A stretch of 64,000 nt of DNA from Roseomonas alba. Its GTDB lineage: Bacteria; Pseudomonadota; Alphaproteobacteria; Acetobacterales; Acetobacteraceae. The notes beneath the pieces were generated by a model. The model was not told where the DNA came from. It did not search any database and saw only the letters and a list, made by a program, of their open reading frames with translations. Numbering within the stretch: the stretch's first letter is position 1; every line of letters begins with the position of its first letter. Positions 1 to 64,000 of this stretch are shown here, in pieces. The position numbers were made by a program, and so were the translations under genes. The stretch is taken from assembly GCF_019430885.1 (NCBI RefSeq), contig NZ_JAHYBZ010000004.1, positions 186,001 through 250,000 on the forward strand, given 5' to 3'.

Positions 1-83
1 GCATGCTGCCCCCGCCAACTGCGCCTGGCGTGCAAGCGCGAGTCTCGGCACCATTCCGCCCGGGGCGCCCTGCTCCAAGTTCA

Positions 84-147
84 GGTTTCCCAAGACCTAT
101 CGGCCTTTGGCGGGTGGGGGTCCGGGGGAGGGCAGAGCCCTTCCCCG
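84..147 (+). repeat. Double-hairpin dispersed repeat, window-edge copy
   Basis: This is a copy of the repeat found near 28.6, 35.9 and 41.7 kb. It opens with GGTTTCC, then an imperfect hairpin ending in GGCCTTTGG, a G-rich link, and a second hairpin with arms GGGGGAGGGC and GCCCTTCCCC. The sequence before it (about 44-62) shares TCGGCACCATTC-GCC-G with the interior of the 28.5-28.7 kb element, so the other half of a composite element probably lies left of the window. It sits just downstream of the stop of the 175-1134 gene and may act as a terminator. Confidence 0.6.
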
Positions 148-174
148 CGCCACCAGCGCCTCGTCCGACGCGTA

Positions 175-1134
175 TCAGCCCCAGGCGAAACCCACGGCGA
201 GATCGGCCGCGAAGGGATCCGGCCCATCCGCCAGCGCGCTCGCCAGCCAGGCTTCGGCCGCCAGGGCCAGCCGCGCCAGTGCCCGCCGCCATTGCGCCAG
301 CAATTCCACATCCGGCGCGGCGCGATGCATCGCCTCATCCAGCCAGGCGCCATAGGCGGCCGGCAGCGCCGCCATCAGGCGCGCGACGAGCATCGCATCG
401 CGCGCCGAAAGATCCACGGGCAGGGCCAGGACGCCGGCGGCGCTCAGCGTCGCCTTCCGCGCGGTCGCGCCCGGTGCGGCGAGGGTGAGTGCCAGCGCCC
501 CCTCCTCCTCCCGCAGCGCGATGGCAACATGCGGCTGCGCCGTGGGACCGAGACGCGCCGCCTCCAGCCGCATGTCCAGCAGCCGCGCCGCGCCATCGGA
601 GAGAAAGGCGAGGCGCGCGCGCCCGGAGGCCACGGGGAGATACGTATCGAGAAAGCGCCGCCCGGCGATCAGCGCCAGCGCGTCGCGCGGCGTCTCCGGG
701 CCGGCCTCGGCCGGTTCCAGCACAAGGGTCGACAGGCGGAAGCCGACGCTGCGCATCCCCTGCTGGGGTGAGGGCAGATGCCGCAGCCTGGCGCAATGGA
801 ACCAGAACTCGCCGCGCGCCGCACTGACCATGGCGGCCGCGTCCCAGGCGAAGTCGAGCACCGCGCCGGTGCCCAGGCGCCGGACCGTCGCCCCCAGCCG
901 ATGGCCGTTGAGGAAGACGCTCACCTCCGGCAGCGCCTCGGGATCGATCAGGAGGCAATGCGCCTCGCCGCGCCCCGCGCCTTCGGGCAGGGCGATGCGG
1001 AGGACGGAAAGATGCCCCGGGCCGGACCAGCGGAAGCCGCCGGCCTCGCGCAGCTCGGGCGCGTACCAGCCGCTTCCCTCGATGCCGAACAGCATGTCGG
1101 TCACGATGCGCCGCCGCCAGGGCTGAGTTGCCAT
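175..1134 (-). CDS. Hypothetical protein with beta-rich N-terminus, possibly glycan-related
   Basis: A 319-residue protein that I do not recognise with certainty. The first 60 residues contain a GxxGWYAPE...GGFRWSGP segment. Such a pattern is often seen in beta-sandwich domains attached to bacterial glycosyltransferases, but this is a resemblance by eye only. The C-terminal half is alanine- and leucine-rich and probably helical. No signal peptide or membrane segment is visible. It starts 6 bp after the stop of the 1141-1998 gene on the same strand, so the two are likely co-transcribed and may share a function. No catalytic motif was found. Confidence 0.55.
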   Translation of the reverse strand: MATQPWRRRIVTDMLFGIEGSGWYAPELREAGGFRWSGPGHLSVLRIALPEGAGRGEAHCLLIDPEALPEVSVFLNGHRLGATVRRLGTGAVLDFAWDAAAMVSAARGEFWFHCARLRHLPSPQQGMRSVGFRLSTLVLEPAEAGPETPRDALALIAGRRFLDTYLPVASGRARLAFLSDGAARLLDMRLEAARLGPTAQPHVAIALREEEGALALTLAAPGATARKATLSAAGVLALPVDLSARDAMLVARLMAALPAAYGAWLDEAMHRAAPDVELLAQWRRALARLALAAEAWLASALADGPDPFAADLAVGFAWG

Positions 1135-1140
1135 CCGTTC

Positions 1141-1998
1141 CTAATCCAGAGTCCAGGCGCTGCGCTCGGCGAGGCGCACCAGTTCGATGCCGAAGCGCGT
1201 CCCGGCCGTCACGACCAGGTCCGCGAGGGGATAACCCGCCTCGGGATCGGCCGCCACCGCGGTCAGGAGGTCGGCCATGGCCTCGGCGATGCCGCCCATC
1301 GCGAGGACCGACATCGCATCCCGCCGGGGCTGCAGATGCGCCATCAGCGCATGCAACGCGGCAAGCCAGGCTGACCGCCGCCACGCCGTCTGGTGCCACA
1401 GATGCCGCACGCCGACACATTGCACGACATCGACGGCGATGCCCTGCAACAGCGCATCAAGCAGGATCCAGTAATCCCACCAGGGCACGCCGAGCGCGAA
1501 GCCGCGCATGTCGATGCGCTGCGCGATGGCGCGCGGCATCAGGACCAGGTCGTAGCCGTAGCGGTAGAAGGGCCCTTCGGCCTGCTGCGCATGGCTGACA
1601 TCCATCCGGTTGCAGGCGACGACGCGGTCCTGCGCCCGTGCAACCAGCGCCGCGCGACGCCGCATATCGAGGTCGAGCCGGATATCGGCGTTGACCAGCC
1701 CAACCACCGGCGCGCCGGTCGCCAGCGCCTGGGCCAGCGCATCAGCCACCCAGGCGCCGGGCCTGCCGAAGGCCTGGGCGACGCCTGGCTGCGCGGCGAT
1801 GACGGTCACACCGTCGGGCAGCGCGCCGAGGGCGGCGTGCTCCTCCCCCGGGTTCACGCTGAGCACCTGCCAACCGGGCGCGGGCCAGGAGGCGATGCAG
1901 GCCGCGCGCCAATCCGGGCCGGCATTCCAGCCGCCCGGACCTGGCCGGGTCATGCCCGGCGGGATGGAGGTGGCGAGCGCGACGTCAGTCACGCGCAT
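1141..1998 (-). CDS. Putative GT-A-like (glycosyltransferase-like) protein
   Basis: A 285-residue protein. The start chosen is the ATG at 1998, which overlaps the stop of the FAD oxidoreductase by 14 bp; the longer frame to 2172 runs deep into that gene and reads as shadow sequence. Around residue 100 it has GLVNADIRLD, resembling the acidic nucleotide-sugar-binding loop of GT-A enzymes. Further on come FYRYGYDLVLMPR and GVPWWDYW, a pattern met in glycosyltransferase-like proteins of polysaccharide loci. The family assignment is inference; a non-catalytic glycan-binding role is also possible. It belongs to the minus-strand run 4173 to 175. Confidence 0.6.
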   Translation of the reverse strand: MRVTDVALATSIPPGMTRPGPGGWNAGPDWRAACIASWPAPGWQVLSVNPGEEHAALGALPDGVTVIAAQPGVAQAFGRPGAWVADALAQALATGAPVVGLVNADIRLDLDMRRRAALVARAQDRVVACNRMDVSHAQQAEGPFYRYGYDLVLMPRAIAQRIDMRGFALGVPWWDYWILLDALLQGIAVDVVQCVGVRHLWHQTAWRRSAWLAALHALMAHLQPRRDAMSVLAMGGIAEAMADLLTAVAADPEAGYPLADLVVTAGTRFGIELVRLAERSAWTLD

Positions 1999-3286
1999 CG
2001 AGCCGCCGCGCCGCCGCGATGTTCCAGGCGATGCCGAGGGACCGGAAGGCATGGCCGGCGATGGTGCGCAGTCGCGTCTCGACCGGCGCAGCGATGTCGC
2101 GCAGCGGCGTGCCTGTGCTGGCGCGCGCCATCTCCCGCCCCAGGGCAATCGCGAGCGCGACGCCGCGCCCATTGCAGCCGGTCCAGCCGAGCACGCCGGG
2201 CGCGAGGTCGTAGAGATGCGGCAGCCGGTCCTTGGTCGCGGCGATGTAGCCCCACCAAGTGTAGTCGAACCGGATCTCGCCGATCTGCGGAAAGACGCGG
2301 CGCAGGCGTTCGGCGATGCGGGCGCGCAGGCGCGAATCCCAGGCGAACGGCAGCATCAGCGCACCGCCCGTGACGAGGCGGCCGCTCTCGTCGAAGCGGA
2401 AGAAATAGAGGTCCCCGCGGGTGTCTGACAGGGCATGGCCCTCGGGCAGGATCGTCCGGCGAATGTTGCCCGAGAGGACCGAGGTCGCCATCTGGTAGGA
2501 CCGCACCGGCACGATGGTGCGCCGCAGCCCCGGCCAGAAATCGCCCGTATAGGCCTGGGTGCCGATGATGACGCGCTCAGCCGTCAGCGTGCCGCGCGGC
2601 GTCTCCAGGACCCAGCCGCCACCCGCTGCGGGACGGATGGCGCGGACGGGACTGCCGGTGTGGATCACCGCGCCGGCCTTGATCGCCGCATCCGCCAGGC
2701 CGCGTGCGAACCCCAGCGGATTGATCCGCCCGCCCGTCGTGTTGCCCCAGCCGCCATGCCAGTGGTCGGTGCCGGTCAGCGTGGCCATCTCGACACGGGA
2801 GTAGAGCCGGACCGGAGCGCCGCGGCGGGCCCATTGCTCGGCGCGGGATTCCGACAGGCGCAGGCGGGAGGCGCGATGGGCGGGCTGGATCCAGCCATTC
2901 TGGACTGCCTCGGCGGCAATGCCGTGCTTGCGGATCAGGTCGAAGACAAGGGCAGCGCTGTCGCGGATCAGGCCGACGAGCTGCTCGCCCTTGTCACGGC
3001 CGCCCAGTTCAGCCGGTGTCGCGGCGACGATGTCGTCGGGGTCGATGCGCGACAGGGTCGGGATGACCTGGCCGTTGTTGCGCCCGGAGGCCCCCCAGCC
3101 GATCGCCTCCGCCTCCAGCAGCGTGACGGGCGCGCCGGCCTCGGCCAGATGCAGCGCGGCCGACAGCCCGGTGAAGCCGCCGCCGACCACCGCGACGCCG
3201 GTGCGGGCATCGCCAGCGAGCGGCGTCGTCGCCGGCGCCGCCGGTGCGGTCGCCGCCCAGAGGCTGTTCGGCAGGGGCTCGGTCAT
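1985..3286 (-). CDS. FAD-dependent amine/amino-acid oxidoreductase (DAO family)
   Basis: A 433-residue flavoprotein of the D-amino-acid-oxidase (DAO) family, closest in style to gamma-glutamylputrescine oxidase (PuuB-like) enzymes that oxidise an amine with O2. The N-terminal dinucleotide-binding motif GVAVVGGGFTGLSAALHLAE (about residues 30-50) is followed by the FAD ribose acid in LLEAEAIGWGASGRNNG. C-terminal WTGCNGRGVALAIALG closes the FAD site. No signal peptide, so it is probably cytoplasmic. It overlaps the upstream DMT transporter by 4 bp (ATGA), suggesting that an exported or related metabolite is handled by both. The substrate cannot be told from sequence. Confidence 0.85.
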   Translation of the reverse strand: MTEPLPNSLWAATAPAAPATTPLAGDARTGVAVVGGGFTGLSAALHLAEAGAPVTLLEAEAIGWGASGRNNGQVIPTLSRIDPDDIVAATPAELGGRDKGEQLVGLIRDSAALVFDLIRKHGIAAEAVQNGWIQPAHRASRLRLSESRAEQWARRGAPVRLYSRVEMATLTGTDHWHGGWGNTTGGRINPLGFARGLADAAIKAGAVIHTGSPVRAIRPAAGGGWVLETPRGTLTAERVIIGTQAYTGDFWPGLRRTIVPVRSYQMATSVLSGNIRRTILPEGHALSDTRGDLYFFRFDESGRLVTGGALMLPFAWDSRLRARIAERLRRVFPQIGEIRFDYTWWGYIAATKDRLPHLYDLAPGVLGWTGCNGRGVALAIALGREMARASTGTPLRDIAAPVETRLRTIAGHAFRSLGIAWNIAAARRLDARD

Positions 3287-4173
3287 GCCGTCCGCCGCCC
3301 GGTGAACAGCACCGCCGCCAGCATCCCGCCCGCCGCCAGCGTGGCGCCCAGGCCCTGGAGCAGCGAGATCGGCTCCTCGAGCAGGAAGGCGGCGAGCAGT
3401 AGGGCGGTCACGGGCACCATGATGGACAGGGTGGCCGCCCGCGTCGGTCCAAGCAACTCCACGGCGCGCGCATAGAGGAACATCGCCAGCGCCCCCAGTG
3501 CCACGCCCTGCGCCACGAACTGCACGATCAACGGCCCGGCGGGGATCTGCGCCACCTCAGCCGCACGCCAGGGCAGCCAGACGGGCAGCACGACGATGGC
3601 CGAGATCATGGTCACCGCCGCCGTCGCCGGGATGGCCGGCACCTGCCAGCGCCGCAGCAGCAGCGTGAAGACCGACCAGGTGGTGCCCGCGAGCACCAGC
3701 AGGATGTCGCCACGCCAGGCGCCCGGATGATTTCCCGATACGCCATCCCAGCCGATCATCAGCACCCCCGCGCCCATGATGGCGAGCGCGGCGGCGCGCC
3801 CGCGGGACGGCCATTCCCCGATCATCGGAATGGCAAGCAGCGCGCCCGCGACCGGCATGACCATCGGCGCAATCGTCCCGCCATGGGAAGCCGGCGCAAA
3901 CAGCAGCGCACAGACAAACAGCAGCAGATTCGGCGCACCACCGAAGAAGGATAGCACCAGCAGCCGCCACCAGCCGATGCGCTTGAGCGCATCGCGCGCC
4001 TGCCAGGCGAGCGGAGCCAGCAGCAGCGCCGCCGGCGCATAGCGGAAGGCAGCGAGATCGATCGGATGGAAGCCCTGTCCGGCCAACGCCGGCCGCGCTA
4101 CCACCGCGTGCCCGCCCCAGATGATGGAACAGGCGATCCCGACCGCAAGCCCCAGCAGGATTTTCGGATTCAT
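3283..4173 (-). CDS. DMT-superfamily (EamA) transporter
   Basis: A roughly 296-residue inner-membrane protein with about ten hydrophobic segments in two similar halves, as in EamA-type drug/metabolite exporters (usual length about 290-300). An early GGHAVVARPAL segment and a second-half repeat ending LLLAAFLLEEPISLLQG are characteristic. A GTG at 4176 directly precedes the ATG at 4173 and either could start it. Its stop overlaps the start of the FAD oxidoreductase by 4 bp. A second, related EamA protein lies at 30819-31730. The exported compound is unknown. Confidence 0.85.
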   Translation of the reverse strand: MNPKILLGLAVGIACSIIWGGHAVVARPALAGQGFHPIDLAAFRYAPAALLLAPLAWQARDALKRIGWWRLLVLSFFGGAPNLLLFVCALLFAPASHGGTIAPMVMPVAGALLAIPMIGEWPSRGRAAALAIMGAGVLMIGWDGVSGNHPGAWRGDILLVLAGTTWSVFTLLLRRWQVPAIPATAAVTMISAIVVLPVWLPWRAAEVAQIPAGPLIVQFVAQGVALGALAMFLYARAVELLGPTRAATLSIMVPVTALLLAAFLLEEPISLLQGLGATLAAGGMLAAVLFTGRRTA

Positions 4174-4259
4174 CACCCCGCAGACTGCCCTGCCCCGCGG
4201 CCTTCCGATACGCCACCGCGGCGCGGATCAGTCATGCCAGGGTGCGGGGCGCCCTGAAG

Positions 4260-4784
4260 TCAGGCGGCGAAGACGCGGTTCAGGTCGCTGCAGAAGCGGC
4301 CGTACGGCAGGCCATAGGCGTGGATGGAGATGGCCGTCTCGGTGCCGAGATTGGCCAGCCGATGGATCGCGTCCGCCCGAGCGGGACCGTAGGTGATGTC
4401 GCCCGGCCGGCGCAGCGCGATGCCGGACAGCAGCGGCGGTGCGCCATCGTCCTGTGACGGCTCGTAGAAGGTCTCGGTCAGCACACCGCGATGCACGCCC
4501 ACCGCGCACCAGGCGTTGTGCGCATGCACCGGCGACATCTGCCCCGGGCGCCAGACCAGCGCGGCGACAGCCCAACCGGCCTCCACATCCTCATGCAGCA
4601 GGTGGCGGATATAGGTCTCGGCGCGGCAGGGACAGTCACGGCCGAGCAGCAGCATCGGGTCGGCGGCGTAGTGGCCCAGCACCTCGGCCACCGCAGCGGA
4701 AGGGTCACCCTGCGCGGCACGAAGCGCGGAGGAAATCCCATCAGCCATGGCATCGAGAGCACCGCGGGCGGAAAGGACGTTCAT
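4260..4784 (-). CDS. Cupin-fold dioxygenase-like protein (cysteine-dioxygenase type)
   Basis: A 174-residue protein of the cysteine-dioxygenase-like cupin group, non-heme iron enzymes that oxidise small thiols. The metal-site pattern appears as PVHAHNAWCAVGVHRGVLTETFY in the middle (His-x-His and a later Glu), with a further histidine in ISIHAYG near the C-terminus. I chose the ATG at 4784; the longer frame to 4958 adds an atypical, Lys/Arg-rich stretch read from the AT-richer upstream region. It stands alone on the minus strand, 86 bp upstream of the DMT transporter. The substrate is not certain. Confidence 0.7.
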   Translation of the reverse strand: MNVLSARGALDAMADGISSALRAAQGDPSAAVAEVLGHYAADPMLLLGRDCPCRAETYIRHLLHEDVEAGWAVAALVWRPGQMSPVHAHNAWCAVGVHRGVLTETFYEPSQDDGAPPLLSGIALRRPGDITYGPARADAIHRLANLGTETAISIHAYGLPYGRFCSDLNRVFAA

Positions 4785-5357
4785 GGGGCGGGAATCCTGC
4801 GGTCGAGCGGAGAACGTGTCTATCGCCTCAGGGTAAAGGGAGAGACAAATCTTCTTCAAGAACTTTGTTGCGAGAAAATGAAATCCCTCGTTCTGCCGCG
4901 TTGGAGATTTCACGCCTCCGGCGAAGGTTGCGCGACGTCTCGCCCGCCAGCAACGCAATCGTTAAGAGGCGCGGCCCGTCTTCAAACGTCTCCCCGCATC
5001 GACGTGGCAGGCCGCGTCACTGCCCCCCCCCTGCATAGCGGGCATCCCACGCCGAATTCATTTCGATTGAGGCGCGATCTCCATGCCAGGCGCGCTTCCG
5101 GCAGGAATGGGCCCACCGGCACTGTTCCGCCGCTGCCGCATGTCACCAACACCGGCGCACGTCATCAGGTGGAGGCCACGCTTCAGCCCTTGACGGGGTG
5201 GCTTCGAGGGATGGAGCCGCTCCAGACATCCGCGCCCCCCGCACCAATTCCCAGCGGCGCCTTCGGAGGCTTTACCCTGTTGCGCTTCGTCGCACGCACC
5301 CCGACCTCCCGGTGGCATTCTGCGCCTCTCCGCCTACAGCCGTCCCGGAGTCCTGCT
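4785..5357. other. Gene-free stretch between divergent genes
   Basis: These 573 bp separate the cupin gene (minus) from the esterase (plus). An AT-richer block at about 4840-4900 probably holds promoters, but no clear -35/-10 pair stands out. A run of nine C lies at 5023-5031. At about 5182-5233 the sequence resembles a decayed copy of the double-hairpin repeat (CTTGACGGGGTGGCTTCGAG against the usual CTTTGGCGGGGTGGCTTGGAG). The open frame through this region carries no recognisable domain before the signal peptide of the esterase. No RNA gene was recognised. Confidence 0.5.
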
Positions 5358-6212
5358 TTGCTGCGTCTTGCCGTTCTGTTCGCTGTGCTTCTTGCTTCCC
5401 TTCCGACCGTGGCGCGGGAGCGTCCGCGTGACCCTGTCCCACGACGCCAGGCTGCGCCCCAGCAGATCGCTCCCCTGCCCGGCACCCAGCGCCTCGAGAT
5501 CGAATTCGACGGCGCGACACGCAGCTACCTGCTGCATCTGCCGCGCGTCAGTACAGGGGATCGGCCGCTGATCCTGGTCTTCCACGGACTCGGCGGCCAG
5601 GGCGCGCAGGTGGAGCGGCTGTCACGCTTCACGACGCTCGGCGAGGAGCATGGCCTCATCATCGCCTATCCCAATGGCGCGGACGGGATGTGGCGCGTCC
5701 TGCGCGACCCGCGCACGGAAATCGCCTTCGCACGCGCCGTCGTCGCGGACATCACCCGCCGCGCCCCGGTCGATCGCCGGCGCATCTTTGCCGTCGGCAT
5801 GTCGAACGGGGCCATGATGGCCGCGGCACTCGGGTGCTTCGCGCCGGACCTCGTGGCGGGGGTGGGGCTGGTCTCGGGCGGCTATGTCGCGCCGTGCCGC
5901 AATGCGCCCCACGCGCCGGCCATCCTGTTCAACGGCACGGCGGATACGATGCTGCCCATCGAGGGGCGGCGGCTGATGATGCCGGTGCGCGACTTCGCCC
6001 GCTCGCTGGGGTCAGGCCCCAATTGCCGCGCGCAGCCCGAACCGCTGGAACCGGTCTCCGGCACTCAGCCCGTGCGCTTCGCCTGCGGCGGAGCGGAAGC
6101 GGTGCTGTGGACCATCCCGGGCGGCAACCACGGCTGGCCCGGCGGGCCGGGCGGCGCGCCGCACCCGGATGCGACGCGGGAGATCTGGCGGTTCTTCGAA
6201 ACCCTCAGGTGA
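5358..6212 (+). CDS. Secreted esterase of the PHB-depolymerase (LpqC) family
   Basis: An alpha/beta-hydrolase of the poly(3-hydroxybutyrate) depolymerase/feruloyl-esterase-like family. I chose the TTG at 5358 because GGAG lies 7 bp upstream and the protein then opens with a clean signal peptide (LLRLAVLFAVLLASLPTVARE); an ATG at 5211 is the alternative. The mature part shows LILVFHGLGGQG (oxyanion region), the nucleophile elbow GMSNG, FNGTADTMLP with the acid, and PGGNHGWPGG with the catalytic His. It probably acts in the periplasm or outside. The real substrate may be a plant or phenolic ester instead of PHB. Its stop overlaps that of the next minus-strand gene by 8 bp. Confidence 0.85.
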   Translation: MLRLAVLFAVLLASLPTVARERPRDPVPRRQAAPQQIAPLPGTQRLEIEFDGATRSYLLHLPRVSTGDRPLILVFHGLGGQGAQVERLSRFTTLGEEHGLIIAYPNGADGMWRVLRDPRTEIAFARAVVADITRRAPVDRRRIFAVGMSNGAMMAAALGCFAPDLVAGVGLVSGGYVAPCRNAPHAPAILFNGTADTMLPIEGRRLMMPVRDFARSLGSGPNCRAQPEPLEPVSGTQPVRFACGGAEAVLWTIPGGNHGWPGGPGGAPHPDATREIWRFFETLR

Positions 6213-7035
6213 AGAGCTTCCAGAACATCCGCAGGCTGGTGATCAACAGGAAGGCGCCGAAGGCCCGCTTCAGCCAGATCGGCGGGATGGTGTGCGCCAG
6301 GTGCACGCCCCAGGGCGTGGCGATCAGCGAACTGGGCACGATCAGCGCGAAGCCGATCAGGTTCACATAGCCCAGCGAGAAGGGCGGCAGCAGCGGATCG
6401 CCCCAGCCGCCCCAGATGAAGCCGATCGTCGCCGGTATGGAAATGATCAGCCCGAAGGCCGATGACGTCGCGACGGCGGAGCGGATCGGCACGCCGCACA
6501 GCGACAGGATCGGCACGCCGAGCGTCCCGCCGCCGATGCCCATCATGGCGCTGACGCCACCGATGCCGAGGCCGATCGCCTGCCGCCCCGCACCGGTGGG
6601 CACGCTGTCGGTGATCTTAGAGTCGACGCCCGTCAGCCCCATGTTCAGTGCCACGAGCAGAGCGACCACCGCGAAGACCGCGGTCAGCCCATCGCCATGG
6701 ACATAGACGGCAAGCGCGGTACCGAGCGCGACGCCGACCAGCATCGCCGGCCAGATGGACCGGATCAGCCCGACATCCATCGCCCCCTTCGCATGGTGCT
6801 TGCGCGCCGACTGGATCGAGGTCGGGACAATGGTGGCGAGCGAGGTCGCCACCGCCAGCTTCATCTGGATCGCCTCGGGGATGCCAAACAGCGGGAAAAC
6901 GTTGAACAGCAGCGGCACGATGACAATGCCGCCGCCGACCCCGAGAAGCCCGGCGAGCGTGCCCGAGACGAGACCCGTCGCCGCCATGGCGACAGCCATC
7001 CCGAGAAGCCAGAGCGGGTCGTTGAGATGTTCCAT
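6205..7035 (-). CDS. TauE/SafE-family permease
   Basis: A 276-residue membrane protein of the TauE/SafE (sulfite exporter) family. It has about eight hydrophobic segments and the two characteristic repeats: SGTLAGLLGVGGGIVIVPLL in the first half and GVSAMMGIGGGTLGVPIL in the second. The ATG at 7035 opens directly into the first membrane span; an upstream start at 7083 would overlap the divergent gene. It is divergent from another TauE/SafE member at 7053 with only 17 bp between the starts. Anion export (sulfite, sulfoacetate or similar) is the family's role; the substrate here is unknown. Confidence 0.88.
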   Translation of the reverse strand: MEHLNDPLWLLGMAVAMAATGLVSGTLAGLLGVGGGIVIVPLLFNVFPLFGIPEAIQMKLAVATSLATIVPTSIQSARKHHAKGAMDVGLIRSIWPAMLVGVALGTALAVYVHGDGLTAVFAVVALLVALNMGLTGVDSKITDSVPTGAGRQAIGLGIGGVSAMMGIGGGTLGVPILSLCGVPIRSAVATSSAFGLIISIPATIGFIWGGWGDPLLPPFSLGYVNLIGFALIVPSSLIATPWGVHLAHTIPPIWLKRAFGAFLLITSLRMFWKLFT

Positions 7036-7052
7036 GTCGGGGAAGGTCCGGG

Positions 7053-7871
7053 ATGGGCGGGAAGCGCTTCCCGTGGCATACACGCTGGCCCCAGCAGCGT
7101 CACCCCGCCTTGCCCTTCCTGACCGATCCCTGGTTCTACCTGCTCGCCATCCCGGCCGTGCTGATCACCGGCATCAGCAAGGGCGGATTCGCCGGCGGCG
7201 CGGGCAATCTCCTGGTGCCGCTGATGGCGCTGACCGTGCCGGCGCCGATGGCGGCCGGCATCGCGCTGCCGCTGCTCTGCGCCATGGACGTGTCAGGGTT
7301 GAAGGCCTGGTGGGGCCGCTGGGACAAGCGGGAGATGCGGGTGCTGGTGCCCGGGGCGCTGGTCGGCATCCTGGTCGGCGGCGTCGCCTTCCACCTGTTC
7401 TCCGACCGCGCGATCAAGGCGATAGTCGGGCTGACGACGCTGGCCTTCCTGGCGCGCACGCTGTGGCTGCAGCGGCATGCGGTGCCGCCGCCGGCCGCGC
7501 CGCACGACCCGGTGAAGGGGTCGATCTGCGCGGCGGCGTCGGGCTTCACCAGCACCATCGCGCATGCAGGGTCCCCGCCGCTGGCCATCTACATGTATCC
7601 GCGGCGGCTCGACCGACAGGTGATGGCGGCGACCTCGGTCGTCTTCTTCGGCATCGTGAACTACGTGAAGCTGATCCCCTATGCGCTGCTGGGGAATCTC
7701 TCCGCGGCCAACCTTGCGACCAGCCTGGTGCTGCTGCCGCTGGCGCCGGTGGGTGTCTATCTCGGCATCTGGCTGCAGAAGCACGTGCCAGATGCACTGT
7801 TCTACAAGTTGCTCTACGCGCTGCTGCTGATCACCGGCGTGAAGCTGACATGGGATGGGGTCTTCGCATGA
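7053..7871 (+). CDS. TauE/SafE-family permease (second copy)
   Basis: A 272-residue membrane protein of the same family as its divergent neighbour but of a different branch: its repeats read GISKGGFAGGAGNLLVPLM and AAASGFTSTIAHAGSPPLAIY. The ATG at 7053 has GGAAGG six bases upstream; a TTG at 7110 would start just before the first membrane span and leave more room for promoters. The stop overlaps the next gene by ATGA, so this permease and the racemase-like enzyme are one transcript. The ligand is unknown. Confidence 0.86.
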   Translation: MGGKRFPWHTRWPQQRHPALPFLTDPWFYLLAIPAVLITGISKGGFAGGAGNLLVPLMALTVPAPMAAGIALPLLCAMDVSGLKAWWGRWDKREMRVLVPGALVGILVGGVAFHLFSDRAIKAIVGLTTLAFLARTLWLQRHAVPPPAAPHDPVKGSICAAASGFTSTIAHAGSPPLAIYMYPRRLDRQVMAATSVVFFGIVNYVKLIPYALLGNLSAANLATSLVLLPLAPVGVYLGIWLQKHVPDALFYKLLYALLLITGVKLTWDGVFA

Positions 7872-8578
7872 GTGGATCCGCTCGGGTGCTGGGTGTTCTC
7901 GGCGGCATGGGGCCGCTCGCGGGGGCGACCTTCATGCAGCGGCTGACTCTGCTGACACCGGCGGAGCGCGACCAGGACCACATCCCGTCCATCCTGTGGT
8001 CCGACCCGCGCGTGCCGGACCGCACCGCGGCGCGGCTCGCCGGCGGCGAGGACCCGCTGCCCTGGCTGCTGCGCGGCATTGCGGGGCTGGAGGCCGCCGG
8101 CTGCGGCGCCATTGCCATTCCCTGCAACACCGCCCATGGCTGGTTCGAGGCGATGCAGGAAGCGACCTCCCTGCCCATCCTGCACATCGTCGAGGCGGCG
8201 GCGGATGAGCTGCTGCGCCTCGGTATCACCAACGGCACGGTGGGGCTGATGGCGACCTCGGGCACGCTGGCGATGAAGCTGTACCAGGGGCGGCTTGCGG
8301 CGCGCGGCTATGAGTGCCTGGTGCCGGCGGAGGAGGAAATGGCGCGCCTCGTCATGCCGGCGATCGAGCTGGTGAAGGCGAATCGCGTCGCCGACTCCTA
8401 CGCCCCGCTGGCGGAGATCGCGCGCCGGCTGGTGGAACGCGGGGCGCGGGCGGTCGTGCTGGGCTGCACGGAGATCCCGCTCGGCATTGCGGCGGGCCCT
8501 GCCCTGCCCTTCCCGGTCGCGGACACAATCGATGCGCTGGCGCGGGCGTCCATCGCCTGGGCGAAGCCGGCGGGGTAG
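7868..8578 (+). CDS. Aspartate/glutamate racemase-family protein
   Basis: A 236-residue member of the cofactor-independent Asp/Glu racemase superfamily. It begins RVLGVLGGMGPLAGATFMQ, typical of YgeA/aspartate-racemase-like enzymes, and carries the two catalytic cysteine regions: AIAIPCNTAHGWF (first Cys with the NTAH signature) and VVLGCTEIPL (second Cys). Both cysteines are present, so activity as a racemase is plausible. It is translationally coupled to the TauE/SafE permease (4-bp overlap). That suggests a substrate shared by transporter and enzyme, but this is inference. Confidence 0.87.
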   Translation: MSGSARVLGVLGGMGPLAGATFMQRLTLLTPAERDQDHIPSILWSDPRVPDRTAARLAGGEDPLPWLLRGIAGLEAAGCGAIAIPCNTAHGWFEAMQEATSLPILHIVEAAADELLRLGITNGTVGLMATSGTLAMKLYQGRLAARGYECLVPAEEEMARLVMPAIELVKANRVADSYAPLAEIARRLVERGARAVVLGCTEIPLGIAAGPALPFPVADTIDALARASIAWAKPAG

Positions 8579-8908
8579 TCAGGCGCGCGCCTGCTCCATC
8601 TCCCGCTGGAGGAAGAAGTTCAGCACGGTGCGCAGCGCCGCGATGGCGGCGAGCTTGCCGATCTCGTCCCAGCCCGGGGCGATGGCGGTGCGCAGGATAT
8701 CGGCGGCGAGGGCGAATTCCAGCGCCAGCATCAGCCAGCGCGCGAGGTGCAGCCGGACCGCATCGCTGCGGATGTCATTCGCGTGCCCGAAAAAGGCGCG
8801 CAGGAAGCCCAGCACGGCCTGGATGACGGCGAGGGACACGACCAGCACCGCTGCCGCCTCAACGGCGATGGCGGCCCATTCGGTGATGCCAAGGATCAGG
8901 TCGTGCAT
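8579..8908 (-). CDS. DUF1622-type small membrane protein
   Basis: A 109-residue protein of the DUF1622 type, with three hydrophobic segments: EWAAIAVEAAAVLVVSLAVI near the start, LARWLMLALEFALAADIL in the middle and a weaker one at IGKLAAIAALRTVLNFFL. The sequence LHLARWLMLALEFALAADI with the preceding arginine is characteristic. It is a presumed inner-membrane protein of unknown function. Its stop abuts the racemase stop (convergent). Upstream on the same strand lies the hairpin array, so its transcript may start inside or beyond that array. Confidence 0.8.
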   Translation of the reverse strand: MHDLILGITEWAAIAVEAAAVLVVSLAVIQAVLGFLRAFFGHANDIRSDAVRLHLARWLMLALEFALAADILRTAIAPGWDEIGKLAAIAALRTVLNFFLQREMEQARA

Positions 8909-8952
8909 TCGCCGCCGGTATCACGGCCCGACATCCGTGTCGCCCGCCTATC

Positions 8953-9253
8953 GGCCCGATGCCCTGCATCGGGCCGGGAGCACGAAGCGCGACTGCGCCC
9001 GGACCGACAGCACGCCCCGGCGCACCAGTGCAGGGTGCGAAGGCAAGCCGCGCGGATGCGCGGCGCCCGCCGCCTGAGGGCTCAACCAAAGACTCGGATC
9101 GCGGCCTTGCCGCGATCCGGGAGCGCAGGGCGCGACCGCGCGCAGACCGACAGCGTTCCCTCGCGCATCAGCACAGGGCCGCGGATGCGGCCCGCCCACC
9201 GGCTGAGGGACGCACAAAGACCCCGTAAGAACCGCCTGCGGCGGTTCTTACGG
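8953..9253 (-). repeat. Two-unit tandem array of covarying hairpins
   Basis: Two diverged copies of a 135-143 bp unit are bracketed by three perfect inverted repeats of unrelated sequence. These are 8953-8975 (10-bp stem, CCT loop), 9096-9118 (10-bp stem GGATCGCGGC, CTT loop) and 9223-9253 (14-bp stem, TGC loop). Each unit also has an internal 7-bp hairpin with the same GGAT loop but different stems: GCCGCGC/GCGCGGC at 9047-9064 and GGGCCGC/GCGGCCC at 9176-9193. Paired changes keep both stems intact. Read on the minus strand, the outer hairpins at 9253 and 9118 are each followed by GTCTTTG and then CCCTCAG, and both units end GCTCCC. No coding sequence explains it. A structured RNA or a mobile hairpin element are the main options. 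Confidence 0.75.
9223..9253 (-). terminator. 14-bp stem hairpin at the end of the small iron-linked gene
   Basis: Arms CCGTAAGAACCGCC (9223-9236) and its exact complement (9240-9253) are separated by TGC. The stop codon of the 9248-9487 gene lies inside the stem. On the minus strand the stem is followed by GGGGTCTTTG, a weak T-tract, so intrinsic termination is plausible. It is also the first outer hairpin of the tandem array, so termination may not be its only role. Confidence 0.5.
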
Positions 9254-9487
9254 ACAGTCGCAGCCGTCGGTCGGGCCGGTGTCCTGGCGGATGATGTGAT
9301 GGTCGATCCACTCGGCAACCAGGCGCTGCGCCTCGTTCACCGAGGATTCCGGATGGTGGATGCGATACAGCGCCGTGCAGGCCCGGAAGGCCGGCATGTC
9401 GCCATTGCCCTGCTCGCGCAGTTCCCGATAGGCCGTGACCACGGCGCGTTCGCAGCGTCGCGCGATGTGGCTGAAATCCCGGCCCAT
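9248..9487 (-). CDS. Small hypothetical protein behind a Fur-like site
   Basis: A 79-residue protein that I do not recognise. It is rich in charged residues, predicted mainly helical, with no signal peptide, and ends DTGPTDGCDCP with two cysteines near the C-terminus; a single further Cys pair (RRCERAV, FRACTAL) lies in the body. GAGGAG sits six bases before the ATG, a strong ribosome-binding site. Fur-like palindromes occupy 9511-9547, just where its promoter should be, so iron-responsive expression is likely. The terminal Cys-x-Cys might bind a metal, but that is speculation. Confidence 0.7.
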   Translation of the reverse strand: MGRDFSHIARRCERAVVTAYRELREQGNGDMPAFRACTALYRIHHPESSVNEAQRLVAEWIDHHIIRQDTGPTDGCDCP

Positions 9488-9510
9488 GAGCTACTCCTCG
9501 CGGCGGTAGT

Positions 9511-9547
9511 TGAGAGTCATTCGCAATTGCAGTCGAGAATCGTTCTC
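9511..9547 (-). promoter_or_regulatory. Tandem Fur-like operator
   Basis: Two iron-box-like motifs lie 24-60 bp upstream of the 79-residue gene. The distal one is the perfect palindrome GAGAATCGTTCTC (9535-9547). The proximal one, read on the minus strand, is TGCGAATGACTCTCA (9511-9525), which agrees at 13 of 15 positions with the site at 44434-44448. Both resemble the 7-1-7 Fur-box pattern. The controlling protein (Fur, Irr or another) is not in the window. Confidence 0.55.
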
Positions 9548-9634
9548 AAGTGCTGACATAGACTAGCGTCAGCATCCCTGCCGTTCAAGCGGCGGGCGCC
9601 TCACATGTCACCTTGTGAAGCGCCCCCTTTGCCG

Positions 9635-10708
9635 TCAGCCGGCCGCCACAGCCTCGGCGATGGCCTTGCCCACATCCAGCGTGCCGGCCTGACCGCCCAT
9701 GTCGCGGGTGCGCGGCCCGCCCTCGGCAAGCAGCTTCTCGATGGTCTGGACGATGCAGTCCGCCGCATCCTTCTCGCCCAGATGCTCCAGCATCATCGCT
9801 CCGGACCAGATCTGCCCGATCGGATTCGCGATGAACTTGCCCGCGATGTCCGGGGCCGAGCCGTGCACCGGCTCGAACATCGACGGGAAGGTCTTCTCCG
9901 GGTTGATGTTGGCGGACGCCGCGATGCCGATCGACCCCGCCACCGCCGGGCCAAGATCGCTCAGGATGTCCCCGAACAGGTTCGACCCCACCACCACGTC
10001 GAACCAGTCCGGATGCTGGACGAAATGGGCGCAGAGGATGTCGATATGGAACTGGTCCGTCGTCACCTCGGGGTAGTTCTTCGCCATCTCGGCGAAGCGC
10101 TCATCCCAATAGGGCATGGTGAAGGTGATGCCGTTCGACTTGGTCGCGCTCGTCACCTTCTTCCGCTTGCGGGTCATCGCCAGCTCGAAGGCGTATTTCA
10201 TGATGCGGTCGCAGCCGATGCGCGTCAGCACTGTCTGCTGGGACACGAACTCGCGGTCCGTTCCGGGAAACATCTTCCCGCCGATGGAGGAATACTCGCC
10301 CTCGGTATTCTCCCGGACGACATAGAAGTCGATGTCCTCCGGCCCGCGATTGGCGAGCGGCGACTTCGATCCCGGCAGCAGCTTGCACGGCCGCAGGCTG
10401 ACATACTGGTCGAACTGCCGGCGGATCGGGATCAGCAGGCCCCACAGCGACACATGGTCCGGCACCCCCGGCCAGCCCACCGCACCCAGGAAAATCGAAT
10501 CGCTATCCTTCAGCCGATCCATCCCGTCATCCGGCATCATCTTGCCGGTCTGCGTGTAGGTCTCGCAGGACCAGTCGTACTGGGTCAGCTCCAGTTCGAA
10601 GCCGAAGCGCCGCGCCGCGGCATCCAGCACGCGCAGCCCCTCGGGCGTCGTCTCCTTGCCGATGCCATCGCCGGGAATGACGGCGATGCGGTGCTTGCGG
10701 CTTGCCAT
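9635..10708 (-). CDS. Tartrate dehydrogenase/decarboxylase-type NAD enzyme
   Basis: A 357-residue member of the isocitrate/isopropylmalate dehydrogenase family, most like tartrate dehydrogenase/D-malate dehydrogenase (usual length about 355-360). The start MASRKHRIAVIPGDGIGKE carries the family's opening GDGIG. Substrate-site segments include LGAVGWPGVPDHVSLWG, RENTEGEYS, and the C-terminal FEPVHGSAPDIAGK near the NAD site. Catalytic Lys and Asp regions (TKSNGITFTMPYWDE, GSNLFGDILSDLGP) are intact. A GAGGAGGCG ribosome-binding site precedes the ATG at 10708. It probably oxidises tartrate or D-malate in the cytoplasm; 3-isopropylmalate is less likely from the GWPGVPDHVSLWG loop. Confidence 0.85.
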   Translation of the reverse strand: MASRKHRIAVIPGDGIGKETTPEGLRVLDAAARRFGFELELTQYDWSCETYTQTGKMMPDDGMDRLKDSDSIFLGAVGWPGVPDHVSLWGLLIPIRRQFDQYVSLRPCKLLPGSKSPLANRGPEDIDFYVVRENTEGEYSSIGGKMFPGTDREFVSQQTVLTRIGCDRIMKYAFELAMTRKRKKVTSATKSNGITFTMPYWDERFAEMAKNYPEVTTDQFHIDILCAHFVQHPDWFDVVVGSNLFGDILSDLGPAVAGSIGIAASANINPEKTFPSMFEPVHGSAPDIAGKFIANPIGQIWSGAMMLEHLGEKDAADCIVQTIEKLLAEGGPRTRDMGGQAGTLDVGKAIAEAVAAG

Positions 10709-10820
10709 GGGGCGCCTCCTCAATCTCTCGCCGCGCACCGTAGAAGGCCGCGGAGAGAGCGCAAGGTCACCGCGCGCGACCCATCCCTTCCGCCATGCTC
10801 GCCGCGAAGGGAGTCCCGCC

Positions 10821-11177
10821 ATGCCCCGCCACGCCGCAGCCGTTCTCGGCCTTCTTCTCGGCCTCGCTGCCTGCGAGGAGGATTTCACCGAGACCAAGCC
10901 GCCCGAACATGACGGCAATCGAAGCCTCAGTCGCGCTGAACTGCGCTGGTGCATGTTCAACGACATCCGCATCGAGGCCGCGCGGGCTGACATGCGCACC
11001 GCCAAGCAAGGCCAGGTCCAGGCTTTCAACGCCGCCGCGGCCGAATGGAACGCATCGTGCCGGCGGTATCGCCATGCGCGGTCCGATCGCGATTCGATCC
11101 AGCGGCAGGTCGACGCTCGCCGCCAGCTTCTCGAGAACGAAGGCCGGGCGCGGTTCGCCATCGCGGAAGTGCCGTAG
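10821..11177 (+). CDS. Small putative lipoprotein
   Basis: A 118-residue protein with a lipoprotein signal (hydrophobic AAVLGLLLGLAAC, lipobox LAAC) so that Cys18 would be acylated. The start at 10821 is preceded by AAGGGAG. The mature part is charged, helical and has two further cysteines (RWCMFND, ASCRRYR) that could form a disulfide. A FNDIRIEAARADM...FNAAAAEWNASCRRYR pattern suggests a conserved small periplasmic family, but I cannot name it. Divergent from the dehydrogenase. The function is unknown. Confidence 0.7.
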   Translation: MPRHAAAVLGLLLGLAACEEDFTETKPPEHDGNRSLSRAELRWCMFNDIRIEAARADMRTAKQGQVQAFNAAAAEWNASCRRYRHARSDRDSIQRQVDARRQLLENEGRARFAIAEVP

Positions 11178-11463
11178 GCAACCACGAAGCGCGCGGGTTC
11201 CATCGCGCGCCCGGATCGGTCGCGATGTGAATTACCCCACCGGAAACGCAGGTTTCATGCGAAATTCACGAGAGCTGCCACGTCGTGACGGACGGCCGTC
11301 GCGCGGCGCTTGAAACCCTCGTGACATGGCATTGCATTTGCTTGCGTCAGGCGCCGGCGCGGGGAAAACAGCGTGCCTGCCGCTGCCGCCGGTCCACCTG
11401 TTCAGCCCGGCACGGAGCGCGTAGGAACCCCCTGCTGATTTCATGGTCATGGAGAGTGCAAGC

Positions 11464-12267
11464 ATGCCCACCACGAAGACGATGACGTTCGCCGGCGTCG
11501 AGTTTGCCATCCAGGACGATCCGACGAAGCCACTGTTTTTCGTGCTGGGCATCCGGAAATCCGGCAGCTCGATCATGAACTCGATGGTGACGGCGCTCGC
11601 GAAACTGAACGCACTCCAGTTCGTCGATGTCCCCGGGAAGCTCTTCGAATCCGGTGTGCGCGTCGCGTCCTGGCAGCACGACGCAGGGCTGGGCGACCTG
11701 CTGTGCGGAGGCAATGTCTATGGCGGATTCCGCGATGCGCCACTCGGCATCGTCACGCATCCACTCGTGTCGCACAGCCTGAAGATCCTGCTCGTGCGCG
11801 ATCCGCGGGACGCGCTGGTCAGCGAGTATTTCTCGAACGCCTACGCGCACAAGGTTCCGGGCGCGGGCGAGATGCGAGATCAGATGCTCGCGCTTCGCTC
11901 CCGCGCGCTGCGCGATTCCGTGACCGAATACGTGATGCGCCGGGCGCCGTTCCTGCTGCGCACGATCGCCGGCTACGACGCTTTCCTCGACATGCCGGGA
12001 CTGCGGCTGTTCCGTTACGAGGAAGCGATCATGGACAAGCGCACCTTCTTGCGAGACATCTGCGATCACTTCCAGTGGCAGGTCAGCGATCTCCAGCTCG
12101 ACCAGATCCTCGGCTGGGCGGACGTCATGCCTACCGAGGAGGATCCGCAGAAGTTCGTCCGCCGGGTGCGCCCGGGTGACCATCTGGACAAGCTCGACCC
12201 GGAAGCCATCGCCAAGCTGAATGAGATCTTCGCAGAACAATTGGACCGCTTCGGCTACGCGCGGTGA
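11464..12267 (+). CDS. Sulfotransferase-like protein
   Basis: A 267-residue protein of sulfotransferase type. The PAPS 5'-phosphosulfate loop reads FFVLGIRKSGSSIMNSM near residue 25, and the 3'-phosphate motif reads KILLVRDPRDALVSEYFS near residue 110. The length fits the family (250-300). I chose the ATG at 11464 because GGAGAG lies seven bases upstream; an in-frame ATG at 11443 has no such site. No signal peptide, so it is cytoplasmic. Lying at the left edge of the glycan region, it may sulfate a sugar or surface polymer, but the acceptor is unknown. Confidence 0.75.
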   Translation: MPTTKTMTFAGVEFAIQDDPTKPLFFVLGIRKSGSSIMNSMVTALAKLNALQFVDVPGKLFESGVRVASWQHDAGLGDLLCGGNVYGGFRDAPLGIVTHPLVSHSLKILLVRDPRDALVSEYFSNAYAHKVPGAGEMRDQMLALRSRALRDSVTEYVMRRAPFLLRTIAGYDAFLDMPGLRLFRYEEAIMDKRTFLRDICDHFQWQVSDLQLDQILGWADVMPTEEDPQKFVRRVRPGDHLDKLDPEAIAKLNEIFAEQLDRFGYAR

Positions 12268-12456
12268 ATGAGCCCGGACCGCTTACCAGGGGTTGCAGCG
12301 CACACGAATTTTCATAAACCGTTAGTTGTTCAGGGGCGGGCAGCCCGCTTAGTGCACTGGTTCTGTGAGTCATGGAGGTCGGGACGTGGGAACTGATCAG
12401 CGACGGGCAGACGAAGGTCACAGAAGGGCGGCCGCGATCGGTCGTTCCCGGCGCGC

Positions 12457-15400
12457 ATGAACCTGCCTATCGACGATGTCGTGGTCGCCCCCGCGTCTCT
12501 GCCCCCCAAGGCGACCATCCTGAACTATCCCTCCCCAGGCGAACGCTTTGCCGGGGCGGTGGACTACCTCCGCGAGGAAGCAGGGATCTGTGGCTGGGTC
12601 ATGGAACTCGCCGCCCCCGGCCGCCCGCTGGCACTCGGCGTGCGGGCCGGCGAGCGCGAGCTTGCCAGGGGCCACGCCATGCTCGCCCGCCCCGACATCG
12701 ACGAGGTCGTGGGGCACCGCACGGAATGCGGCTTCATGATCGGCTGGAGCCGCTTCGATGCCGCCGCGCTTGAAGACTTGGCCGGTGAAGCGCCGGAGAC
12801 GCCGCTCGAGGTCTATCTGCTCGAAACCGGTCAGCTTCTGCCGTTCTGGCGCCACACCGTGCTCGTCGGGCAGGCGCATCGGCTGCGCACCGCCTTCCCG
12901 AACGGCGATCGCCAGCCGCGCTACCGTGAACTCAACGACTACCTCGAGATCCAGGATTCGGGCCTGTTCGATAGCGCCTGGTACGAGACGCGCCATGCCT
13001 CGCAGCTGGTACCAGGGCTGCCCCCGATCCTCGACTACCTCCGCCAGGGGGAGGCGGCAGGACGGCGGCCCAACTTCTACTTCGACCCGGCCTTCTACGC
13101 ACGCGCCGCCGGCCTGCCCTCGGCCGAGGGAGCGCTGCTGCACTTCATTCGGCAGGGGAACGGGCCGGCCGCCGCACCGGGCCCGCATTTCGACGCGCGT
13201 TGGTATCGCAGTGTTCACGGCGAGTTGCCTGGATCGGCCGCGCTCGCCCACTACCTGGCGCACCGGGACGCGCATGCCCCCAATGAGTGGTTCGACCGCG
13301 ACCACTATGGCCGGGTCAGCGGCGCGCAGGATGTGGCCGACCTCTACGAGCATTTCGTCACTCAGGGGTTCCCTGCCGGCCTGACCGCCTCCACGCTCTT
13401 CGAACCGAAGGGAAAGCGACCGCCGAGCCTGCCCGCCGGCGCATTGCTCTTCCTGCACGCCCTTCGGAACGAGGCAAAGAGAGACGCGGCGGCGCCCGCC
13501 AAACCGACAGCATCAGCGCCGGCTTCGATGCCGAAGGCGCCCTCGCCTCCCTCCGAGAAGAAGCCAGCGGAGGAGCCGCCGCCCGCAGAGGCCACCGCGG
13601 AGCCGGTCGCAGCAGGCCCCGAAACGCCGCCTGACGCCGCTGCCGCGACCGAGTCCTCGCCGCCCGTTGCCGAGGCCAGTCCGGTGGACGGCACCCCGCC
13701 GGCCGCCAAGGTCGCGCCGCCCGCCGGCGAGACCGTCCGCGCGGAGGAAGTGACCCTGCCCGCGCTGGAACGCCATCGCGCCGGGGATACCGATGGGGCC
13801 ATCGCCGCGGCCGTGGCCTATCTCACCGACACACCGTCCGGCGCTGCCGCCGGCGCGGCGAAGCCGCTCCTGACGGTCGCCCATGGCGCCTTCACCGCGC
13901 GCCGGCAGGAGGATGCGCTGCGCATCTACCGCCTGCTTCATGCGCGCGGCTGGCACGATGAACTCGCGCTGCTGCGCCTGATCGAACGCTCCGTCGACGC
14001 GCGGGATGCCGTTGCCGCCGCCCCGCTGGTCGAGGAATTCGAACGGCGCGGGCGTGGCGCCGGCAATCCGTGGGCTGCGGTCGCGGTGACGCGCTTTCAC
14101 CTGCTGCGCGGCGACCGCGCGCGGGCCACTGCGATCCTCACCTCCATCCCGGTCTTCCCGGCCATCGACGCGCAGGCCGAAGCCGTGGTGCTGCATTGCC
14201 TGATGGAAGCGGGGCAGCTCACCGAGGCGGCCTCGCGTTCCTCCACTTGGCCGGAGGACGCTGCACCGACATTGTTCGGCGCGCGCTTCCGCCTCGCCGT
14301 GCGGCAGGTCGATGCGACCCAGGTGGATCAGCTCCTCGACGATCCCCGCGCCGAGGGGCTGCCGAGTTGGCAACTTGCCGAGGCGATGTTCCTCATGAGC
14401 GTTCCGGGCCAGCTGCCGATGGCGCAGCAGCACCGGATCATGCGCCGGCTCAACAGCCTGATCGAGTCACGCGGCTTCAACGACCGCAGCGTCGTTCAGG
14501 CGCGGATCCACTTCCTGCTGCAGAGCCAGTCCTGGGACGAGCTTGGCGCCCTGTTCGAATCGATCGAGGCGACACCCTTCGCGCGCGACCGCGAGACCTT
14601 GCTGCGCAAGCTCGAATACTATTGCTACGCGGACAATCCCGACGGCGCGGAGCGCATCTACAGCGAGAACTTCCAGGGCACGCCGCTCAACAAGTGGGAG
14701 AGCCTCACCATCCTGCGGCTGCTCAGCGAGCTGAAGCGCTGGGAGGATGCGGCGCAGATCCTGGTCGATCACGTCGCCAGGGGTTTCGATTTCAGCGGCG
14801 CCGGCCACATGGCGATGCGCGTGGTCCGCAAGAAGGGGCTGCACCAGGCCGTGCTCGACATGCACGGCAAGGCCGAGGTTGCCAGCGAAGCGGGCCTCGA
14901 CGCCTTCATCACGCTGGTCCAGGAGGATCTTGCGATCGTGCACAGCGCCAAGGCGCTGAGCCCTCGCCCGCAGACCCTCGAAGGCAGCCGCCGCAGCTCC
15001 CGCTACCGCAGCAACTGGGTGCTCTCCTCGGGCGGGGAGGAGGATGCGGAGGACGAACAATGCATGTTCCTCTGCACCAACCAGCGCTACTTCCTCTCGC
15101 TCCTGACTTTCCTCTGTTCCTTCTTCGGCCAGGCGCCGCAGGCCGGCGGGCGCGTCTTCGTCTTCCTCGACCGCGACGTGCCGCGCCACTGGTACGGGTC
15201 GGTCGCCATGGTCGCCGCGCGCTTCAATCGCGCCGTGGAGCTGGTGCCCGAAGCGGAGTTCATGTCGGAGGGCATTGAGCATCGTGTCGAGTACGGCTTC
15301 TTCGCCGGCGGCTCGAACCTGTCCCGCGCCGCCTATTTCCGACTCTATGCGGCGCGCTGGCTGCTGGATCGCCACAGCTACAGCCGCGCCGTCTACATGG

Positions 15401-15915
15401 ACACGGACACGATCTGCCGCGCGGACCTGTCCGGCCTGTTCGCACTCGACATCGGTGATGACCTGATCTCCGCGGCGATCGAGGACTACTCGATCGAGGT
15501 GATCAACGCCGCCGCTCGCAACAACCTGGATCCGCTCCGCTATTTCAATTCAGGCGTCCTGCTGCTGCGCATGGACGCACCCGAGATCGGTGCCCGCATC
15601 GACGAGGCGATCCGCATCTCCGAGGAGGAGCCGGAGCGGCTGGTCTTCCATGACCAGTGCGCGCTCAACATCGTCTTCCAGGGCGCGGCACGACCGCTGC
15701 CGCAGCGCTACAACTTCTTCCTCCGTCCCAGCCGGGAACGGAACGGCTACATCGAGGATGGCGCGGTGCTGCACTTCCTCGACAAGCCCAAGCCCTGGGA
15801 CATCATGTTCGACCGCAACTACCGCGAGGAATGGCGCGTCTGGGCCCTGCTGCTCGGCTCGATCCTGCCGCAGGGCCTCTACGTGGACATCTTTGCCGCG
15901 GCGAACCGCGACTGA
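12457..15915 (+). CDS. Large GT8-type glycosyltransferase fused to repeat and helical domains
   Basis: A 1152-residue multidomain protein. Residues about 160-300 hold four short repeats built on FDxxWY/FDxxFY (FDSAWY, FDPAFY, FDARWY, FDRDHY), each followed by a P-x-x-HY-like half. This repeat is common beside bacterial glycosyltransferases. Residues about 345-431 are a Pro/Ala/Glu-rich linker. Residues about 435-850 look like TPR-type helical repeats. The C-terminal 280 residues form a family-8 glycosyltransferase domain with the metal-binding MDTD at 981-984, YFNSGVLLLRMD, and the closing HFLDKPKPWD. All GT8 key residues are visible. It probably transfers a hexose from an NDP-sugar onto a surface glycan. 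Confidence 0.82.
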   Translation: MNLPIDDVVVAPASLPPKATILNYPSPGERFAGAVDYLREEAGICGWVMELAAPGRPLALGVRAGERELARGHAMLARPDIDEVVGHRTECGFMIGWSRFDAAALEDLAGEAPETPLEVYLLETGQLLPFWRHTVLVGQAHRLRTAFPNGDRQPRYRELNDYLEIQDSGLFDSAWYETRHASQLVPGLPPILDYLRQGEAAGRRPNFYFDPAFYARAAGLPSAEGALLHFIRQGNGPAAAPGPHFDARWYRSVHGELPGSAALAHYLAHRDAHAPNEWFDRDHYGRVSGAQDVADLYEHFVTQGFPAGLTASTLFEPKGKRPPSLPAGALLFLHALRNEAKRDAAAPAKPTASAPASMPKAPSPPSEKKPAEEPPPAEATAEPVAAGPETPPDAAAATESSPPVAEASPVDGTPPAAKVAPPAGETVRAEEVTLPALERHRAGDTDGAIAAAVAYLTDTPSGAAAGAAKPLLTVAHGAFTARRQEDALRIYRLLHARGWHDELALLRLIERSVDARDAVAAAPLVEEFERRGRGAGNPWAAVAVTRFHLLRGDRARATAILTSIPVFPAIDAQAEAVVLHCLMEAGQLTEAASRSSTWPEDAAPTLFGARFRLAVRQVDATQVDQLLDDPRAEGLPSWQLAEAMFLMSVPGQLPMAQQHRIMRRLNSLIESRGFNDRSVVQARIHFLLQSQSWDELGALFESIEATPFARDRETLLRKLEYYCYADNPDGAERIYSENFQGTPLNKWESLTILRLLSELKRWEDAAQILVDHVARGFDFSGAGHMAMRVVRKKGLHQAVLDMHGKAEVASEAGLDAFITLVQEDLAIVHSAKALSPRPQTLEGSRRSSRYRSNWVLSSGGEEDAEDEQCMFLCTNQRYFLSLLTFLCSFFGQAPQAGGRVFVFLDRDVPRHWYGSVAMVAARFNRAVELVPEAEFMSEGIEHRVEYGFFAGGSNLSRAAYFRLYAARWLLDRHSYSRAVYMDTDTICRADLSGLFALDIGDDLISAAIEDYSIEVINAAARNNLDPLRYFNSGVLLLRMDAPEIGARIDEAIRISEEEPERLVFHDQCALNIVFQGAARPLPQRYNFFLRPSRERNGYIEDGAVLHFLDKPKPWDIMFDRNYREEWRVWALLLGSILPQGLYVDIFAAANRD

Positions 15916-16263
15916 AGGCGGCGCACCGCGCGGCCGAACGCGACAGGCGCCGCGCGTCCTCCGTCAGGAGGCCGCAAGCATTCGGCGTTCCCGCTCGCCG
16001 AGCGCGTCGCGAACAAGGCACCGGGGACTGGCCGGCAGGCCCGAGACGGCAGCGACCTCTCGCGCCTCAGGATGGCGGAGGCCGCAGGCTGCGTGGCGAA
16101 GACAATCCGAAGCTATCCCGCCCCTTTGGCACGCATCGTCAACCGGCGGAGTTGATCGGGCTTTCAGGATCCGCCGATGCGGCCATCGGCAAGGTCGACA
16201 GACATGTCCCACCCACGATCCGCGGCGCCCGGAGGGTTCCTGTCGGCCGGCTGCCGGGAAGGC
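15916..16263. other. Gene-free stretch between convergent genes
   Basis: These 348 bp lie between the stops of the GT8 fusion and of the minus-strand glycosyltransferase-like gene. Short frames on both strands (for example 15964-16212 minus) have neither a ribosome-binding site nor a recognisable domain. The base composition is less extreme than that of the flanking genes. I see no hairpin strong enough to name as a terminator and no repeat shared with the rest of the window. Confidence 0.4.
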
Positions 16264-18222
16264 TCAACCGGCCGCCAGCCGGCGCAATGCGTCGATGTCG
16301 CCGATGGGGCCGAAACCAGCGTCCTCGTGGATCGTCGAGGCCAGCGTCAGGTCGTCGCGATCGCAATCCGATAGGGCCGCCACATCGGCACGGAATACCC
16401 GCCAGATCTCATCGGAGGGAACGGTGACGGATTCCAGCGGCCCGACCATCGACCCGCGCATCCTCAGGACTCGGATCCCGTTCCAGCACAGCGTCTCGCC
16501 GAGAGCGGACTCTGCAGCGTCGCCCGATGCGCCCGGAACTGTCGAAAAGCGCTGCATGCGCTCGATCTCAGGCCACATGCCGCCCACGATATTGGCGACT
16601 TCCGGCGACATGATCAGGAAGGCATCGCCAACCGCGACAATGCGGATGTGGGTGCTCATCACGGTGTGCGCCTCGGTGCAGATATTGAGATCCCGCAGGG
16701 AGAGCCTGCGCAGTGCCATGTCGGGGCGCATCCGCAACACTACGTCGAAGCGCATGTTGTTCTCGGCCTCGTAGCGCTCCTTCATCGCAACAGCAGTATG
16801 TATTCCCGCAAACATCTTCGCCTGGTTGAGCGACTTCTGCCAGGTGAGCCCTGGGATTCTTGAATAGGTTTCCTCGAAATCATCCTCGTCGCGCACGTAG
16901 ACATGCGGCGTTTCAAAGAACGCCGAGCATTCCTCGGCCGTTATCGTATCCGACTCGTTGAACAAGCTAAATGTTTGCGGGTAACGCGATGCAAATAAAG
17001 CCTGCATCTGCAATGCGGCTGGGAGGCGACCGCGCAGGGATACCGGCAACTTGCGCTGAATCGTATCGGTGGTCCCAAAACCCGCCCCAGTCTTGTTCCA
17101 GGTCACGACGAAGACGGTCGCATCAAATTCCTTCAGCGTTGCGCGCGTGATCGGCCATGTTGTGCGGAAGCTGCGTAACTGGCCGGATATGCAGACAGCC
17201 ACGCGAGGACGCTTCCCCGTATCCCGCGATGCAGAGCGACGCGGCTTCATCGACGCTCTACGGGCGGCGAAGCCCGCCGCGAGCATGGTGAAGTCCTTGC
17301 GATGCAGCAGAGGCCAGAGCCGTCCCGTGATGCCGGCAACGCGACATTCCTCCAGGGCACCAAACATTGCGCAACTCGTTGCCAAGCGCAGAGCCATGTC
17401 CGCGATACCAGGCTTAAGGTCCGCATCCGGCGCCAGCAGAACATCATCCAGCAATGCTCTTGCCCCGTAGGCATCGCCCCAATATAGGTGAACGTGGATT
17501 GCCTGAAGCATCTTTGCCCAATGGCTCGTGGGAAATCGTCGAAGCAGTCGCCAGCAGGCGAAGCAACGAAGTCCCACCACGTTGCCGATTGGCGCTACCA
17601 CCGGTACAATCCGGACCAGTTCCTCTTCGGTGATCGTGTCGGAGCGCGCCGCCGCAGCCTTCAGATGTGCGGTATAAGGAACATCCTTGGCTGACAGCGC
17701 CGCGATCAGATCCCCGTGCGTTGGTGGAGCATCACCTCGCTCCCGCAGCCTCCGTTCCTCGAAATGGTCGAAAATTATCCGCTCTCGCGACAGTATTGCC
17801 TTGGCGTCGGCAAGAAAAGGCGATGCATGGCTATCGCTGACCAGTCGCTCCATTTCGGGGATACGGCCCACCATGACGGCCGCATGCATCACGCGGAGCA
17901 ACATCGGTGTCCTTGCCAGAAGGCCGCGCCGTTGGGCGCTGTGAAAAGCCCCCATAGCAGTGTCGACATCGCCGAGCCGCATGGAGGCATCAATCTGAGC
18001 CTCCGCCAGTTCGGATGAGTTCGGAAAATTCGAGCTCGCCTCGTGAAGAAAGGCGAGGCAGTCGCTCATGCGGCCCATACCCAGCAGGACTCGGGCGAAG
18101 GCAGTCGCCTGAATCGGATCGGCGCTCGCCGCCTGCCTCGTTTCCGCCATGGCGTTTTCCACACCGGCATCGTCACCATCAAACCAGAGCGCTTCCAGCC
18201 GCCTCACCGGGGTAACCGTCAT
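16264..18222 (-). CDS. Helical-repeat protein with C-terminal glycosyltransferase-like domain
   Basis: A 652-residue protein. The N-terminal half (to about residue 330) is a helical, TPR-like array resembling those of the neighbouring large proteins. The C-terminal half starts RVAVCISGQLRSFRTTWP, then FDATVFVVTWNKTGAGFG. This ISGQxRSF opening is typical of putative glycosyltransferases of surface-polysaccharide loci, and YDVVLRMRPDMAL-like text (FDVVLRMRPDMAL) follows near residue 520. The region has noticeably lower GC than its neighbours, so it may have been acquired. Catalysis is not proven. Confidence 0.65.
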   Translation of the reverse strand: MTVTPVRRLEALWFDGDDAGVENAMAETRQAASADPIQATAFARVLLGMGRMSDCLAFLHEASSNFPNSSELAEAQIDASMRLGDVDTAMGAFHSAQRRGLLARTPMLLRVMHAAVMVGRIPEMERLVSDSHASPFLADAKAILSRERIIFDHFEERRLRERGDAPPTHGDLIAALSAKDVPYTAHLKAAAARSDTITEEELVRIVPVVAPIGNVVGLRCFACWRLLRRFPTSHWAKMLQAIHVHLYWGDAYGARALLDDVLLAPDADLKPGIADMALRLATSCAMFGALEECRVAGITGRLWPLLHRKDFTMLAAGFAARRASMKPRRSASRDTGKRPRVAVCISGQLRSFRTTWPITRATLKEFDATVFVVTWNKTGAGFGTTDTIQRKLPVSLRGRLPAALQMQALFASRYPQTFSLFNESDTITAEECSAFFETPHVYVRDEDDFEETYSRIPGLTWQKSLNQAKMFAGIHTAVAMKERYEAENNMRFDVVLRMRPDMALRRLSLRDLNICTEAHTVMSTHIRIVAVGDAFLIMSPEVANIVGGMWPEIERMQRFSTVPGASGDAAESALGETLCWNGIRVLRMRGSMVGPLESVTVPSDEIWRVFRADVAALSDCDRDDLTLASTIHEDAGFGPIGDIDALRRLAAG

Positions 18223-18405
18223 ATTTCAATGCCCATCAGAATCATGGTTTGAATCAGGTACACTTGGATTCTGCACGCATCTGTCCGGCATGACGGCCGC
18301 GGCAGATGGGTCACAGTCCCAGCACACCATGAAGTGCCAGGGCGTGAGTCGAGAGGCCGCAGCATCCCCCTTGTAGCATGGACCCTTCTGGAGGCTGGCA
18401 CGCGC

Positions 18406-19140
18406 CTAGCCTGGTCCGACAGGTTCGGCTTCCAGCGCCTCGTACTCTGCCGGCACCCCGCAGAACACCACGGCCTCCGACGGCACCACCTCGTAGTGGA
18501 TGCGGCGCCCCTGCCGGATCAGATGATTGTAGATCGGCGCGACATAGAGTTCCGGCGCGCTCGGCGCTGCCCGCTCCGCTGCCAGCGCATCCAGGAAATC
18601 CCCCGCGCGCCGGAAATGATACAGCCCCGTGCAGCACAGGTCGGAGATCGGCCGCTTCTCGGCGGTCTCGACCGCCAGCGGCTCCTCCCCCGGCGCCGGC
18701 CGCACATAGGACCAGTTCGCCCCCGCGCCGCGAAACACTTCGAGATAGCCATCCGACCCCGCCCACCAGGCACCGGCCGGGAAGGTGAAGCCAGGACGGA
18801 AGGTGTCGATGTTGAAGATCGTGACGGGCGTCTCCCCTGCCACCCCCGCCGTGGCCAGGCCAAGTTCCACCGTCTCCGCCTGCCCCGCCGTCGGCGCGTC
18901 AAGCATGGCGACGCGCGCATCGCGGATGCCGAGCGCCCGCGCCTCCGCCGCCAGGAAGTCGCCGGTGCCGGCGACGTCGCGCGCGATGAACAGAAAGGGA
19001 TGGCTGTCGAAATACGCCGCGAAGCTTCCCACCGCGTGCGCGAAGACCGAACGTCCATGCAGCGGCAGCATGTATTTCGGAAGCTGGTAGCCGGCCTCGG
19101 TGAAGCGGCGGCTCAGCCCCGCCATGGGAATGACGATCAT
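18406..19140 (-). CDS. Nucleotidyltransferase (NDP-sugar pyrophosphorylase type)
   Basis: A 244-residue protein of the NTP-transferase family. It opens MIVIPMAGLSRRFTEAGY followed by QLPKYMLPLHG, the nucleotide-binding signature with its conserved Arg and Lys. FNIDTF provides the metal-binding Asp region. It overlaps the upstream kinase fusion by 4 bp. It probably couples a phosphorylated sugar or small alcohol to a nucleotide for a surface glycan. The short length (sugar pyrophosphorylases are often 240-300) and absence of a hexapeptide tail are normal for such modules. The substrate is unknown. Confidence 0.75.
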   Translation of the reverse strand: MIVIPMAGLSRRFTEAGYQLPKYMLPLHGRSVFAHAVGSFAAYFDSHPFLFIARDVAGTGDFLAAEARALGIRDARVAMLDAPTAGQAETVELGLATAGVAGETPVTIFNIDTFRPGFTFPAGAWWAGSDGYLEVFRGAGANWSYVRPAPGEEPLAVETAEKRPISDLCCTGLYHFRRAGDFLDALAAERAAPSAPELYVAPIYNHLIRQGRRIHYEVVPSEAVVFCGVPAEYEALEAEPVGPG

Positions 19141-20753
19141 GCCAGCACCCTGTGCATGGCGCCGAACAGCCGCAGCGCATTGGCCATGAAGGCCCGCTGC
19201 CGGTCCGGACGATCCGCATGCAGTGGCAGCATGGACAGGAACAGGCCCACCATGATCGCCTGCACCTCGGTCGAGGTCGCCCCGACGCCGTCCACCGTCA
19301 CCTCTGCCAGCGCGGATTGCAGCCAGGCCTGCTGCGGCGTCTGTTCGAGCGTCAGGGACAACCGGTAGCCGTCGGTCGCCGACATGCTGTACCGCCCGGC
19401 CACGATCTGGTCGTAGCGGCCGAGGATGGAGTGCGCGAGCTTGGCGAGATCGTAGCGCAGATCGCCATAGAGGCCCGGCTCCCCGGCGGCGATGTAGCCA
19501 CGCGGATCGATGACGCGGATGCGGCGGGCGCGCGAATCATAGAGGATGTTGCTGAAGCAGAAATCGCCATGCATCACGCAGCTTGGCCGCTCGGCCGCGC
19601 CGCGCAGTACGTCGGACAATTCCTCGGCGATGCCGAGGAGCGACGGAAAGGGCCGCCCGCCGAAGCTCAGCGGATGACGGATGTCGAAGCCGGTCGCGGC
19701 GGCGAAGGTCTCGAGCCGCTCTGCCGTCTTGTCCACCGCCAGGCGCTGCAGCAGCGCAGCCCCCTGCCCCGGCCCCCGATGGCGCGCGCAGAGGGTGAGG
19801 AACTCCTCGCAGGATCGCAGGACCTGCGACCAGACCAGATGGCCGGGCGTGCCGAAGACGAAGAGCTCCGAAAGCGTCGGCACGTGGTGATATTCGGTTT
19901 CGTAGAAGGCGCGCCCATCCACCTCGCCGCTGTCGATCAGGCGCGCGGAGAAGACCCGCAGCGGCGTCGGGATGTCGCGCAGCCAGGCGGCCTCTGCCTC
20001 CATCTTCGCGGTGTCGTCGCTGGATTTGCGAACCGTGCGGCCGTCGACGCGCAGGGAGTTGAAGCTGCGCGCTGTCGTGACGGTGCGGCGGGACCGGAAG
20101 AAGGTCTGGAGGTTGCCGAAATCCAGCCAGCCCGGCGCATCGAGCGGTGCCACGGACCGCTGCTCGGCATAGAGATTGATGCCGCCGATGAAATCGCCGC
20201 CCGCCCGCGTCAGGCTGCGCACCAGCGTGGCGCTGCTGGCAAAGGAGAAATAGCCCGTCGCCACCGGCCTCTCGGCGGACAGCGAGCCGCCCGGCGGCGT
20301 CGAATCGAGGCGCAGGACACGCCCGGACGCGACGGAGGCCACGGCCCAGCCATAGCCATCCGTCGCATGCGAGAGGGCGATGACGTCGAGCAGCGCCGGG
20401 TCGATCGCGTCGAACAGCGTATCGCCGTGGAGGATGCGCACCGGCTGGTCCGGACGGCTGATCATGTTCAGCGCGTAGATGACGGATTCGCCCAGTGTCA
20501 GGCCGACCGGGACATGGATGAGCGTCGCGTCCAGCTCCTCGAGCCGGCGGCGGTCCTCCGCCGGCGGCGTGTAGCCCTCGGGCACGGTCAGATAGAGGGG
20601 GCGGCCGATGGCCAGCCGCGTGAGCTGGTATTCGTAGAGGCGCGCCGTGCCGACCGGCAGGAAGGCCGGAGGCAGATGGCCGAATTCCGCCGCGAGCTCG
20701 CCCCCGACATAGGCCCCCGAGGTGACCAGCCAATAGCCGGCCTGCCCTCTCAT
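19137..20753 (-). CDS. Nucleotidyltransferase-like / choline-kinase-like fusion
   Basis: A 538-residue protein in two parts. The first 240 residues resemble a degenerate NTP-transferase: FLPVGTARLYEYQL replaces the usual GxGxR-KxL signature, and RILHGDTLFD gives a GD motif. The second part is an aminoglycoside/choline-kinase-type phosphotransferase with the catalytic loop VMHGDFCFSNILYD and the metal loop IRVIDPRGYI. So the kinase half looks active while the first half may be a sensor or altered transferase. Overlaps of 4 bp at both ends place it in a three-gene operon with a HAD phosphatase and a nucleotidyltransferase. Related modules occur in capsule loci. Confidence 0.72.
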   Translation of the reverse strand: MRGQAGYWLVTSGAYVGGELAAEFGHLPPAFLPVGTARLYEYQLTRLAIGRPLYLTVPEGYTPPAEDRRRLEELDATLIHVPVGLTLGESVIYALNMISRPDQPVRILHGDTLFDAIDPALLDVIALSHATDGYGWAVASVASGRVLRLDSTPPGGSLSAERPVATGYFSFASSATLVRSLTRAGGDFIGGINLYAEQRSVAPLDAPGWLDFGNLQTFFRSRRTVTTARSFNSLRVDGRTVRKSSDDTAKMEAEAAWLRDIPTPLRVFSARLIDSGEVDGRAFYETEYHHVPTLSELFVFGTPGHLVWSQVLRSCEEFLTLCARHRGPGQGAALLQRLAVDKTAERLETFAAATGFDIRHPLSFGGRPFPSLLGIAEELSDVLRGAAERPSCVMHGDFCFSNILYDSRARRIRVIDPRGYIAAGEPGLYGDLRYDLAKLAHSILGRYDQIVAGRYSMSATDGYRLSLTLEQTPQQAWLQSALAEVTVDGVGATSTEVQAIMVGLFLSMLPLHADRPDRQRAFMANALRLFGAMHRVLA

Positions 20754-21130
20754 TGCCCCCCCGCTTCGCCGAACAGGGCCTGGATCTCGGTCGGACTCAT
20801 GCGCACGAACTCGTCGGGCCGCAGCGCCCGGTCATCGACATAGAAGCCATCGGTGCCGCACCAGGGCTTGCCGACATGGACCTCGTCGAAGGGGATCTCA
20901 TGCTTGCGCAGCCAATCGAGGATGATCGGCAAAGTCACGACGTTGATTCGTCCGACCTGCCCTTCAAACGTCCGCATGTTGCGCGCGGTGTGGATCACAA
21001 TCGTGAAGCCATCAGCCTTGTATCGGCGCATCTGCTCTACGACGTCGTGGATCGGCTCGAGTTCGGGATAGGCGAGAGTGGGGTCGCTTCGGGCGATCGT
21101 CCCGTCCAGATCCATGATCAGGCGTCGCAT
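20750..21130 (-). CDS. Small HAD-family phosphatase of capsule type
   Basis: A 126-residue HAD phosphatase without a cap domain. Motif I is MDLDGTIARSDP (nucleophile Asp and the acid Asp), motif II is VIHTARNMRTF (Thr), a Lys follows in HVGKPWCGTDG, and motif IV is FYVDDRAL. All catalytic residues are visible. It is the first gene of the operon with the kinase fusion and the nucleotidyltransferase (4-bp overlaps). It resembles the small phosphatases found in capsular polysaccharide loci that dephosphorylate a sugar or alcohol phosphate. Confidence 0.75.
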   Translation of the reverse strand: MRRLIMDLDGTIARSDPTLAYPELEPIHDVVEQMRRYKADGFTIVIHTARNMRTFEGQVGRINVVTLPIILDWLRKHEIPFDEVHVGKPWCGTDGFYVDDRALRPDEFVRMSPTEIQALFGEAGGQ

Positions 21131-21459
21131 ATTGGCGCTTTATCCTCGAACCTGTCGCGGAAAACTCTCTCGTGTTTGGTAAAGCGAAGCTATTCCCGCT
21201 TCAAGGGGCAGGGACATGAAACTGCGCGTGAACCCCCCGACCGCTTCTCCTCCATACCGTGCATCGGCCATCCCTTCTTCCACCGCATCCATGACGCCCC
21301 GCATGCATGTCACATGCCATCGCAAGGACGGCGCCCGGATTGGCCCCCGCCTCGCCGACGGCTGCCGGCCACGATCACCGCGGGAAGGGGACCGCACCCG
21401 ATCCATCCCACCGGTTTGGATACGACCGTGACTCGGAACGCCGGATAACCTGCGGCTCT
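21131..21459. other. Divergent intergenic stretch
   Basis: These 329 bp separate the HAD phosphatase (minus) from the TPR protein (plus). The first 70 bp are AT-richer and probably hold the minus-strand promoter. A 71-codon frame at 21216-21431 has GGGGCAGGGAC before its ATG, but its Pro/Arg/Ser-rich translation looks random. No repeat or strong hairpin was seen. Confidence 0.4.
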
Positions 21460-23550
21460 ATGACCGATGATACCGCAACCCTGCTGGCCGCCGCGCGCAG
21501 TGCGCGACGGCAGCGGCGTTTCGAGGAGGCTGTCGCCCTCTTCGATCGCACTCTCGCGCTGGCACCGCAGCACCTCGCCGCGCGCATCGAACGTACGGGA
21601 GCACTGGTCCAGGCCGGCCGGGTGCAGGAAGCCGCAGCCGCGGCCGGCACCCTGCTCGCCGAGAATGCCGACCACCCCGCCATCCGCATGGAAGCGGCCG
21701 TCGTCGCGCGCGCCCTGGGCCGGCATGAGGAAGCGCTCGACCACTACGAAGTCGCGGCACGGCATGCTGCCGAACCGGGCCCCGCACTGATCAACGTCGC
21801 CAACCTGGCGCGCCAGGCGGGCCGGTTGCAGCGTGCGCTGGAAGCCGCCCATGCCGCCACGGAATGCCTGCCAGGCTCCACCGCCGCCTGGATGGCCCTG
21901 GCGCTCGCGGCGCGTGCGGCAGAGGAGACCAGCACCGAGCAGGCGGCCCTTCAGCGTGCTGCCGAGGCCGATCCTACCGATCCCGGCCCGCTTCTCGCCC
22001 TGGCGCGCGCAGCGATCGCCGCGGGTGACCCTGCGGGTGCGGCCGCGTGGCTCGACGAAGCCCAGGCCCGCGCTCCGGACAGCCCCGCCGCGGCGCTGCA
22101 GCGCGGGCATGTGGCACTGACGCTCGGTGACATGGACGGGGCGCTGGAGAGCTTCCGCCGCGCCGTCGCCCTCGACCCGGATCTGCTGGCCGCCCATGCC
22201 GGGCTGATCCACTGCCTGCTGCGGCGCGAGGAGATCGACGCAGCTGGAGCCGCGCTGGTCCAGGCGGAAGCCCGCCTGGGCATGCCGCCGGCGCTCGCCG
22301 TACAACGTGCCGCGTGGCTACAGCGCCGCGGGCGCGCGACCGAGGCGCGGCCGCTTCTGCGCAGAGCCGCGACGACACCTGGTGAAGGCCGCTTCGCGCG
22401 TTGGGAGGCGTGGTGGAGGCTGGAAGCCCGGATCGGCGATGCGGTCGAGCGCGGCGCCTGCCTTGCCGAAGCCCATCCGACAGTGCCGGCGGAGGTCGCC
22501 GCTGCGGCGCGCGCCGCCGGCCTCTCGGCCGAGATCGATTTCGACTTCGCGGCGGCTGCGACCGCCTATGACCGCGCCCTTGCCGCAATGCCCACGGACG
22601 GCACCGCGATGGACGGACAGGCGCGCCTCGCGGCACTTCGCCTCGATGGCGCGGCCGCGCGTGACTGGCTGCGCCGCCAGGCGCAGGCGGAGGTGGAACT
22701 GCGGCGCAAACAGCGCCGAGGGACCAACCCGAGCCAGACGCAGACCGGGCAGATCGCTGCCGAGTTCCGGCTCGACCGCGACGGCTGCTCCGGCCTGCGG
22801 CCCTTGCTCGGGCTGCCGCCCGCGATACGCCTGCCGCCGCTGCTGGCCCTGGTCCGCGATCTGCCGGAGTCGACCGCGGCTGCGCTGTGGCTGCTCATCT
22901 CGCTACGCCAGGCCGGCGCCCTGGATGTGCTGCCGAGCACGGCGCCAATGACGATCCCGCGGCGGCTGCTCTGGCTTCTTCCGCAGGACGCGCCGGATGC
23001 AAGTGCCGCCGTGGCACGGTGGACCGCGGTCAATCCGGGCATCGAGATCGTGCCCATGAACGCGGGCGCGGCGCTGAGCTTCCTGGAATCACGGCATGGC
23101 AGCGCCGCACGCATGGCGTGGCGCCGCGCGCGGGACAGGGCGGTGCGCGTGGACCTGCTGCAACTCGTCTGGCTCGCGGAATGCGGTGGCTGGACGGTGC
23201 CCCCGGGCGCGTGGGCCGACGCGCCGTTCGAGAGCCTCGGCATCGGCGATGCGACCTTTTGTGCGGCCCAGGAGCTGTGGGGCGCACCGGGCTTCACCCT
23301 GCTGGGGGCCGCGCCGGGGCACCCGATCGTGATGAAGGCCGCGGCATCGGTGATCGAGGCGATGGCGCGCGGCGACGAGGACATCCGGTGGCTCCGCAGC
23401 GGGCCCGGGCTGCTGGCGCGGATCACGGCCTCGTCACTGGCGGCGGACCCCACGGTGGCAGCCGGGATGCGTCTCGTGACGGGCAGCGCGGCGAACCGTG
23501 TGGCGGCGCCGGACCCGTCGCCGTGGTGGAGCAGTGCCAACTTCCGCTGA
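21460..23550 (+). CDS. TPR protein with degenerate glycosyltransferase-like C-terminus
   Basis: A 696-residue protein. Residues 1 to about 480 are tandem tetratricopeptide-type repeats (for example RRQRRFEEAVALFDRTLALA near the start), a protein-interaction scaffold. The last 200 residues resemble the DXD-sugar-binding (OCH1-like) glycosyltransferase fold: IPRRLLWLLPQ, then RAVRVDLLQLVWLAECGGW in place of the usual A-x-xSDLLRY-x-x-L-x-x-x-GGIY. The expected DxD after GG is missing; the text is GGWTVPPGAWAD. It is probably a non-catalytic partner of the neighbouring transferases. It stands alone on the plus strand. Confidence 0.7.
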   Translation: MTDDTATLLAAARSARRQRRFEEAVALFDRTLALAPQHLAARIERTGALVQAGRVQEAAAAAGTLLAENADHPAIRMEAAVVARALGRHEEALDHYEVAARHAAEPGPALINVANLARQAGRLQRALEAAHAATECLPGSTAAWMALALAARAAEETSTEQAALQRAAEADPTDPGPLLALARAAIAAGDPAGAAAWLDEAQARAPDSPAAALQRGHVALTLGDMDGALESFRRAVALDPDLLAAHAGLIHCLLRREEIDAAGAALVQAEARLGMPPALAVQRAAWLQRRGRATEARPLLRRAATTPGEGRFARWEAWWRLEARIGDAVERGACLAEAHPTVPAEVAAAARAAGLSAEIDFDFAAAATAYDRALAAMPTDGTAMDGQARLAALRLDGAAARDWLRRQAQAEVELRRKQRRGTNPSQTQTGQIAAEFRLDRDGCSGLRPLLGLPPAIRLPPLLALVRDLPESTAAALWLLISLRQAGALDVLPSTAPMTIPRRLLWLLPQDAPDASAAVARWTAVNPGIEIVPMNAGAALSFLESRHGSAARMAWRRARDRAVRVDLLQLVWLAECGGWTVPPGAWADAPFESLGIGDATFCAAQELWGAPGFTLLGAAPGHPIVMKAAASVIEAMARGDEDIRWLRSGPGLLARITASSLAADPTVAAGMRLVTGSAANRVAAPDPSPWWSSANFR

Positions 23551-23636
23551 CAGGTGGGCCGCCGATCGTCGGAGGGTCGCGAGCGGTTCCAGCCGGTCGA
23601 CGCGGCAAACCTCGTCGCGCGCCTGACCGGTGCCGG

Positions 23637-24463
23637 TCAGATGCCGTCCGCGCCGGGCTCCGTCCAGGGTGCTGCCACATCCGGCCGCCCGCGCCGCATG
23701 CGACCGCGCGAGAGCTCTGTGACGACGCCATGCAGGGTGCGCAATTCCTGTTCCGTCACTTCCCCGCGCTGGAACCAGTGGCGCAGGTTGCGCACCATGC
23801 CGGGGCGCTTTTCGAGATTGTCGAGGAAACCGGTGGCGTCGAGTTCGCCGACCAGCCGGTTCAGGAACATCTCGAGTTCACCCTTGGTGGCTACGCGCGT
23901 CTCGTTGGTCATCAGCGCGCGTGGCGGGGTGACCTCGGCAGCCGTCCACCATTCATAGGCGAGGATCATCACCGCCTGGGCAAGATTGAGCGACATGTGC
24001 TCCGGGTTGAGCGGATAGCGCACGAGGGTATCGGCGCAGGCCATGTCCTCATTCTCCAGCCCCGCGCGTTCGGGGCCGAACAGCACCGCGGACCGCAGAC
24101 CGCGGGAAGCGATCTCGCGCAGGTCCTCGGCCGCGGCGCGCGCAGTGCGCACAGGGATGACAATGTGGCGCGGACGCGGGCAGGTCGCGAAGACTCGATG
24201 GCAGTCGGCGACCGCCGCCTCCACCGTGTCGAAGACCTGCGCGTCATCCAGGATGACGTCCGCGCCCGACGCCGCCGGATAGGCGTCCGCCTGCGGCCAG
24301 CCGTCGCGCGGGGCGACGATGCGCAGGTCGTATAATCCGCCATTGGCCATGGCGCGCGCCGTGGTGCCGATGTTGCGCGCCATCTGCGGCCGGACAAGGA
24401 CGACGACCGGTGTTGCGCCCTCCGGCCGCGTCAGTCGCGCGCGGCCGTCCTTGCGGCCGCCGG

Positions 24464-24467
<4 letters not shown>
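23637..24467 (-). CDS. trmJ: tRNA (cytidine/uridine-2'-O-)-methyltransferase TrmJ
   Basis: A 276-residue SPOUT-class methyltransferase. The family's motif 1 reads [13 protein letters not shown], motif 2 reads [15 protein letters not shown], and motif 3 reads [20 protein letters not shown]. This combination marks TrmJ, which methylates ribose 2'-O at position 32 of tRNA using S-adenosylmethionine. The C-terminal extension (about residues 180-250, helical, ending [12 protein letters not shown]) is the usual TrmJ tail. It overlaps cysS by 4 bp, so it is expressed with another tRNA-related gene. Confidence 0.88.
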
Positions 24468-25888
<1,421 letters not shown>

Positions 25889-26111
25889 GGCGGTGTCCGG
25901 CAGATCAGGGGACGTCGTGCAGGCGCGCAGGGAAGGAGATTCCCCGGGAGGGCGGTTCAGCGACAGAGCGCGCGCGCGCGGAGCCTGGACACGGACATGG
26001 CGTTCTTATGGCGCGGAACCCGGCGGGGGTTCAAGGACCCAATACGGTGGACAACCGGGGCAGTCCATGGCGGGAGCCTGGGCATGGCTGCCTCATCGGG
26101 CGCCCGAGGTT

Positions 26112-26690
26112 TCATGCGCCGTCAGGCCGGCTGCAGCGGCGCGCCATGGCGGCCGCCGCGATCACCACGCAGCGTTCGAACAATTCCAGCGAGTCGAAGG
26201 GCAGGCTGCCCTGGTCTGGCAGCAGGATCGGATGCCCGCCGGTCTGCTCCACGGCGCCCGCGATCATCAGGTTGTCGGGCAGGCCGAAGCCGCCCACGGT
26301 CAGCCCCGCCACGGGGTCCGGCACGGCCTCGATCTGGCTGGCGCTGCGCGCTGCGAAGCCTTCGGCGCTGTTCGAATAGGCGAAGACAGGGCGGTTGCGG
26401 CCCAGGAACCAGCCGAGTTCCACCAGCGTCCCCGCATCGGCCGAGGCGCCCCGGAACGGCGTGAGATTGACGATGGCGAGGTCGCTCGCCTCCATCATCG
26501 CCATGTCCTTCGCGAAGATCGCCCGCCAGGCGTCCTGCGCCGGCATCGCGGCCAGCGTCGCGATGTCCTCGTTCAGGGGAGGCCGGGCGTGCAGGCCGTG
26601 GCGGGCGCAGATCTCGGCCTTGCGCCGCGCATGCGCGGGCGCGTCGGGCAGGAAGACATCAGGGCCGGCAAGGTAGGCGATGGGACGCAT
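26112..26690 (-). CDS. Nucleoside 2-deoxyribosyltransferase
   Basis: A 192-residue protein of the nucleoside 2-deoxyribosyltransferase family, which swaps or removes bases of deoxynucleosides. It starts with IAYLAGPDVFLP (the conserved YLAGP-F loop), has the Asp in ASDLAIVNLTPFRG, and the catalytic glutamate at residue 91 in ASADAGTLVELGW. It may act as a salvage or nucleotide-hygiene (hydrolase) enzyme. It sits between cysS and gltX on the same strand with gaps of 223 and 66 bp, so it could have its own promoter. Confidence 0.85.
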   Translation of the reverse strand: MRPIAYLAGPDVFLPDAPAHARRKAEICARHGLHARPPLNEDIATLAAMPAQDAWRAIFAKDMAMMEASDLAIVNLTPFRGASADAGTLVELGWFLGRNRPVFAYSNSAEGFAARSASQIEAVPDPVAGLTVGGFGLPDNLMIAGAVEQTGGHPILLPDQGSLPFDSLELFERCVVIAAAAMARRCSRPDGA

Positions 26691-26756
26691 GGCCCATCAT
26701 CGCATGCCGGCATTGCCGCGCCACCTGGGCGTCGCCCCCGCCGGCAAGCGCGGATC

Positions 26757-28097
26757 CTACGCTTCGGCGCTGCCCGCCAGGCGCAGGCGCAGCGCCGCGC
26801 GCTCCCGCCCGATCAGCGGCAGCAGGGTGGCGAGGTCCGGCCCGTGATCCTCCCCGGTCAGGGCGAGGCGCAGGGGCAGGAACAGCGCCTTGCCCTTGCG
26901 GCCGGTGGCGATCTTCAGCGCCTCCGTCCAGTTGCGCCAGGTGTCGCCGTGCCAGGGTTCCGGCGGCAGGGCGGCGAGCGCCTCGCGCAGGAAGGTCCCC
27001 TCCCCGTCCAGCACCGGCGGGACGATGGTGCCACGCACGATGTCGAACCAGGGCCGCGCCTCCCGCATCAGGTCGAGGTTGCCGCGCACCGCGAGCCAGA
27101 ATTCCTCGTCGGCCTCCTCGGGCAGGCGGTCGCGCACGTCCTCGAAGGACGCCTCGTGCAGCACGCGCCGGTTCAGCGCGAGCAATTGCCGCGTATCGAA
27201 GCGCGCCGTGGCATGGGAGACGCGGGTGATGTCGTAGCCCGGCGCCAGATCGGCCGGCATGCCCGGCACAGGGTCCGCCGAGGTGCCGAGTGCCGCCATG
27301 TAGCCCACCAGCGCCGCCGGCTCGATCCCGTCCTTGCGCAGATGCCGCAGCGAGATCGACCCCAGCCGCTTCGACAGCGGCCCGCCATCCTGGTCCGTCA
27401 GCAGCGGCATGTGCCCGAAGGCGAGCTTGTTCGGATGCCCGCCCAGCGCCTCGAACAGGTCGAGCTGGATGCCGGTGTTGGTGACGTGGTCCTCGCCGCG
27501 GATGATGTGCGTGATGCCCATCTCCAGATCGTCGACGACCGAGGTGAAGGTATAGAGCGGCGACCCATCCGCCCGCACCAGCACGGGATCGGAGATCGCC
27601 TGGAGCTTCACGCTGCGATCGCCCAGCACCAGGTCGCGCCAGGCCACCGACCGCGACGACAGCTTGAACCGCCAATAGGGCTGCTTGCCATTCGCCAGCG
27701 CGCGGTCGATCTGCTCCTGCGTCATCTTCAGCGCCTCGCGGTCATAGACCGGGGGGCGGCCCTCGCGGCGGCGGCGTTCGCGCTTGTAGGCGAGTTCCTC
27801 CTCCGTCTCGAAGCAGGGATAGAGGCGCCCCGACGCCTTCAGCGTTTCGGCGGCAGCGGCGTAGCGGTCCAGCCGATCGGACTGCGACACGCGCTCATCC
27901 CAATCGAGGCCGAGCCAATGCAGGTCTTCCTCGATCGCCGCCGCATATTCGGGCTTCGACCGTTCGAGGTCGGTGTCGTCCAGGCGCAGGATGAAGGCCC
28001 CGCCATCGCGACGCGCGACGAGCCAGTTGGCGAGCGCCGCGCGCAGATTGCCGACATGCAGCAACCCGGTCGGCGAAGGAGCAAAGCGGAGTTTCAT
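26757..28097 (-). CDS. gltX: Glutamyl-tRNA synthetase (second, shorter type)
   Basis: A 446-residue class I GluRS. The HIGH motif is HVGN (residues 14-17) in RFAPSPTGLLHVGNLRAAL, and the KMSKS motif is replaced by SKRLGS in GGPLSKRLGSISL. This PLSKR form is typical of the second GltX of alphaproteobacteria, which in several species charges mainly tRNA-Gln for later amidation. RGEDHVTNTGIQ is also intact. It overlaps the small 101-residue gene upstream by 4 bp. Whether it is the only GluRS of the genome cannot be told here. Confidence 0.92.
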   Translation of the reverse strand: MKLRFAPSPTGLLHVGNLRAALANWLVARRDGGAFILRLDDTDLERSKPEYAAAIEEDLHWLGLDWDERVSQSDRLDRYAAAAETLKASGRLYPCFETEEELAYKRERRRREGRPPVYDREALKMTQEQIDRALANGKQPYWRFKLSSRSVAWRDLVLGDRSVKLQAISDPVLVRADGSPLYTFTSVVDDLEMGITHIIRGEDHVTNTGIQLDLFEALGGHPNKLAFGHMPLLTDQDGGPLSKRLGSISLRHLRKDGIEPAALVGYMAALGTSADPVPGMPADLAPGYDITRVSHATARFDTRQLLALNRRVLHEASFEDVRDRLPEEADEEFWLAVRGNLDLMREARPWFDIVRGTIVPPVLDGEGTFLREALAALPPEPWHGDTWRNWTEALKIATGRKGKALFLPLRLALTGEDHGPDLATLLPLIGRERAALRLRLAGSAEA

Positions 28098-28399
28098 CGG
28101 TTCGGATCAAGCGCCTGATAGTCGGTGTCGGCCTTGCGCGCGGCCGGATTGGCGATGCAGTGGTCTAGCCAGGCCTGCAATTCGAAGCCCGGCGCGATGG
28201 CGTATTCGCCGAAGGAGAGATACGCCTCGCGCAGTTCCGCCGCATCGGCGTATTCGCCGCGCAGGCCCTCGATCTGGTCGCGCACGAAGCGGCGGGCGTA
28301 TTCGGTGGCGGCGTCAGCCGTGCGGAAGCCGGGGACTTCCCACTCCTCGTCCGGGTCCTGGTAGTGCGCGAAATCGCCGCAGAGGACGGTGTGAGTCAT
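28094..28399 (-). CDS. Small acidic protein, paralogue of the 28728-29117 gene
   Basis: A 101-residue protein of unknown function. The longer open frame to 28807 runs through a repeat element, so I chose the ATG at 28399. Its core GFRTADAATEYARRFVRDQI aligns with GFLSIEHANAFARRYVRDSV of the 129-residue gene upstream, and both continue with an acidic helix ending FGE-A. They are clearly paralogues. This one overlaps gltX by 4 bp. The neighbourhood (nadE, gltX) gives no direct hint of its role. No membrane segment or signal is seen. Confidence 0.7.
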   Translation of the reverse strand: MTHTVLCGDFAHYQDPDEEWEVPGFRTADAATEYARRFVRDQIEGLRGEYADAAELREAYLSFGEYAIAPGFELQAWLDHCIANPAARKADTDYQALDPNR

Positions 28400-28465
28400 G
28401 GAGCAGTCGATCGGAGAAGCGTTGTCCCTCCAAGCCACACCATCGGCCTGATTGCACTGTTGCAG

Positions 28466-28693
28466 TTGGAGGGGCTCTGCCCCTCCAAACCACCCCGCCA
28501 AGTGCTTGGAGCACTTGGAACGCAATCTATTGGCACCAAGCGCCATGGTCGCGCCGCCCCCTCCGAACACTCTTCGTGCGCAAAGGCGGGCTTCGGCACC
28601 ATTCTGCCTGCGGTGCACGGTGCCAAGTGACGGTTTCCAAAGGCCCTGTGGCCTTTGGTGGGGTGAGTCCGAGAGGGGCAAAGCCCCTCTCGG
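28466..28693. repeat. Composite double-hairpin (MITE-like) element
   Basis: Two double-hairpin units face each other. The left unit (inverted) has TTGGAGGGGC/TCT/GCCCCTCCAA (28466-28488) and CCAAGTGCT/TGG/AGCACTTGG (28498-28518). The right unit has CCAAAGGCC/CTGT/GGCCTTTGG (28637-28658) and an 11-bp stem around AAA (28669-28693). The 118-bp interior shares a CGGCACCATTC-GCC-G block with the left edge of the window. The element fills most of the gap between two paralogous small genes. Similar composites are at 35.7-35.9 and 41.5-41.7 kb. Confidence 0.75.
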
Positions 28694-28727
28694 TTCCACA
28701 GCGAAAGGCCAGGAGCCCGTCGGCGCG

Positions 28728-29117
28728 TCACGCCTCGTCCTCCTCGTCGTCCTCATCCTCGTCGTGCCGAGGATCGAGAACGCGCCAGTTGCGTTCCTCC
28801 GCGTCACGCACGGGGCTGTCGGCGAAGTCCTTCAGTTCCGAGCGGCTGACCCAGGCATCGTCACCGGCGCCCAACACCTCGGCGTCCTCGCCAAACGCGA
28901 ACCAGGCATCCAGCACGGCCTTGGCGTCCGCACCCGGCGCGCGGCAGCGTTCGACGGAATCGCGCACGTAGCGGCGGGCGAAGGCGTTGGCGTGCTCGAT
29001 GCTGAGGAAGCCCTTGACGGTCTCGACCGGCTCGTCGCCGTTCGCGCCGGACATGTCCATGATTTGCACCGCGAATTCGCCTTCGGGGAAGACCTGGGCT
29101 TCGAATTCCTCGCTCAT
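28728..29117 (-). CDS. Small acidic protein, paralogue of the 28094-28399 gene
   Basis: A 129-residue protein of unknown function with the same ARRYVRDSVE core as the 101-residue gene downstream. It ends with a strongly acidic tail (RHDEDEDDEEDEA). It overlaps the stop of nadE by 4 bp and is therefore probably co-expressed with it. The composite repeat separates it from its paralogue and may terminate or weaken transcription between them. The acidic tail might bind metal or a basic partner, which is only a guess. Confidence 0.7.
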   Translation of the reverse strand: MSEEFEAQVFPEGEFAVQIMDMSGANGDEPVETVKGFLSIEHANAFARRYVRDSVERCRAPGADAKAVLDAWFAFGEDAEVLGAGDDAWVSRSELKDFADSPVRDAEERNWRVLDPRHDEDEDDEEDEA

Positions 29118-30784
29118 CGGATCAGCGCCGTGAAGCCGTTGGTGATGGGATAGCGCCGGTCACGGCCGAAGGCGCGGGCGGTGATCTTCACCCCCGGCGG
29201 CGCCTGGCGGCGCTTGTATTCCGCGCGGTCGAGCAGCTTCCACACGCGCAGCACGGTCGGGCGGTCGAAGCCTTCCGCGACCACGGCGTCGACGGATTTC
29301 TCGCCCTCGATCAGGGCTTCCAGGATGGCGTCCAGCACCTCGTAGGGCGGCAGGCTGTCCTGGTCCTTCTGGTCAGGGCGGAGTTCGGCGCTGGGCGGCT
29401 TGGTGATGACACGCTCGGGCATCACGGCGCCGGCGGGGCCGAGGCCGCCTTCCGGGAAGTGCGCGTTGCGCCAGCGGCACAGCGCGAAGACCATGGTCTT
29501 GTAGACATCCTTCAGCACGGAATAGCCGCCGGCCATGTCGCCATAGATGGTGGCGTAGCCGGTCGACATCTCGGACTTGTTGCCGGTGGTCAGCAGCATG
29601 TCGCCGAACTTGTTCGACAACGCCATCAGCGTGACGCCGCGGATGCGCGACTGGATGTTCTCTTCCGTGATGTCGGGGGCGCGGTTGCCGAAGACCGGCG
29701 CGAGCATGCCGGTGAAGGCGTCCATCGCCGGGCCGATGCCGATGGTATCGTAGCGGATGCCGAGGAGCCGCGCGCACTCCGCGGCATCCTCCAGGCTCTC
29801 CGGGCTGGTGTAGGGCGAGGGCATCATCACGCAGCGCACGCGGTCCGCGCCCAGCGCATCGACCGCGACGGCGGCCGAGATCGCGGAATCGATGCCGCCC
29901 GACAGGCCCAGCACCACGCCCGGGAAGCCGTTCTTGTTCACATAATCCCGCAGGCCCAGTGTCATCGCGCCATAGACCTGCCCGAGCGTCTCCGGCGGCG
30001 GCACCACCGCGCCGGGCTTGCAGACGAGGCGGTCGCCCTCGCGGTGCCATTCGGTCAACCGCACTTCCTCGGCGAAGGACGGCAGCAGCGCGGCGAGCGA
30101 CCGGTCGGGGTTCAGCACGAAGGAGGCGCCGTCGAAGACGATCTCGTCTTGCGCCCCCACCTGGGCGAGGAAGACGAAGGGCAGCCCCGTCTCCACCACC
30201 CGCGTCACCGCCAAAGGCAGGCGCTGTCGGTCATGCTTGTCCGCCTCGAAGGGCGAACCGTTGATCGACAGCAGGATCTCCGCGCCTGTCTCGCACAGCG
30301 TCTCGGCGCAGGTGGGCAGCCACCAATCCTCGCAGACCATCAGGCCGAGCCGGAAGCCGCGGAAGGCGATCGGGCCCGGCACCGGGCCGGCATCGAAGAC
30401 ACGCTTCTCGTCGAAAACGCCGTAATTCGGCAGCTCGTGCTTGGCCCGCCGCGCGACGATCTTCCCGCCATCGAGCAGGAAGGCCGCGTTGTGCAGCTTC
30501 TCCCCATCCTGCCAGGGGCCGCCGACGATGAGCGCCGGGCCACCATCGGCGGTCTCGGCGGCGAGGGCCGCGATGACCTCGGCGCAGGCGGCGACGTAAG
30601 CCGGCTTGCGGACCAGATCCTCGGGCAGGTAGCCGCCGACGGAGAATTCCGGCGTCACCACCAGGTCGGCGCCGAGGCGCGCCCCTTCGGCGCGGGCGGC
30701 GCGGATGCGGTCGGCGTTCTTTGTGAGCGCCCCCACATGGGTGGTGTTGATCTGCGCAAGCGCGATCTTCAGCGTGTCGGCCAT
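29114..30784 (-). CDS. nadE: Glutamine-dependent NAD+ synthetase
   Basis: A 556-residue two-domain enzyme that makes NAD+ from deamido-NAD+, ATP and glutamine. The N-terminal nitrilase-type glutaminase domain shows its catalytic triad: Glu46 in TPEFSVGGY, Lys115 in RAKHELPNYG and Cys151 in GLMVCEDWW. The C-terminal synthetase domain has the PP-loop GLSGGIDSAISA and TTGNKSEMSTGYATIYGD. The length fits. It is followed with a 4-bp overlap by the small acidic gene and lies in a run with a nicotinate phosphoribosyltransferase (31782-33023), so NAD salvage genes cluster here. Confidence 0.95.
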   Translation of the reverse strand: MADTLKIALAQINTTHVGALTKNADRIRAARAEGARLGADLVVTPEFSVGGYLPEDLVRKPAYVAACAEVIAALAAETADGGPALIVGGPWQDGEKLHNAAFLLDGGKIVARRAKHELPNYGVFDEKRVFDAGPVPGPIAFRGFRLGLMVCEDWWLPTCAETLCETGAEILLSINGSPFEADKHDRQRLPLAVTRVVETGLPFVFLAQVGAQDEIVFDGASFVLNPDRSLAALLPSFAEEVRLTEWHREGDRLVCKPGAVVPPPETLGQVYGAMTLGLRDYVNKNGFPGVVLGLSGGIDSAISAAVAVDALGADRVRCVMMPSPYTSPESLEDAAECARLLGIRYDTIGIGPAMDAFTGMLAPVFGNRAPDITEENIQSRIRGVTLMALSNKFGDMLLTTGNKSEMSTGYATIYGDMAGGYSVLKDVYKTMVFALCRWRNAHFPEGGLGPAGAVMPERVITKPPSAELRPDQKDQDSLPPYEVLDAILEALIEGEKSVDAVVAEGFDRPTVLRVWKLLDRAEYKRRQAPPGVKITARAFGRDRRYPITNGFTALIR

Positions 30785-30818
30785 GATGGGCGGAACCTAG
30801 GGATGCGGGTTCGGGGGG

Positions 30819-31730
30819 TCAACGCGATGCCGCGACGCCAAGCACCATTCCGGCCGTGACCACTGCCAGCCCGGCGAGCCCCGCCGCGCCCAACGGTTCC
30901 CCCAGCAGCGGCCAGGCGGCAAGCGCGGTCATCCCCGGCACCAGGGAGGTGATGGTGCTGGTGGTCGCCGCCCCGATGGCATTCATCGCCCGGGTGAACA
31001 GGAAACCGGCCAGCAGGACCGCGAAAAGCCCCTGATACAGGGTCTGGAAGATCACCGGCCCGATCGGCGCGGCCACGAGCGTGTCGCCCCCGAACACCCA
31101 CCACAGCGGCAGCGTCACCGGCGCGCCGAGCAGCATGACGGCCAGCGTCGAATCCAGCGCCGTCAGCCGCCAGCGCCGCACGCACAGCATGTAGATCGCC
31201 CAGGACAGCCCCCCGATCGGAAACGCCAGATCCCCCCGCCACGCCCCCGGCCAAGCGCCGAAGGTATCCCAGGCGATCAGCGCGATCCCGGCCGCGACCA
31301 GGACGAGGCAGACCAGGCGCCGCCTGCTCCAGGCCTCGCCGAAGGCCACCCACCACACCACCGCGATGATGAAGGGCAGCAGCCCGGGCAGCAGCACCGC
31401 CCCATGCGCCGCGGGCGCCTGGGAGAAGCCAAAGAAAGCCGCATAGGGAAAGCCGAAGCCGGCAAAGACCGTCAGCACCGCCGCGCGCTGAAGCGTCATG
31501 CGTGGCCAGCCGCGCCAGGCGAGGATCGGCAGCGCCGCGGCGAAAGCCCCAACATGGCGCAGCATCATCATGTCGAAGGGCGTCAGCCCGATCGAGGGCG
31601 ACAGCCGCGCGCTGAGCAGGAAGCCCGACCAGACGAACAGGACGCCGAAGGCGCAGGCGAAGCCGATGCGGCGCTCGCGCGCCTCGGCACTGTGGGGGAT
31701 GGCCGCAGCGGCCCGCGAGGTCTCGGCCAT
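30819..31730 (-). CDS. DMT-superfamily (EamA) transporter
   Basis: A 303-residue inner-membrane protein with about ten hydrophobic segments in two EamA repeats, beginning FACAFGVLFVWSGFLLSARL and closing TALAAWPLLGEPLGAAGLAGL. It resembles the transporter at 3283-4173 in length and design. It lies 34 bp upstream of nadE on the same strand, between two NAD-related genes. Export or import of a nicotinate-related compound is possible but not shown. Confidence 0.85.
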   Translation of the reverse strand: MAETSRAAAAIPHSAEARERRIGFACAFGVLFVWSGFLLSARLSPSIGLTPFDMMMLRHVGAFAAALPILAWRGWPRMTLQRAAVLTVFAGFGFPYAAFFGFSQAPAAHGAVLLPGLLPFIIAVVWWVAFGEAWSRRRLVCLVLVAAGIALIAWDTFGAWPGAWRGDLAFPIGGLSWAIYMLCVRRWRLTALDSTLAVMLLGAPVTLPLWWVFGGDTLVAAPIGPVIFQTLYQGLFAVLLAGFLFTRAMNAIGAATTSTITSLVPGMTALAAWPLLGEPLGAAGLAGLAVVTAGMVLGVAASR

Positions 31731-31781
31731 GTCCCGCCCAGACTAGGGGGCGGGACCGACGCGTCAACAGCGGCTCGGCCG

Positions 31782-33023
31782 TCAGCCCCCGCCGTTCTTC
31801 TTCCGCCGCTCCTCATGCCGCAGCAGGAATTCGCGGCCGACCTTCACGCGCGGCGTGCCGTCGTAATCGACGATATCCGCGGTCGCGTAGGTCTCGGACC
31901 AGGCATCGGGGATGAAGGACCCCGTGCCGACCACGTCGATCGGCGCCTTGGCCTCGGCCATGACGCGGCACTTGCCCACTCCGAAGCCGGAGGAGGCGAC
32001 GATGCGCACCTTCGGGAAGCCGGCGGCATCCAGCTTCTCCCGCATGCTCCACACGGCGGCGGCGGACACCCCGGTGCCGACCAGGTGGCGAAGCTCGGTC
32101 TCGGACCGGTAGCGCCGGATCGCCCCCGGCGCGTGGCGTTCCAGCACGGCATAGGATTCCGCCGGATCGAGCCCTTCGAGAAACCGCCCGCCATGGGTGT
32201 CGAGCCGCATGGCCAGCCGCCCCTCGGCCGCCAGTTCCGGAAAGCGGCGGGCGACGGCGAGGCCATCCGTCACCTCCCGCCCGAAATAGTCCACCAGCAC
32301 GGTCAGCGGCTCGGTCGCATAGGTTTCGTGGAACATCTCCGCTGCGCGGACGGTCGACCCCGCATAGCCGATCAGGGCGTGCGGCATGGTCCCGTAGCCG
32401 GATTTCTGGCCGAACCAATGCGCCGTCGCGTCATTGGCATTGCCGATGAAGCCCTTGGCACCCTCCGCCTGCGCCGCGCGCGACCCGACGGCGGCCGCAT
32501 AGGCCATCATCTCCTGCATCTCGGCCCCGGCGCAGTGCCGCGCCTCCATGGCCAGGAAGCCGACATTCGGCAGCTCCAGGCACATCTGATAAGCGTTGTG
32601 GGCGGCGACACAGGCCGCGCCCAGCTTCTGCAGCAGCAGCGTCTCGAGGTCCGACAGCGCCACCAGCGATCCGGTGATGTAGAGCAGCGGATCGCCCGCG
32701 CCGACCCACTGCCCTTCCTCATGCATCAGGTCGATCTGGAATTCGGCGCCGCGCGCGGCACCGACCGCGCGCAGCCAGTCCAGCATCAGCCGCGGTGCCG
32801 AGACCACCGGCCGGCGCAGGAAGACCGCATAGGTCACCCGCGTATCCCCGAACCGCGCGACGATCTGCTTGGTCCGGTTGAAGTAGGAATCCGTCCAGGC
32901 CGTGATCAGCGCATCGGCCTCGGGCGGCACGCCGGCGGCCGGCGCCTGATCCGCCCGCCGCTTCACCCCCGGAGCGAGCGCCGCGCCGAGGGTGGTCGCG
33001 CCGAGCGCCGGCGGCTTGTTCAC
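31782..33023 (-). CDS. pncB: Nicotinate phosphoribosyltransferase
   Basis: A 413-residue protein of the nicotinate/quinolinate phosphoribosyltransferase group, catalysing nicotinate plus PRPP to nicotinate mononucleotide. [17 protein letters not shown] at the start is the nicotinate-binding segment. [24 protein letters not shown] text, [12 protein letters not shown], the THGGRF segment and [11 protein letters not shown] follow. The start is the GTG at 33023, which overlaps the DAHP synthase stop as GTGA; the upstream open frame to 33194 reads through that gene. Its product feeds nadE downstream. Family membership is fairly sure; the exact branch is inferred. Confidence 0.8.
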
Positions 33024-34399
33024 TGGGCCGCCTGCGCCGGGGGTGCCTGGATCCGCGCCTTGCGGGCCTTCAGCTCCTCGGCGATCAGGAAGGCGAGGTC
33101 GAGGGACTGCTCGGCATTCAGCCGCGGATCGCAGGAGGTCGCGTAGTTCGCCGCGAGATCGGCTTCCGACAGCCGATGCGCGCCGCCAAGGCATTCGGTG
33201 ACTTCCTGCCCCGTCATCTCGACATGCACGCCGCCGGCGACGGTGCCCTCGGCCTCATGCACGTCGAAGAAGCCGCGCACCTCGCCGAGGATGGAATCGA
33301 AGGCCCGGGTCTTGTACGCGCCCACCGTGGTGGTGTTGCCGTGCATCGGGTCGCACAGCCACACCACGTTGCGCCCGGCGCGCGCCACCGCGCGCACCAG
33401 CGGGGCGAGCTTCGCCTCGACCTTGTCATGCCCCATGCGGGAGATGAGGGTCAGCCGCCCCTTCTCGTTCGCCGGGTTCAGGATCTCGGTCAGGCGGACC
33501 AGTTCCTCGGCCTCCATGGACGGGCCGACCTTCATGCCGATCGGGTTCTTCACGCCGCGGAGGAACTCCACATGCGCGCCTTCCGGCTGCCGCGTCCGGT
33601 CGCCGATCCACAGGAAGTGGGCGGAACAGGCATAGGCATCGCCTGTGGTGGAATCGACGCGGGTCAACGCCTGCTCATAGGGCAGCAGCAGGCTTTCGTG
33701 GCTGGTGTAGAATTCCGTCTCATGGACCTGCGGCAGGTCCGACATGCCGCAGGCGGCCATGAAGTTCAGCGTCTGGTCGATGCGCGTCGCGAGATCGGCA
33801 TAGCGATCGCCCATCGGGCTGCGCTGCACGAAGCCGAGGTTCCAGCGATGCACATGATGCAGGTCCGCGTAACCGCCGGTCGCGAAGGCGCGCAGCAGGT
33901 TCATCGTCCCTGCCGACTGCATGTAGGCGAATTCCATGCGCGACGGGTCGGGTATACGGGCCTCGGGCGTGAAGTCCGGCCCGTTGATGATGTCGCCACG
34001 ATAGGAGGGCAGCGTGATGCCGTCCTTCGTCTCGGTGTCCGAGGAGCGCGGCTTGGCGAACTGCCCGGCCATGCGGCCGAGCTTCACCACCGGCACCGAC
34101 CCGCCGAAGGTCAGCACCACGGCCATCTGCAGCAACACGCGGAAGCTGTCGCGGATAACGTTGGCGGTGAAGTCGCCGAAGCTCTCGGCGCAATCCCCAC
34201 CCTGCAGGACGAAGGCTTCACCATCGCCGGCGCGTGCAAGCGCCGCCCGGAGGCGCCGGGCCTCGCCTGCAAAAACCAGCGGAGGAAATCGCGCGATCTT
34301 CCCTTCCATCGCGGCAAGCGCCGCCTGGTCCGGGTAGTCCGGCACCTGCCGGATCGGCATCGCCCGCCAGGAATCGGGGCTCCAGCCTCGCGCGGTCAT
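33020..34399 (-). CDS. Class II 3-deoxy-7-phosphoheptulonate (DAHP) synthase
   Basis: A 459-residue class II (plant-type) DAHP synthase, first step of the shikimate pathway. It condenses phosphoenolpyruvate and erythrose 4-phosphate in the cytoplasm. The conserved QGGDCAESF carries the metal-binding Cys, and [29 protein letters not shown] and LCDPMHGNT supply active-site Arg, Lys and His residues. GGAGGAGAG precedes the ATG at 34399. The longer frame to 35782 is shadow sequence of the hydrolase gene. It is translationally coupled (GTGA) to the nicotinate phosphoribosyltransferase. Confidence 0.94.
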
Positions 34400-34521
34400 T
34401 GTCTGGCACTCTCCTCCATGAAAGTCGCGCACCTTAGCCTTGTGCGGCGGGCTGGGGGAAGCGGCCCGGCCGTGCGAGGCTGACAAGGCGGCCATGTCCG
34501 GCCAGATGGGGAGAAGCGCCG

Positions 34522-35685
34522 ATGAAGGGAAGTGACGCGATCGCGCTGCGCATGCAGGGCGCGATCCAGGCCGGGGAGCTGGCCGGCCTGGTGGTCGCCG
34601 CCGCAGGCCGGGAAGAAGCCGGCTTCGCCCGGGGCTTCGGCGTGCGGCGCCTGGGCGGCACGGAACCCATGACCCCGGACACGGTGGTCTGGATCGCCTC
34701 CATGACCAAGGCGGTGACCGCGGTCGCCGCCATGCGCCTGATCGAGGCGAAGCGCCTGGCGCTGGACACCCCGGCCACCGAACTCCTGCCCGAGCTGCGC
34801 GACATCCAGGTCCTGGACGGCTTCGACGCCGCCGGCCAGCCCATCCTGCGCGCCCCGAAGCGCGCCCCGACCCTGCGCCACCTGCTGACCCACACCTCCG
34901 GCTTTTCCTACGAAATGTGGAGCCGGGAGACGATCGCGGCCCGCAAGGCGCTCGGCCTGCCGCCCATGCCCTCCGGCAAGCGCGCCGCGCTGATGCTCCC
35001 CCTGCTCTTCGATCCCGGCGAGGCCTGGCACTATGGCATCGGCATGGATTGGGCCGGCCGGTTGGTCGAAGCCGCGACCGGCCAGACCCTCGGCGAGCAC
35101 TTCGCGCAGACGATCTTCGCCCCCCTCGGCATGACCAGCACAGCCTTCCGCCTGACCGACGCCATGCGCGCGCGCGTCGCCCCCATCCATGCCCGCGGCG
35201 CGGACGGCGCCCTGACCCCCATCGACATGATCGTCGAGCAGGACCCGGAATTCGAAAGCGGCGGCGGCGGGCTCTACTCCACGGCTCAGGACTACCTGGT
35301 CTTCGCCCGCATGATCCTGAACGGCGGGCGGCACGGGTCCGAGCGCCTCCTGAAGCCCGAGACCGTCGCGATGATGGCCCAGGACCAGATCGCGCCGCTG
35401 TCCGTGCAGCCGATGATCTCAGCCATGCCGGCGGCGACCAACGACGCGGATTTCTTCCCCGGCCTGTCCTGCGGCTGGGGGCTGTCCTTCCTGGTGAACC
35501 GGCGCCCGACGCCGCAGGGGCGCTCGGCGGGCGGACTGGCCTGGGCAGGGCTGGCGAACACCTACTACTGGATCGACCACGGGCGGGGGACGACCGGGAT
35601 CTTCCTGTCCCAGGTGCTGCCATTCTTCGATGCGAAGGCCGTGGGGCTGTATCGGGAATTCGAGGCGGCGCTGAACGGGGACTGA
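34522..35685 (+). CDS. Serine hydrolase of the beta-lactamase (class C-like) family
   Basis: A 387-residue penicillin-binding-protein/class C-like hydrolase. The nucleophile motif SMTK is at residues 60-63, the tyrosine motif appears as WHYGIG near residue 174 (Tyr-x-x in place of Tyr-x-Asn), and the third motif region reads GLAWAGLAN. This pattern fits esterases and amidases of the EstB type more than true beta-lactamases. No clear signal peptide is visible, so it is probably cytoplasmic. It is divergent from the DAHP synthase with 122 bp between. GGGAGAAG precedes the ATG. Confidence 0.85.
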
Positions 35686-35691
35686 CGGCGA

Positions 35692-35927
35692 TTGGAGGGG
35701 CTCTGCCCCTCCAAGCCACCCCGCCAAAGGCCACAGGGCCTTTGGAAACCGATACCTGGCGCTGGGCAGAAAAGAAGCTCACGCACCGGGATAGCCGCGC
35801 TGCGCCCGGCGCTCAGCGGGTGTTACGACGTTCAGCGCAACCTGCTGCCCGGCACGAAGTTGAGGTTTCCAAAGGCCTTTCGGCCTTTGGTGGGGGGAGG
35901 TTTGGAGGGGGGCAAAGCCCCTCTCCG
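35692..35927. repeat. Composite double-hairpin (MITE-like) element
   Basis: It fills the gap between the convergent hydrolase and monooxygenase genes. The left inverted unit has TTGGAGGGGC/TCT/GCCCCTCCAA (35692-35714) and CCAAAGGCC/ACAG/GGCCTTTGG (35724-35745). The right unit has CCAAAGGCC/TTTC/GGCCTTTGG (35869-35890) and a GGAGGGGGGC/GCCCCTCTCC hairpin with one mismatch (to about 35925). The roughly 120-bp interior begins ACCTGGCGCTGGGCAG, close to the text beside the 45.3 kb copy. It probably acts as a two-way terminator. Confidence 0.75.
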
Positions 35928-35930
35928 ACC

Positions 35931-37277
35931 TTACTCCGCCGCCTGCGACGCCGCGCTGAAGAAGCGGTTCTCCGGCCGCGGCAGGCCGAGATGCTCGCGC
36001 AGCGTCGTACCTTCGTAATCCGTGCGGAAGATCCCCCGCCGCTGCAGTTCCGGCACCACCTGGTCGACGAATTCGTCGAGCCCCGCCGGCACGAAGGGGA
36101 ACATCACGTTGAAACCGTCGCAGGCGCGGGTTTCGAGCCATTCCTGCATCTCGTCCGCGATGGTCTGCGCCGTGCCGACGATGGCCGCCCCGCCATAGCC
36201 GCCGAGCCGCTGGGCGAGCTGCCGCACGGTCAGGTTCTCCCGCCGCGCGATGGCGATGGCCCGTTCCCGGCCGCTCTTGCTCGCTTCGGTCTCCGGGATC
36301 TCGGGCAGCGGGCCGTCAGGGTCGAAGGCGCGGGCATCGACGCCAAGCGCGATCGACAGGGAACCGATCGCGCTCTCGTAATGCACCAGGCTGTCGAGCT
36401 TCGCGCGCTTCTCCTTCGCTGCCTCGACCGTGTCGCCGACGACGACCAGCGCGCCGGGCAGGATCTTGATGTGGTCCGGGTTGCGCCCGACCGCCGCGGC
36501 GCGCCCCTTCACATCGGCATAGAAGGCCTGCGCATCGGCGATCGGGCCGCCGGCGGCGAAGACCATCTCGGCCGTTTCGGCGGCAAGCTGGCGCCCGGCA
36601 TCGGAGGCACCGGCCTGTACGATGACGGGCCAGCCCTGCACCGGCCGCGCGACGTTGAGCGGCCCGCGCACCGACAGCTCCGGCCCGACATGGTTCAGCA
36701 CATGCATCTTCGCGGGGTCCCAGAAGATCCCGCTCTCCGCATCGCGGATGAAGGCGTCGTCGGCGAAGCTGTCCCACAGACCGGTGACGACCTCGTAGAA
36801 TTCACGCGCGCGCTTGTAGCGTTCGCCATGGGCCATGTGCGCGTCATGACCGAAGTTCTGCGCGGCATCCGGGTTCGCCGTGGTCACCACATTCCACCCG
36901 GCACGCCCTTCCGAGATGTGATCCAGCGAGGCGAACTTCCGGGCGATGTGATAGGCGTCGTTGTAGGTGGTGGACGCCGTCGCGATCAGCCCGATGCGCT
37001 CGGTGACCGCGGCGAGTGCCGGCAGCAGCGTCAGCGGATCGAAGGAGGTGACGGTGTGGCTGCGCCGCAGCGCCTCGATCGGCATGTTCAGCAGCGCGAG
37101 GTGGTCGGCCATGAAGAAGGCGTCGAACTTCCCCGCCTCGAGCTTCTGAATGAGCTGCTTCAGCTTCGGAAAGGAGAAGTTCGCGTCGGGCCAGGCGCCC
37201 GGGTAGCGCCAGGCCCCGGTATGGATGGAAACGGGGCGCATGAAGGCGCCGAGATGCAGGCGACGCTGGGTGGGCAT
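35931..37277 (-). CDS. Flavin-dependent monooxygenase (NtaA/SnaA/DszA, LLM class)
   Basis: A 448-residue luciferase-like FMN monooxygenase of the NtaA/SnaA/DszA/SoxA group (usual length 440-460), which oxidises sulfur compounds, nitrilotriacetate or similar chelators using FMNH2. The typical opening MPTQRRLHLGAFMRPVSIHT, then FFMADHLALLN, SLDHISEGRAGWNVVTT, and HGERYKRAREF are present. AGGAG precedes the ATG at 37277. The flavin reductase partner is not in the window. The convergent hydrolase and a VOC protein (37599-38561) flank it; a shared pathway is not established. Confidence 0.88.
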   Translation of the reverse strand: MPTQRRLHLGAFMRPVSIHTGAWRYPGAWPDANFSFPKLKQLIQKLEAGKFDAFFMADHLALLNMPIEALRRSHTVTSFDPLTLLPALAAVTERIGLIATASTTYNDAYHIARKFASLDHISEGRAGWNVVTTANPDAAQNFGHDAHMAHGERYKRAREFYEVVTGLWDSFADDAFIRDAESGIFWDPAKMHVLNHVGPELSVRGPLNVARPVQGWPVIVQAGASDAGRQLAAETAEMVFAAGGPIADAQAFYADVKGRAAAVGRNPDHIKILPGALVVVGDTVEAAKEKRAKLDSLVHYESAIGSLSIALGVDARAFDPDGPLPEIPETEASKSGRERAIAIARRENLTVRQLAQRLGGYGGAAIVGTAQTIADEMQEWLETRACDGFNVMFPFVPAGLDEFVDQVVPELQRRGIFRTDYEGTTLREHLGLPRPENRFFSAASQAAE

Positions 37278-37598
37278 GAAATGCTCCTGTGCGGGATGCG
37301 GCCGAGGACGGCAGCGCACCGGTCTTGAGGAGCAAGATCGGCATGCCCGCGACGGCTGCAAGACGCAGCCGGCAAGGCTTCCACAATGATCGTCGGCTCG
37401 GAAAAGCCGGCCTCGGGAAGCGCGCCGTCGTGAACGGCCATTCCCCGCAGGCCGCGCTGCGACGAAGCATCATCTCCACCTCTGCCCGCACCTCCGCCGC
37501 GCGCAGGCTCACGCGGACCGCTCGCGCCGCGCCCGCCCGTCCTGACACCGGTGGAGCGGCGGAGAGACGTCTCCACCCCCCCTGGCATGAAGATCGCC
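37278..37598. other. Intergenic stretch upstream of the monooxygenase
   Basis: These 321 bp hold the promoter side of the monooxygenase gene. On the minus strand a frame starting ATGATGCTTCGTCGC has GAGGTGGAG directly before it and encodes a short arginine- and cysteine-containing peptide (MMLRRSAACGEWP...), but it runs on into the gene in another frame. A leader peptide is therefore possible but weakly supported. No strong hairpin or repeat is seen. Confidence 0.35.
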
Positions 37599-38561
37599 TC
37601 AGCCCGCCGGCACCAGGCGCAGCGTCGTCCCCCACGGATCGGCCGCCGCGATGCCACCGCCCTCGAGCGGCCGCACGCGCGCCCCGGCGCGCTCCAGCCG
37701 CGCGGCCTGCGCGTCCAGCAGCGCCGGATCGGCGACAGTCAGCGAGAACCAGTCGAGCCCCGTCCGCTGCAGATCGCGCGCACCCGCGCCCGCGCTCTGC
37801 CAGGTGTTGATCGCGACGTGATGGTGATACCCGCCCGAGGAGAGGAAGGATGCCCCTGCCCGTTCCCGCGTCGGGTCGAGGCCCACCATCTCGCGATAGA
37901 AACCGCGCCCGCGCGGAATGTCGCCGACGCGCAGATGCACGTGGCCGACGCGCAGCCCCGCCGGCGCGCCCTGGTATCGTGCGCCATCGGCGCGGGCGAG
38001 CGTCAGCAGCGCATCGACGTCGAGGCGATTGGTGCCCATGGTCACCACGCCGTTCGACCATTGCCACCGTTCGCGCGGACGGTCGCCATAGACTTCGATG
38101 CCGTTGCCCTCGGGGTCGTCGAGATAGATCGCCTCGCTGACCGAATGGTCCGAGGCGCCCGTGACCGGGATGCGCGCGGCCGCCACATGCATGACCCAGC
38201 GCGCGAGATCGCCGCGCGTCGGCATCAGGAAGGCGGTGTGGAAGAGCCCTGCCTGGTTGGGCGGTTCATAGGGGGCGCCAGGGCGGGCGTTCAGATGCAG
38301 CAGCGCGACACCACCGGCGCCGAGGGCGATGCTGTCGCGCGTCCGGTCCATCACCTCGAGCCCCAGCAGCGCGCGGTAGTAGTCGGCGACGCGATCGAGG
38401 TCGCGCACGCGCAGCGACACCGCGCCGCAATGCATCGGCGTCTGAAGGGCGAAGGGCAGGTCGGGCCCGGCCTGTTGGGCCCGGGCGGCGGCTGGCAGGG
38501 TGGCCATGGCGGCTAGACTCATGAGGCAACGGCGCCCGGAGGAGCCCTGGTGACGGGTCAT
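37599..38561 (-). CDS. Exported two-domain VOC (catechol-dioxygenase-like) protein
   Basis: A 320-residue protein with two vicinal-oxygen-chelate domains, resembling CatE-type extradiol dioxygenases. The first domain has HCGAVSLRVRDLDRVADYYR and YLDDPEGNGIEVYGD; the second has VGHVHLRVGDIPRGRGFYRE and HHVAINTW. Metal ligands (His and Glu) are present in both parts. The N-terminus GRRCLMSLAAMATLPAAARA looks like a twin-arginine signal, so it may be exported folded, which is unusual for this family. The start at 38561 was chosen so that this signal opens the protein. Confidence 0.75.
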   Translation of the reverse strand: MTRHQGSSGRRCLMSLAAMATLPAAARAQQAGPDLPFALQTPMHCGAVSLRVRDLDRVADYYRALLGLEVMDRTRDSIALGAGGVALLHLNARPGAPYEPPNQAGLFHTAFLMPTRGDLARWVMHVAAARIPVTGASDHSVSEAIYLDDPEGNGIEVYGDRPRERWQWSNGVVTMGTNRLDVDALLTLARADGARYQGAPAGLRVGHVHLRVGDIPRGRGFYREMVGLDPTRERAGASFLSSGGYHHHVAINTWQSAGAGARDLQRTGLDWFSLTVADPALLDAQAARLERAGARVRPLEGGGIAAADPWGTTLRLVPAG

Positions 38562-38657
38562 GCTGACAGGATTCCCGGCCTTGTCGTGGTTCTGCAGGAT
38601 ATGGGGCGAGCGGCCCGTCCGGAAACGCGCCAAACGGCGCGCTCCGGCCTCCGCCAG

Positions 38658-39227
38658 TCAGATTTCCTTGCGCATCAGCGCGCGGTCCAGGGACAGCGGG
38701 CCTCCGCCGAAGGCGGCGAAGAACGCCGCGCCGCCAGTCCAGACAATGGACAGAAGCTCCGCCTTGCCCTGCACCTGGTGCAGGAAGGCTCCGCCGCCAT
38801 CGGCCAGGCGCCGCAGCGCCGCCGGGGTGAAGATCTCGGCCCCACGACTGCGCAGCAGCTCGAGCCCCGCTTCGGTCAGGAAGGCGTCGCCATAGGGGCG
38901 GCTGTAGTGGAACCAGAAGGTCACAGCGAGCATCACTGCATTCGCGAAGGCGACCGGCCGCGTGACCAGGCCCAGCGCAAGCATGATGCCGCCGAAGAAC
39001 TGCATCGCGGCGAGCAGCGGGGACCACAGCCAGCCGGGATAGAAGCCGAGCATCTCGACGAAGCCGACCTGGGCGAAGGGCGCCATGATCTTGGGAAAGC
39101 CCTCATAGACCAGCAGACCGCCGACCAGGACGCGGAAGCCGACCCAGGCGAGCGGTTGCGCGAAGGCCTCGTAGAAGGGGGCGAGGAAGGGGAGGAGAAG
39201 CCGCTCGCGCGGCGTGCTCAGGTTCAT
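38658..39227 (-). CDS. DoxX-family membrane protein
   Basis: A 189-residue inner-membrane protein of the DoxX type with about four hydrophobic segments. GFRVLVGGLLVYEGFPKIMA, then FFGGIMLALGLVTRPVAFANAVMLAV, and a C-terminal segment GGAAFFAAFGGGPLSLDRAL fit the family. Members are linked to quinone or redox functions, but this one is not assigned. I chose the ATG at 39227; the frame upstream overlaps the solute-receptor gene. A 10-11 bp hairpin at 39257-39291 separates it from that gene. Confidence 0.8.
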   Translation of the reverse strand: MNLSTPRERLLLPFLAPFYEAFAQPLAWVGFRVLVGGLLVYEGFPKIMAPFAQVGFVEMLGFYPGWLWSPLLAAMQFFGGIMLALGLVTRPVAFANAVMLAVTFWFHYSRPYGDAFLTEAGLELLRSRGAEIFTPAALRRLADGGGAFLHQVQGKAELLSIVWTGGAAFFAAFGGGPLSLDRALMRKEI

Positions 39228-39256
39228 CGTGTCGGTTCCCGGCAGAGGGGGGGTCG

Positions 39257-39291
39257 CGGGCACCGGGCTGATCCGTCGGACCCGGTGCCCG
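39257..39291 (-). terminator. Hairpin between solute receptor and DoxX genes
   Basis: Arms CGGGCACCGGG (39257-39267) and CCCGGTGCCCG (39281-39291) form an 11-bp perfect stem with a 13-base loop that itself contains TCC-GTC-GGA. It lies between the stop at 39350 and the start at 39227 on the minus strand. No long T-tract follows, so a weak terminator or an mRNA-processing hairpin are both possible. Confidence 0.45.
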
Positions 39292-39349
39292 CCTTCGGGG
39301 ATCAGGCGTCGAGGAGATAGACGCCGCTCACCCCGGTCGGGTTCGGGCC

Positions 39350-40444
39350 CTAGGCCGGGCCGATGATGTGTTCGAACTGGGTCTTCAGCCGTTCGATTCG
39401 CGCGCGGTCCTGCATGAAGACGCGGAAGGCGAGCGGTGCCGTGTTGTAGGACCAGATCGGGTTGATCCCCTGCGGCCCCGGCACGTCGCGCCGCGCCGAC
39501 CACTGCGCGGTGCGGGCGATGGTCGCGTCGCGCGATGCCATCCAGGAGAGGAACAGCCGCGCCGCTTCCTTGTGCGGCGCCTCGGCGAGGATGGCGGCGG
39601 TCTGCGGCCAGCTCAGGAAGGGTTCGCTGCGCGGCAGCTGGAAGCGCAGCGGCGTGGCGGTGTTGTGCACCAGCGGGCCGGAGGAGGTGAAGCTCGCCGC
39701 ACGGTCGCCACGCTGGACAGCGATGCGCGCGGGCACGGTGCCGCGAATCCACATCACATCCTGGGCCATCAGCCTGTCCATGTAGTCCCAGCCATGCAGG
39801 CCGACGATGCGGTCGAACTGGAACAGCACCGCGTCATCATCGTGCGGATAGGTAAGGACCAGCTTGCCCTTCAGCTTCGGGTCGAGGAAATCGAGCGCAT
39901 CACGCGGCGCCTGATCCATCGCGATCTGGTTGACATTGACGGTGTTGCTGAAGGCGAAGAAGCCGATGGAGTGGAAGGCGCCCTCGGGATCGCGCGTGTC
40001 GGGCCACAGCACATCCCAGTCGAGCGGCTTGTAGGCCAGCAGCTTGCCGTCGGCCTTCCAGCGATCGAAGTCACGCAGCGTCTGCAGCATCGCGACATCG
40101 GCTTCGAGCCGGCCGCGGGCGAGCTGCAGGTCGATGCGCGCATCGTGATACTTCGACAGGTCCGCGAAGATGCGGATCTGCATGCCCGGGAAGCGCGCCT
40201 TGAAGGCGTTTTCCCAGGCCGCATAGGCGTTGGGGACGTCGCCACCGGCATAGACGACAAGCTGACCGCCCTCGGCCATGGCGGCGCGATGCAGCTCATC
40301 GAGGCTGCGCGTCTCCACCGCCGGCGCCGGGCGCTGGGGCGTCGCATCGGCGAGCGCGCGCCCGGCGGCGAATACGGCCGGCGCTGCGGCCAGCAAACGC
40401 GTCAGGCCGCGGCGATGCAGGGGTATGGGGGTGGCGTCGGCCAT
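39350..40444 (-). CDS. ABC-type periplasmic solute-binding protein
   Basis: A 364-residue extracellular solute-binding protein of the iron/thiamine/phosphonate-like (SBP_bac 1/6/13) kind. The N-terminus HRRGLTRLLAAAPAVFAAGRALA looks like a signal peptide with paired arginines. The mature part shows LVVYAGGDVPNAYAAWENAF and YNTAPLAFRVFMQ. No ABC permease or ATPase lies nearby, so it is an orphan receptor. It is divergent from the LysR-family gene at 40554, which may control it. The ligand is unknown. Confidence 0.8.
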   Translation of the reverse strand: MADATPIPLHRRGLTRLLAAAPAVFAAGRALADATPQRPAPAVETRSLDELHRAAMAEGGQLVVYAGGDVPNAYAAWENAFKARFPGMQIRIFADLSKYHDARIDLQLARGRLEADVAMLQTLRDFDRWKADGKLLAYKPLDWDVLWPDTRDPEGAFHSIGFFAFSNTVNVNQIAMDQAPRDALDFLDPKLKGKLVLTYPHDDDAVLFQFDRIVGLHGWDYMDRLMAQDVMWIRGTVPARIAVQRGDRAASFTSSGPLVHNTATPLRFQLPRSEPFLSWPQTAAILAEAPHKEAARLFLSWMASRDATIARTAQWSARRDVPGPQGINPIWSYNTAPLAFRVFMQDRARIERLKTQFEHIIGPA

Positions 40445-40518
40445 TGGTGCGATCCTGGTAATCCGGTGATGGGCCGGATATCGAACCTGCCGTCGGTCAC
40501 AACAATCGCGGCCGGTGC

Positions 40519-40547
40519 TTACAGAAAGTATCGAATTACGTTATAAA
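40519..40547 (+). promoter_or_regulatory. Sigma-70-like promoter of the lysR gene
   Basis: TTACAG (40519-40524) and TATAAA (40542-40547) are separated by exactly 17 bp. The ATG of the LysR gene is at 40554, so transcription from this pair would begin at or next to the start codon, which suggests a leaderless message. No ribosome-binding site is seen before the ATG, which agrees with this idea. Confidence 0.55.
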
Positions 40548-40553
40548 AACGCC

Positions 40554-41447
40554 ATGGAGCGCCTGAACGGGCTGACCGCCTTCATCCGCACGGTCGAGCT
40601 GGGCAGCCAGGCTGCCGCCGCCGAAGATCTCGGCCTGTCGCGCATGGCCGTCAGCCGGCACATCCAGGGGCTGGAACGCCGGCTCGGCGTCCGGCTGCTC
40701 CAGCGCACCACACGCCGCCAGACGCTGACCGAAGCCGGCACCGCCTTCTTCGACCGTGCGCGCTTGGCCCTCGAGCAATTGCAGGACGCCGCCGACCACG
40801 CCGCCGAGTTCCGCACCGCGCTCCATGGCACGCTGAAGATCAGCGCGCCGGTCTCCTTCTCGACGCGCAGCCTGGCACCGGTGCTGGCGCGCTTCTCGAC
40901 CGAGTATCCGGAACTGCAGGTCGAGCTGATGCTCAATGACCGCCAGGTGGATCTGATCGAGGAAGGCTTCGACCTGGCCTTGCGCATCGGCGAGGTCACG
41001 GATGGCAGCCTGGCCGTCCGCCGGCTTGCCCGATTCCCGGTCATCCTCTGCGCCTCGCCGGATTATCTCGCGCGCCACGGCACGCCAACCACGCTGGAGG
41101 ATCTGCGGCAGCACAACTGCCTGCGCTACCTGCTCTCGGGCCAGAGGCACGGCTGGACGCTGCCGGACATCGACGGACAGCGCCGGCTGATCCCGGTGCG
41201 GGGGAACCTCGCGACGAACAATGGCGATGCCTTGCTGGCGGCCGCGCTGGCCGGACAGGGGATCATCCTGCAACCGACCTTCATCGTGCAGGAGGCGCTG
41301 CGGGAAGGGCGGCTCGTCACCGTCATGGCGGATCGGGAACCGCGGCGGATCGACCTTCATGCGGTCTTCCCGGCGACACGGATGATGCCGGTCAAGCTCA
41401 GGCGGATGCTCGATTTCCTGGCGGAGGCGTATCGCGACGCGCGCTGA
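40554..41447 (+). CDS. LysR-family transcriptional regulator
   Basis: A 297-residue LysR-type regulator. The N-terminal winged helix-turn-helix reads FIRTVELGSQAAAAEDLGLS then RMAVSRHIQGLERRLGVRLL. The effector-binding domain follows (GTLKISAPVSFSTRSLAPVL, GFDLALRIGEVTDGSLAVRR). It matches the CrgA/DsdC-like subgroup in length and style. It is divergent from the solute receptor, with 109 bp between, the usual arrangement for LysR regulators and their targets. The effector is unknown. Confidence 0.93.
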   Translation: MERLNGLTAFIRTVELGSQAAAAEDLGLSRMAVSRHIQGLERRLGVRLLQRTTRRQTLTEAGTAFFDRARLALEQLQDAADHAAEFRTALHGTLKISAPVSFSTRSLAPVLARFSTEYPELQVELMLNDRQVDLIEEGFDLALRIGEVTDGSLAVRRLARFPVILCASPDYLARHGTPTTLEDLRQHNCLRYLLSGQRHGWTLPDIDGQRRLIPVRGNLATNNGDALLAAALAGQGIILQPTFIVQEALREGRLVTVMADREPRRIDLHAVFPATRMMPVKLRRMLDFLAEAYRDAR

Positions 41448-41478
41448 CGCCGGGTCGACGACGACCTTGTCCGGAGCG

Positions 41479-41749
41479 CCTTTGGAAAGGGGCGCTGCCC
41501 CCTCCAAACCTCACCCCGCCGAAGGCCGAAAGGCCTTTGGAAACCTCCATTTGATGCTGGGCGCCAGGGACCTGTGCAGCCGGACAATACGGTTGGCGCC
41601 CGGTGCCAAGAAGCGATCTGGAGCCCCCGGCAAGGCGCCCGCCCCGATACGGCCGATCGCCCGACCCGTCCTGCGCCAAGCATTGGTTTCCAAAGGCCCT
41701 TCGGCCTTTGGTGGCACGGGGTCCGGGGAGGGGCAAAGCCCCTCCCCGG
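41479..41749. repeat. Composite double-hairpin (MITE-like) element
   Basis: It lies between the convergent lysR gene and the broken MFS gene. The left inverted unit has an imperfect TTTGGA...TCCAAA hairpin (about 41480-41509) and CCGAAGGCC/GAAA/GGCCTTTGG (41519-41540). The right unit has CCAAAGGCC/CTTC/GGCCTTTGG (41690-41711) and a perfect 12-bp stem CCGGGGAGGGGC around AAA (41723-41749). The interior begins close to ATGCTGGGCGCC, related to the other copies. Confidence 0.75.
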
Positions 41750-41767
41750 CGTGCCGCACCGCCCGTC

Positions 41768-42978
41768 CTATTCGGCCACCGCCACCTGTCGCACTGGGGC
41801 GCCTTCCCGCGGCAGCAGCAGCGCGGCGCAGAGCATCGCCGCCGTCAGCACCGCCAGGATGCCGAACAGCACCCCTGCCCCAGCCGTGTCATCGGCATAG
41901 GCCCAGGCGACCAGGTTCACCCCCAGCGGCGTCGCGGCGAAGCCCATCGCGAACTTCATCCCGAAGGCCAGGCCGCGCCGCCGGCCGGAAGAGTAGCGCG
42001 CGAGCAGAAGGTTCTCGACCGGGGCCGACATGTCGAAGGTGAAGCCGATCACTGCCGCGGCGATCACCGCCGCCGGACCACCGATCGCCCCGGCCAGCGC
42101 CAGGGGCACGAATTTCAGTGCGAAGGTGCCGACATAGAGCCATTTGAAGGGCAGCCGATCCGCCAGCCGCCCACCGACAAGCTGCCCGACGCTGCCGGCC
42201 AGTAGCGTCGCCCCTACCACCAGCCCGAGCTGCGCGGATTCCCGGACATCGAGCGCCAGCGTGTCGCTCAGCCATTTGGGCAGGGCGGTCGAGAAGGCCG
42301 CATAGACGATGGACCCCAGCGAGAAGGTCACCGCCAGCACCACCAGCACCCCGAAGGGTGCGCGGATATCGGCCACCGCCGCGCCATGCCCCGCATGCCG
42401 TGCATGATCCGGCGACCCGGCGACCTGCCCGCCGGCAATGGCCGCCGCGAGCAGCACGCCCACCGCGATCGTCACCAGCCCCGGCGCGATCAGCGCCGCG
42501 CGCCAGCCAGCTCGGCGAGACCACCCGCGATCACCGCCGCCAGCGCCACGCCGATCGACCCCGCGATGCCGATCCAGCCCATCACCCGCCCGCGGACGGC
42601 CGCCGGCACAGCCATGGTGGCCCAGGCCAGCGCCACCGGATGGTAGATCGCCCCAAACAGCCCGATGGCCCCCAGCGCCACCCCCATTCCCGCCGGCCCA
42701 TTCACCAGCCCCGCCCCGACAGCCGACGCCCCGATGCCCAGGTAGAACACCGCCATCATCCGCGCATGGCCGAAACGGTCCGCCAGCCACCCCGCCGCCG
42801 GCGCCCCAAGCCCGATCAGCATCGCGCCCACGGTCCAGAGCGTGATGATCTCCGCATAGGGCCGGTCCCAGACCCGTTCGAGGATTACCGCCAGCGTCAG
42901 GAAGACGCCGGTCAGCACGTGATGCAGGAAATGCCCGGACGCGGCGAAGAGGACGGTCAGCCGCGCCGCGGGCGCCAT
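41768..42978 (-). pseudogene. MFS transporter disrupted by a frameshift
   Basis: A major-facilitator transporter of about 400 residues split over two frames. The N-terminal part (42978 to 42490) runs MAPAARLTVLFAASGHFLHH to GGLAELAGARR and stop. The C-terminal part continues GWRAALIAPGLVTIAVGVLL in the frame that ends at 41768. The break is at the tetranucleotide pair CCAGCCAG (42503-42510); one more CCAG would join the frames to read LAELAGWRAALIAPG, a natural MFS text. The later half (LGLVVGATLLAGSVGQLVGG, FTFDMSAPVENLLLARY) is intact. It is a true frameshift, a slippage variant or a sequencing error. It ends 1 bp before the glutathione-reductase stop side (start 42978, stop 42980). Confidence 0.8.
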
Positions 42979-42979
42979 G

Positions 42980-44362
42980 CTACTGCGCCGCCGCGGCGGT
43001 GACGCCGGCGACCCGCGTGCGGGTGCGCAGCGTGACGAATTCCTCGGCCGCGGTGGGGTGGATGCCGATGGTGCGGTCGAAATCCTGCTTGGTCGCGCCC
43101 ATCACCACCGCAATGCCGATGCCCTGCATGATCTCGGCCGAATCCTCGCCCAGCATGTGGGCGCCGAGGATCTTCTGCGTGTGCTGGCAGACCACCAGCT
43201 TCATCAGGGATTTGCGCCCCTGCCGCTTGCTGATGGTGTGCCGCATCGGCGTGAAATGCGCGACATAGACGTCGACGGGGCCGCGCTCGGCGGCTTCGGC
43301 CTCCGTCAGGCCGACGGTGGCAATGGGCGGCGACATGAAGACCGCGGTCGGCACGTTCTCATAGGACGCCTTGCGCGGGTTCTTGCCGAACAGCGTGTCG
43401 GCCAGCGCGTGGCCGACCGCGGTCGCCATCGGTGTCAGATTCACCCGATCGATCACGTCGCCGATGGCGTAGATGTGCGGGACATTGGTGCGGTGTTCGT
43501 CATCCACCACGACCGCGCCGCCGCGCGTCGTCTCGACGCCCGCCTTGTCCAGGCCGAGACCCGCAGTGTTCGGCACGCGGCCGGTGCAGAAGAAGACCGC
43601 ATCGGCCTCCCGCATGAACAGGTCTCCCTGGGAGACGACCAGCGTCTCCCCCATCCGCGCGATACGCGTCGGCGTGACGTCCGAGTTCAGGCGGATGCCC
43701 TGGGCGGCGAGCGCCTCGGCCGCCGCGGCGCGGATATCCTCGTCGAAGCCGCGCAGCGGCAGAGGCGCGCGATAGACCAGGTCCACCTCGGCGCCGAGGC
43801 CGCGCAGGATCGTCGCGAATTCCACCGCGATATAGCCCGACCCCAGCACTACCGCCCGCTTCGGCAATTCCTTCAGCGTGAACAGGTCGTCGGACACCAG
43901 GCCGAGTTCCGCCCCCGGGATGTCGAGTCGATGCGGCGTCCCACCCGTCGCGATGACGATGCGTTCGGCGGTCACGCGCTGCCCCCCGACATCGAGCGTA
44001 TGCGCATCGACGAAGGTCGCCCGCGCATCGAAGCTGGTCACCCCTGCTCCGGCGAGCAGCTTCCCGTAGATGCCCGACAGCCGCGCCACCTCGGCATCCC
44101 GCGCGGCGGCGAGCTTGCCCCAGTCATGGCCATGGACCTCCATGTCCCAGCCGAAGGCTGCCGCATCTTCCGCCCAGGCGCCGTACTCGGCGGCATTGAC
44201 CATGATCTTCTTGGGCACGCAGCCGACATTGACGCAGGTGCCGCCCCAGAAGCGTTCCTCGGCCACCGCGACGCGGGCGCCATGCCCCGCCGCGATGCGG
44301 CCCAGCCGCACCCCGGCCGAACCGCCGCCAATGACGAAAAGATCGAAGTCGTAGGCGGCCAT
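42980..44362 (-). CDS. gor: Glutathione-disulfide reductase
   Basis: A 460-residue class I flavoprotein disulfide reductase that reduces oxidised glutathione with NADPH. FAD site: LFVIGGGSAGVRLGRIAA. Redox-active disulfide: GGTCVNVGCVPKK. NAD(P)H site: VVLGSGYIAVEFATILRGLG. The C-terminal catalytic histidine is in GIGIHPTAAEEFVTLRT-like text (IGIHPTAAEEF). The CVNVGC form and length fit bacterial Gor. The MFS frameshift gene follows immediately downstream. It is divergent from the Sel1-repeat gene. Confidence 0.92.
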   Translation of the reverse strand: MAAYDFDLFVIGGGSAGVRLGRIAAGHGARVAVAEERFWGGTCVNVGCVPKKIMVNAAEYGAWAEDAAAFGWDMEVHGHDWGKLAAARDAEVARLSGIYGKLLAGAGVTSFDARATFVDAHTLDVGGQRVTAERIVIATGGTPHRLDIPGAELGLVSDDLFTLKELPKRAVVLGSGYIAVEFATILRGLGAEVDLVYRAPLPLRGFDEDIRAAAAEALAAQGIRLNSDVTPTRIARMGETLVVSQGDLFMREADAVFFCTGRVPNTAGLGLDKAGVETTRGGAVVVDDEHRTNVPHIYAIGDVIDRVNLTPMATAVGHALADTLFGKNPRKASYENVPTAVFMSPPIATVGLTEAEAAERGPVDVYVAHFTPMRHTISKRQGRKSLMKLVVCQHTQKILGAHMLGEDSAEIMQGIGIAVVMGATKQDFDRTIGIHPTAAEEFVTLRTRTRVAGVTAAAAQ

Positions 44363-44433
44363 GGGTCGCGCTCCTCAAGTCATTCGGCGTGCAATCTGGG
44401 CGTTCGGGTGGCAGGTGCCAACCATGCGATATT

Positions 44434-44448
44434 TGCGAATAAGTCTCA
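44434..44448 (+). promoter_or_regulatory. Fur-like site upstream of the Sel1-repeat gene
   Basis: TGCGAATAAGTCTCA agrees at 13 of 15 positions with the minus-strand motif TGCGAATGACTCTCA at 9511-9525 and resembles an iron box. TATATC at 44454-44459 could be the -10 element of the Sel1-repeat gene, whose ATG is at 44468. The site also lies 72 bp from the gor start on the other strand. Confidence 0.45.
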
Positions 44449-44467
44449 TTTGCTATATCCGCCGACC

Positions 44468-45415
44468 ATGTTCCGCCGCCGTCCGTCCCGCCCGCCCCGG
44501 CCCATCCGTCCGGTCATATCCCCCGCCACGATCCGGGCGACGAGCCCCGAAGCCCTCGCCGCCGCCTTCGCCGCTCCACCCGACCAGGCCGCCCCCTGGA
44601 TCGAGGCCGCGGCCAAGCTCGGCCATGTCCGCGCGCAGATGCTGTGGGGCCAATACCTGCTGGACGCGGTCGGTGGTGTCCCGCGCGACCAGGTGGCAGC
44701 CGTCGAATGGTTCCGTTCGGCCGTCCAGGCGGGCGACCGGGAAGCCATGAACATGCTCGGCCGCTGCCATGAGAATGGCTGGGGCCTGCCGGTAGACTAC
44801 GCCGAGGCGGTGCGGTGGTTCCGCGCCTCGGCCGAGGCCGGATTCGACTGGGGGCAGTACAATTTCGCCAACATGCTGCTGCGCGGCGACGGCATCGCCG
44901 AGGACCGCGCCGAGGCCCTGCGCTGGTACCACGCCGCCGCCGCCCAGGGTCACGCCAAGTCGATCAACATGGTCGCGCGCTTCTACGAGGAAGGCTGGGT
45001 CGTCCCGCGCGATCCGCAGCGCGCGGCGCAGCTCTACGCCGTCTCCGCCGAGCGCGGCGACTTCCGCGGCCAGTTCAACCTGGGTGTGCTGCTGACCGCG
45101 CGCGGGCAGATCGAGGACGCAGCCCACTGGTTCCGCGAGGCCGCGCGCGTGGCGCACGACACCTTCCGACGCGGCATGGCCGAGAAGCTGGCGGCGCGAC
45201 CGGAACCGGAGCTGCAAGCTATCGCCGCGGAGATCAGGGAGGGCTTTGCCCTCACCGAACCTCACCCACCAAGGGAACCCATGCGCGTTGCCGGCAACGC
45301 GCATGGGAGCCCATCGGCCCACGGCCTTTGGAAACCATCACCTGGCGCCGGGCACGACGGTCAGCCCATGGGCGAGCAGAGTTCCACCAGAGCGCCGTTG
45401 ATATCACGGACATAG
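44468..45415 (+). CDS. Sel1-repeat protein with repeat-derived C-terminus
   Basis: A 315-residue protein with Sel1-type (TPR-like) repeats. They read AMNMLGRCHENGWGLPVDYA, then AVRWFRASAEAGFDWGQYNF, then RAEALRWYHAAAAQGHAKSI and RAAQLYAVSAERGDFRGQFN. Such proteins act as scaffolds or interaction platforms. Up to about residue 258 the text is normal. The last 55 or so codons (from about 45240) are read from a copy of the double-hairpin repeat and run 55 bp past the stop of the convergent VOC gene. The natural stop seems to have been lost, or the element inserted there. A Fur-like site lies just upstream. Confidence 0.75.
   Translation: MFRRRPSRPPRPIRPVISPATIRATSPEALAAAFAAPPDQAAPWIEAAAKLGHVRAQMLWGQYLLDAVGGVPRDQVAAVEWFRSAVQAGDREAMNMLGRCHENGWGLPVDYAEAVRWFRASAEAGFDWGQYNFANMLLRGDGIAEDRAEALRWYHAAAAQGHAKSINMVARFYEEGWVVPRDPQRAAQLYAVSAERGDFRGQFNLGVLLTARGQIEDAAHWFREAARVAHDTFRRGMAEKLAARPEPELQAIAAEIREGFALTEPHPPREPMRVAGNAHGSPSAHGLWKPSPGAGHDGQPMGEQSSTRAPLISRT
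45235..45340. repeat. Variant double-hairpin repeat with 30-bp perfect palindrome
   Basis: This repeat copy is read by the Sel1 gene. The first hairpin is AGGGAGGGC/TTT/GCCCTC. The second, normally short, has been widened: CCAAGGG, then a perfect 30-bp palindrome (45278-45307, arm CCCATGCGCGTTGCC), then CCTTTGG and the usual GGAAACC. The following ACCTGGCGCCGGGCA resembles the interior of the 35.7 kb element. It lies between convergent genes, as in other copies. Confidence 0.7.
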
Positions 45416-45747
45416 CCGACAAGCTGGCCCCAGGGTTTCTGTTTGGGCGGCATCAGGGGCACGGCGCCGGCTGCCACCGCTTTCGCATAGGCGCCGCGCA
45501 CATCCTCCGTCACCAGGCCGATCTCCACCGCCGGCGGCGCATCGGCCGGACGCGTGTGGCGGAAGACCGCGCCCTGGTCCTCGATCAGCGATTCAGCCGC
45601 GAAGGCCAGGGCCGTCGCGCCCGTCTCCATCTCGGCATAGCTGCCGTCATCGGCGGCGAAACGCTGCGCGAACCCGAAAGCCGCCGTGTAGAAGGCGACC
45701 GTCGCCGCCACATCCGGCACGTAATGGATGACATATCCCAGCTTCAT
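45361..45747 (-). CDS. VOC-family (glyoxalase-like) protein
   Basis: A 128-residue single vicinal-oxygen-chelate domain. It starts MKLGYVIHYVPDVAATVAFY and ends LVGYVRDINGALVELCSP, where the conserved Glu and the Asp-x-Asn-Gly turn are seen. It overlaps the upstream MaoC-like gene by 4 bp, making it the third gene of the aldehyde dehydrogenase-MaoC-VOC operon. Its substrate and metal are unknown. Confidence 0.85.
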   Translation of the reverse strand: MKLGYVIHYVPDVAATVAFYTAAFGFAQRFAADDGSYAEMETGATALAFAAESLIEDQGAVFRHTRPADAPPAVEIGLVTEDVRGAYAKAVAAGAVPLMPPKQKPWGQLVGYVRDINGALVELCSPMG

Positions 45748-46199
45748 GGCGCGGGCCTTCGTGGCACGACGATGCGCACGGTGAAGACCTGCACCTCCTC
45801 GCCCTTCTGGTTCAGGGTCCGGTTGCGCACCAGCGCCGAACCGCGGTCAGGCCGGGATCGCGACGGCGCCGCCTCCAGCACCTCGATTTCCAGCGAGAGG
45901 CTGTCGCCCGGTCGCACCGGGCGCGGCCATTGCAGATCCCCACCCCCGCCGATGATGCCGCCGGCGATGTGTCCCACCGCCTCGACCACCATGGGCATGG
46001 TCAGCGCCGCCGTGTGCCAGCCGCTCGCCGCGAGGCCCTGGAACAGCGGATGCGTCGCCGCCGCCGCCGGGTCCGTGTGGAAGGGCTGCGGATCGTAGCG
46101 GCTGGCGAAGGCGATGATCTCCGCCTCGGTGATCGTCACCGGGCCGGCGGTGAAACGCCGGCCCGGGGTCAGGTCCTCGAGGTAGAGCGGGTCCTTCAC
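45744..46199 (-). CDS. MaoC-like (hot-dog fold) dehydratase
   Basis: A 151-residue MaoC-type protein. The catalytic segment ASRYDPQPFHTDPAAA carries the Asp and His of the hydratase site. The rest (GLAASGWHTAALTMPMVVEA, DLQWPRPVRPGDSLSLEIEV) is characteristic of the family, which hydrates or dehydrates acyl-CoA substrates. The start is a GTG at 46199 overlapping the aldehyde dehydrogenase stop (GTGA). It stands in the middle of a three-gene operon. Confidence 0.85.
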   Translation of the reverse strand: MKDPLYLEDLTPGRRFTAGPVTITEAEIIAFASRYDPQPFHTDPAAAATHPLFQGLAASGWHTAALTMPMVVEAVGHIAGGIIGGGGDLQWPRPVRPGDSLSLEIEVLEAAPSRSRPDRGSALVRNRTLNQKGEEVQVFTVRIVVPRRPAP

Positions 46200-47674
46200 G
46201 TCCCGATGCCGCCGAGGGCGAGATACTTCACCTCGAGATATTCCTCGATCCCGAGATGGCTGCCCTCACGGCCCAGGCCGGACTGCTTGAAGCCGCCGAA
46301 GGGCACCTCGGCCGTCGAGATGATGCCTTCGTTGATGCCGACGATGCCGTATTCCAGGGCCTCGGCGACGCGGAAGATGCGGCCGACGTCGCGCGCGTAG
46401 AAATAGGAAGCGAGGCCGAACTCGGTGTCGTTGGCGAGCTGGATGGCCTCCTCTTCCGTCTTGAAACGGAACAGCGGCGCGACCGGGCCGAAGGTTTCCT
46501 CGCGGAAGATGAGCGCGTCATGCGCGACATTCGCGAGCACCGTCGGCTCGAAGAAATTGCCGGTGTTGCCGAGCCGCTTGCCGCCGGTGACGACCTTCGC
46601 ACCCTTGGCCAGCGCATCGGCGATGTGCTCCTCAACCTTCGCCACGGCCTCCGCGTTGATCAACGGGCCCTGCGTCACGCCCGGTTCCATGCCGTTGCCG
46701 ACCTTGAGCGTCTCCACCGCCGCCTTCAGCTTGGCGGCGAAGGCGTCATAGACACCGTCCTGCACCAGGATGCGGTTGGCGCAGACGCAGGTCTGTCCGG
46801 TGTTGCGATACTTCGACGCCATCGCGCCGAGGACAGCCTGATCCAGATCCGCATCGTCGAACACGATGAAGGGCGCATTCCCACCCAGCTCCATCGAGGT
46901 CTTCTTGATCGTCGCCGCACACTGCGCGAGCAGCACGCGCCCGACCTCGGTCGACCCCGTGAAGGACAGCTTGCGCACGATCGGGTTGGAGGTGAGCTCC
47001 TTGCCCGTCTCGCCGGAAGGCCCGGTGATGACGTTGCACACGCCGGCCGGCATGCCCGCGCGCTCGGCGAGCACGGCGATCGCGAGCGCGCTGAACGGCG
47101 TCTGCGAGGCCGGCCGGATCACGCCCGTGCAGCCCGCGGCCCAGCCCGGACCGGCCTTGCGGGTAATCATCGCGCTCGGGAAGTTCCACGGCGTGATCGC
47201 CGCGAAGACGCCGATCGGCTCCTTCGTCACGATGATGCGCCGGCCCTTGGCGTTCTGCGGGATGGTATCGCCATAGACGCGGCGGCCTTCATCCGCGAAC
47301 CACTCGATGAAGGACGCGGCATAGACCACCTCGCCCTTCGACTCCGCGAGCGGCTTGCCCTGCTCGGCCGTCATGATGGCGGCGAGGTCGTCTGCATTCT
47401 CATGCATCAGCGCGGCGAGCTTGTGCAGGATAACCGCGCGGTCCTTCGCCAGCATCGCGCGCCAGGCCGGCCAGGCGGCGTTCGCGGCCTCGATGGCGCG
47501 GCGCGTCTCCACCCCGGACAGGGCGGGGACCTGGCCGATCACCTCACCGGTCGCGGGGTTGCGCACGGCCAGCATCTTGCCGCTGTCGGCCTGCACCCAT
47601 TTGCCGTCGATGTAGTTGGCCTGACGGAAGAGATCGGGATCCTTGAGCGGAACTTTGGCGGTGACGTCGAGCAT
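46196..47674 (-). CDS. gabD: NAD(P)-dependent succinate-semialdehyde dehydrogenase-type aldehyde dehydrogenase
   Basis: A 492-residue aldehyde dehydrogenase close to GabD. FAAITPWNFPSAMITRK opens the cofactor site, GSTEVGRVLLAQCA is the NAD turn, the catalytic Glu is in MELGGNAPF and the nucleophile Cys in TGQTCVCANR. It differs from typical members at GCTGVIRPASQTP, where VIKPA is expected: the cofactor-binding Lys is an Arg. A strong GGAGGAAAGG site precedes the ATG. It is the first gene of the operon with MaoC and VOC proteins. SSADH is the best guess; other aldehydes are possible. Confidence 0.85.
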   Translation of the reverse strand: MLDVTAKVPLKDPDLFRQANYIDGKWVQADSGKMLAVRNPATGEVIGQVPALSGVETRRAIEAANAAWPAWRAMLAKDRAVILHKLAALMHENADDLAAIMTAEQGKPLAESKGEVVYAASFIEWFADEGRRVYGDTIPQNAKGRRIIVTKEPIGVFAAITPWNFPSAMITRKAGPGWAAGCTGVIRPASQTPFSALAIAVLAERAGMPAGVCNVITGPSGETGKELTSNPIVRKLSFTGSTEVGRVLLAQCAATIKKTSMELGGNAPFIVFDDADLDQAVLGAMASKYRNTGQTCVCANRILVQDGVYDAFAAKLKAAVETLKVGNGMEPGVTQGPLINAEAVAKVEEHIADALAKGAKVVTGGKRLGNTGNFFEPTVLANVAHDALIFREETFGPVAPLFRFKTEEEAIQLANDTEFGLASYFYARDVGRIFRVAEALEYGIVGINEGIISTAEVPFGGFKQSGLGREGSHLGIEEYLEVKYLALGGIGT

Positions 47675-47729
47675 GGCGGTCCCTTTCCTCCGGGGTGTGG
47701 CCGGAAGATAGGACCGCTACCCGCCGCTG

Positions 47730-48401
47730 TCAGGATGCCGGGGCTTCTCCCAGCATCGCGAGCACCCGGGTCGCGGTGGTGCCGATGTGGTCCCGCAGCC
47801 CCTGCAGGGCCGCCGCGTCACGGGCCAGCACCGCATCGCCCAGCGCCTGATGCGCGGCGGAACTGCGCGGCCAATCCTCCATCGCGCTCTTCATCAGGCG
47901 GCGATAGCGGGTGGTCTGCATGTAGAGCTCGTCGCAGAAGGCGCGCAGCGCGATCAGCGGGCAGGCCGCAATCAGCGCCCGATGGAAGCGGTGGTGCTTC
48001 GCCTCATAGACATCGAGCCAGCCGGGCTCGGGACGGCGCCGTTCGATCTCCCGTCGCATCAGGGACAGGCTGGCGACGATCTCGTCCTCCCAGGCTGCGT
48101 CGCCGTGCTCCATGGCCAGGCGCAGCGCCTCCGGCTCCACGATCTGCCGCGACCGCGTGATGTCGAGCAGATGCGTCCGGGTGACCGGCGGGACCGAGAA
48201 GCCCTTCTGCCCCTCGAAGACGACGAAGCCCTCGGCGGCGAGGCGCGACAGCGCCTCCCGCAGCGGCGTCGCGCCGTAGCCGAAGCGCGCCGTCAGGTCC
48301 CGCAGCCGCAGGCGCGCATCGGGCGGCAGGGCGCCGGCGACGATCTCCTCCCGCAGGCGGTGGGTCGCGGCCTCGACGGCGGTCGCCGGTTCTGTGTTCA
48401 T
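47730..48401 (-). CDS. GntR-family (FCD-type) transcriptional regulator
   Basis: A 223-residue GntR-type repressor. The N-terminal winged helix has RLREEIVAGALPPDARLRLR, DLTARFGYGATPLREALSRLAAEGFV and the recognition helix region. The C-terminal FCD effector domain follows (ITRSRQIVEPEALRLAME, HHRFHRALIAACP, HQALGDAVLARD) with metal-type His and Asp residues. It is divergent from the fumarylacetoacetase operon across a perfect AT palindrome at 48406-48417. It is likely to control that operon and itself. Confidence 0.9.
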   Translation of the reverse strand: MNTEPATAVEAATHRLREEIVAGALPPDARLRLRDLTARFGYGATPLREALSRLAAEGFVVFEGQKGFSVPPVTRTHLLDITRSRQIVEPEALRLAMEHGDAAWEDEIVASLSLMRREIERRRPEPGWLDVYEAKHHRFHRALIAACPLIALRAFCDELYMQTTRYRRLMKSAMEDWPRSSAAHQALGDAVLARDAAALQGLRDHIGTTATRVLAMLGEAPAS

Positions 48402-48405
48402 CCAG

Positions 48406-48417
48406 AAAATATATTTT
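48406..48417. promoter_or_regulatory. AT-rich palindrome, probable GntR operator
   Basis: AAAATATATTTT is a perfect 12-bp palindrome 5-16 bp upstream of the GntR start codon and about 63 bp upstream of the fumarylacetoacetase start. In a window of very high GC it stands out. Its position suits autorepression and control of the divergent operon. Confidence 0.6.
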
Positions 48418-48479
48418 GGGTTGCCATCTCGATCAAGCTGCGCATGATCGACAGCATTCGGGAGCGAACGGAGCGTCCA

Positions 48480-49766
48480 TTGGCCCAGCGCGATGCCACC
48501 CATGACCCTGCGCGAAAGAGCTGGGTCGCCTCGGCGAACACGTCTGAGACGGATTTCCCCATCCAGAACCTGCCGCTGGGCGTGTTCAGCACCGACGGCA
48601 CGGATCCGCGCTGCGGCGTGGCGATCGGTGATGCCGTGCTCGACCTGTCCGCCGCCTTCGCCGCGGGGCTGGTGACCCATCGCGCAGTGACGGAGTCTTC
48701 GCTCGCTGCGCTCATGGCCCAAGGCCGGGCGGCTTCGGCGGCGCTGCGCGCGGAAGTCTCGGCCCTGCTGACTCAGGGATCACCCGCCCAGGCGCAGGCG
48801 GACGCGCTGCTGGTGCCGATGGCCGCGGCGCGCATGCACCTGCCGGCGACGATCCGCAACTTCTCCGATTTCATGGTCAGCTACGACCATTGCCTGCGAT
48901 CCGGCCGCCGGCGCGATCCCGAGAACCCGCTGCCGCCGGCCTTCCGGCAATTGCCCGTCGCCTACCATTCCCGCGCGTCGTCCGTGCGCGTCTCGGGCGA
49001 GGCGGTCATCCGCCCCCACGGCCAATGGCGCCGCCAGGACGGCACCATGCAGTTCGGCCCGACCGAGGCGATGGACTACGAGCTGGAAATGGCGATCTGG
49101 ATCGCCGGCGACAACGCGCTCGGCGCGCCCGTGCCGATGTCCGCCGCGCCCGACCGCATCTTCGGCTACGGGCTGCTGAACGACTGGTCCGTGCGCGACG
49201 TGCAGCGCTGGGAGATGCCGCCGCTCGGCCCCTTCCTCGGCAAATCCGTCTCCACCTCCGTCTCGCCCTGGATCGTCACGGCCGAGGCGCTTGCGCCCTT
49301 CGAGGTGCCGGCGCCGGTGCAGGACCCACCCGCCCTGCCCCATCTCGACAGTCCGTGGAACCGGTCCAACGGCGCGCTGTCCGTGCGCATGACCGCGGCG
49401 ATCCTCACCGCGCGCATGCGCGCCGAGGGGATGGAGCCCTTCCTGCTGACCGACACGCAGTTCGCGGACATGTACTGGACGGCCGCGACGATGGTCGCGC
49501 ACCACACCTCCAACGGCTGCAACCTGCTGTCCGGCGACCTGCTCGGCAGCGGCACCGTCTCGGGGCCCGAAGAGATCGCGCGCGCCTGCCTCGCCGAGAT
49601 CAACCAGACCGGCGCCGTCACCCTGCCCACCGGGGAGACCCGCCGCTGGATCGAGGATGGCGACGAGATCGTCTTCCGCGGCCGTGCCGAGGCCCCGGGC
49701 GCCGTCCCGATCGGCTTCGGCGAATGCCGCGGCGTGCTGCAGCCCGCCATCGCCTGGCCTGCCTGA
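48480..49766 (+). CDS. fahA: Fumarylacetoacetase (FAH family)
   Basis: A 428-residue protein of full fumarylacetoacetase type, which splits fumarylacetoacetate to fumarate and acetoacetate. KSWVASANTSETDFPIQNLP is the typical opening. YHSRASSVRVSG, the metal ligands in EMAIWI and NDWSVRDVQRWE, then LGPFLGKSVSTSVSPWIV and HHTSNGCNLLSGDLLGSGT follow in order. The TTG at 48480 has GGAG six bases upstream and gives the expected length; an ATG at 48444 lacks a site. It heads an operon with a cyclase and a Bug receptor, without homogentisate dioxygenase nearby, so the true substrate may differ. Confidence 0.88.
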   Translation: MAQRDATHDPARKSWVASANTSETDFPIQNLPLGVFSTDGTDPRCGVAIGDAVLDLSAAFAAGLVTHRAVTESSLAALMAQGRAASAALRAEVSALLTQGSPAQAQADALLVPMAAARMHLPATIRNFSDFMVSYDHCLRSGRRRDPENPLPPAFRQLPVAYHSRASSVRVSGEAVIRPHGQWRRQDGTMQFGPTEAMDYELEMAIWIAGDNALGAPVPMSAAPDRIFGYGLLNDWSVRDVQRWEMPPLGPFLGKSVSTSVSPWIVTAEALAPFEVPAPVQDPPALPHLDSPWNRSNGALSVRMTAAILTARMRAEGMEPFLLTDTQFADMYWTAATMVAHHTSNGCNLLSGDLLGSGTVSGPEEIARACLAEINQTGAVTLPTGETRRWIEDGDEIVFRGRAEAPGAVPIGFGECRGVLQPAIAWPA

Positions 49767-49833
49767 TCCAAAACCCCGCGCATGGCCACCAGGGCAGGCC
49801 CGCGCACGCTACCGCCCCAAGAGGAAACGTCCC

Positions 49834-50622
49834 ATGGCACGAAGGCTCATCGACATCTCGGTCGCTCTGAAGGCGGGCATCGCCTCCGACCCGCCGCGCA
49901 TGCTGCCGGAGATCGAGTATCACGACCACAAGATGACCGCGCCCGCCATCGCGCAGGAATTCGGCATCAGCGTCGATCAGCTGCCCGAAGGCGAATACGC
50001 CGCCGTCGAGCGCGTGCGCATCAGCACGCATAACGGCACGCATCTCGATGCGCCCTATCACTTCTTCTCCCGCATGAACGAGCGCACGGTGCCCGGCGGC
50101 GAACCGTCCTGGCGCATCGACGAGGTGCCGCTCGACTGGTGCTTCCAGCCCGCGGTGAAGCTCGACTTCCGGCATTTCGACCATGGCTATGTCGCGACGC
50201 CCGCCGATGTGCAGGCGGAGCTGAAGCGCATCGGGCACACGCTGAAGCCGCTCGAGATCGTCGTCGTGAACACGGCGGCCGCCGCACGCTACGGGCAGGA
50301 CGACTACATCCACTCCGGCTGCGGCATGGGCAAGGCGGCGACGCTGTGGCTGCTCGAACAGGGCGTGCGCGTCACCGGCACCGATGGCTGGTCCTGGGAT
50401 GCGCCCTTCTCCCTCACGAAGAAGAAGGTCGAGGAGACCGGCGACGCCTCGCTGATCTGGGAAGGCCACCGTGCCGGGCGCGAGATCGGCTACTGCCACC
50501 TGGAGAAGCTGTCGAACCTCGACCAGCTCCCACTCGATGGATTCATGGTCGCCTGCTTCCCCGTGAAGGTTTATCGCGGCTCGGCGGGCTGGACCCGCGC
50601 CGTCGCGATCATCGAGGAGTGA
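49834..50622 (+). CDS. Cyclase-family (kynurenine-formamidase-like) metal hydrolase
   Basis: A 262-residue protein of the cyclase/kynurenine-formamidase-like superfamily. The metal motif HNGTHLDAPYHFF (His-x-Gly-Thr-His-x-Asp-x-Pro-x-His) is intact, with a later His in YIHSGCGMG. Members hydrolyse amide or ester bonds or cyclise polyketides. AAGAGGAAA precedes the ATG. It follows the fumarylacetoacetase gene by 67 bp and is followed by the Bug receptor gene after five bases. It may open a ring in the same pathway. Confidence 0.85.
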   Translation: MARRLIDISVALKAGIASDPPRMLPEIEYHDHKMTAPAIAQEFGISVDQLPEGEYAAVERVRISTHNGTHLDAPYHFFSRMNERTVPGGEPSWRIDEVPLDWCFQPAVKLDFRHFDHGYVATPADVQAELKRIGHTLKPLEIVVVNTAAAARYGQDDYIHSGCGMGKAATLWLLEQGVRVTGTDGWSWDAPFSLTKKKVEETGDASLIWEGHRAGREIGYCHLEKLSNLDQLPLDGFMVACFPVKVYRGSAGWTRAVAIIEE

Positions 50623-50627
50623 CCCCG

Positions 50628-51569
50628 ATGCGTCGCGCCCTTCTCGCTCTCGCCTTGCTCGCCCCCATCGCGGCCAAGGCGGATTTCCCCGATCGCCCGA
50701 TTACCATCGTGCTGCCCTATGCGCCCGGCAGCGCGTCGGATTCCTATGGCCGCGCCCTCGGCGAGCACATGACGCGCATGATGGGTCAGCCGGTGGTGCT
50801 GATGAACCGCGACGGCGGTTCCGGCGTGGTCGGCATGCGCTTCGTCGCGCAGAGCGCGCCGGACGGCTACACGCTCGGCCTGACGCCGGTCACGCCGGTC
50901 GTCGTGCAGCCGCACATGGTCCGCAACCTCGGCATCGGCCCCGAGAGCTTCCAGCCGGTCTGCGGCACCAACGAGAATGTCCTCGGCGTGCTGGTGCGCG
51001 CCGACAGTCCCATCCGCAACCTCAACGACCTGGTCGAGGAAGGCCGCAAGCGGTCGCTGACCTATGGCAGCCCGGGGCCGAATTCGCTGCCGCAGCTCGG
51101 CGTCTTCCGCATCCAGCGCGCGACGGGGGTGGAGTTCAACCATATCCCCTTCCGCGGCGACCCGCCGCACCTGAACGAACTGCTCGCCGGCCGCCTCGAC
51201 TTCTCGGCGGCCGTCGTCGCCTCGGCAAGCGGCCTGATCGACGCGGATCGGCTGCGGCTGATCGCGGTGTTCTCCGCCCGCCGCCATCCAGACTACCCGA
51301 ACGTGCCGACCGCGCGCGAACAGGGGATCGACGCACAGCAGCTCAGCCAGGTCGGCATCTACGCTCCGCGCGGCACGCCTGAGCCGGTGATGGCATTGCT
51401 GGAAGAGGCCTGCCGCACCGGCACGGAGGACGAGACCTTCCGCCGCGTTGCGGCCACGCGGAAGGTGCCGGTGAACTTCATGTCGCGCGCCGATTTCACC
51501 GCCATGGTGAACAGCGAATACGAGGCCTATGGGCGCATCCTGCGGGAACTCGGCGTCCAGCCGGAATAG
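50628..51569 (+). CDS. Tripartite tricarboxylate transporter solute receptor (Bug family)
   Basis: A 313-residue periplasmic receptor of the Bug family. The signal peptide is RRALLALALLAPIAAKA; the mature start DFPDRPITIVLPYAPGSASD is the family's hallmark, followed by LTYGSPGPNSLPQLGVFRI and HIPFRGDPPHLNELLAGRLD. The ribosome-binding site GAGGAG overlaps the end of the preceding gene. No TctA/TctB membrane genes are close. It presumably captures the carboxylic acid that this operon breaks down. Confidence 0.92.
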   Translation: MRRALLALALLAPIAAKADFPDRPITIVLPYAPGSASDSYGRALGEHMTRMMGQPVVLMNRDGGSGVVGMRFVAQSAPDGYTLGLTPVTPVVVQPHMVRNLGIGPESFQPVCGTNENVLGVLVRADSPIRNLNDLVEEGRKRSLTYGSPGPNSLPQLGVFRIQRATGVEFNHIPFRGDPPHLNELLAGRLDFSAAVVASASGLIDADRLRLIAVFSARRHPDYPNVPTAREQGIDAQQLSQVGIYAPRGTPEPVMALLEEACRTGTEDETFRRVAATRKVPVNFMSRADFTAMVNSEYEAYGRILRELGVQPE

Positions 51570-51605
51570 GACCCACCAGGGGGGCGGGGGCCGGAGCTCC
51601 CCGCC

Positions 51606-51920
51606 TCATCCCGCCTGCCGGACCACATGCCCCCGGATCGCCTCGGGATCCGTGCGCATCCAGCCCTTCGACCGGGCATAGGCGACCATCGCGGCGAACT
51701 GATCGCGCCATTCGGCGGAACCGGACCGACCCGAGGTCTCGACGAGCCAATCGACCGAGACCCAGGCGTGCTCGCTCCCCTCGAAGGCCACGATGCCATG
51801 CAGCGCCTCGGCCAGGCTCGCCAGGCCCTCCTGCGAACCTGCCATGATCACGCTGAAGCGCCGCAGATCGTCCACGTCAGTCAGCCGCGCCGGCTGGCCC
51901 GGCGCCAGATGCACCTCCAT
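51606..51920 (-). CDS. Hypothetical protein upstream-overlapping region of glmS transcript
   Basis: A 104-residue protein that I do not recognise. It is soluble-looking, with DLRRFSVIMAGSQEGLASLAEALHGIV followed by EHAWVSVDWLVE and a C-terminal helix ARSKGWMRTDPEAIRGHVV. It begins 4 bp downstream of the glmS stop on the same strand, so it belongs at the end of the glmU-glmS transcript. No catalytic motif or membrane segment is visible. Confidence 0.7.
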   Translation of the reverse strand: MEVHLAPGQPARLTDVDDLRRFSVIMAGSQEGLASLAEALHGIVAFEGSEHAWVSVDWLVETSGRSGSAEWRDQFAAMVAYARSKGWMRTDPEAIRGHVVRQAG

Positions 51921-51924
51921 CGCC

Positions 51925-53747
<1,823 letters not shown>

Positions 53748-53748
<1 letters not shown>

Positions 53749-55127
53749 CAGATTTTCTCCTTCAGAGAGCCCGGCCGATTCAGACCTGCGCGCCCCGCGG
53801 CGCTTCGGTCATCGGACGGGGTCTTCCCCTTCTTGCCCTGGAAGCCTCGCCCCTCGTAGACGGACTGCCGGCCGCGGGCGATCGCCAGCGCGTCGTCCGG
53901 CACATTCGTCGTGATCACGCTGCCCGCGCCGACCAGCGCGCGCGCGCCGACCTTCACCGGCGCGACGAGCGCGGTGTCCGACCCAATGAAGGCGCCCTCG
54001 CCGATCTCGGTGCGGTGCTTGTGCACGCCGTCGTAGTTGCAGGTGATGGTGCCCGCGCCGATGTTGGCGCCCGCGCCGACCGTCGCATCGCCGAGATAGG
54101 TCAGGTGGTTCGCCTTCGCGCCCTCACCGAGCGTCGTGGCCTTCAGTTCCACGAAGTTGCCGACATGCGCATGCGGCTCGATCACCGTGCCCGGGCGCAG
54201 CCGCGCATAGGGGCCGATGATGGCATCCCGCTTCACCGTGGCGCCTTCCAGATGGCTGAAGGCGCGGATGACGGCGCCCGTCTCCACGCTCACCCCGGGT
54301 CCGAAGACGATGTTCGGCTCCAGCACGACATCCGGCGCGAGAGCCGTGTCATGGCACAGATGCACTGTTTCCGGCGCCAGCATGGTCACGCCGGCATCCA
54401 TCGCGGCGGCGCGCAACCCCGCCTGCACCTCCGCCTCGGCGACGGCGAGCTCGCCCTTGCTGTTGATGCCGCGCAGTTCGGATTCCGCCGCCTCGACGAA
54501 GGCGACCCGACGACCCTCGGCGCGCGCCAGCGCGACCACGTCGCCCAGATAGTATTCGCCCTTCGCATTGTCGTTGCGCACTTCCGCCAGCCAGCGGGCG
54601 AGGTCCACCGATGCCGCGCAGACCACGCCGGCATTGCACAGGCCGATGGCGCGCTCGGCCTCGGTCGCCTCGGCCCATTCGACGATGCGTTCGACCATGC
54701 CGTCCGGGGCCGTGACGACGCGGCCATACTTCGCCGGATCGGCCGGGCGCATCGCCAGCAGCACCAGGTCGGCGCCGCCCCGCGCGGCGAGCAGCCGCCC
54801 CATCGTCTCCGCCGTGATCAGCGGATTGTCGCCGTAGAGCACCGCCACATCGCCCGCATAGCCGCCGAGCATCGGCATCGCCGCCAGCGCCGCATGCGCC
54901 GTGCCCAGCCTCTCCCGCTGCACCGCGACCTCATGCGGCGCGACCGCGGCTTCGAGCTCCGGCATGTCGGGTCCGACGACAACCACGACGCGATCGAAAC
55001 GCGCCTCCACCGACGCCAGGAGGTGCCGGATCATCGGCCTACCTCCCAGCGGATGCAGGACCTTGGGCTTGGTCGATCGCATGCGGGTCCCGAGACCGGC
55101 AGCGAGGATGATGGCAGCGGCGGGCAT
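53748..55127 (-). CDS. glmU: UDP-GlcNAc pyrophosphorylase / GlcN-1-P acetyltransferase
   Basis: A 459-residue bifunctional enzyme. The pyrophosphorylase domain starts AAIILAAGLGTRMRSTKPKV; the acetyltransferase domain is a left-handed beta helix (for example ATVGAGANIGAGTITCNYDG) that acetylates GlcN-1-P. I chose the ATG at 55127 because the family opens there; the frame reaches a TTG at 55178. The tail (after GRGFQGKKGK) is Arg/Ser-rich and slightly longer than usual. It is coupled to glmS by TGATG, so both steps to UDP-GlcNAc are made together. Confidence 0.96.
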
Positions 55128-55261
55128 GCCTTTCGGTAACAAGCCGCGTGGTGCCGCGTCCAGCACGACGATGGTCAAGTCGCATTGCGGCGTGTGTCGC
55201 GGTGCCCCGGCGCACGGAACGGTCTCTTGCCTGAACCATCCGGGCTGCGTAGCGATGGGGT

Positions 55262-55909
55262 ATGAACAGGATCGCCGTCTTCGACCTCGATGGCACGCTG
55301 GTGGACAGCGCGGCCGACATCCATGCCTCGCTCGACCGGCTCATGGCCAGCCTGGGACTGGCCGGTTTCACCCGCCCGGAGGTGATCGGCATGATCGGCG
55401 ACGGCGTCCGCGCCCTGGTCACCAAGGCGCTGACCGCCCGCGGCCAGCCCTTCGACGAGGCCGCCCTCGACCGCTTCACCGCGGACTACACCGCCGCCGC
55501 CTCCGACCAGACCCGGCCCTTCGATGGCATCCCCGAACTCCTCGACGAATTGGCCGCCGAGGGCTGGCGCATGGCCGTCTGCACCAACAAGCCTGAGGAG
55601 GCCGCCCGCAAGCTGCTCGACGATCTCGGCCTCGCCGACCGTTTCGTCGCGCTCGGTGGGGGCGATTCCTTCCCCGTCCGCAAGCCCGACCCGCAGCACC
55701 TGCTGGCGACCCTCGCGGCGGCCGGCGGTGAGGTCGCGCACGCCGTGATGATCGGTGACCACCGCAACGACGTGCAGGCGGCCGAAGGGGCCGGCGTGCC
55801 CTGCATCTTCGCCGGCTGGGGCTACGGGCCGATCGCCATGGCCAACGGCGCGCCTGTCGCCGCACGCCCGGGGGATCTGCCGGGGATCATGGCGGCGCTG
55901 CTGGCATAG
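55262..55909 (+). CDS. gph: Phosphoglycolate phosphatase (HAD family)
   Basis: A 215-residue HAD phosphatase. Motif I is FDLDGTLVDSAADI (nucleophile Asp plus acid Asp), motif II is AVCTNKPE, the conserved Lys lies in VRKPDP, and motif IV is MIGDHRNDVQAA. An alpha-helical cap sits between the first two motifs, and length and motifs fit Gph, which removes phosphate from 2-phosphoglycolate. It is divergent from glmU with 134 bp between the start codons. Substrate assignment in this family by eye is moderate. Confidence 0.85.
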   Translation: MNRIAVFDLDGTLVDSAADIHASLDRLMASLGLAGFTRPEVIGMIGDGVRALVTKALTARGQPFDEAALDRFTADYTAAASDQTRPFDGIPELLDELAAEGWRMAVCTNKPEEAARKLLDDLGLADRFVALGGGDSFPVRKPDPQHLLATLAAAGGEVAHAVMIGDHRNDVQAAEGAGVPCIFAGWGYGPIAMANGAPVAARPGDLPGIMAALLA

Positions 55910-56112
55910 GACCGATAACGGTCAACCTCACGGCTGACCCGGCATGAGGCGGCAACGCCGCTACCCATGGGTGCGACAGGGGGCAAGCCGCCGCCCGACA
56001 CGCCCCTTTGTCGATGCCAAGATGACGCTGTCGGGCGCGCGCCCCGCGCCGCCGGGCTCGGGCGCGGCCATCCGGTGGACTTGGCGTGCCCTGTTCCCGG
56101 ATGAGGCGCCGG

Positions 56113-57093
56113 TCAGCCCGGCAGCCCGGAATGCCCGCCACGTGTCGCAGAGCCCGCGGCCGGTTCGCCGGCGGCGTGTGCCGTCGCGGTCATGTGGTCC
56201 AGAGCCATCTGCATGCGCTCGATGTCCTGCCTCGGCGGGGCCCCGAACATGCGGCGGTACTCCCGGCTGAACTGCGATTGACTGTCATAGCCCACCGTAA
56301 AGCCGGCCAGCCCGGCGCTCGTGCCTTCGGCAAGCATCAGCCGCCGCGCCTCCTGCAGGCGCAGCTGCTTCTGGTACTCGAGCGGCGTCATCCGCGTGAT
56401 CGCCTTGAAATGGGCGTGCAGGGAGGAGGCGCTCATGCCGGCCGCGGCGGCGATCGTGTCGATCCGCAACTGCTCGCGGAAGCCATTCCGGATCGCGGCA
56501 ATGGCGCGGGTCACCCGGTTCAGGCGGCTGTCCCCGGCCGCCATGCGCCGCAGCATCGCGCCGTGCGGCCCGGTCAGCAGGCGATAGAGAATCTCCCGCT
56601 CCACAAGTGGTGCGAGCACGGCAATGCTGTCGGGCTGACCGAGCAGCTTCACCAGACGACAGACGGCGTCGACCAGATCAGGATCGCTGGGATAGACGGC
56701 CAGCGTGGGCAAGTCGTCCGCCTCGGGGGCACCGCGGTCCGCGACCGTCAGCTCGGCAAGGGCCGCCAGGTCGAGATCCATCTTGCAACAGAGATAGGGC
56801 GCGCCCGGACTGGCTTCGAGCACATGACCGACCAGCGGCAGATCGACCGAGACTAGCAGGTAGCGCGACGCATCATAGACAACGCTGTGTTCGCCAAGGG
56901 AGACGCGCTTCGATCCCTGGGCGATCAGGCAAAGAGACGCCTCATAGACCGCGGGCACCGGCACGGTCGGCCTGTTCGCCCGGATGAGCGACAGCCGCGG
57001 CACTGCCGTTCCGGACATGCCCGCTTCCGGCGCATGACGCGTGATGAGCGCGGCGAGTTCATCGATCCCGTCCATGCCCCCTTGATCCACCAT
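56113..57093 (-). CDS. AraC-family regulator (AraC_N cupin type)
   Basis: A 326-residue regulator with an N-terminal AraC-binding-like domain (SLCLIAQGSKRVSLGEHSVV, DASRYLLVSVDLPLVGHV) and a C-terminal double helix-turn-helix (IDTIAAAAGMSASSLHAHFK, TPLEYQKQLRLQEARRLML, VGYDSQSQFSREYRRMFG). I chose the ATG at 57093; a GTG at 57117 would add eight residues at the edge of the operator. It is divergent from the SDR gene and shares the repeat region at 57119-57146, so it probably controls that gene. Confidence 0.9.
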   Translation of the reverse strand: MVDQGGMDGIDELAALITRHAPEAGMSGTAVPRLSLIRANRPTVPVPAVYEASLCLIAQGSKRVSLGEHSVVYDASRYLLVSVDLPLVGHVLEASPGAPYLCCKMDLDLAALAELTVADRGAPEADDLPTLAVYPSDPDLVDAVCRLVKLLGQPDSIAVLAPLVEREILYRLLTGPHGAMLRRMAAGDSRLNRVTRAIAAIRNGFREQLRIDTIAAAAGMSASSLHAHFKAITRMTPLEYQKQLRLQEARRLMLAEGTSAGLAGFTVGYDSQSQFSREYRRMFGAPPRQDIERMQMALDHMTATAHAAGEPAAGSATRGGHSGLPG

Positions 57094-57118
57094 GTCGCGA
57101 AGGCCGGCAAGCGTCACC

Positions 57119-57146
57119 TGTAGGATTTGTAGGATTGTGCAAATCC
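57119..57146. promoter_or_regulatory. Direct and inverted repeats between araC-type and SDR genes
   Basis: TGTAGGATT occurs twice head to tail (57119-57127 and 57128-57136), as AraC-type regulators often bind direct repeats. The same stretch also holds GGATTTG and CAAATCC as a 7-bp inverted repeat (57123-57129 and 57140-57146). It is AT-richer than its surroundings and lies upstream of both divergent genes. Confidence 0.5.
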
Positions 57147-57225
57147 CATGGACGATCGCTCTAACGCCCGCCGCGACGGTTGCGCCATCTCCTGCCCTGC
57201 AATTCCCGAACGGAAAGGAACCAGC

Positions 57226-57951
57226 ATGACGGGACTTAGCGAGAAGATCGTCCTCATCACCGGCGCGTCGAGCGGCATCGGCGAGGCGACGGTACGCGAA
57301 CTGGCCGCGGCGGGCGCGAGGCTGTTCATCGGCGCACGCCGCAGCGAGCGCCTGAAGGCGTTGGCGCAGGAATTGGGCGCACAGGTCGACTGGCGCGAAC
57401 TCGATGTCACGGACCCGGACAGCTTCGGCGCCTTCGCCGAGGCCGCCGAAGCGCGGTTCGGCCGGATCGACGTGCTGGTGAACAATGCGGGGATCATGCC
57501 GCTGTCACCGCTCGCCGCGCTGAAGCGGGACGAATGGACACGAATGATCGATGTCAACATCCACGGCGTCCTGAACGGCATCGCCGCGGTCCTGCCGCGC
57601 TTCGTGGCGCGCGGGAACGGCCATGTCGTCAATGTCGCGTCGGTCGGCGCACATCTCGTGCTGCCGACGGCCGCGGTCTATTGCGCCACCAAATATGCCG
57701 TGTGGGCGATCACCGAGGGGCTGCGGCAGGAGCATGACGACATCCGCGCCACCATCATCTCGCCCGGCGTCGTCGCGACCGAACTGGGCAACGACATCAC
57801 CGACCCGCAGGTAGCCGCCGCGCTCAAGGATTGGCGGCAGAAGTCGCTCACCCCCGATGCGATCGCCCGCGCCATCCACTACGCGCTCGCGCAACCCGAA
57901 GGCGTGGACGTCAACGAGGTGATCGTGCGTCCCACGGCCGCCAACATGTAG
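57226..57951 (+). CDS. Short-chain dehydrogenase/reductase
   Basis: A 241-residue classical SDR. The Rossmann motif is VLITGASSGIGEATVRELAA, the structural NNAG follows in VLVNNAGIMPLSPL, and the catalytic Ser with Tyr-x-x-x-Lys appears as VASVGAHLVLPTAAVYCATK. The Arg pair at GARRSER after the second strand favours NADP. GGAAAGGAA precedes the ATG. It is divergent from the AraC-type gene, which typically activates such an SDR. The substrate is unknown. Confidence 0.93.
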   Translation: MTGLSEKIVLITGASSGIGEATVRELAAAGARLFIGARRSERLKALAQELGAQVDWRELDVTDPDSFGAFAEAAEARFGRIDVLVNNAGIMPLSPLAALKRDEWTRMIDVNIHGVLNGIAAVLPRFVARGNGHVVNVASVGAHLVLPTAAVYCATKYAVWAITEGLRQEHDDIRATIISPGVVATELGNDITDPQVAAALKDWRQKSLTPDAIARAIHYALAQPEGVDVNEVIVRPTAANM

Positions 57952-57965
57952 GGGAGAACCCGGCA

Positions 57966-58007
57966 CTTCGGGGTCGGCCTTCGGGCAAGCAGGCCGGCTC
58001 CCCGAAG
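57966..58007. terminator. Two-way terminator between SDR and merR genes
   Basis: Arms CTTCGGGG (57966-57973) and CCCCGAAG (58000-58007) enclose a second pair, CGGCCT (57975-57980) and AGGCCG (57991-57996), giving a long stem with small bulges and a ten-base loop. It lies exactly between the convergent SDR stop and the merR stop. T-tracts are short, as is usual for this GC content. Confidence 0.55.
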
Positions 58008-58023
58008 GGCCCTCCCGCCCCTC

Positions 58024-58449
58024 TCAATGCGCCGGGTCGCTGCAATGCCCGTGGTCGAAATCCGCCAGTGTCTCGATCACCCGGCATTCCCCGACCACCC
58101 CGCCGGCGCAGCTCGTCGCCATCCGTTCCAGTTCCGCGCGCAGTGCGGCCAGCCGCCGCATGCGCGCGTCGATCTCGCGGATCTGCGCCGTGGCGAGGTC
58201 ATGCGCCTGCCCGCAATCGGCCTCCGGATGGCTGGCCAGGTCCAGCAATGCGCGGATCGCGGCACTCTCGAACCCCAGTTCCCGCGCGTGGCGGATGAAG
58301 CCGAGCCGGCGCAGATGCGCCTCGGCATAGACGCGGTGGCCGCCTTCGCTGCGGGCCGCGGGGGGCAGCCAGCCCTCCTGTTCGTACCAGCGGATGGTGG
58401 TGGGCTTCACGCCCGTCGCACGGGCCAGGTCGCCGATGGAATAGGTCAT
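58024..58449 (-). CDS. MerR-family metal-sensing regulator (CadR/PbrR/ZntR type)
   Basis: A 141-residue MerR-family activator. The helix-turn-helix reads YSIGDLARATGVKPTTIRWY. Metal-ligand cysteines are Cys79 (EADCGQAHD), Cys114 and Cys122, the spacing of CadR/PbrR-type sensors, and a His-x-His-Cys tail (DFDHGHC) could form the second site known in CadR. So Cd, Pb or Zn sensing is likely. It overlaps mntR by 4 bp. A promoter of matching design precedes the P-type ATPase at 60505-60535, a probable target. Confidence 0.85.
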   Translation of the reverse strand: MTYSIGDLARATGVKPTTIRWYEQEGWLPPAARSEGGHRVYAEAHLRRLGFIRHARELGFESAAIRALLDLASHPEADCGQAHDLATAQIREIDARMRRLAALRAELERMATSCAGGVVGECRVIETLADFDHGHCSDPAH

Positions 58450-58880
58450 CCGTCGCGCTCCGCCAGGAAGCGGGCGAAGGCGGCCAGCGCCTTGTCGCTC
58501 GCATGGTGTTCGAGACCTTCCGCATCCTGTTCCGCCGTCTCGGGATCGAGCCCGACGGCGATCAGGAACCGCACCACCAGGTCGTGCCGCGCCTTGGCCG
58601 TGGTCGCCATCTCGGTCCCCGCATCGGTCAGGAACAGGCCGCGATAGGGCTTGGTCTCGACCAGCCCGTCGCGCTGCAGCCGCCCGACCGTCGCGGTGAC
58701 CGTCGCCTGGGACACGCCCATGCGGCGCGCCAGGTCCACGGCCCGCGCCTCGCCTTCCACCCGCAGCAGGTCGGCGATCAGTTCGACATAGTCCTCCGCC
58801 GTGGCGGTGCGGTCCGCCTCCCGCTGCCGCGCGAAGCGGGCGGCCTGGTCCTCGGCGGGGGGAAGCGAACGACGTGGCAT
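58446..58880 (-). CDS. mntR: Manganese-responsive regulator MntR (DtxR family)
   Basis: A 144-residue DtxR/MntR-family repressor. The winged helix has EDYVELIADLLRVEGEARAV then DLARRMGVSQATVTATVGRL. Metal-site residues in the dimer domain include HDLVVRFLIAVGLDPETAEQ and DAEGLEHHAS (His and Glu). I chose the ATG at 58880, since the frame starts with a TTG at 58901. It overlaps the MerR-type gene by 4 bp and is divergent from mntH across a 14-bp palindrome, the usual arrangement for Mn-dependent repression of the importer. Confidence 0.9.
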   Translation of the reverse strand: MPRRSLPPAEDQAARFARQREADRTATAEDYVELIADLLRVEGEARAVDLARRMGVSQATVTATVGRLQRDGLVETKPYRGLFLTDAGTEMATTAKARHDLVVRFLIAVGLDPETAEQDAEGLEHHASDKALAAFARFLAERDG

Positions 58881-58932
58881 CTGAGACTGGCGATTCCGCA
58901 ATTGACCCTCTTGATAGCCGCCCGAACACTTC

Positions 58933-58946
58933 TTAGCCTAGGCTAA
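58933..58946. promoter_or_regulatory. MntR/DtxR-type operator
   Basis: TTAGCCTAGGCTAA is a perfect 14-bp palindrome centred between the divergent mntR and mntH starts (17 bp before the mntH ATG). Sequence and position resemble operators of DtxR/MntR-family repressors. It could control both transcripts. Confidence 0.7.
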
Positions 58947-58962
58947 CTTTCGGAGACACTGC

Positions 58963-60300
58963 ATGACCCCGCCCTCGGACACTGCTGCTGCGGCACTTCC
59001 CGGCCCGGCCCCCAGTCTGCCGGAGGTGCACCGCTCCGTAGCGGTGCCCAATGCCGGGGGGTTCCTGCGCAAGCTGTTCGCCTTCATGGGGCCGGGCTAT
59101 CTGGTCGCGGTCGGCTACATGGACCCGGGCAACTGGGCGACCGCGCTCGCCGGCGGATCGGCCTTCGGCTACACGCTGCTCTCGGTCGCGCTGCTCTCCT
59201 CGCTGATGGCGATCCTGCTCCAGGCGCTCTGTGCGCGGGTGGGCGTCGCCACGGGGCGCGATCTCGCCCAGCTCTGCCGGGAACGCTTCCCGAAGCCCGT
59301 CGCCTATCCGCTGTGGCTTTTCGCCGAGGCCGCGATCTGCGCCACCGACCTTGCCGAGCTGATCGGCACGGCGATCGCGCTTGAACTGCTGTTCGGCATT
59401 CCGCTGCTGGTCGGTGTCGTGCTGACCGCGCTCGATGCCTTCCTGATCCTGTGGCTACAGAACAAGGGCGTGCGCTGGCTCGAAGCCCTGATCTTCGGCC
59501 TGATCATGCTGATCTTCGGCTGCTTCGCGGTGCAGATCGCGCTGTCGAACCCGGTCTGGGGCGATGTGCTGCGGGGCTACATCCCGGCGACCAGCATCGT
59601 CACGAACCAGACCCAGCTCTACATCGCCATCGGTATCCTGGGTGCGACGGTGATGCCCCACAACCTCTACCTGCACACTGCCGTGGTGCAGTCCCGCGCC
59701 TGGGAGGACAGCGAGGCCGGCCGCAGGGAGGCGATCCGCTTCGCCACCTGGGACAGCTCCATCGCCCTTGGCCTCGCGCTGATGATCAACTCCGCGATCC
59801 TCATCACCGCCGCCGCGGTCTTCCACACGTCGGGCAACACGGAAGTCGCGGAGATCCAGGACGCCTACCAGCTCATGACCCCGCTGCTGGGCGGGACGCT
59901 GGCTGCGACGCTGTTCGCCGTGGCGCTGCTGCTGTCGGGCGTCAACTCGACGGTCACGGCGACGCTGGCGGGCCAGGTGGTGATGGAAGGCTTCCTGCGC
60001 TTCCGCCTGCCGCCGGTGACGCGGCGGCTGATCACCCGGCTGATCGCCATCGTCCCGGCGGTGATCGTCACTTGGCACTATGGGGAATCGGGAACGGCAC
60101 AGCTGCTGATCCTGTCCCAGGTGATCCTGTCCATGCAGCTTCCCTTCGCCGTCATCCCGCTGATGATGTTTGCATCGGACAAGCGGCGGCTCGGCGCGCT
60201 CGCCGCGCCGCGCTGGCAGGTCGTGCTTGGCTGGGCCTGCGCGCTGCTGATCCTGGTGCTGAACACCAAGGTGCTGTTCGACGCGCTGTTCGGGGACTGA
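58963..60300 (+). CDS. mntH: NRAMP-family Mn2+/divalent metal importer
   Basis: A 445-residue NRAMP protein with about eleven membrane spans. The metal-binding motif of span 1 reads [17 protein letters not shown] and that of span 6 reads [16 protein letters not shown], both intact. It imports Mn2+ (also Fe2+) with protons across the inner membrane. GGAG lies nine bases before the ATG. Divergent mntR and the operator palindrome at 58933-58946 show Mn-dependent control. The extended N-terminus before the first span is a bit longer than usual. Confidence 0.94.
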
Positions 60301-60504
60301 CGCCAACGGCCCTGTCCGGGACCGTCGGCATCCGCATGTGCCGGCCATCGGATGTCGGGCGCGAACCACCGGCCTGCCTGACTTCACCGGGCTGCCGGCG
60401 AGCCGCATTCCGGTACCCCGGTCATGTTGCAGGGCAAGGTGACCGGGAACTCGTCGCGGCCTCGGCACGAGACCCGTGCCGCTGGCATGACACGAATTCG
60501 CCTC

Positions 60505-60535
60505 TTGAACCTCCAGCCGCTGGAGGCCCCATACC
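60505..60535 (+). promoter_or_regulatory. MerR-type promoter of the P-type ATPase gene
   Basis: TTGAAC (60505-60510) and CATACC (60530-60535) are separated by 19 bp, the stretched spacer of MerR-family promoters. Between them is the dyad CCTCCAG-CCG-CTGGAGG (60510-60526), like the operators of ZntR and PbrR. The ATPase start follows 30 bp downstream. The MerR-type protein at 58024-58449 is the obvious candidate activator. Confidence 0.8.
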
Positions 60536-60564
60536 CATATCCGTGAGCTGAGGAGCCACGGTTG

Positions 60565-62814
<2,250 letters not shown>

Positions 62815-62883
62815 CGCGCCCCCTGGAACCGTCGCCGCTGTCGTGCCACCACCGGCACCCAGACAGCGACGGCTCCGGTGACG

Positions 62884-63483
62884 ATGACCCTTCTCCCGCG
62901 CGGCCTGGCCGCCCTGATGCTTCTCACTGCCTGCGCCGCGCCGGGCGAGCGGACCGCCGTCGACAGCCTCTCGCCCGAGGCGAGCCTCGATGCGCGCAGC
63001 CTCGGCCGGGCTGCCGCCGCCGCGCGGCCGGCCTCGGTGCAGGTGCGGGATGAGCCAGGCAATCCGGCGGTTCTCTTCACCGTCTCGCCGCGGCTGCAGA
63101 CCGGGTCGCCGAACAGCCTGCCGATGATCGTCACCAGCTTCGGCGCGGAACGCCAGCGATCGGACGGCGCGACCGCCTATCGCGCCCTGGTCAGCATCAG
63201 CAATGCGCGCCGCGCGGCGGGATTCGCGCATGCCGCCACGCGACAGGGCACGGACATCCCGCTGCAGGTCCTGTCGCGCGACACGCAATGCGCCGGCGCC
63301 GGCTGCCTCTTCGCCGAAACGCTGATGCTGACCTTCCCAACCGACATGGTGCGCCAGGCCGCCGAGGCTGGCGCCCCGCTGCGCGCCCGCCTGACCGGCA
63401 GTGCCGCCTATGTCGAGGCCAACATCCCCGCCGGCCATGTCCGCGCGCTGTGGGAGGCGACGGCGGCCCCCGCGACCCGCTGA
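62884..63483 (+). CDS. Putative lipoprotein of unknown function
   Basis: A 199-residue protein with a lipoprotein signal (LAALMLLTAC, lipobox LTAC). An in-frame GTG at 62878 is an alternative start. The mature part has no motif that I recognise; it contains a Cys pair (TQCAGAGCLF) that may form a disulfide, and a repeated beta-strand-like pattern. It follows zntA by 69 bp on the same strand. Relation to metal export is unproven. Confidence 0.65.
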   Translation: MTLLPRGLAALMLLTACAAPGERTAVDSLSPEASLDARSLGRAAAAARPASVQVRDEPGNPAVLFTVSPRLQTGSPNSLPMIVTSFGAERQRSDGATAYRALVSISNARRAAGFAHAATRQGTDIPLQVLSRDTQCAGAGCLFAETLMLTFPTDMVRQAAEAGAPLRARLTGSAAYVEANIPAGHVRALWEATAAPATR

Positions 63484-63624
63484 AGCGCCGGCCCCAGCCA
63501 ACAGCGGCTGCAGGGGACCTGGGCCGACTGCCCCGCGCGTCCTGTCCGGGCATCCATGCCATCGCCCGCCCCCGCGGTGAGGGTGGCTGGACCGTCCGGC
63601 ACGGTTTCCGCTACATGGGGAGAA

Positions 63625-63643
63625 GATGAGAATGCTTCTCATC
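63625..63643. promoter_or_regulatory. Perfect 19-bp Fur-like palindrome
   Basis: GATGAGAATGCTTCTCATC is a dyad with 8-bp arms and a TGC centre, closely resembling a Fur box. It lies about 83 bp upstream of the esterase start at 63726, so iron starvation probably induces that gene. Confidence 0.7.
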
Positions 63644-63725
63644 CCCACCTGCGGCTGGAGCGCCGCACCCGACGCGGCCCTGCCCCACACCTGACGATGA
63701 TGCGCACAGACCCCGTTCCCATCGT

Positions 63726-64000
63726 ATGCACCGCGCCGCGTTCCAGGCCATGACCACCGCCACCGATGTCACCATCGCCGGGGCGCAGCGCTTCGACCTC
63801 GCGGGCGCCAATGGCGGGGCCTATCGCGTCATGGTCGCCGTCCCGCGCGGGCCGATCCCCGCCGGAGGGTTTCCCGTCCTCTATCACCTCGACGGCAACG
63901 CGGTCTTCGCGAGCATGGTCGAGGCCCTGCGCATCCAGGCCCCCCGCGGCCCGGCGACCGGCGTCGCGCCGGGCGTCATCGTCGGCATCGGCTACTCGGT
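63726..64000 (+). CDS. Alpha/beta-hydrolase of the esterase-D/siderophore-esterase type, partial
   Basis: The first 91 codons of a gene that runs off the window. The text VMVAVPRGPIPAGGFPVLYH followed by LDGNAVFASMVEALRI is typical of the putative esterase (PF00756-like) family that includes IroE and Fes enzymes, which hydrolyse ferric-siderophore esters. The catalytic Ser-Asp-His residues lie beyond the edge. A perfect Fur-like palindrome upstream supports an iron-related role. No signal peptide is seen in this part; a later ATG (ninth codon) is an alternative start. Confidence 0.7.
   Translation, partial: MHRAAFQAMTTATDVTIAGAQRFDLAGANGGAYRVMVAVPRGPIPAGGFPVLYHLDGNAVFASMVEALRIQAPRGPATGVAPGVIVGIGYS

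Follow-up and report, generated by a model that had tools for sequence, protein, structure and literature searches.

An intergenic, palindrome-rich repeat with exactly paired but variable stems in Roseomonas alba and related bacteria

Covariation between the two arms of a helix is the standard evidence for a functional RNA structure, and a short array of hairpins in Roseomonas alba raises the question of whether this evidence always holds. The array lies in a window (the whole stretch of DNA analysed here) of 64,000 nucleotides, positions 186,001 to 250,000 of contig NZ_JAHYBZ010000004.1. An earlier note left open whether the array works as RNA, as a mobile DNA hairpin, or as an attenuator of the DUF1622 gene that follows it. 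Of these possibilities, a DNA-level repeat fits the data best and an RNA role is possible at co-opted sites, while attenuation of the DUF1622 gene finds no support. The array probably represents two units of an intergenic DNA repeat that is non-autonomous, rich in palindromes and present in many copies in Neoroseomonas-type bacteria, and whose copies would exchange sequence in blocks. The element could be a test case for covariation generated at the DNA level and, if this is true, a natural counter-example to covariation as proof of functional RNA.

The array and its neighbouring genes

The array consists of two head-to-tail units (as read on the minus strand) between a gene for a protein of 79 amino acids and the DUF1622 gene. 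Its features are given below in window coordinates, the hairpins and edges of the units being read directly from the sequence.

8579..8908, minus strand: downstream gene, DUF1622 (PF07784)
8949..9092, minus strand: unit 1, full-length copy (covariance-model match 194949-195092 of the contig, E 6.7e-32)
8953..8975, no strand assigned: terminal hairpin of unit 1
8987..8998, minus strand: conserved core GCGCGGTCGCGC of unit 1, with one mismatch
9047..9064, no strand assigned: internal hairpin of unit 1 with a GGAT loop, which reads ATCC on the minus strand
9074..9080, plus strand: Shine-Dalgarno-like edge CTGAGGG of unit 1, here without a start codon behind it
9092..9221, minus strand: unit 2, copy lacking 14 nt (covariance-model match 195092-195221 of the contig, E 1.6e-22)
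9096..9118, no strand assigned: terminal hairpin of unit 2
9130..9141, minus strand: conserved core GCGCGGTCGCGC of unit 2
9176..9193, no strand assigned: internal hairpin of unit 2, loop GGAT
9203..9209, plus strand: Shine-Dalgarno-like edge CTGAGGG of unit 2
9223..9253, minus strand: hairpin outside both units, overlapping the stop codon, probably the upstream gene's terminator
9248..9487, minus strand: upstream gene, 79 amino acids, without a Pfam match

The three perfect inverted repeats and two diverged unit copies noticed earlier are indeed present, together with the GTCTTTG, CCCTCAG and GCTCCC blocks of the minus strand and the two internal 7-bp hairpins, GCCGCGC-GGAT-GCGCGGC (9047-9064) and GGGCCGC-GGAT-GCGGCCC (9176-9193), whose differing stems are fully paired. 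The proposal that all three repeats bracket the units holds for the two 10-bp terminal hairpins, GGCCCGATGC/GCATCGGGCC in unit 1 (8953-8962/8966-8975) and GGATCGCGGC/GCCGCGATCC in unit 2 (9096-9105/9109-9118). It does not hold for the 14-bp repeat (arms 9223-9236/9240-9253), which does not form the end of a unit. It overlaps the stop codon (TAA) of the upstream gene (9248-9487) and has a T-rich stretch after it, as expected of the upstream gene's terminator, and is most likely the own terminator of that gene. Over 85 nt the units share 72% identity, and 14 nt are missing from unit 2. About 50 bp upstream of the start of the 79-amino-acid gene there is a further palindrome, GAGAATCGTTCTC (9535-9547), that resembles an iron-regulator (Fur-like) box.

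When read as on the minus strand of the window (R sense, P being the opposite strand), a unit of about 142 bp comprises a T-rich 5' edge, CCCTCAG, the internal hairpin with an ATCC loop, a variable middle, the conserved core, and the terminal hairpin. The core has the form GCGCGGTCGCGC...GCGCTCCC, also given as GGTCTGGGCGCGGTCGCGC..GCGCTCCC.

The idea of an array that attenuates transcription of the DUF1622 gene draws on its position, about 40 bp before the start codon. DUF1622 homologues are found in 10 of the 35 genus genomes, R. alba included, and at the other nine loci the best match (E 0.038) falls short of a confident element. Close homologues (80-85% identity) exist in three genomes, G020, G021 and G030, again with no element nearby. 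In G030 the genes that flank the array in the window lie about 60 nt from each other, with no element in the gap, which fits gain or loss alike, and in G020 and G021 they are separated by about 1 kb of other sequence. The array is thus local and no general regulator of DUF1622 genes; since elements also adjoin many unrelated genes, the attenuator is a most improbable explanation.

Copy number, host range and placement of the family

In the R. alba genome, BLAST returns 27 matches including the query itself (best other E = 1.2e-60), and a covariance model built from 22 units, where the earlier note had proposed one from two, returns 35, bearing out a family. The same model gives 55 matches in G020, 71 in G021, and 139, among 150 candidates scored, in the complete relative genome G009. 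Strong matches (best E <1e-20) occur in 16 of the 35 genus genomes, R. alba included, with 13 to at least 54 copies per genome; in the remaining 19 there is no match, or the best one does not go below 2.1e-8. Across the order, 18 of 150 genomes match at 1e-9 (21 candidates scored per genome), nine from this genus and nine from three other genera of the same family, a spread over 4 of 41 genera. Among the matches listed, the exact core is carried by Roseomonas and Neoroseomonas species and by MAGs. A plasmid collection searched with one unit gave no match, and neither did Rfam within the window (best sub-threshold E 0.51); no curated RNA family covers the element. As for genome size, the larger genus genomes (4.8-6.4 Mb) are repeat-rich and the smaller ones (2.6-4.2 Mb) hold few or no copies, with G003 intermediate (4.2 Mb, 13 copies).

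Arrays recur in relatives as well. The 95 strongest of the 139 copies in G009 form 78 sites, consisting of 65 singles, 10 pairs, 2 triples, and 1 quadruple. Placement figures are taken from this genome, with genes called by an own codon-usage script, because the orientation bias in a sample of 115 elements was inflated by convergent pairs and by picking with a pattern. Only 5 of the 78 sites fall inside gene calls. Neighbour orientations in R sense are ++ at 34 sites, +- at 20, -- at 18, and -+ at 4, with a neighbour missing at two; divergent gaps thus account for 4 of the 76 sites that have a called gene on either side. In an 80-kb background, 10 of 36 gaps of at least 60 nt are divergent. 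The 5' edge is tight, lying within -12..+13 of a co-oriented stop codon in 35 of 52 cases and within -11..+1 of a start codon in 15 of 21, and the 3' edge is loose, coming as near as 13 nt to a gene in only 9 of 73 cases. The strand on which the element lies relative to its neighbours differs between sites. Copies lie at gene boundaries, where abutting a stop codon with the 5' edge may make them tolerable beside genes, and many persist there across species. A shared class of host genes was considered and rejected: 93 Pfam families are represented among the 51 upstream neighbours in G009, and even the two most frequent have 3 members each.

Two sites could be followed between species. In 5 of 5 species the element separates a gene for a solute-binding protein (PF13416) from one for a permease (PF00528). 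These five are all those with a full-length match to this flank, and the internal stem is different in each. Upstream of smpB, 30 loci were compared, 15 from element-rich and 15 from element-poor genomes (the sixteenth element-rich genome, G011, was left out), and the element is found in 13 of the former (G002 and G013 being without it) and in none of the latter. Element sites, as these two cases show, are old.

Paired changes in the stems

Covariation extends across many loci, a result that the earlier note had named as supportive. In 22 copies from R. alba, 11 of the 30 consensus pairs are changed on both sides. Of the 11 pairs with the strongest mutual information across 126 distinct sequences (125-150 nt), 9 belong to the two hairpins and two are not base pairs. 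Stems were counted with a search rule that allows at most one interior mismatch and handles G-U and A-C alike, hairpins failing it being left out. Under this rule, 186 of 234 distinct elements have an internal hairpin (35 stems, 158 perfect), and the same number have a terminal one (44 stems, 141 perfect). At the 13 orthologous smpB leaders, all 129 scored cells of the internal helices are paired (128 Watson-Crick, 1 G-U, and no other), 28 of them changed on both sides. The covariation score there is 0.556, compared to 0.133 +/- 0.037 in shuffles, and 0 of 500 shuffles reach it; the number of double-change pairs (6) and of further pair types (7) is unexceptional, being reached in 84 and 43 of the 500 shuffles, respectively. 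The terminal stem was left out of this score because 4 of the 13 rows fail to register in the alignment.

These flawless helices fit selection on structure at smpB, and together with the strong covariation they speak for a structured RNA element, either a 3'UTR stabiliser or a 5' leader, with hairpins under RNA selection. The positions just behind stop codons or ahead of start codons point the same way, and so does the intercistronic site within the transporter gene pair, comparable to the REP between malE and malF. However, a helix kept as RNA should tolerate G-U on the transcribed strand and not A-C, and the element shows no family-wide G-U signature. On the R strand its hairpin mismatches are G-U 14, A-C 23, and other 36, against G-U 16, A-C 1, and other 14 in terminator-like hairpins of the same loci (39 hairpins, 8 perfect; Fisher p = 9e-5) and 5 G-U and 0 A-C in 12 tRNAs. 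A looser count of the element gives G-U 31 to A-C 29, and a stricter terminator control gives 9:0. The ratio of 14:23 against 16:1 suggests that pairing is not kept by stepwise RNA selection. When copies are sorted by neighbour, those in R sense (G-U 11, A-C 14) look unlike RNA selection, and those in P sense (2:5 on R, hence 5:2 favouring G-U on the P strand) are too few to decide. All these mismatch counts are small, and if perfect stems were passed on as blocks, mismatches of every type would be rare.

Other observations also weigh against RNA selection. Stem pairs at smpB switch from G-C to C-G by a route that does not pass through G-U, strand choice varies by site, and an unusual fold stability was rejected, as five folded stretches have energies within those of shuffles (z -1.46 to +0.56). 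Taken with the multi-pair changes between sister species described below, these results do not uphold covariation as the signature of a selected RNA, and a structured RNA element is an unlikely explanation for the family. A long-range CAGAC/GTCTG helix was also discarded, its observed pairing being equal to the expected one.

Block exchange between copies offers a different source of matched changes. Orthologous copies have a mean identity of 0.741 over 26 full-length pairs, compared to 0.702 +/- 0.058 for 150 random pairs. Between the sister species G020 and G021 (30 of 55 copies against 30 of 71), orthologous copies are 0.74-0.99 identical, with flanks mostly at 90-98%. Six listed pairs reach 0.94-0.99, so that exchange is not universal. 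Two orthologous pairs of a shorter, 104-nt form reach 0.97-0.98 identity, similar to that of their flanks and unlike many full-length copies; this form is recurrent in both species (e.g., G020:C1:548019-548122 and G021:C12:467759-467862). At four places the number of units differs, one in one sister species and two in the other. Stems also change in place: in the pair L376/L420, a matched change from G-C to T-A and loop bases differ in the terminal hairpin, and in L374/L402 the outer pair differs along with several matched stem pairs. Such changes would arise if copies or array units trade blocks of sequence, by gene conversion or array recombination, although among the sites compared no clean recent insertion or donor-matched exchange tract was demonstrated. 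A block holding both arms of a hairpin would change the stem in matched pairs. Tandem arrays also grow and shrink. Two candidates for a clean empty site in G020/G021 were dismissed, one looking like an old copy in decay and the other like the loss of array units.

The main alternative to exchange between copies is palindrome repair, in which template switching at replication transfers a mutation from one arm to its partner, generating covariation without selection or exchange. It would account for comparable numbers of G-U and A-C mismatches and for single matched changes such as that of L376/L420. It sits poorly with L374/L402, where neighbouring non-stem bases have changed along with several pairs, and the recurrence of the same stem sequences in many copies fits copying between elements better; as the general source of the paired changes it appears improbable.

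The 5' edge at start codons and comparison with known repeats

Some copies probably now serve as co-opted leaders or spacers between cistrons. The opposite strand of the edge (CTGAGGG) could serve as a Shine-Dalgarno sequence wherever it abuts a start codon. In the 13 genomes with the element upstream of smpB, GAGGG is invariant, at 8-10 nt from the likely start in eight of them and at 3, 3, 4, 14, and 18 nt in the others (starts inferred). With this variable spacing, GAGGG is the likely Shine-Dalgarno sequence of smpB rather than a demonstrated one in every species. Among the 15 start-adjacent sites of G009, the P-strand edge is GAGGG in 12, followed by ATG or GTG after 7-13 nt, and GAGCG, GAGGC, and AAGGG in the other three. 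The genes adjacent to these edges include hslU, dnaJ, and smpB; a plain count of proteostasis genes gives 3 of 15 (L298:1641, L357:1641, and L335:1504). A dispersed repeat thus apparently supplies the ribosome-binding site of conserved genes, in the case of smpB in 13 of 15 element-rich genomes, and may in this way affect their expression. It is tentatively proposed, with somewhat less than even confidence, that this is a RAYT-independent family whose stem covariation comes from DNA-level recombination or palindrome repair, and that it works as a portable cassette for gene boundaries: one edge would fit behind stop codons, and the other strand of this edge would provide a Shine-Dalgarno sequence from which genes such as smpB, dnaJ, and hslU now start.

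Being palindromic, intergenic, dispersed in many copies, and rare in divergent promoter regions, the element behaves like REP/BIME repeats, and by test it is no REPIN. Many REP/BIME copies of E. coli lie close behind stop codons; the present element shares this position, but differs in sequence, size, and host, and in the putative Shine-Dalgarno role of the opposite strand of its edge. Integron attC sites also keep structure over sequence and sit just after stop codons; compared by description only, the present element is alike in both respects, but is dispersed and forms no cassette array. REPs within 15 nt of a stop codon are reported, in the RepRanger paper (PMC12306157), to affect translation.

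GTAG/CGTC REPs (PMC3733652) are single hairpins of 20-40 bp with a GTAG or CGTC tag, mostly located downstream of genes, between unidirectional or convergent ORFs. The CGTC families are mostly alphaproteobacterial and tabulated without a transposase association, their repeats are mainly head-to-head dimers, and a CCTC variant of the tag is described. The present element is likewise palindromic, intergenic, and of high copy number, similarly placed relative to genes, with complementary changes in its stems. Unlike those repeats, it is a composite of about 142 bp that combines two hairpins with a conserved core, arranged in head-to-tail arrays at a fixed period, and its edge is CCCTCAG, with a stem and loop plan that differs despite the CCTC variant.

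REPINs are described (PMC3116915) as pairs of inverted REPs linked to a RAYT gene, about 100 bp long, dispersed, and sometimes clustered in tandem. The present element is also palindromic, dispersed, and sometimes tandem, and its intergenic location, high copy number, and array formation would suit an element of the REPIN type that owes its mobility to a RAYT transposase. In contrast, no inverted doublet or Y1 transposase accompanies it, its two hairpins are mutually unrelated, and its units run head to tail. The Y1_Tnp domain was found in only 1 of the 35 genus genomes, the element-poor G027, and in 0 of the 16 element-rich ones, in a search that was positive in 5 of 14 named control genomes. 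A present-day RAYT as mover is thus largely refuted, and a REPIN-type origin is very hard to sustain. The spread of the repeat would instead depend on some other transposase. A search with half models for a parent transposon with the same ends, as would be expected of a MITE (an internally deleted transposon), covered the loci from L080 on and the window. It returned 18 lone 5' and 38 lone 3' halves and a single pair, whose halves are separated by 138 bp, and no parent transposon was found in these loci.

The element is unusual in its stems, which vary freely yet pair exactly, in its lack of an RNA signature, in its turnover at fixed sites, and in having an edge capable of serving as a Shine-Dalgarno sequence. 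No description of such a repeat was found in the open-access Roseomonas and Neoroseomonas literature; judging from these open-access searches, the family is apparently unpublished. Some copies additionally hold a second palindrome of about 40 nt, with arms of the CCCAT/ATGGG-like or CCCAAT/ATTGGG type, in or near the internal loop (e.g., L016:1498-1685 on G000:C4, L159:1123-1304, and G020:C1:481200-481315), which is perhaps a nested repeat family.
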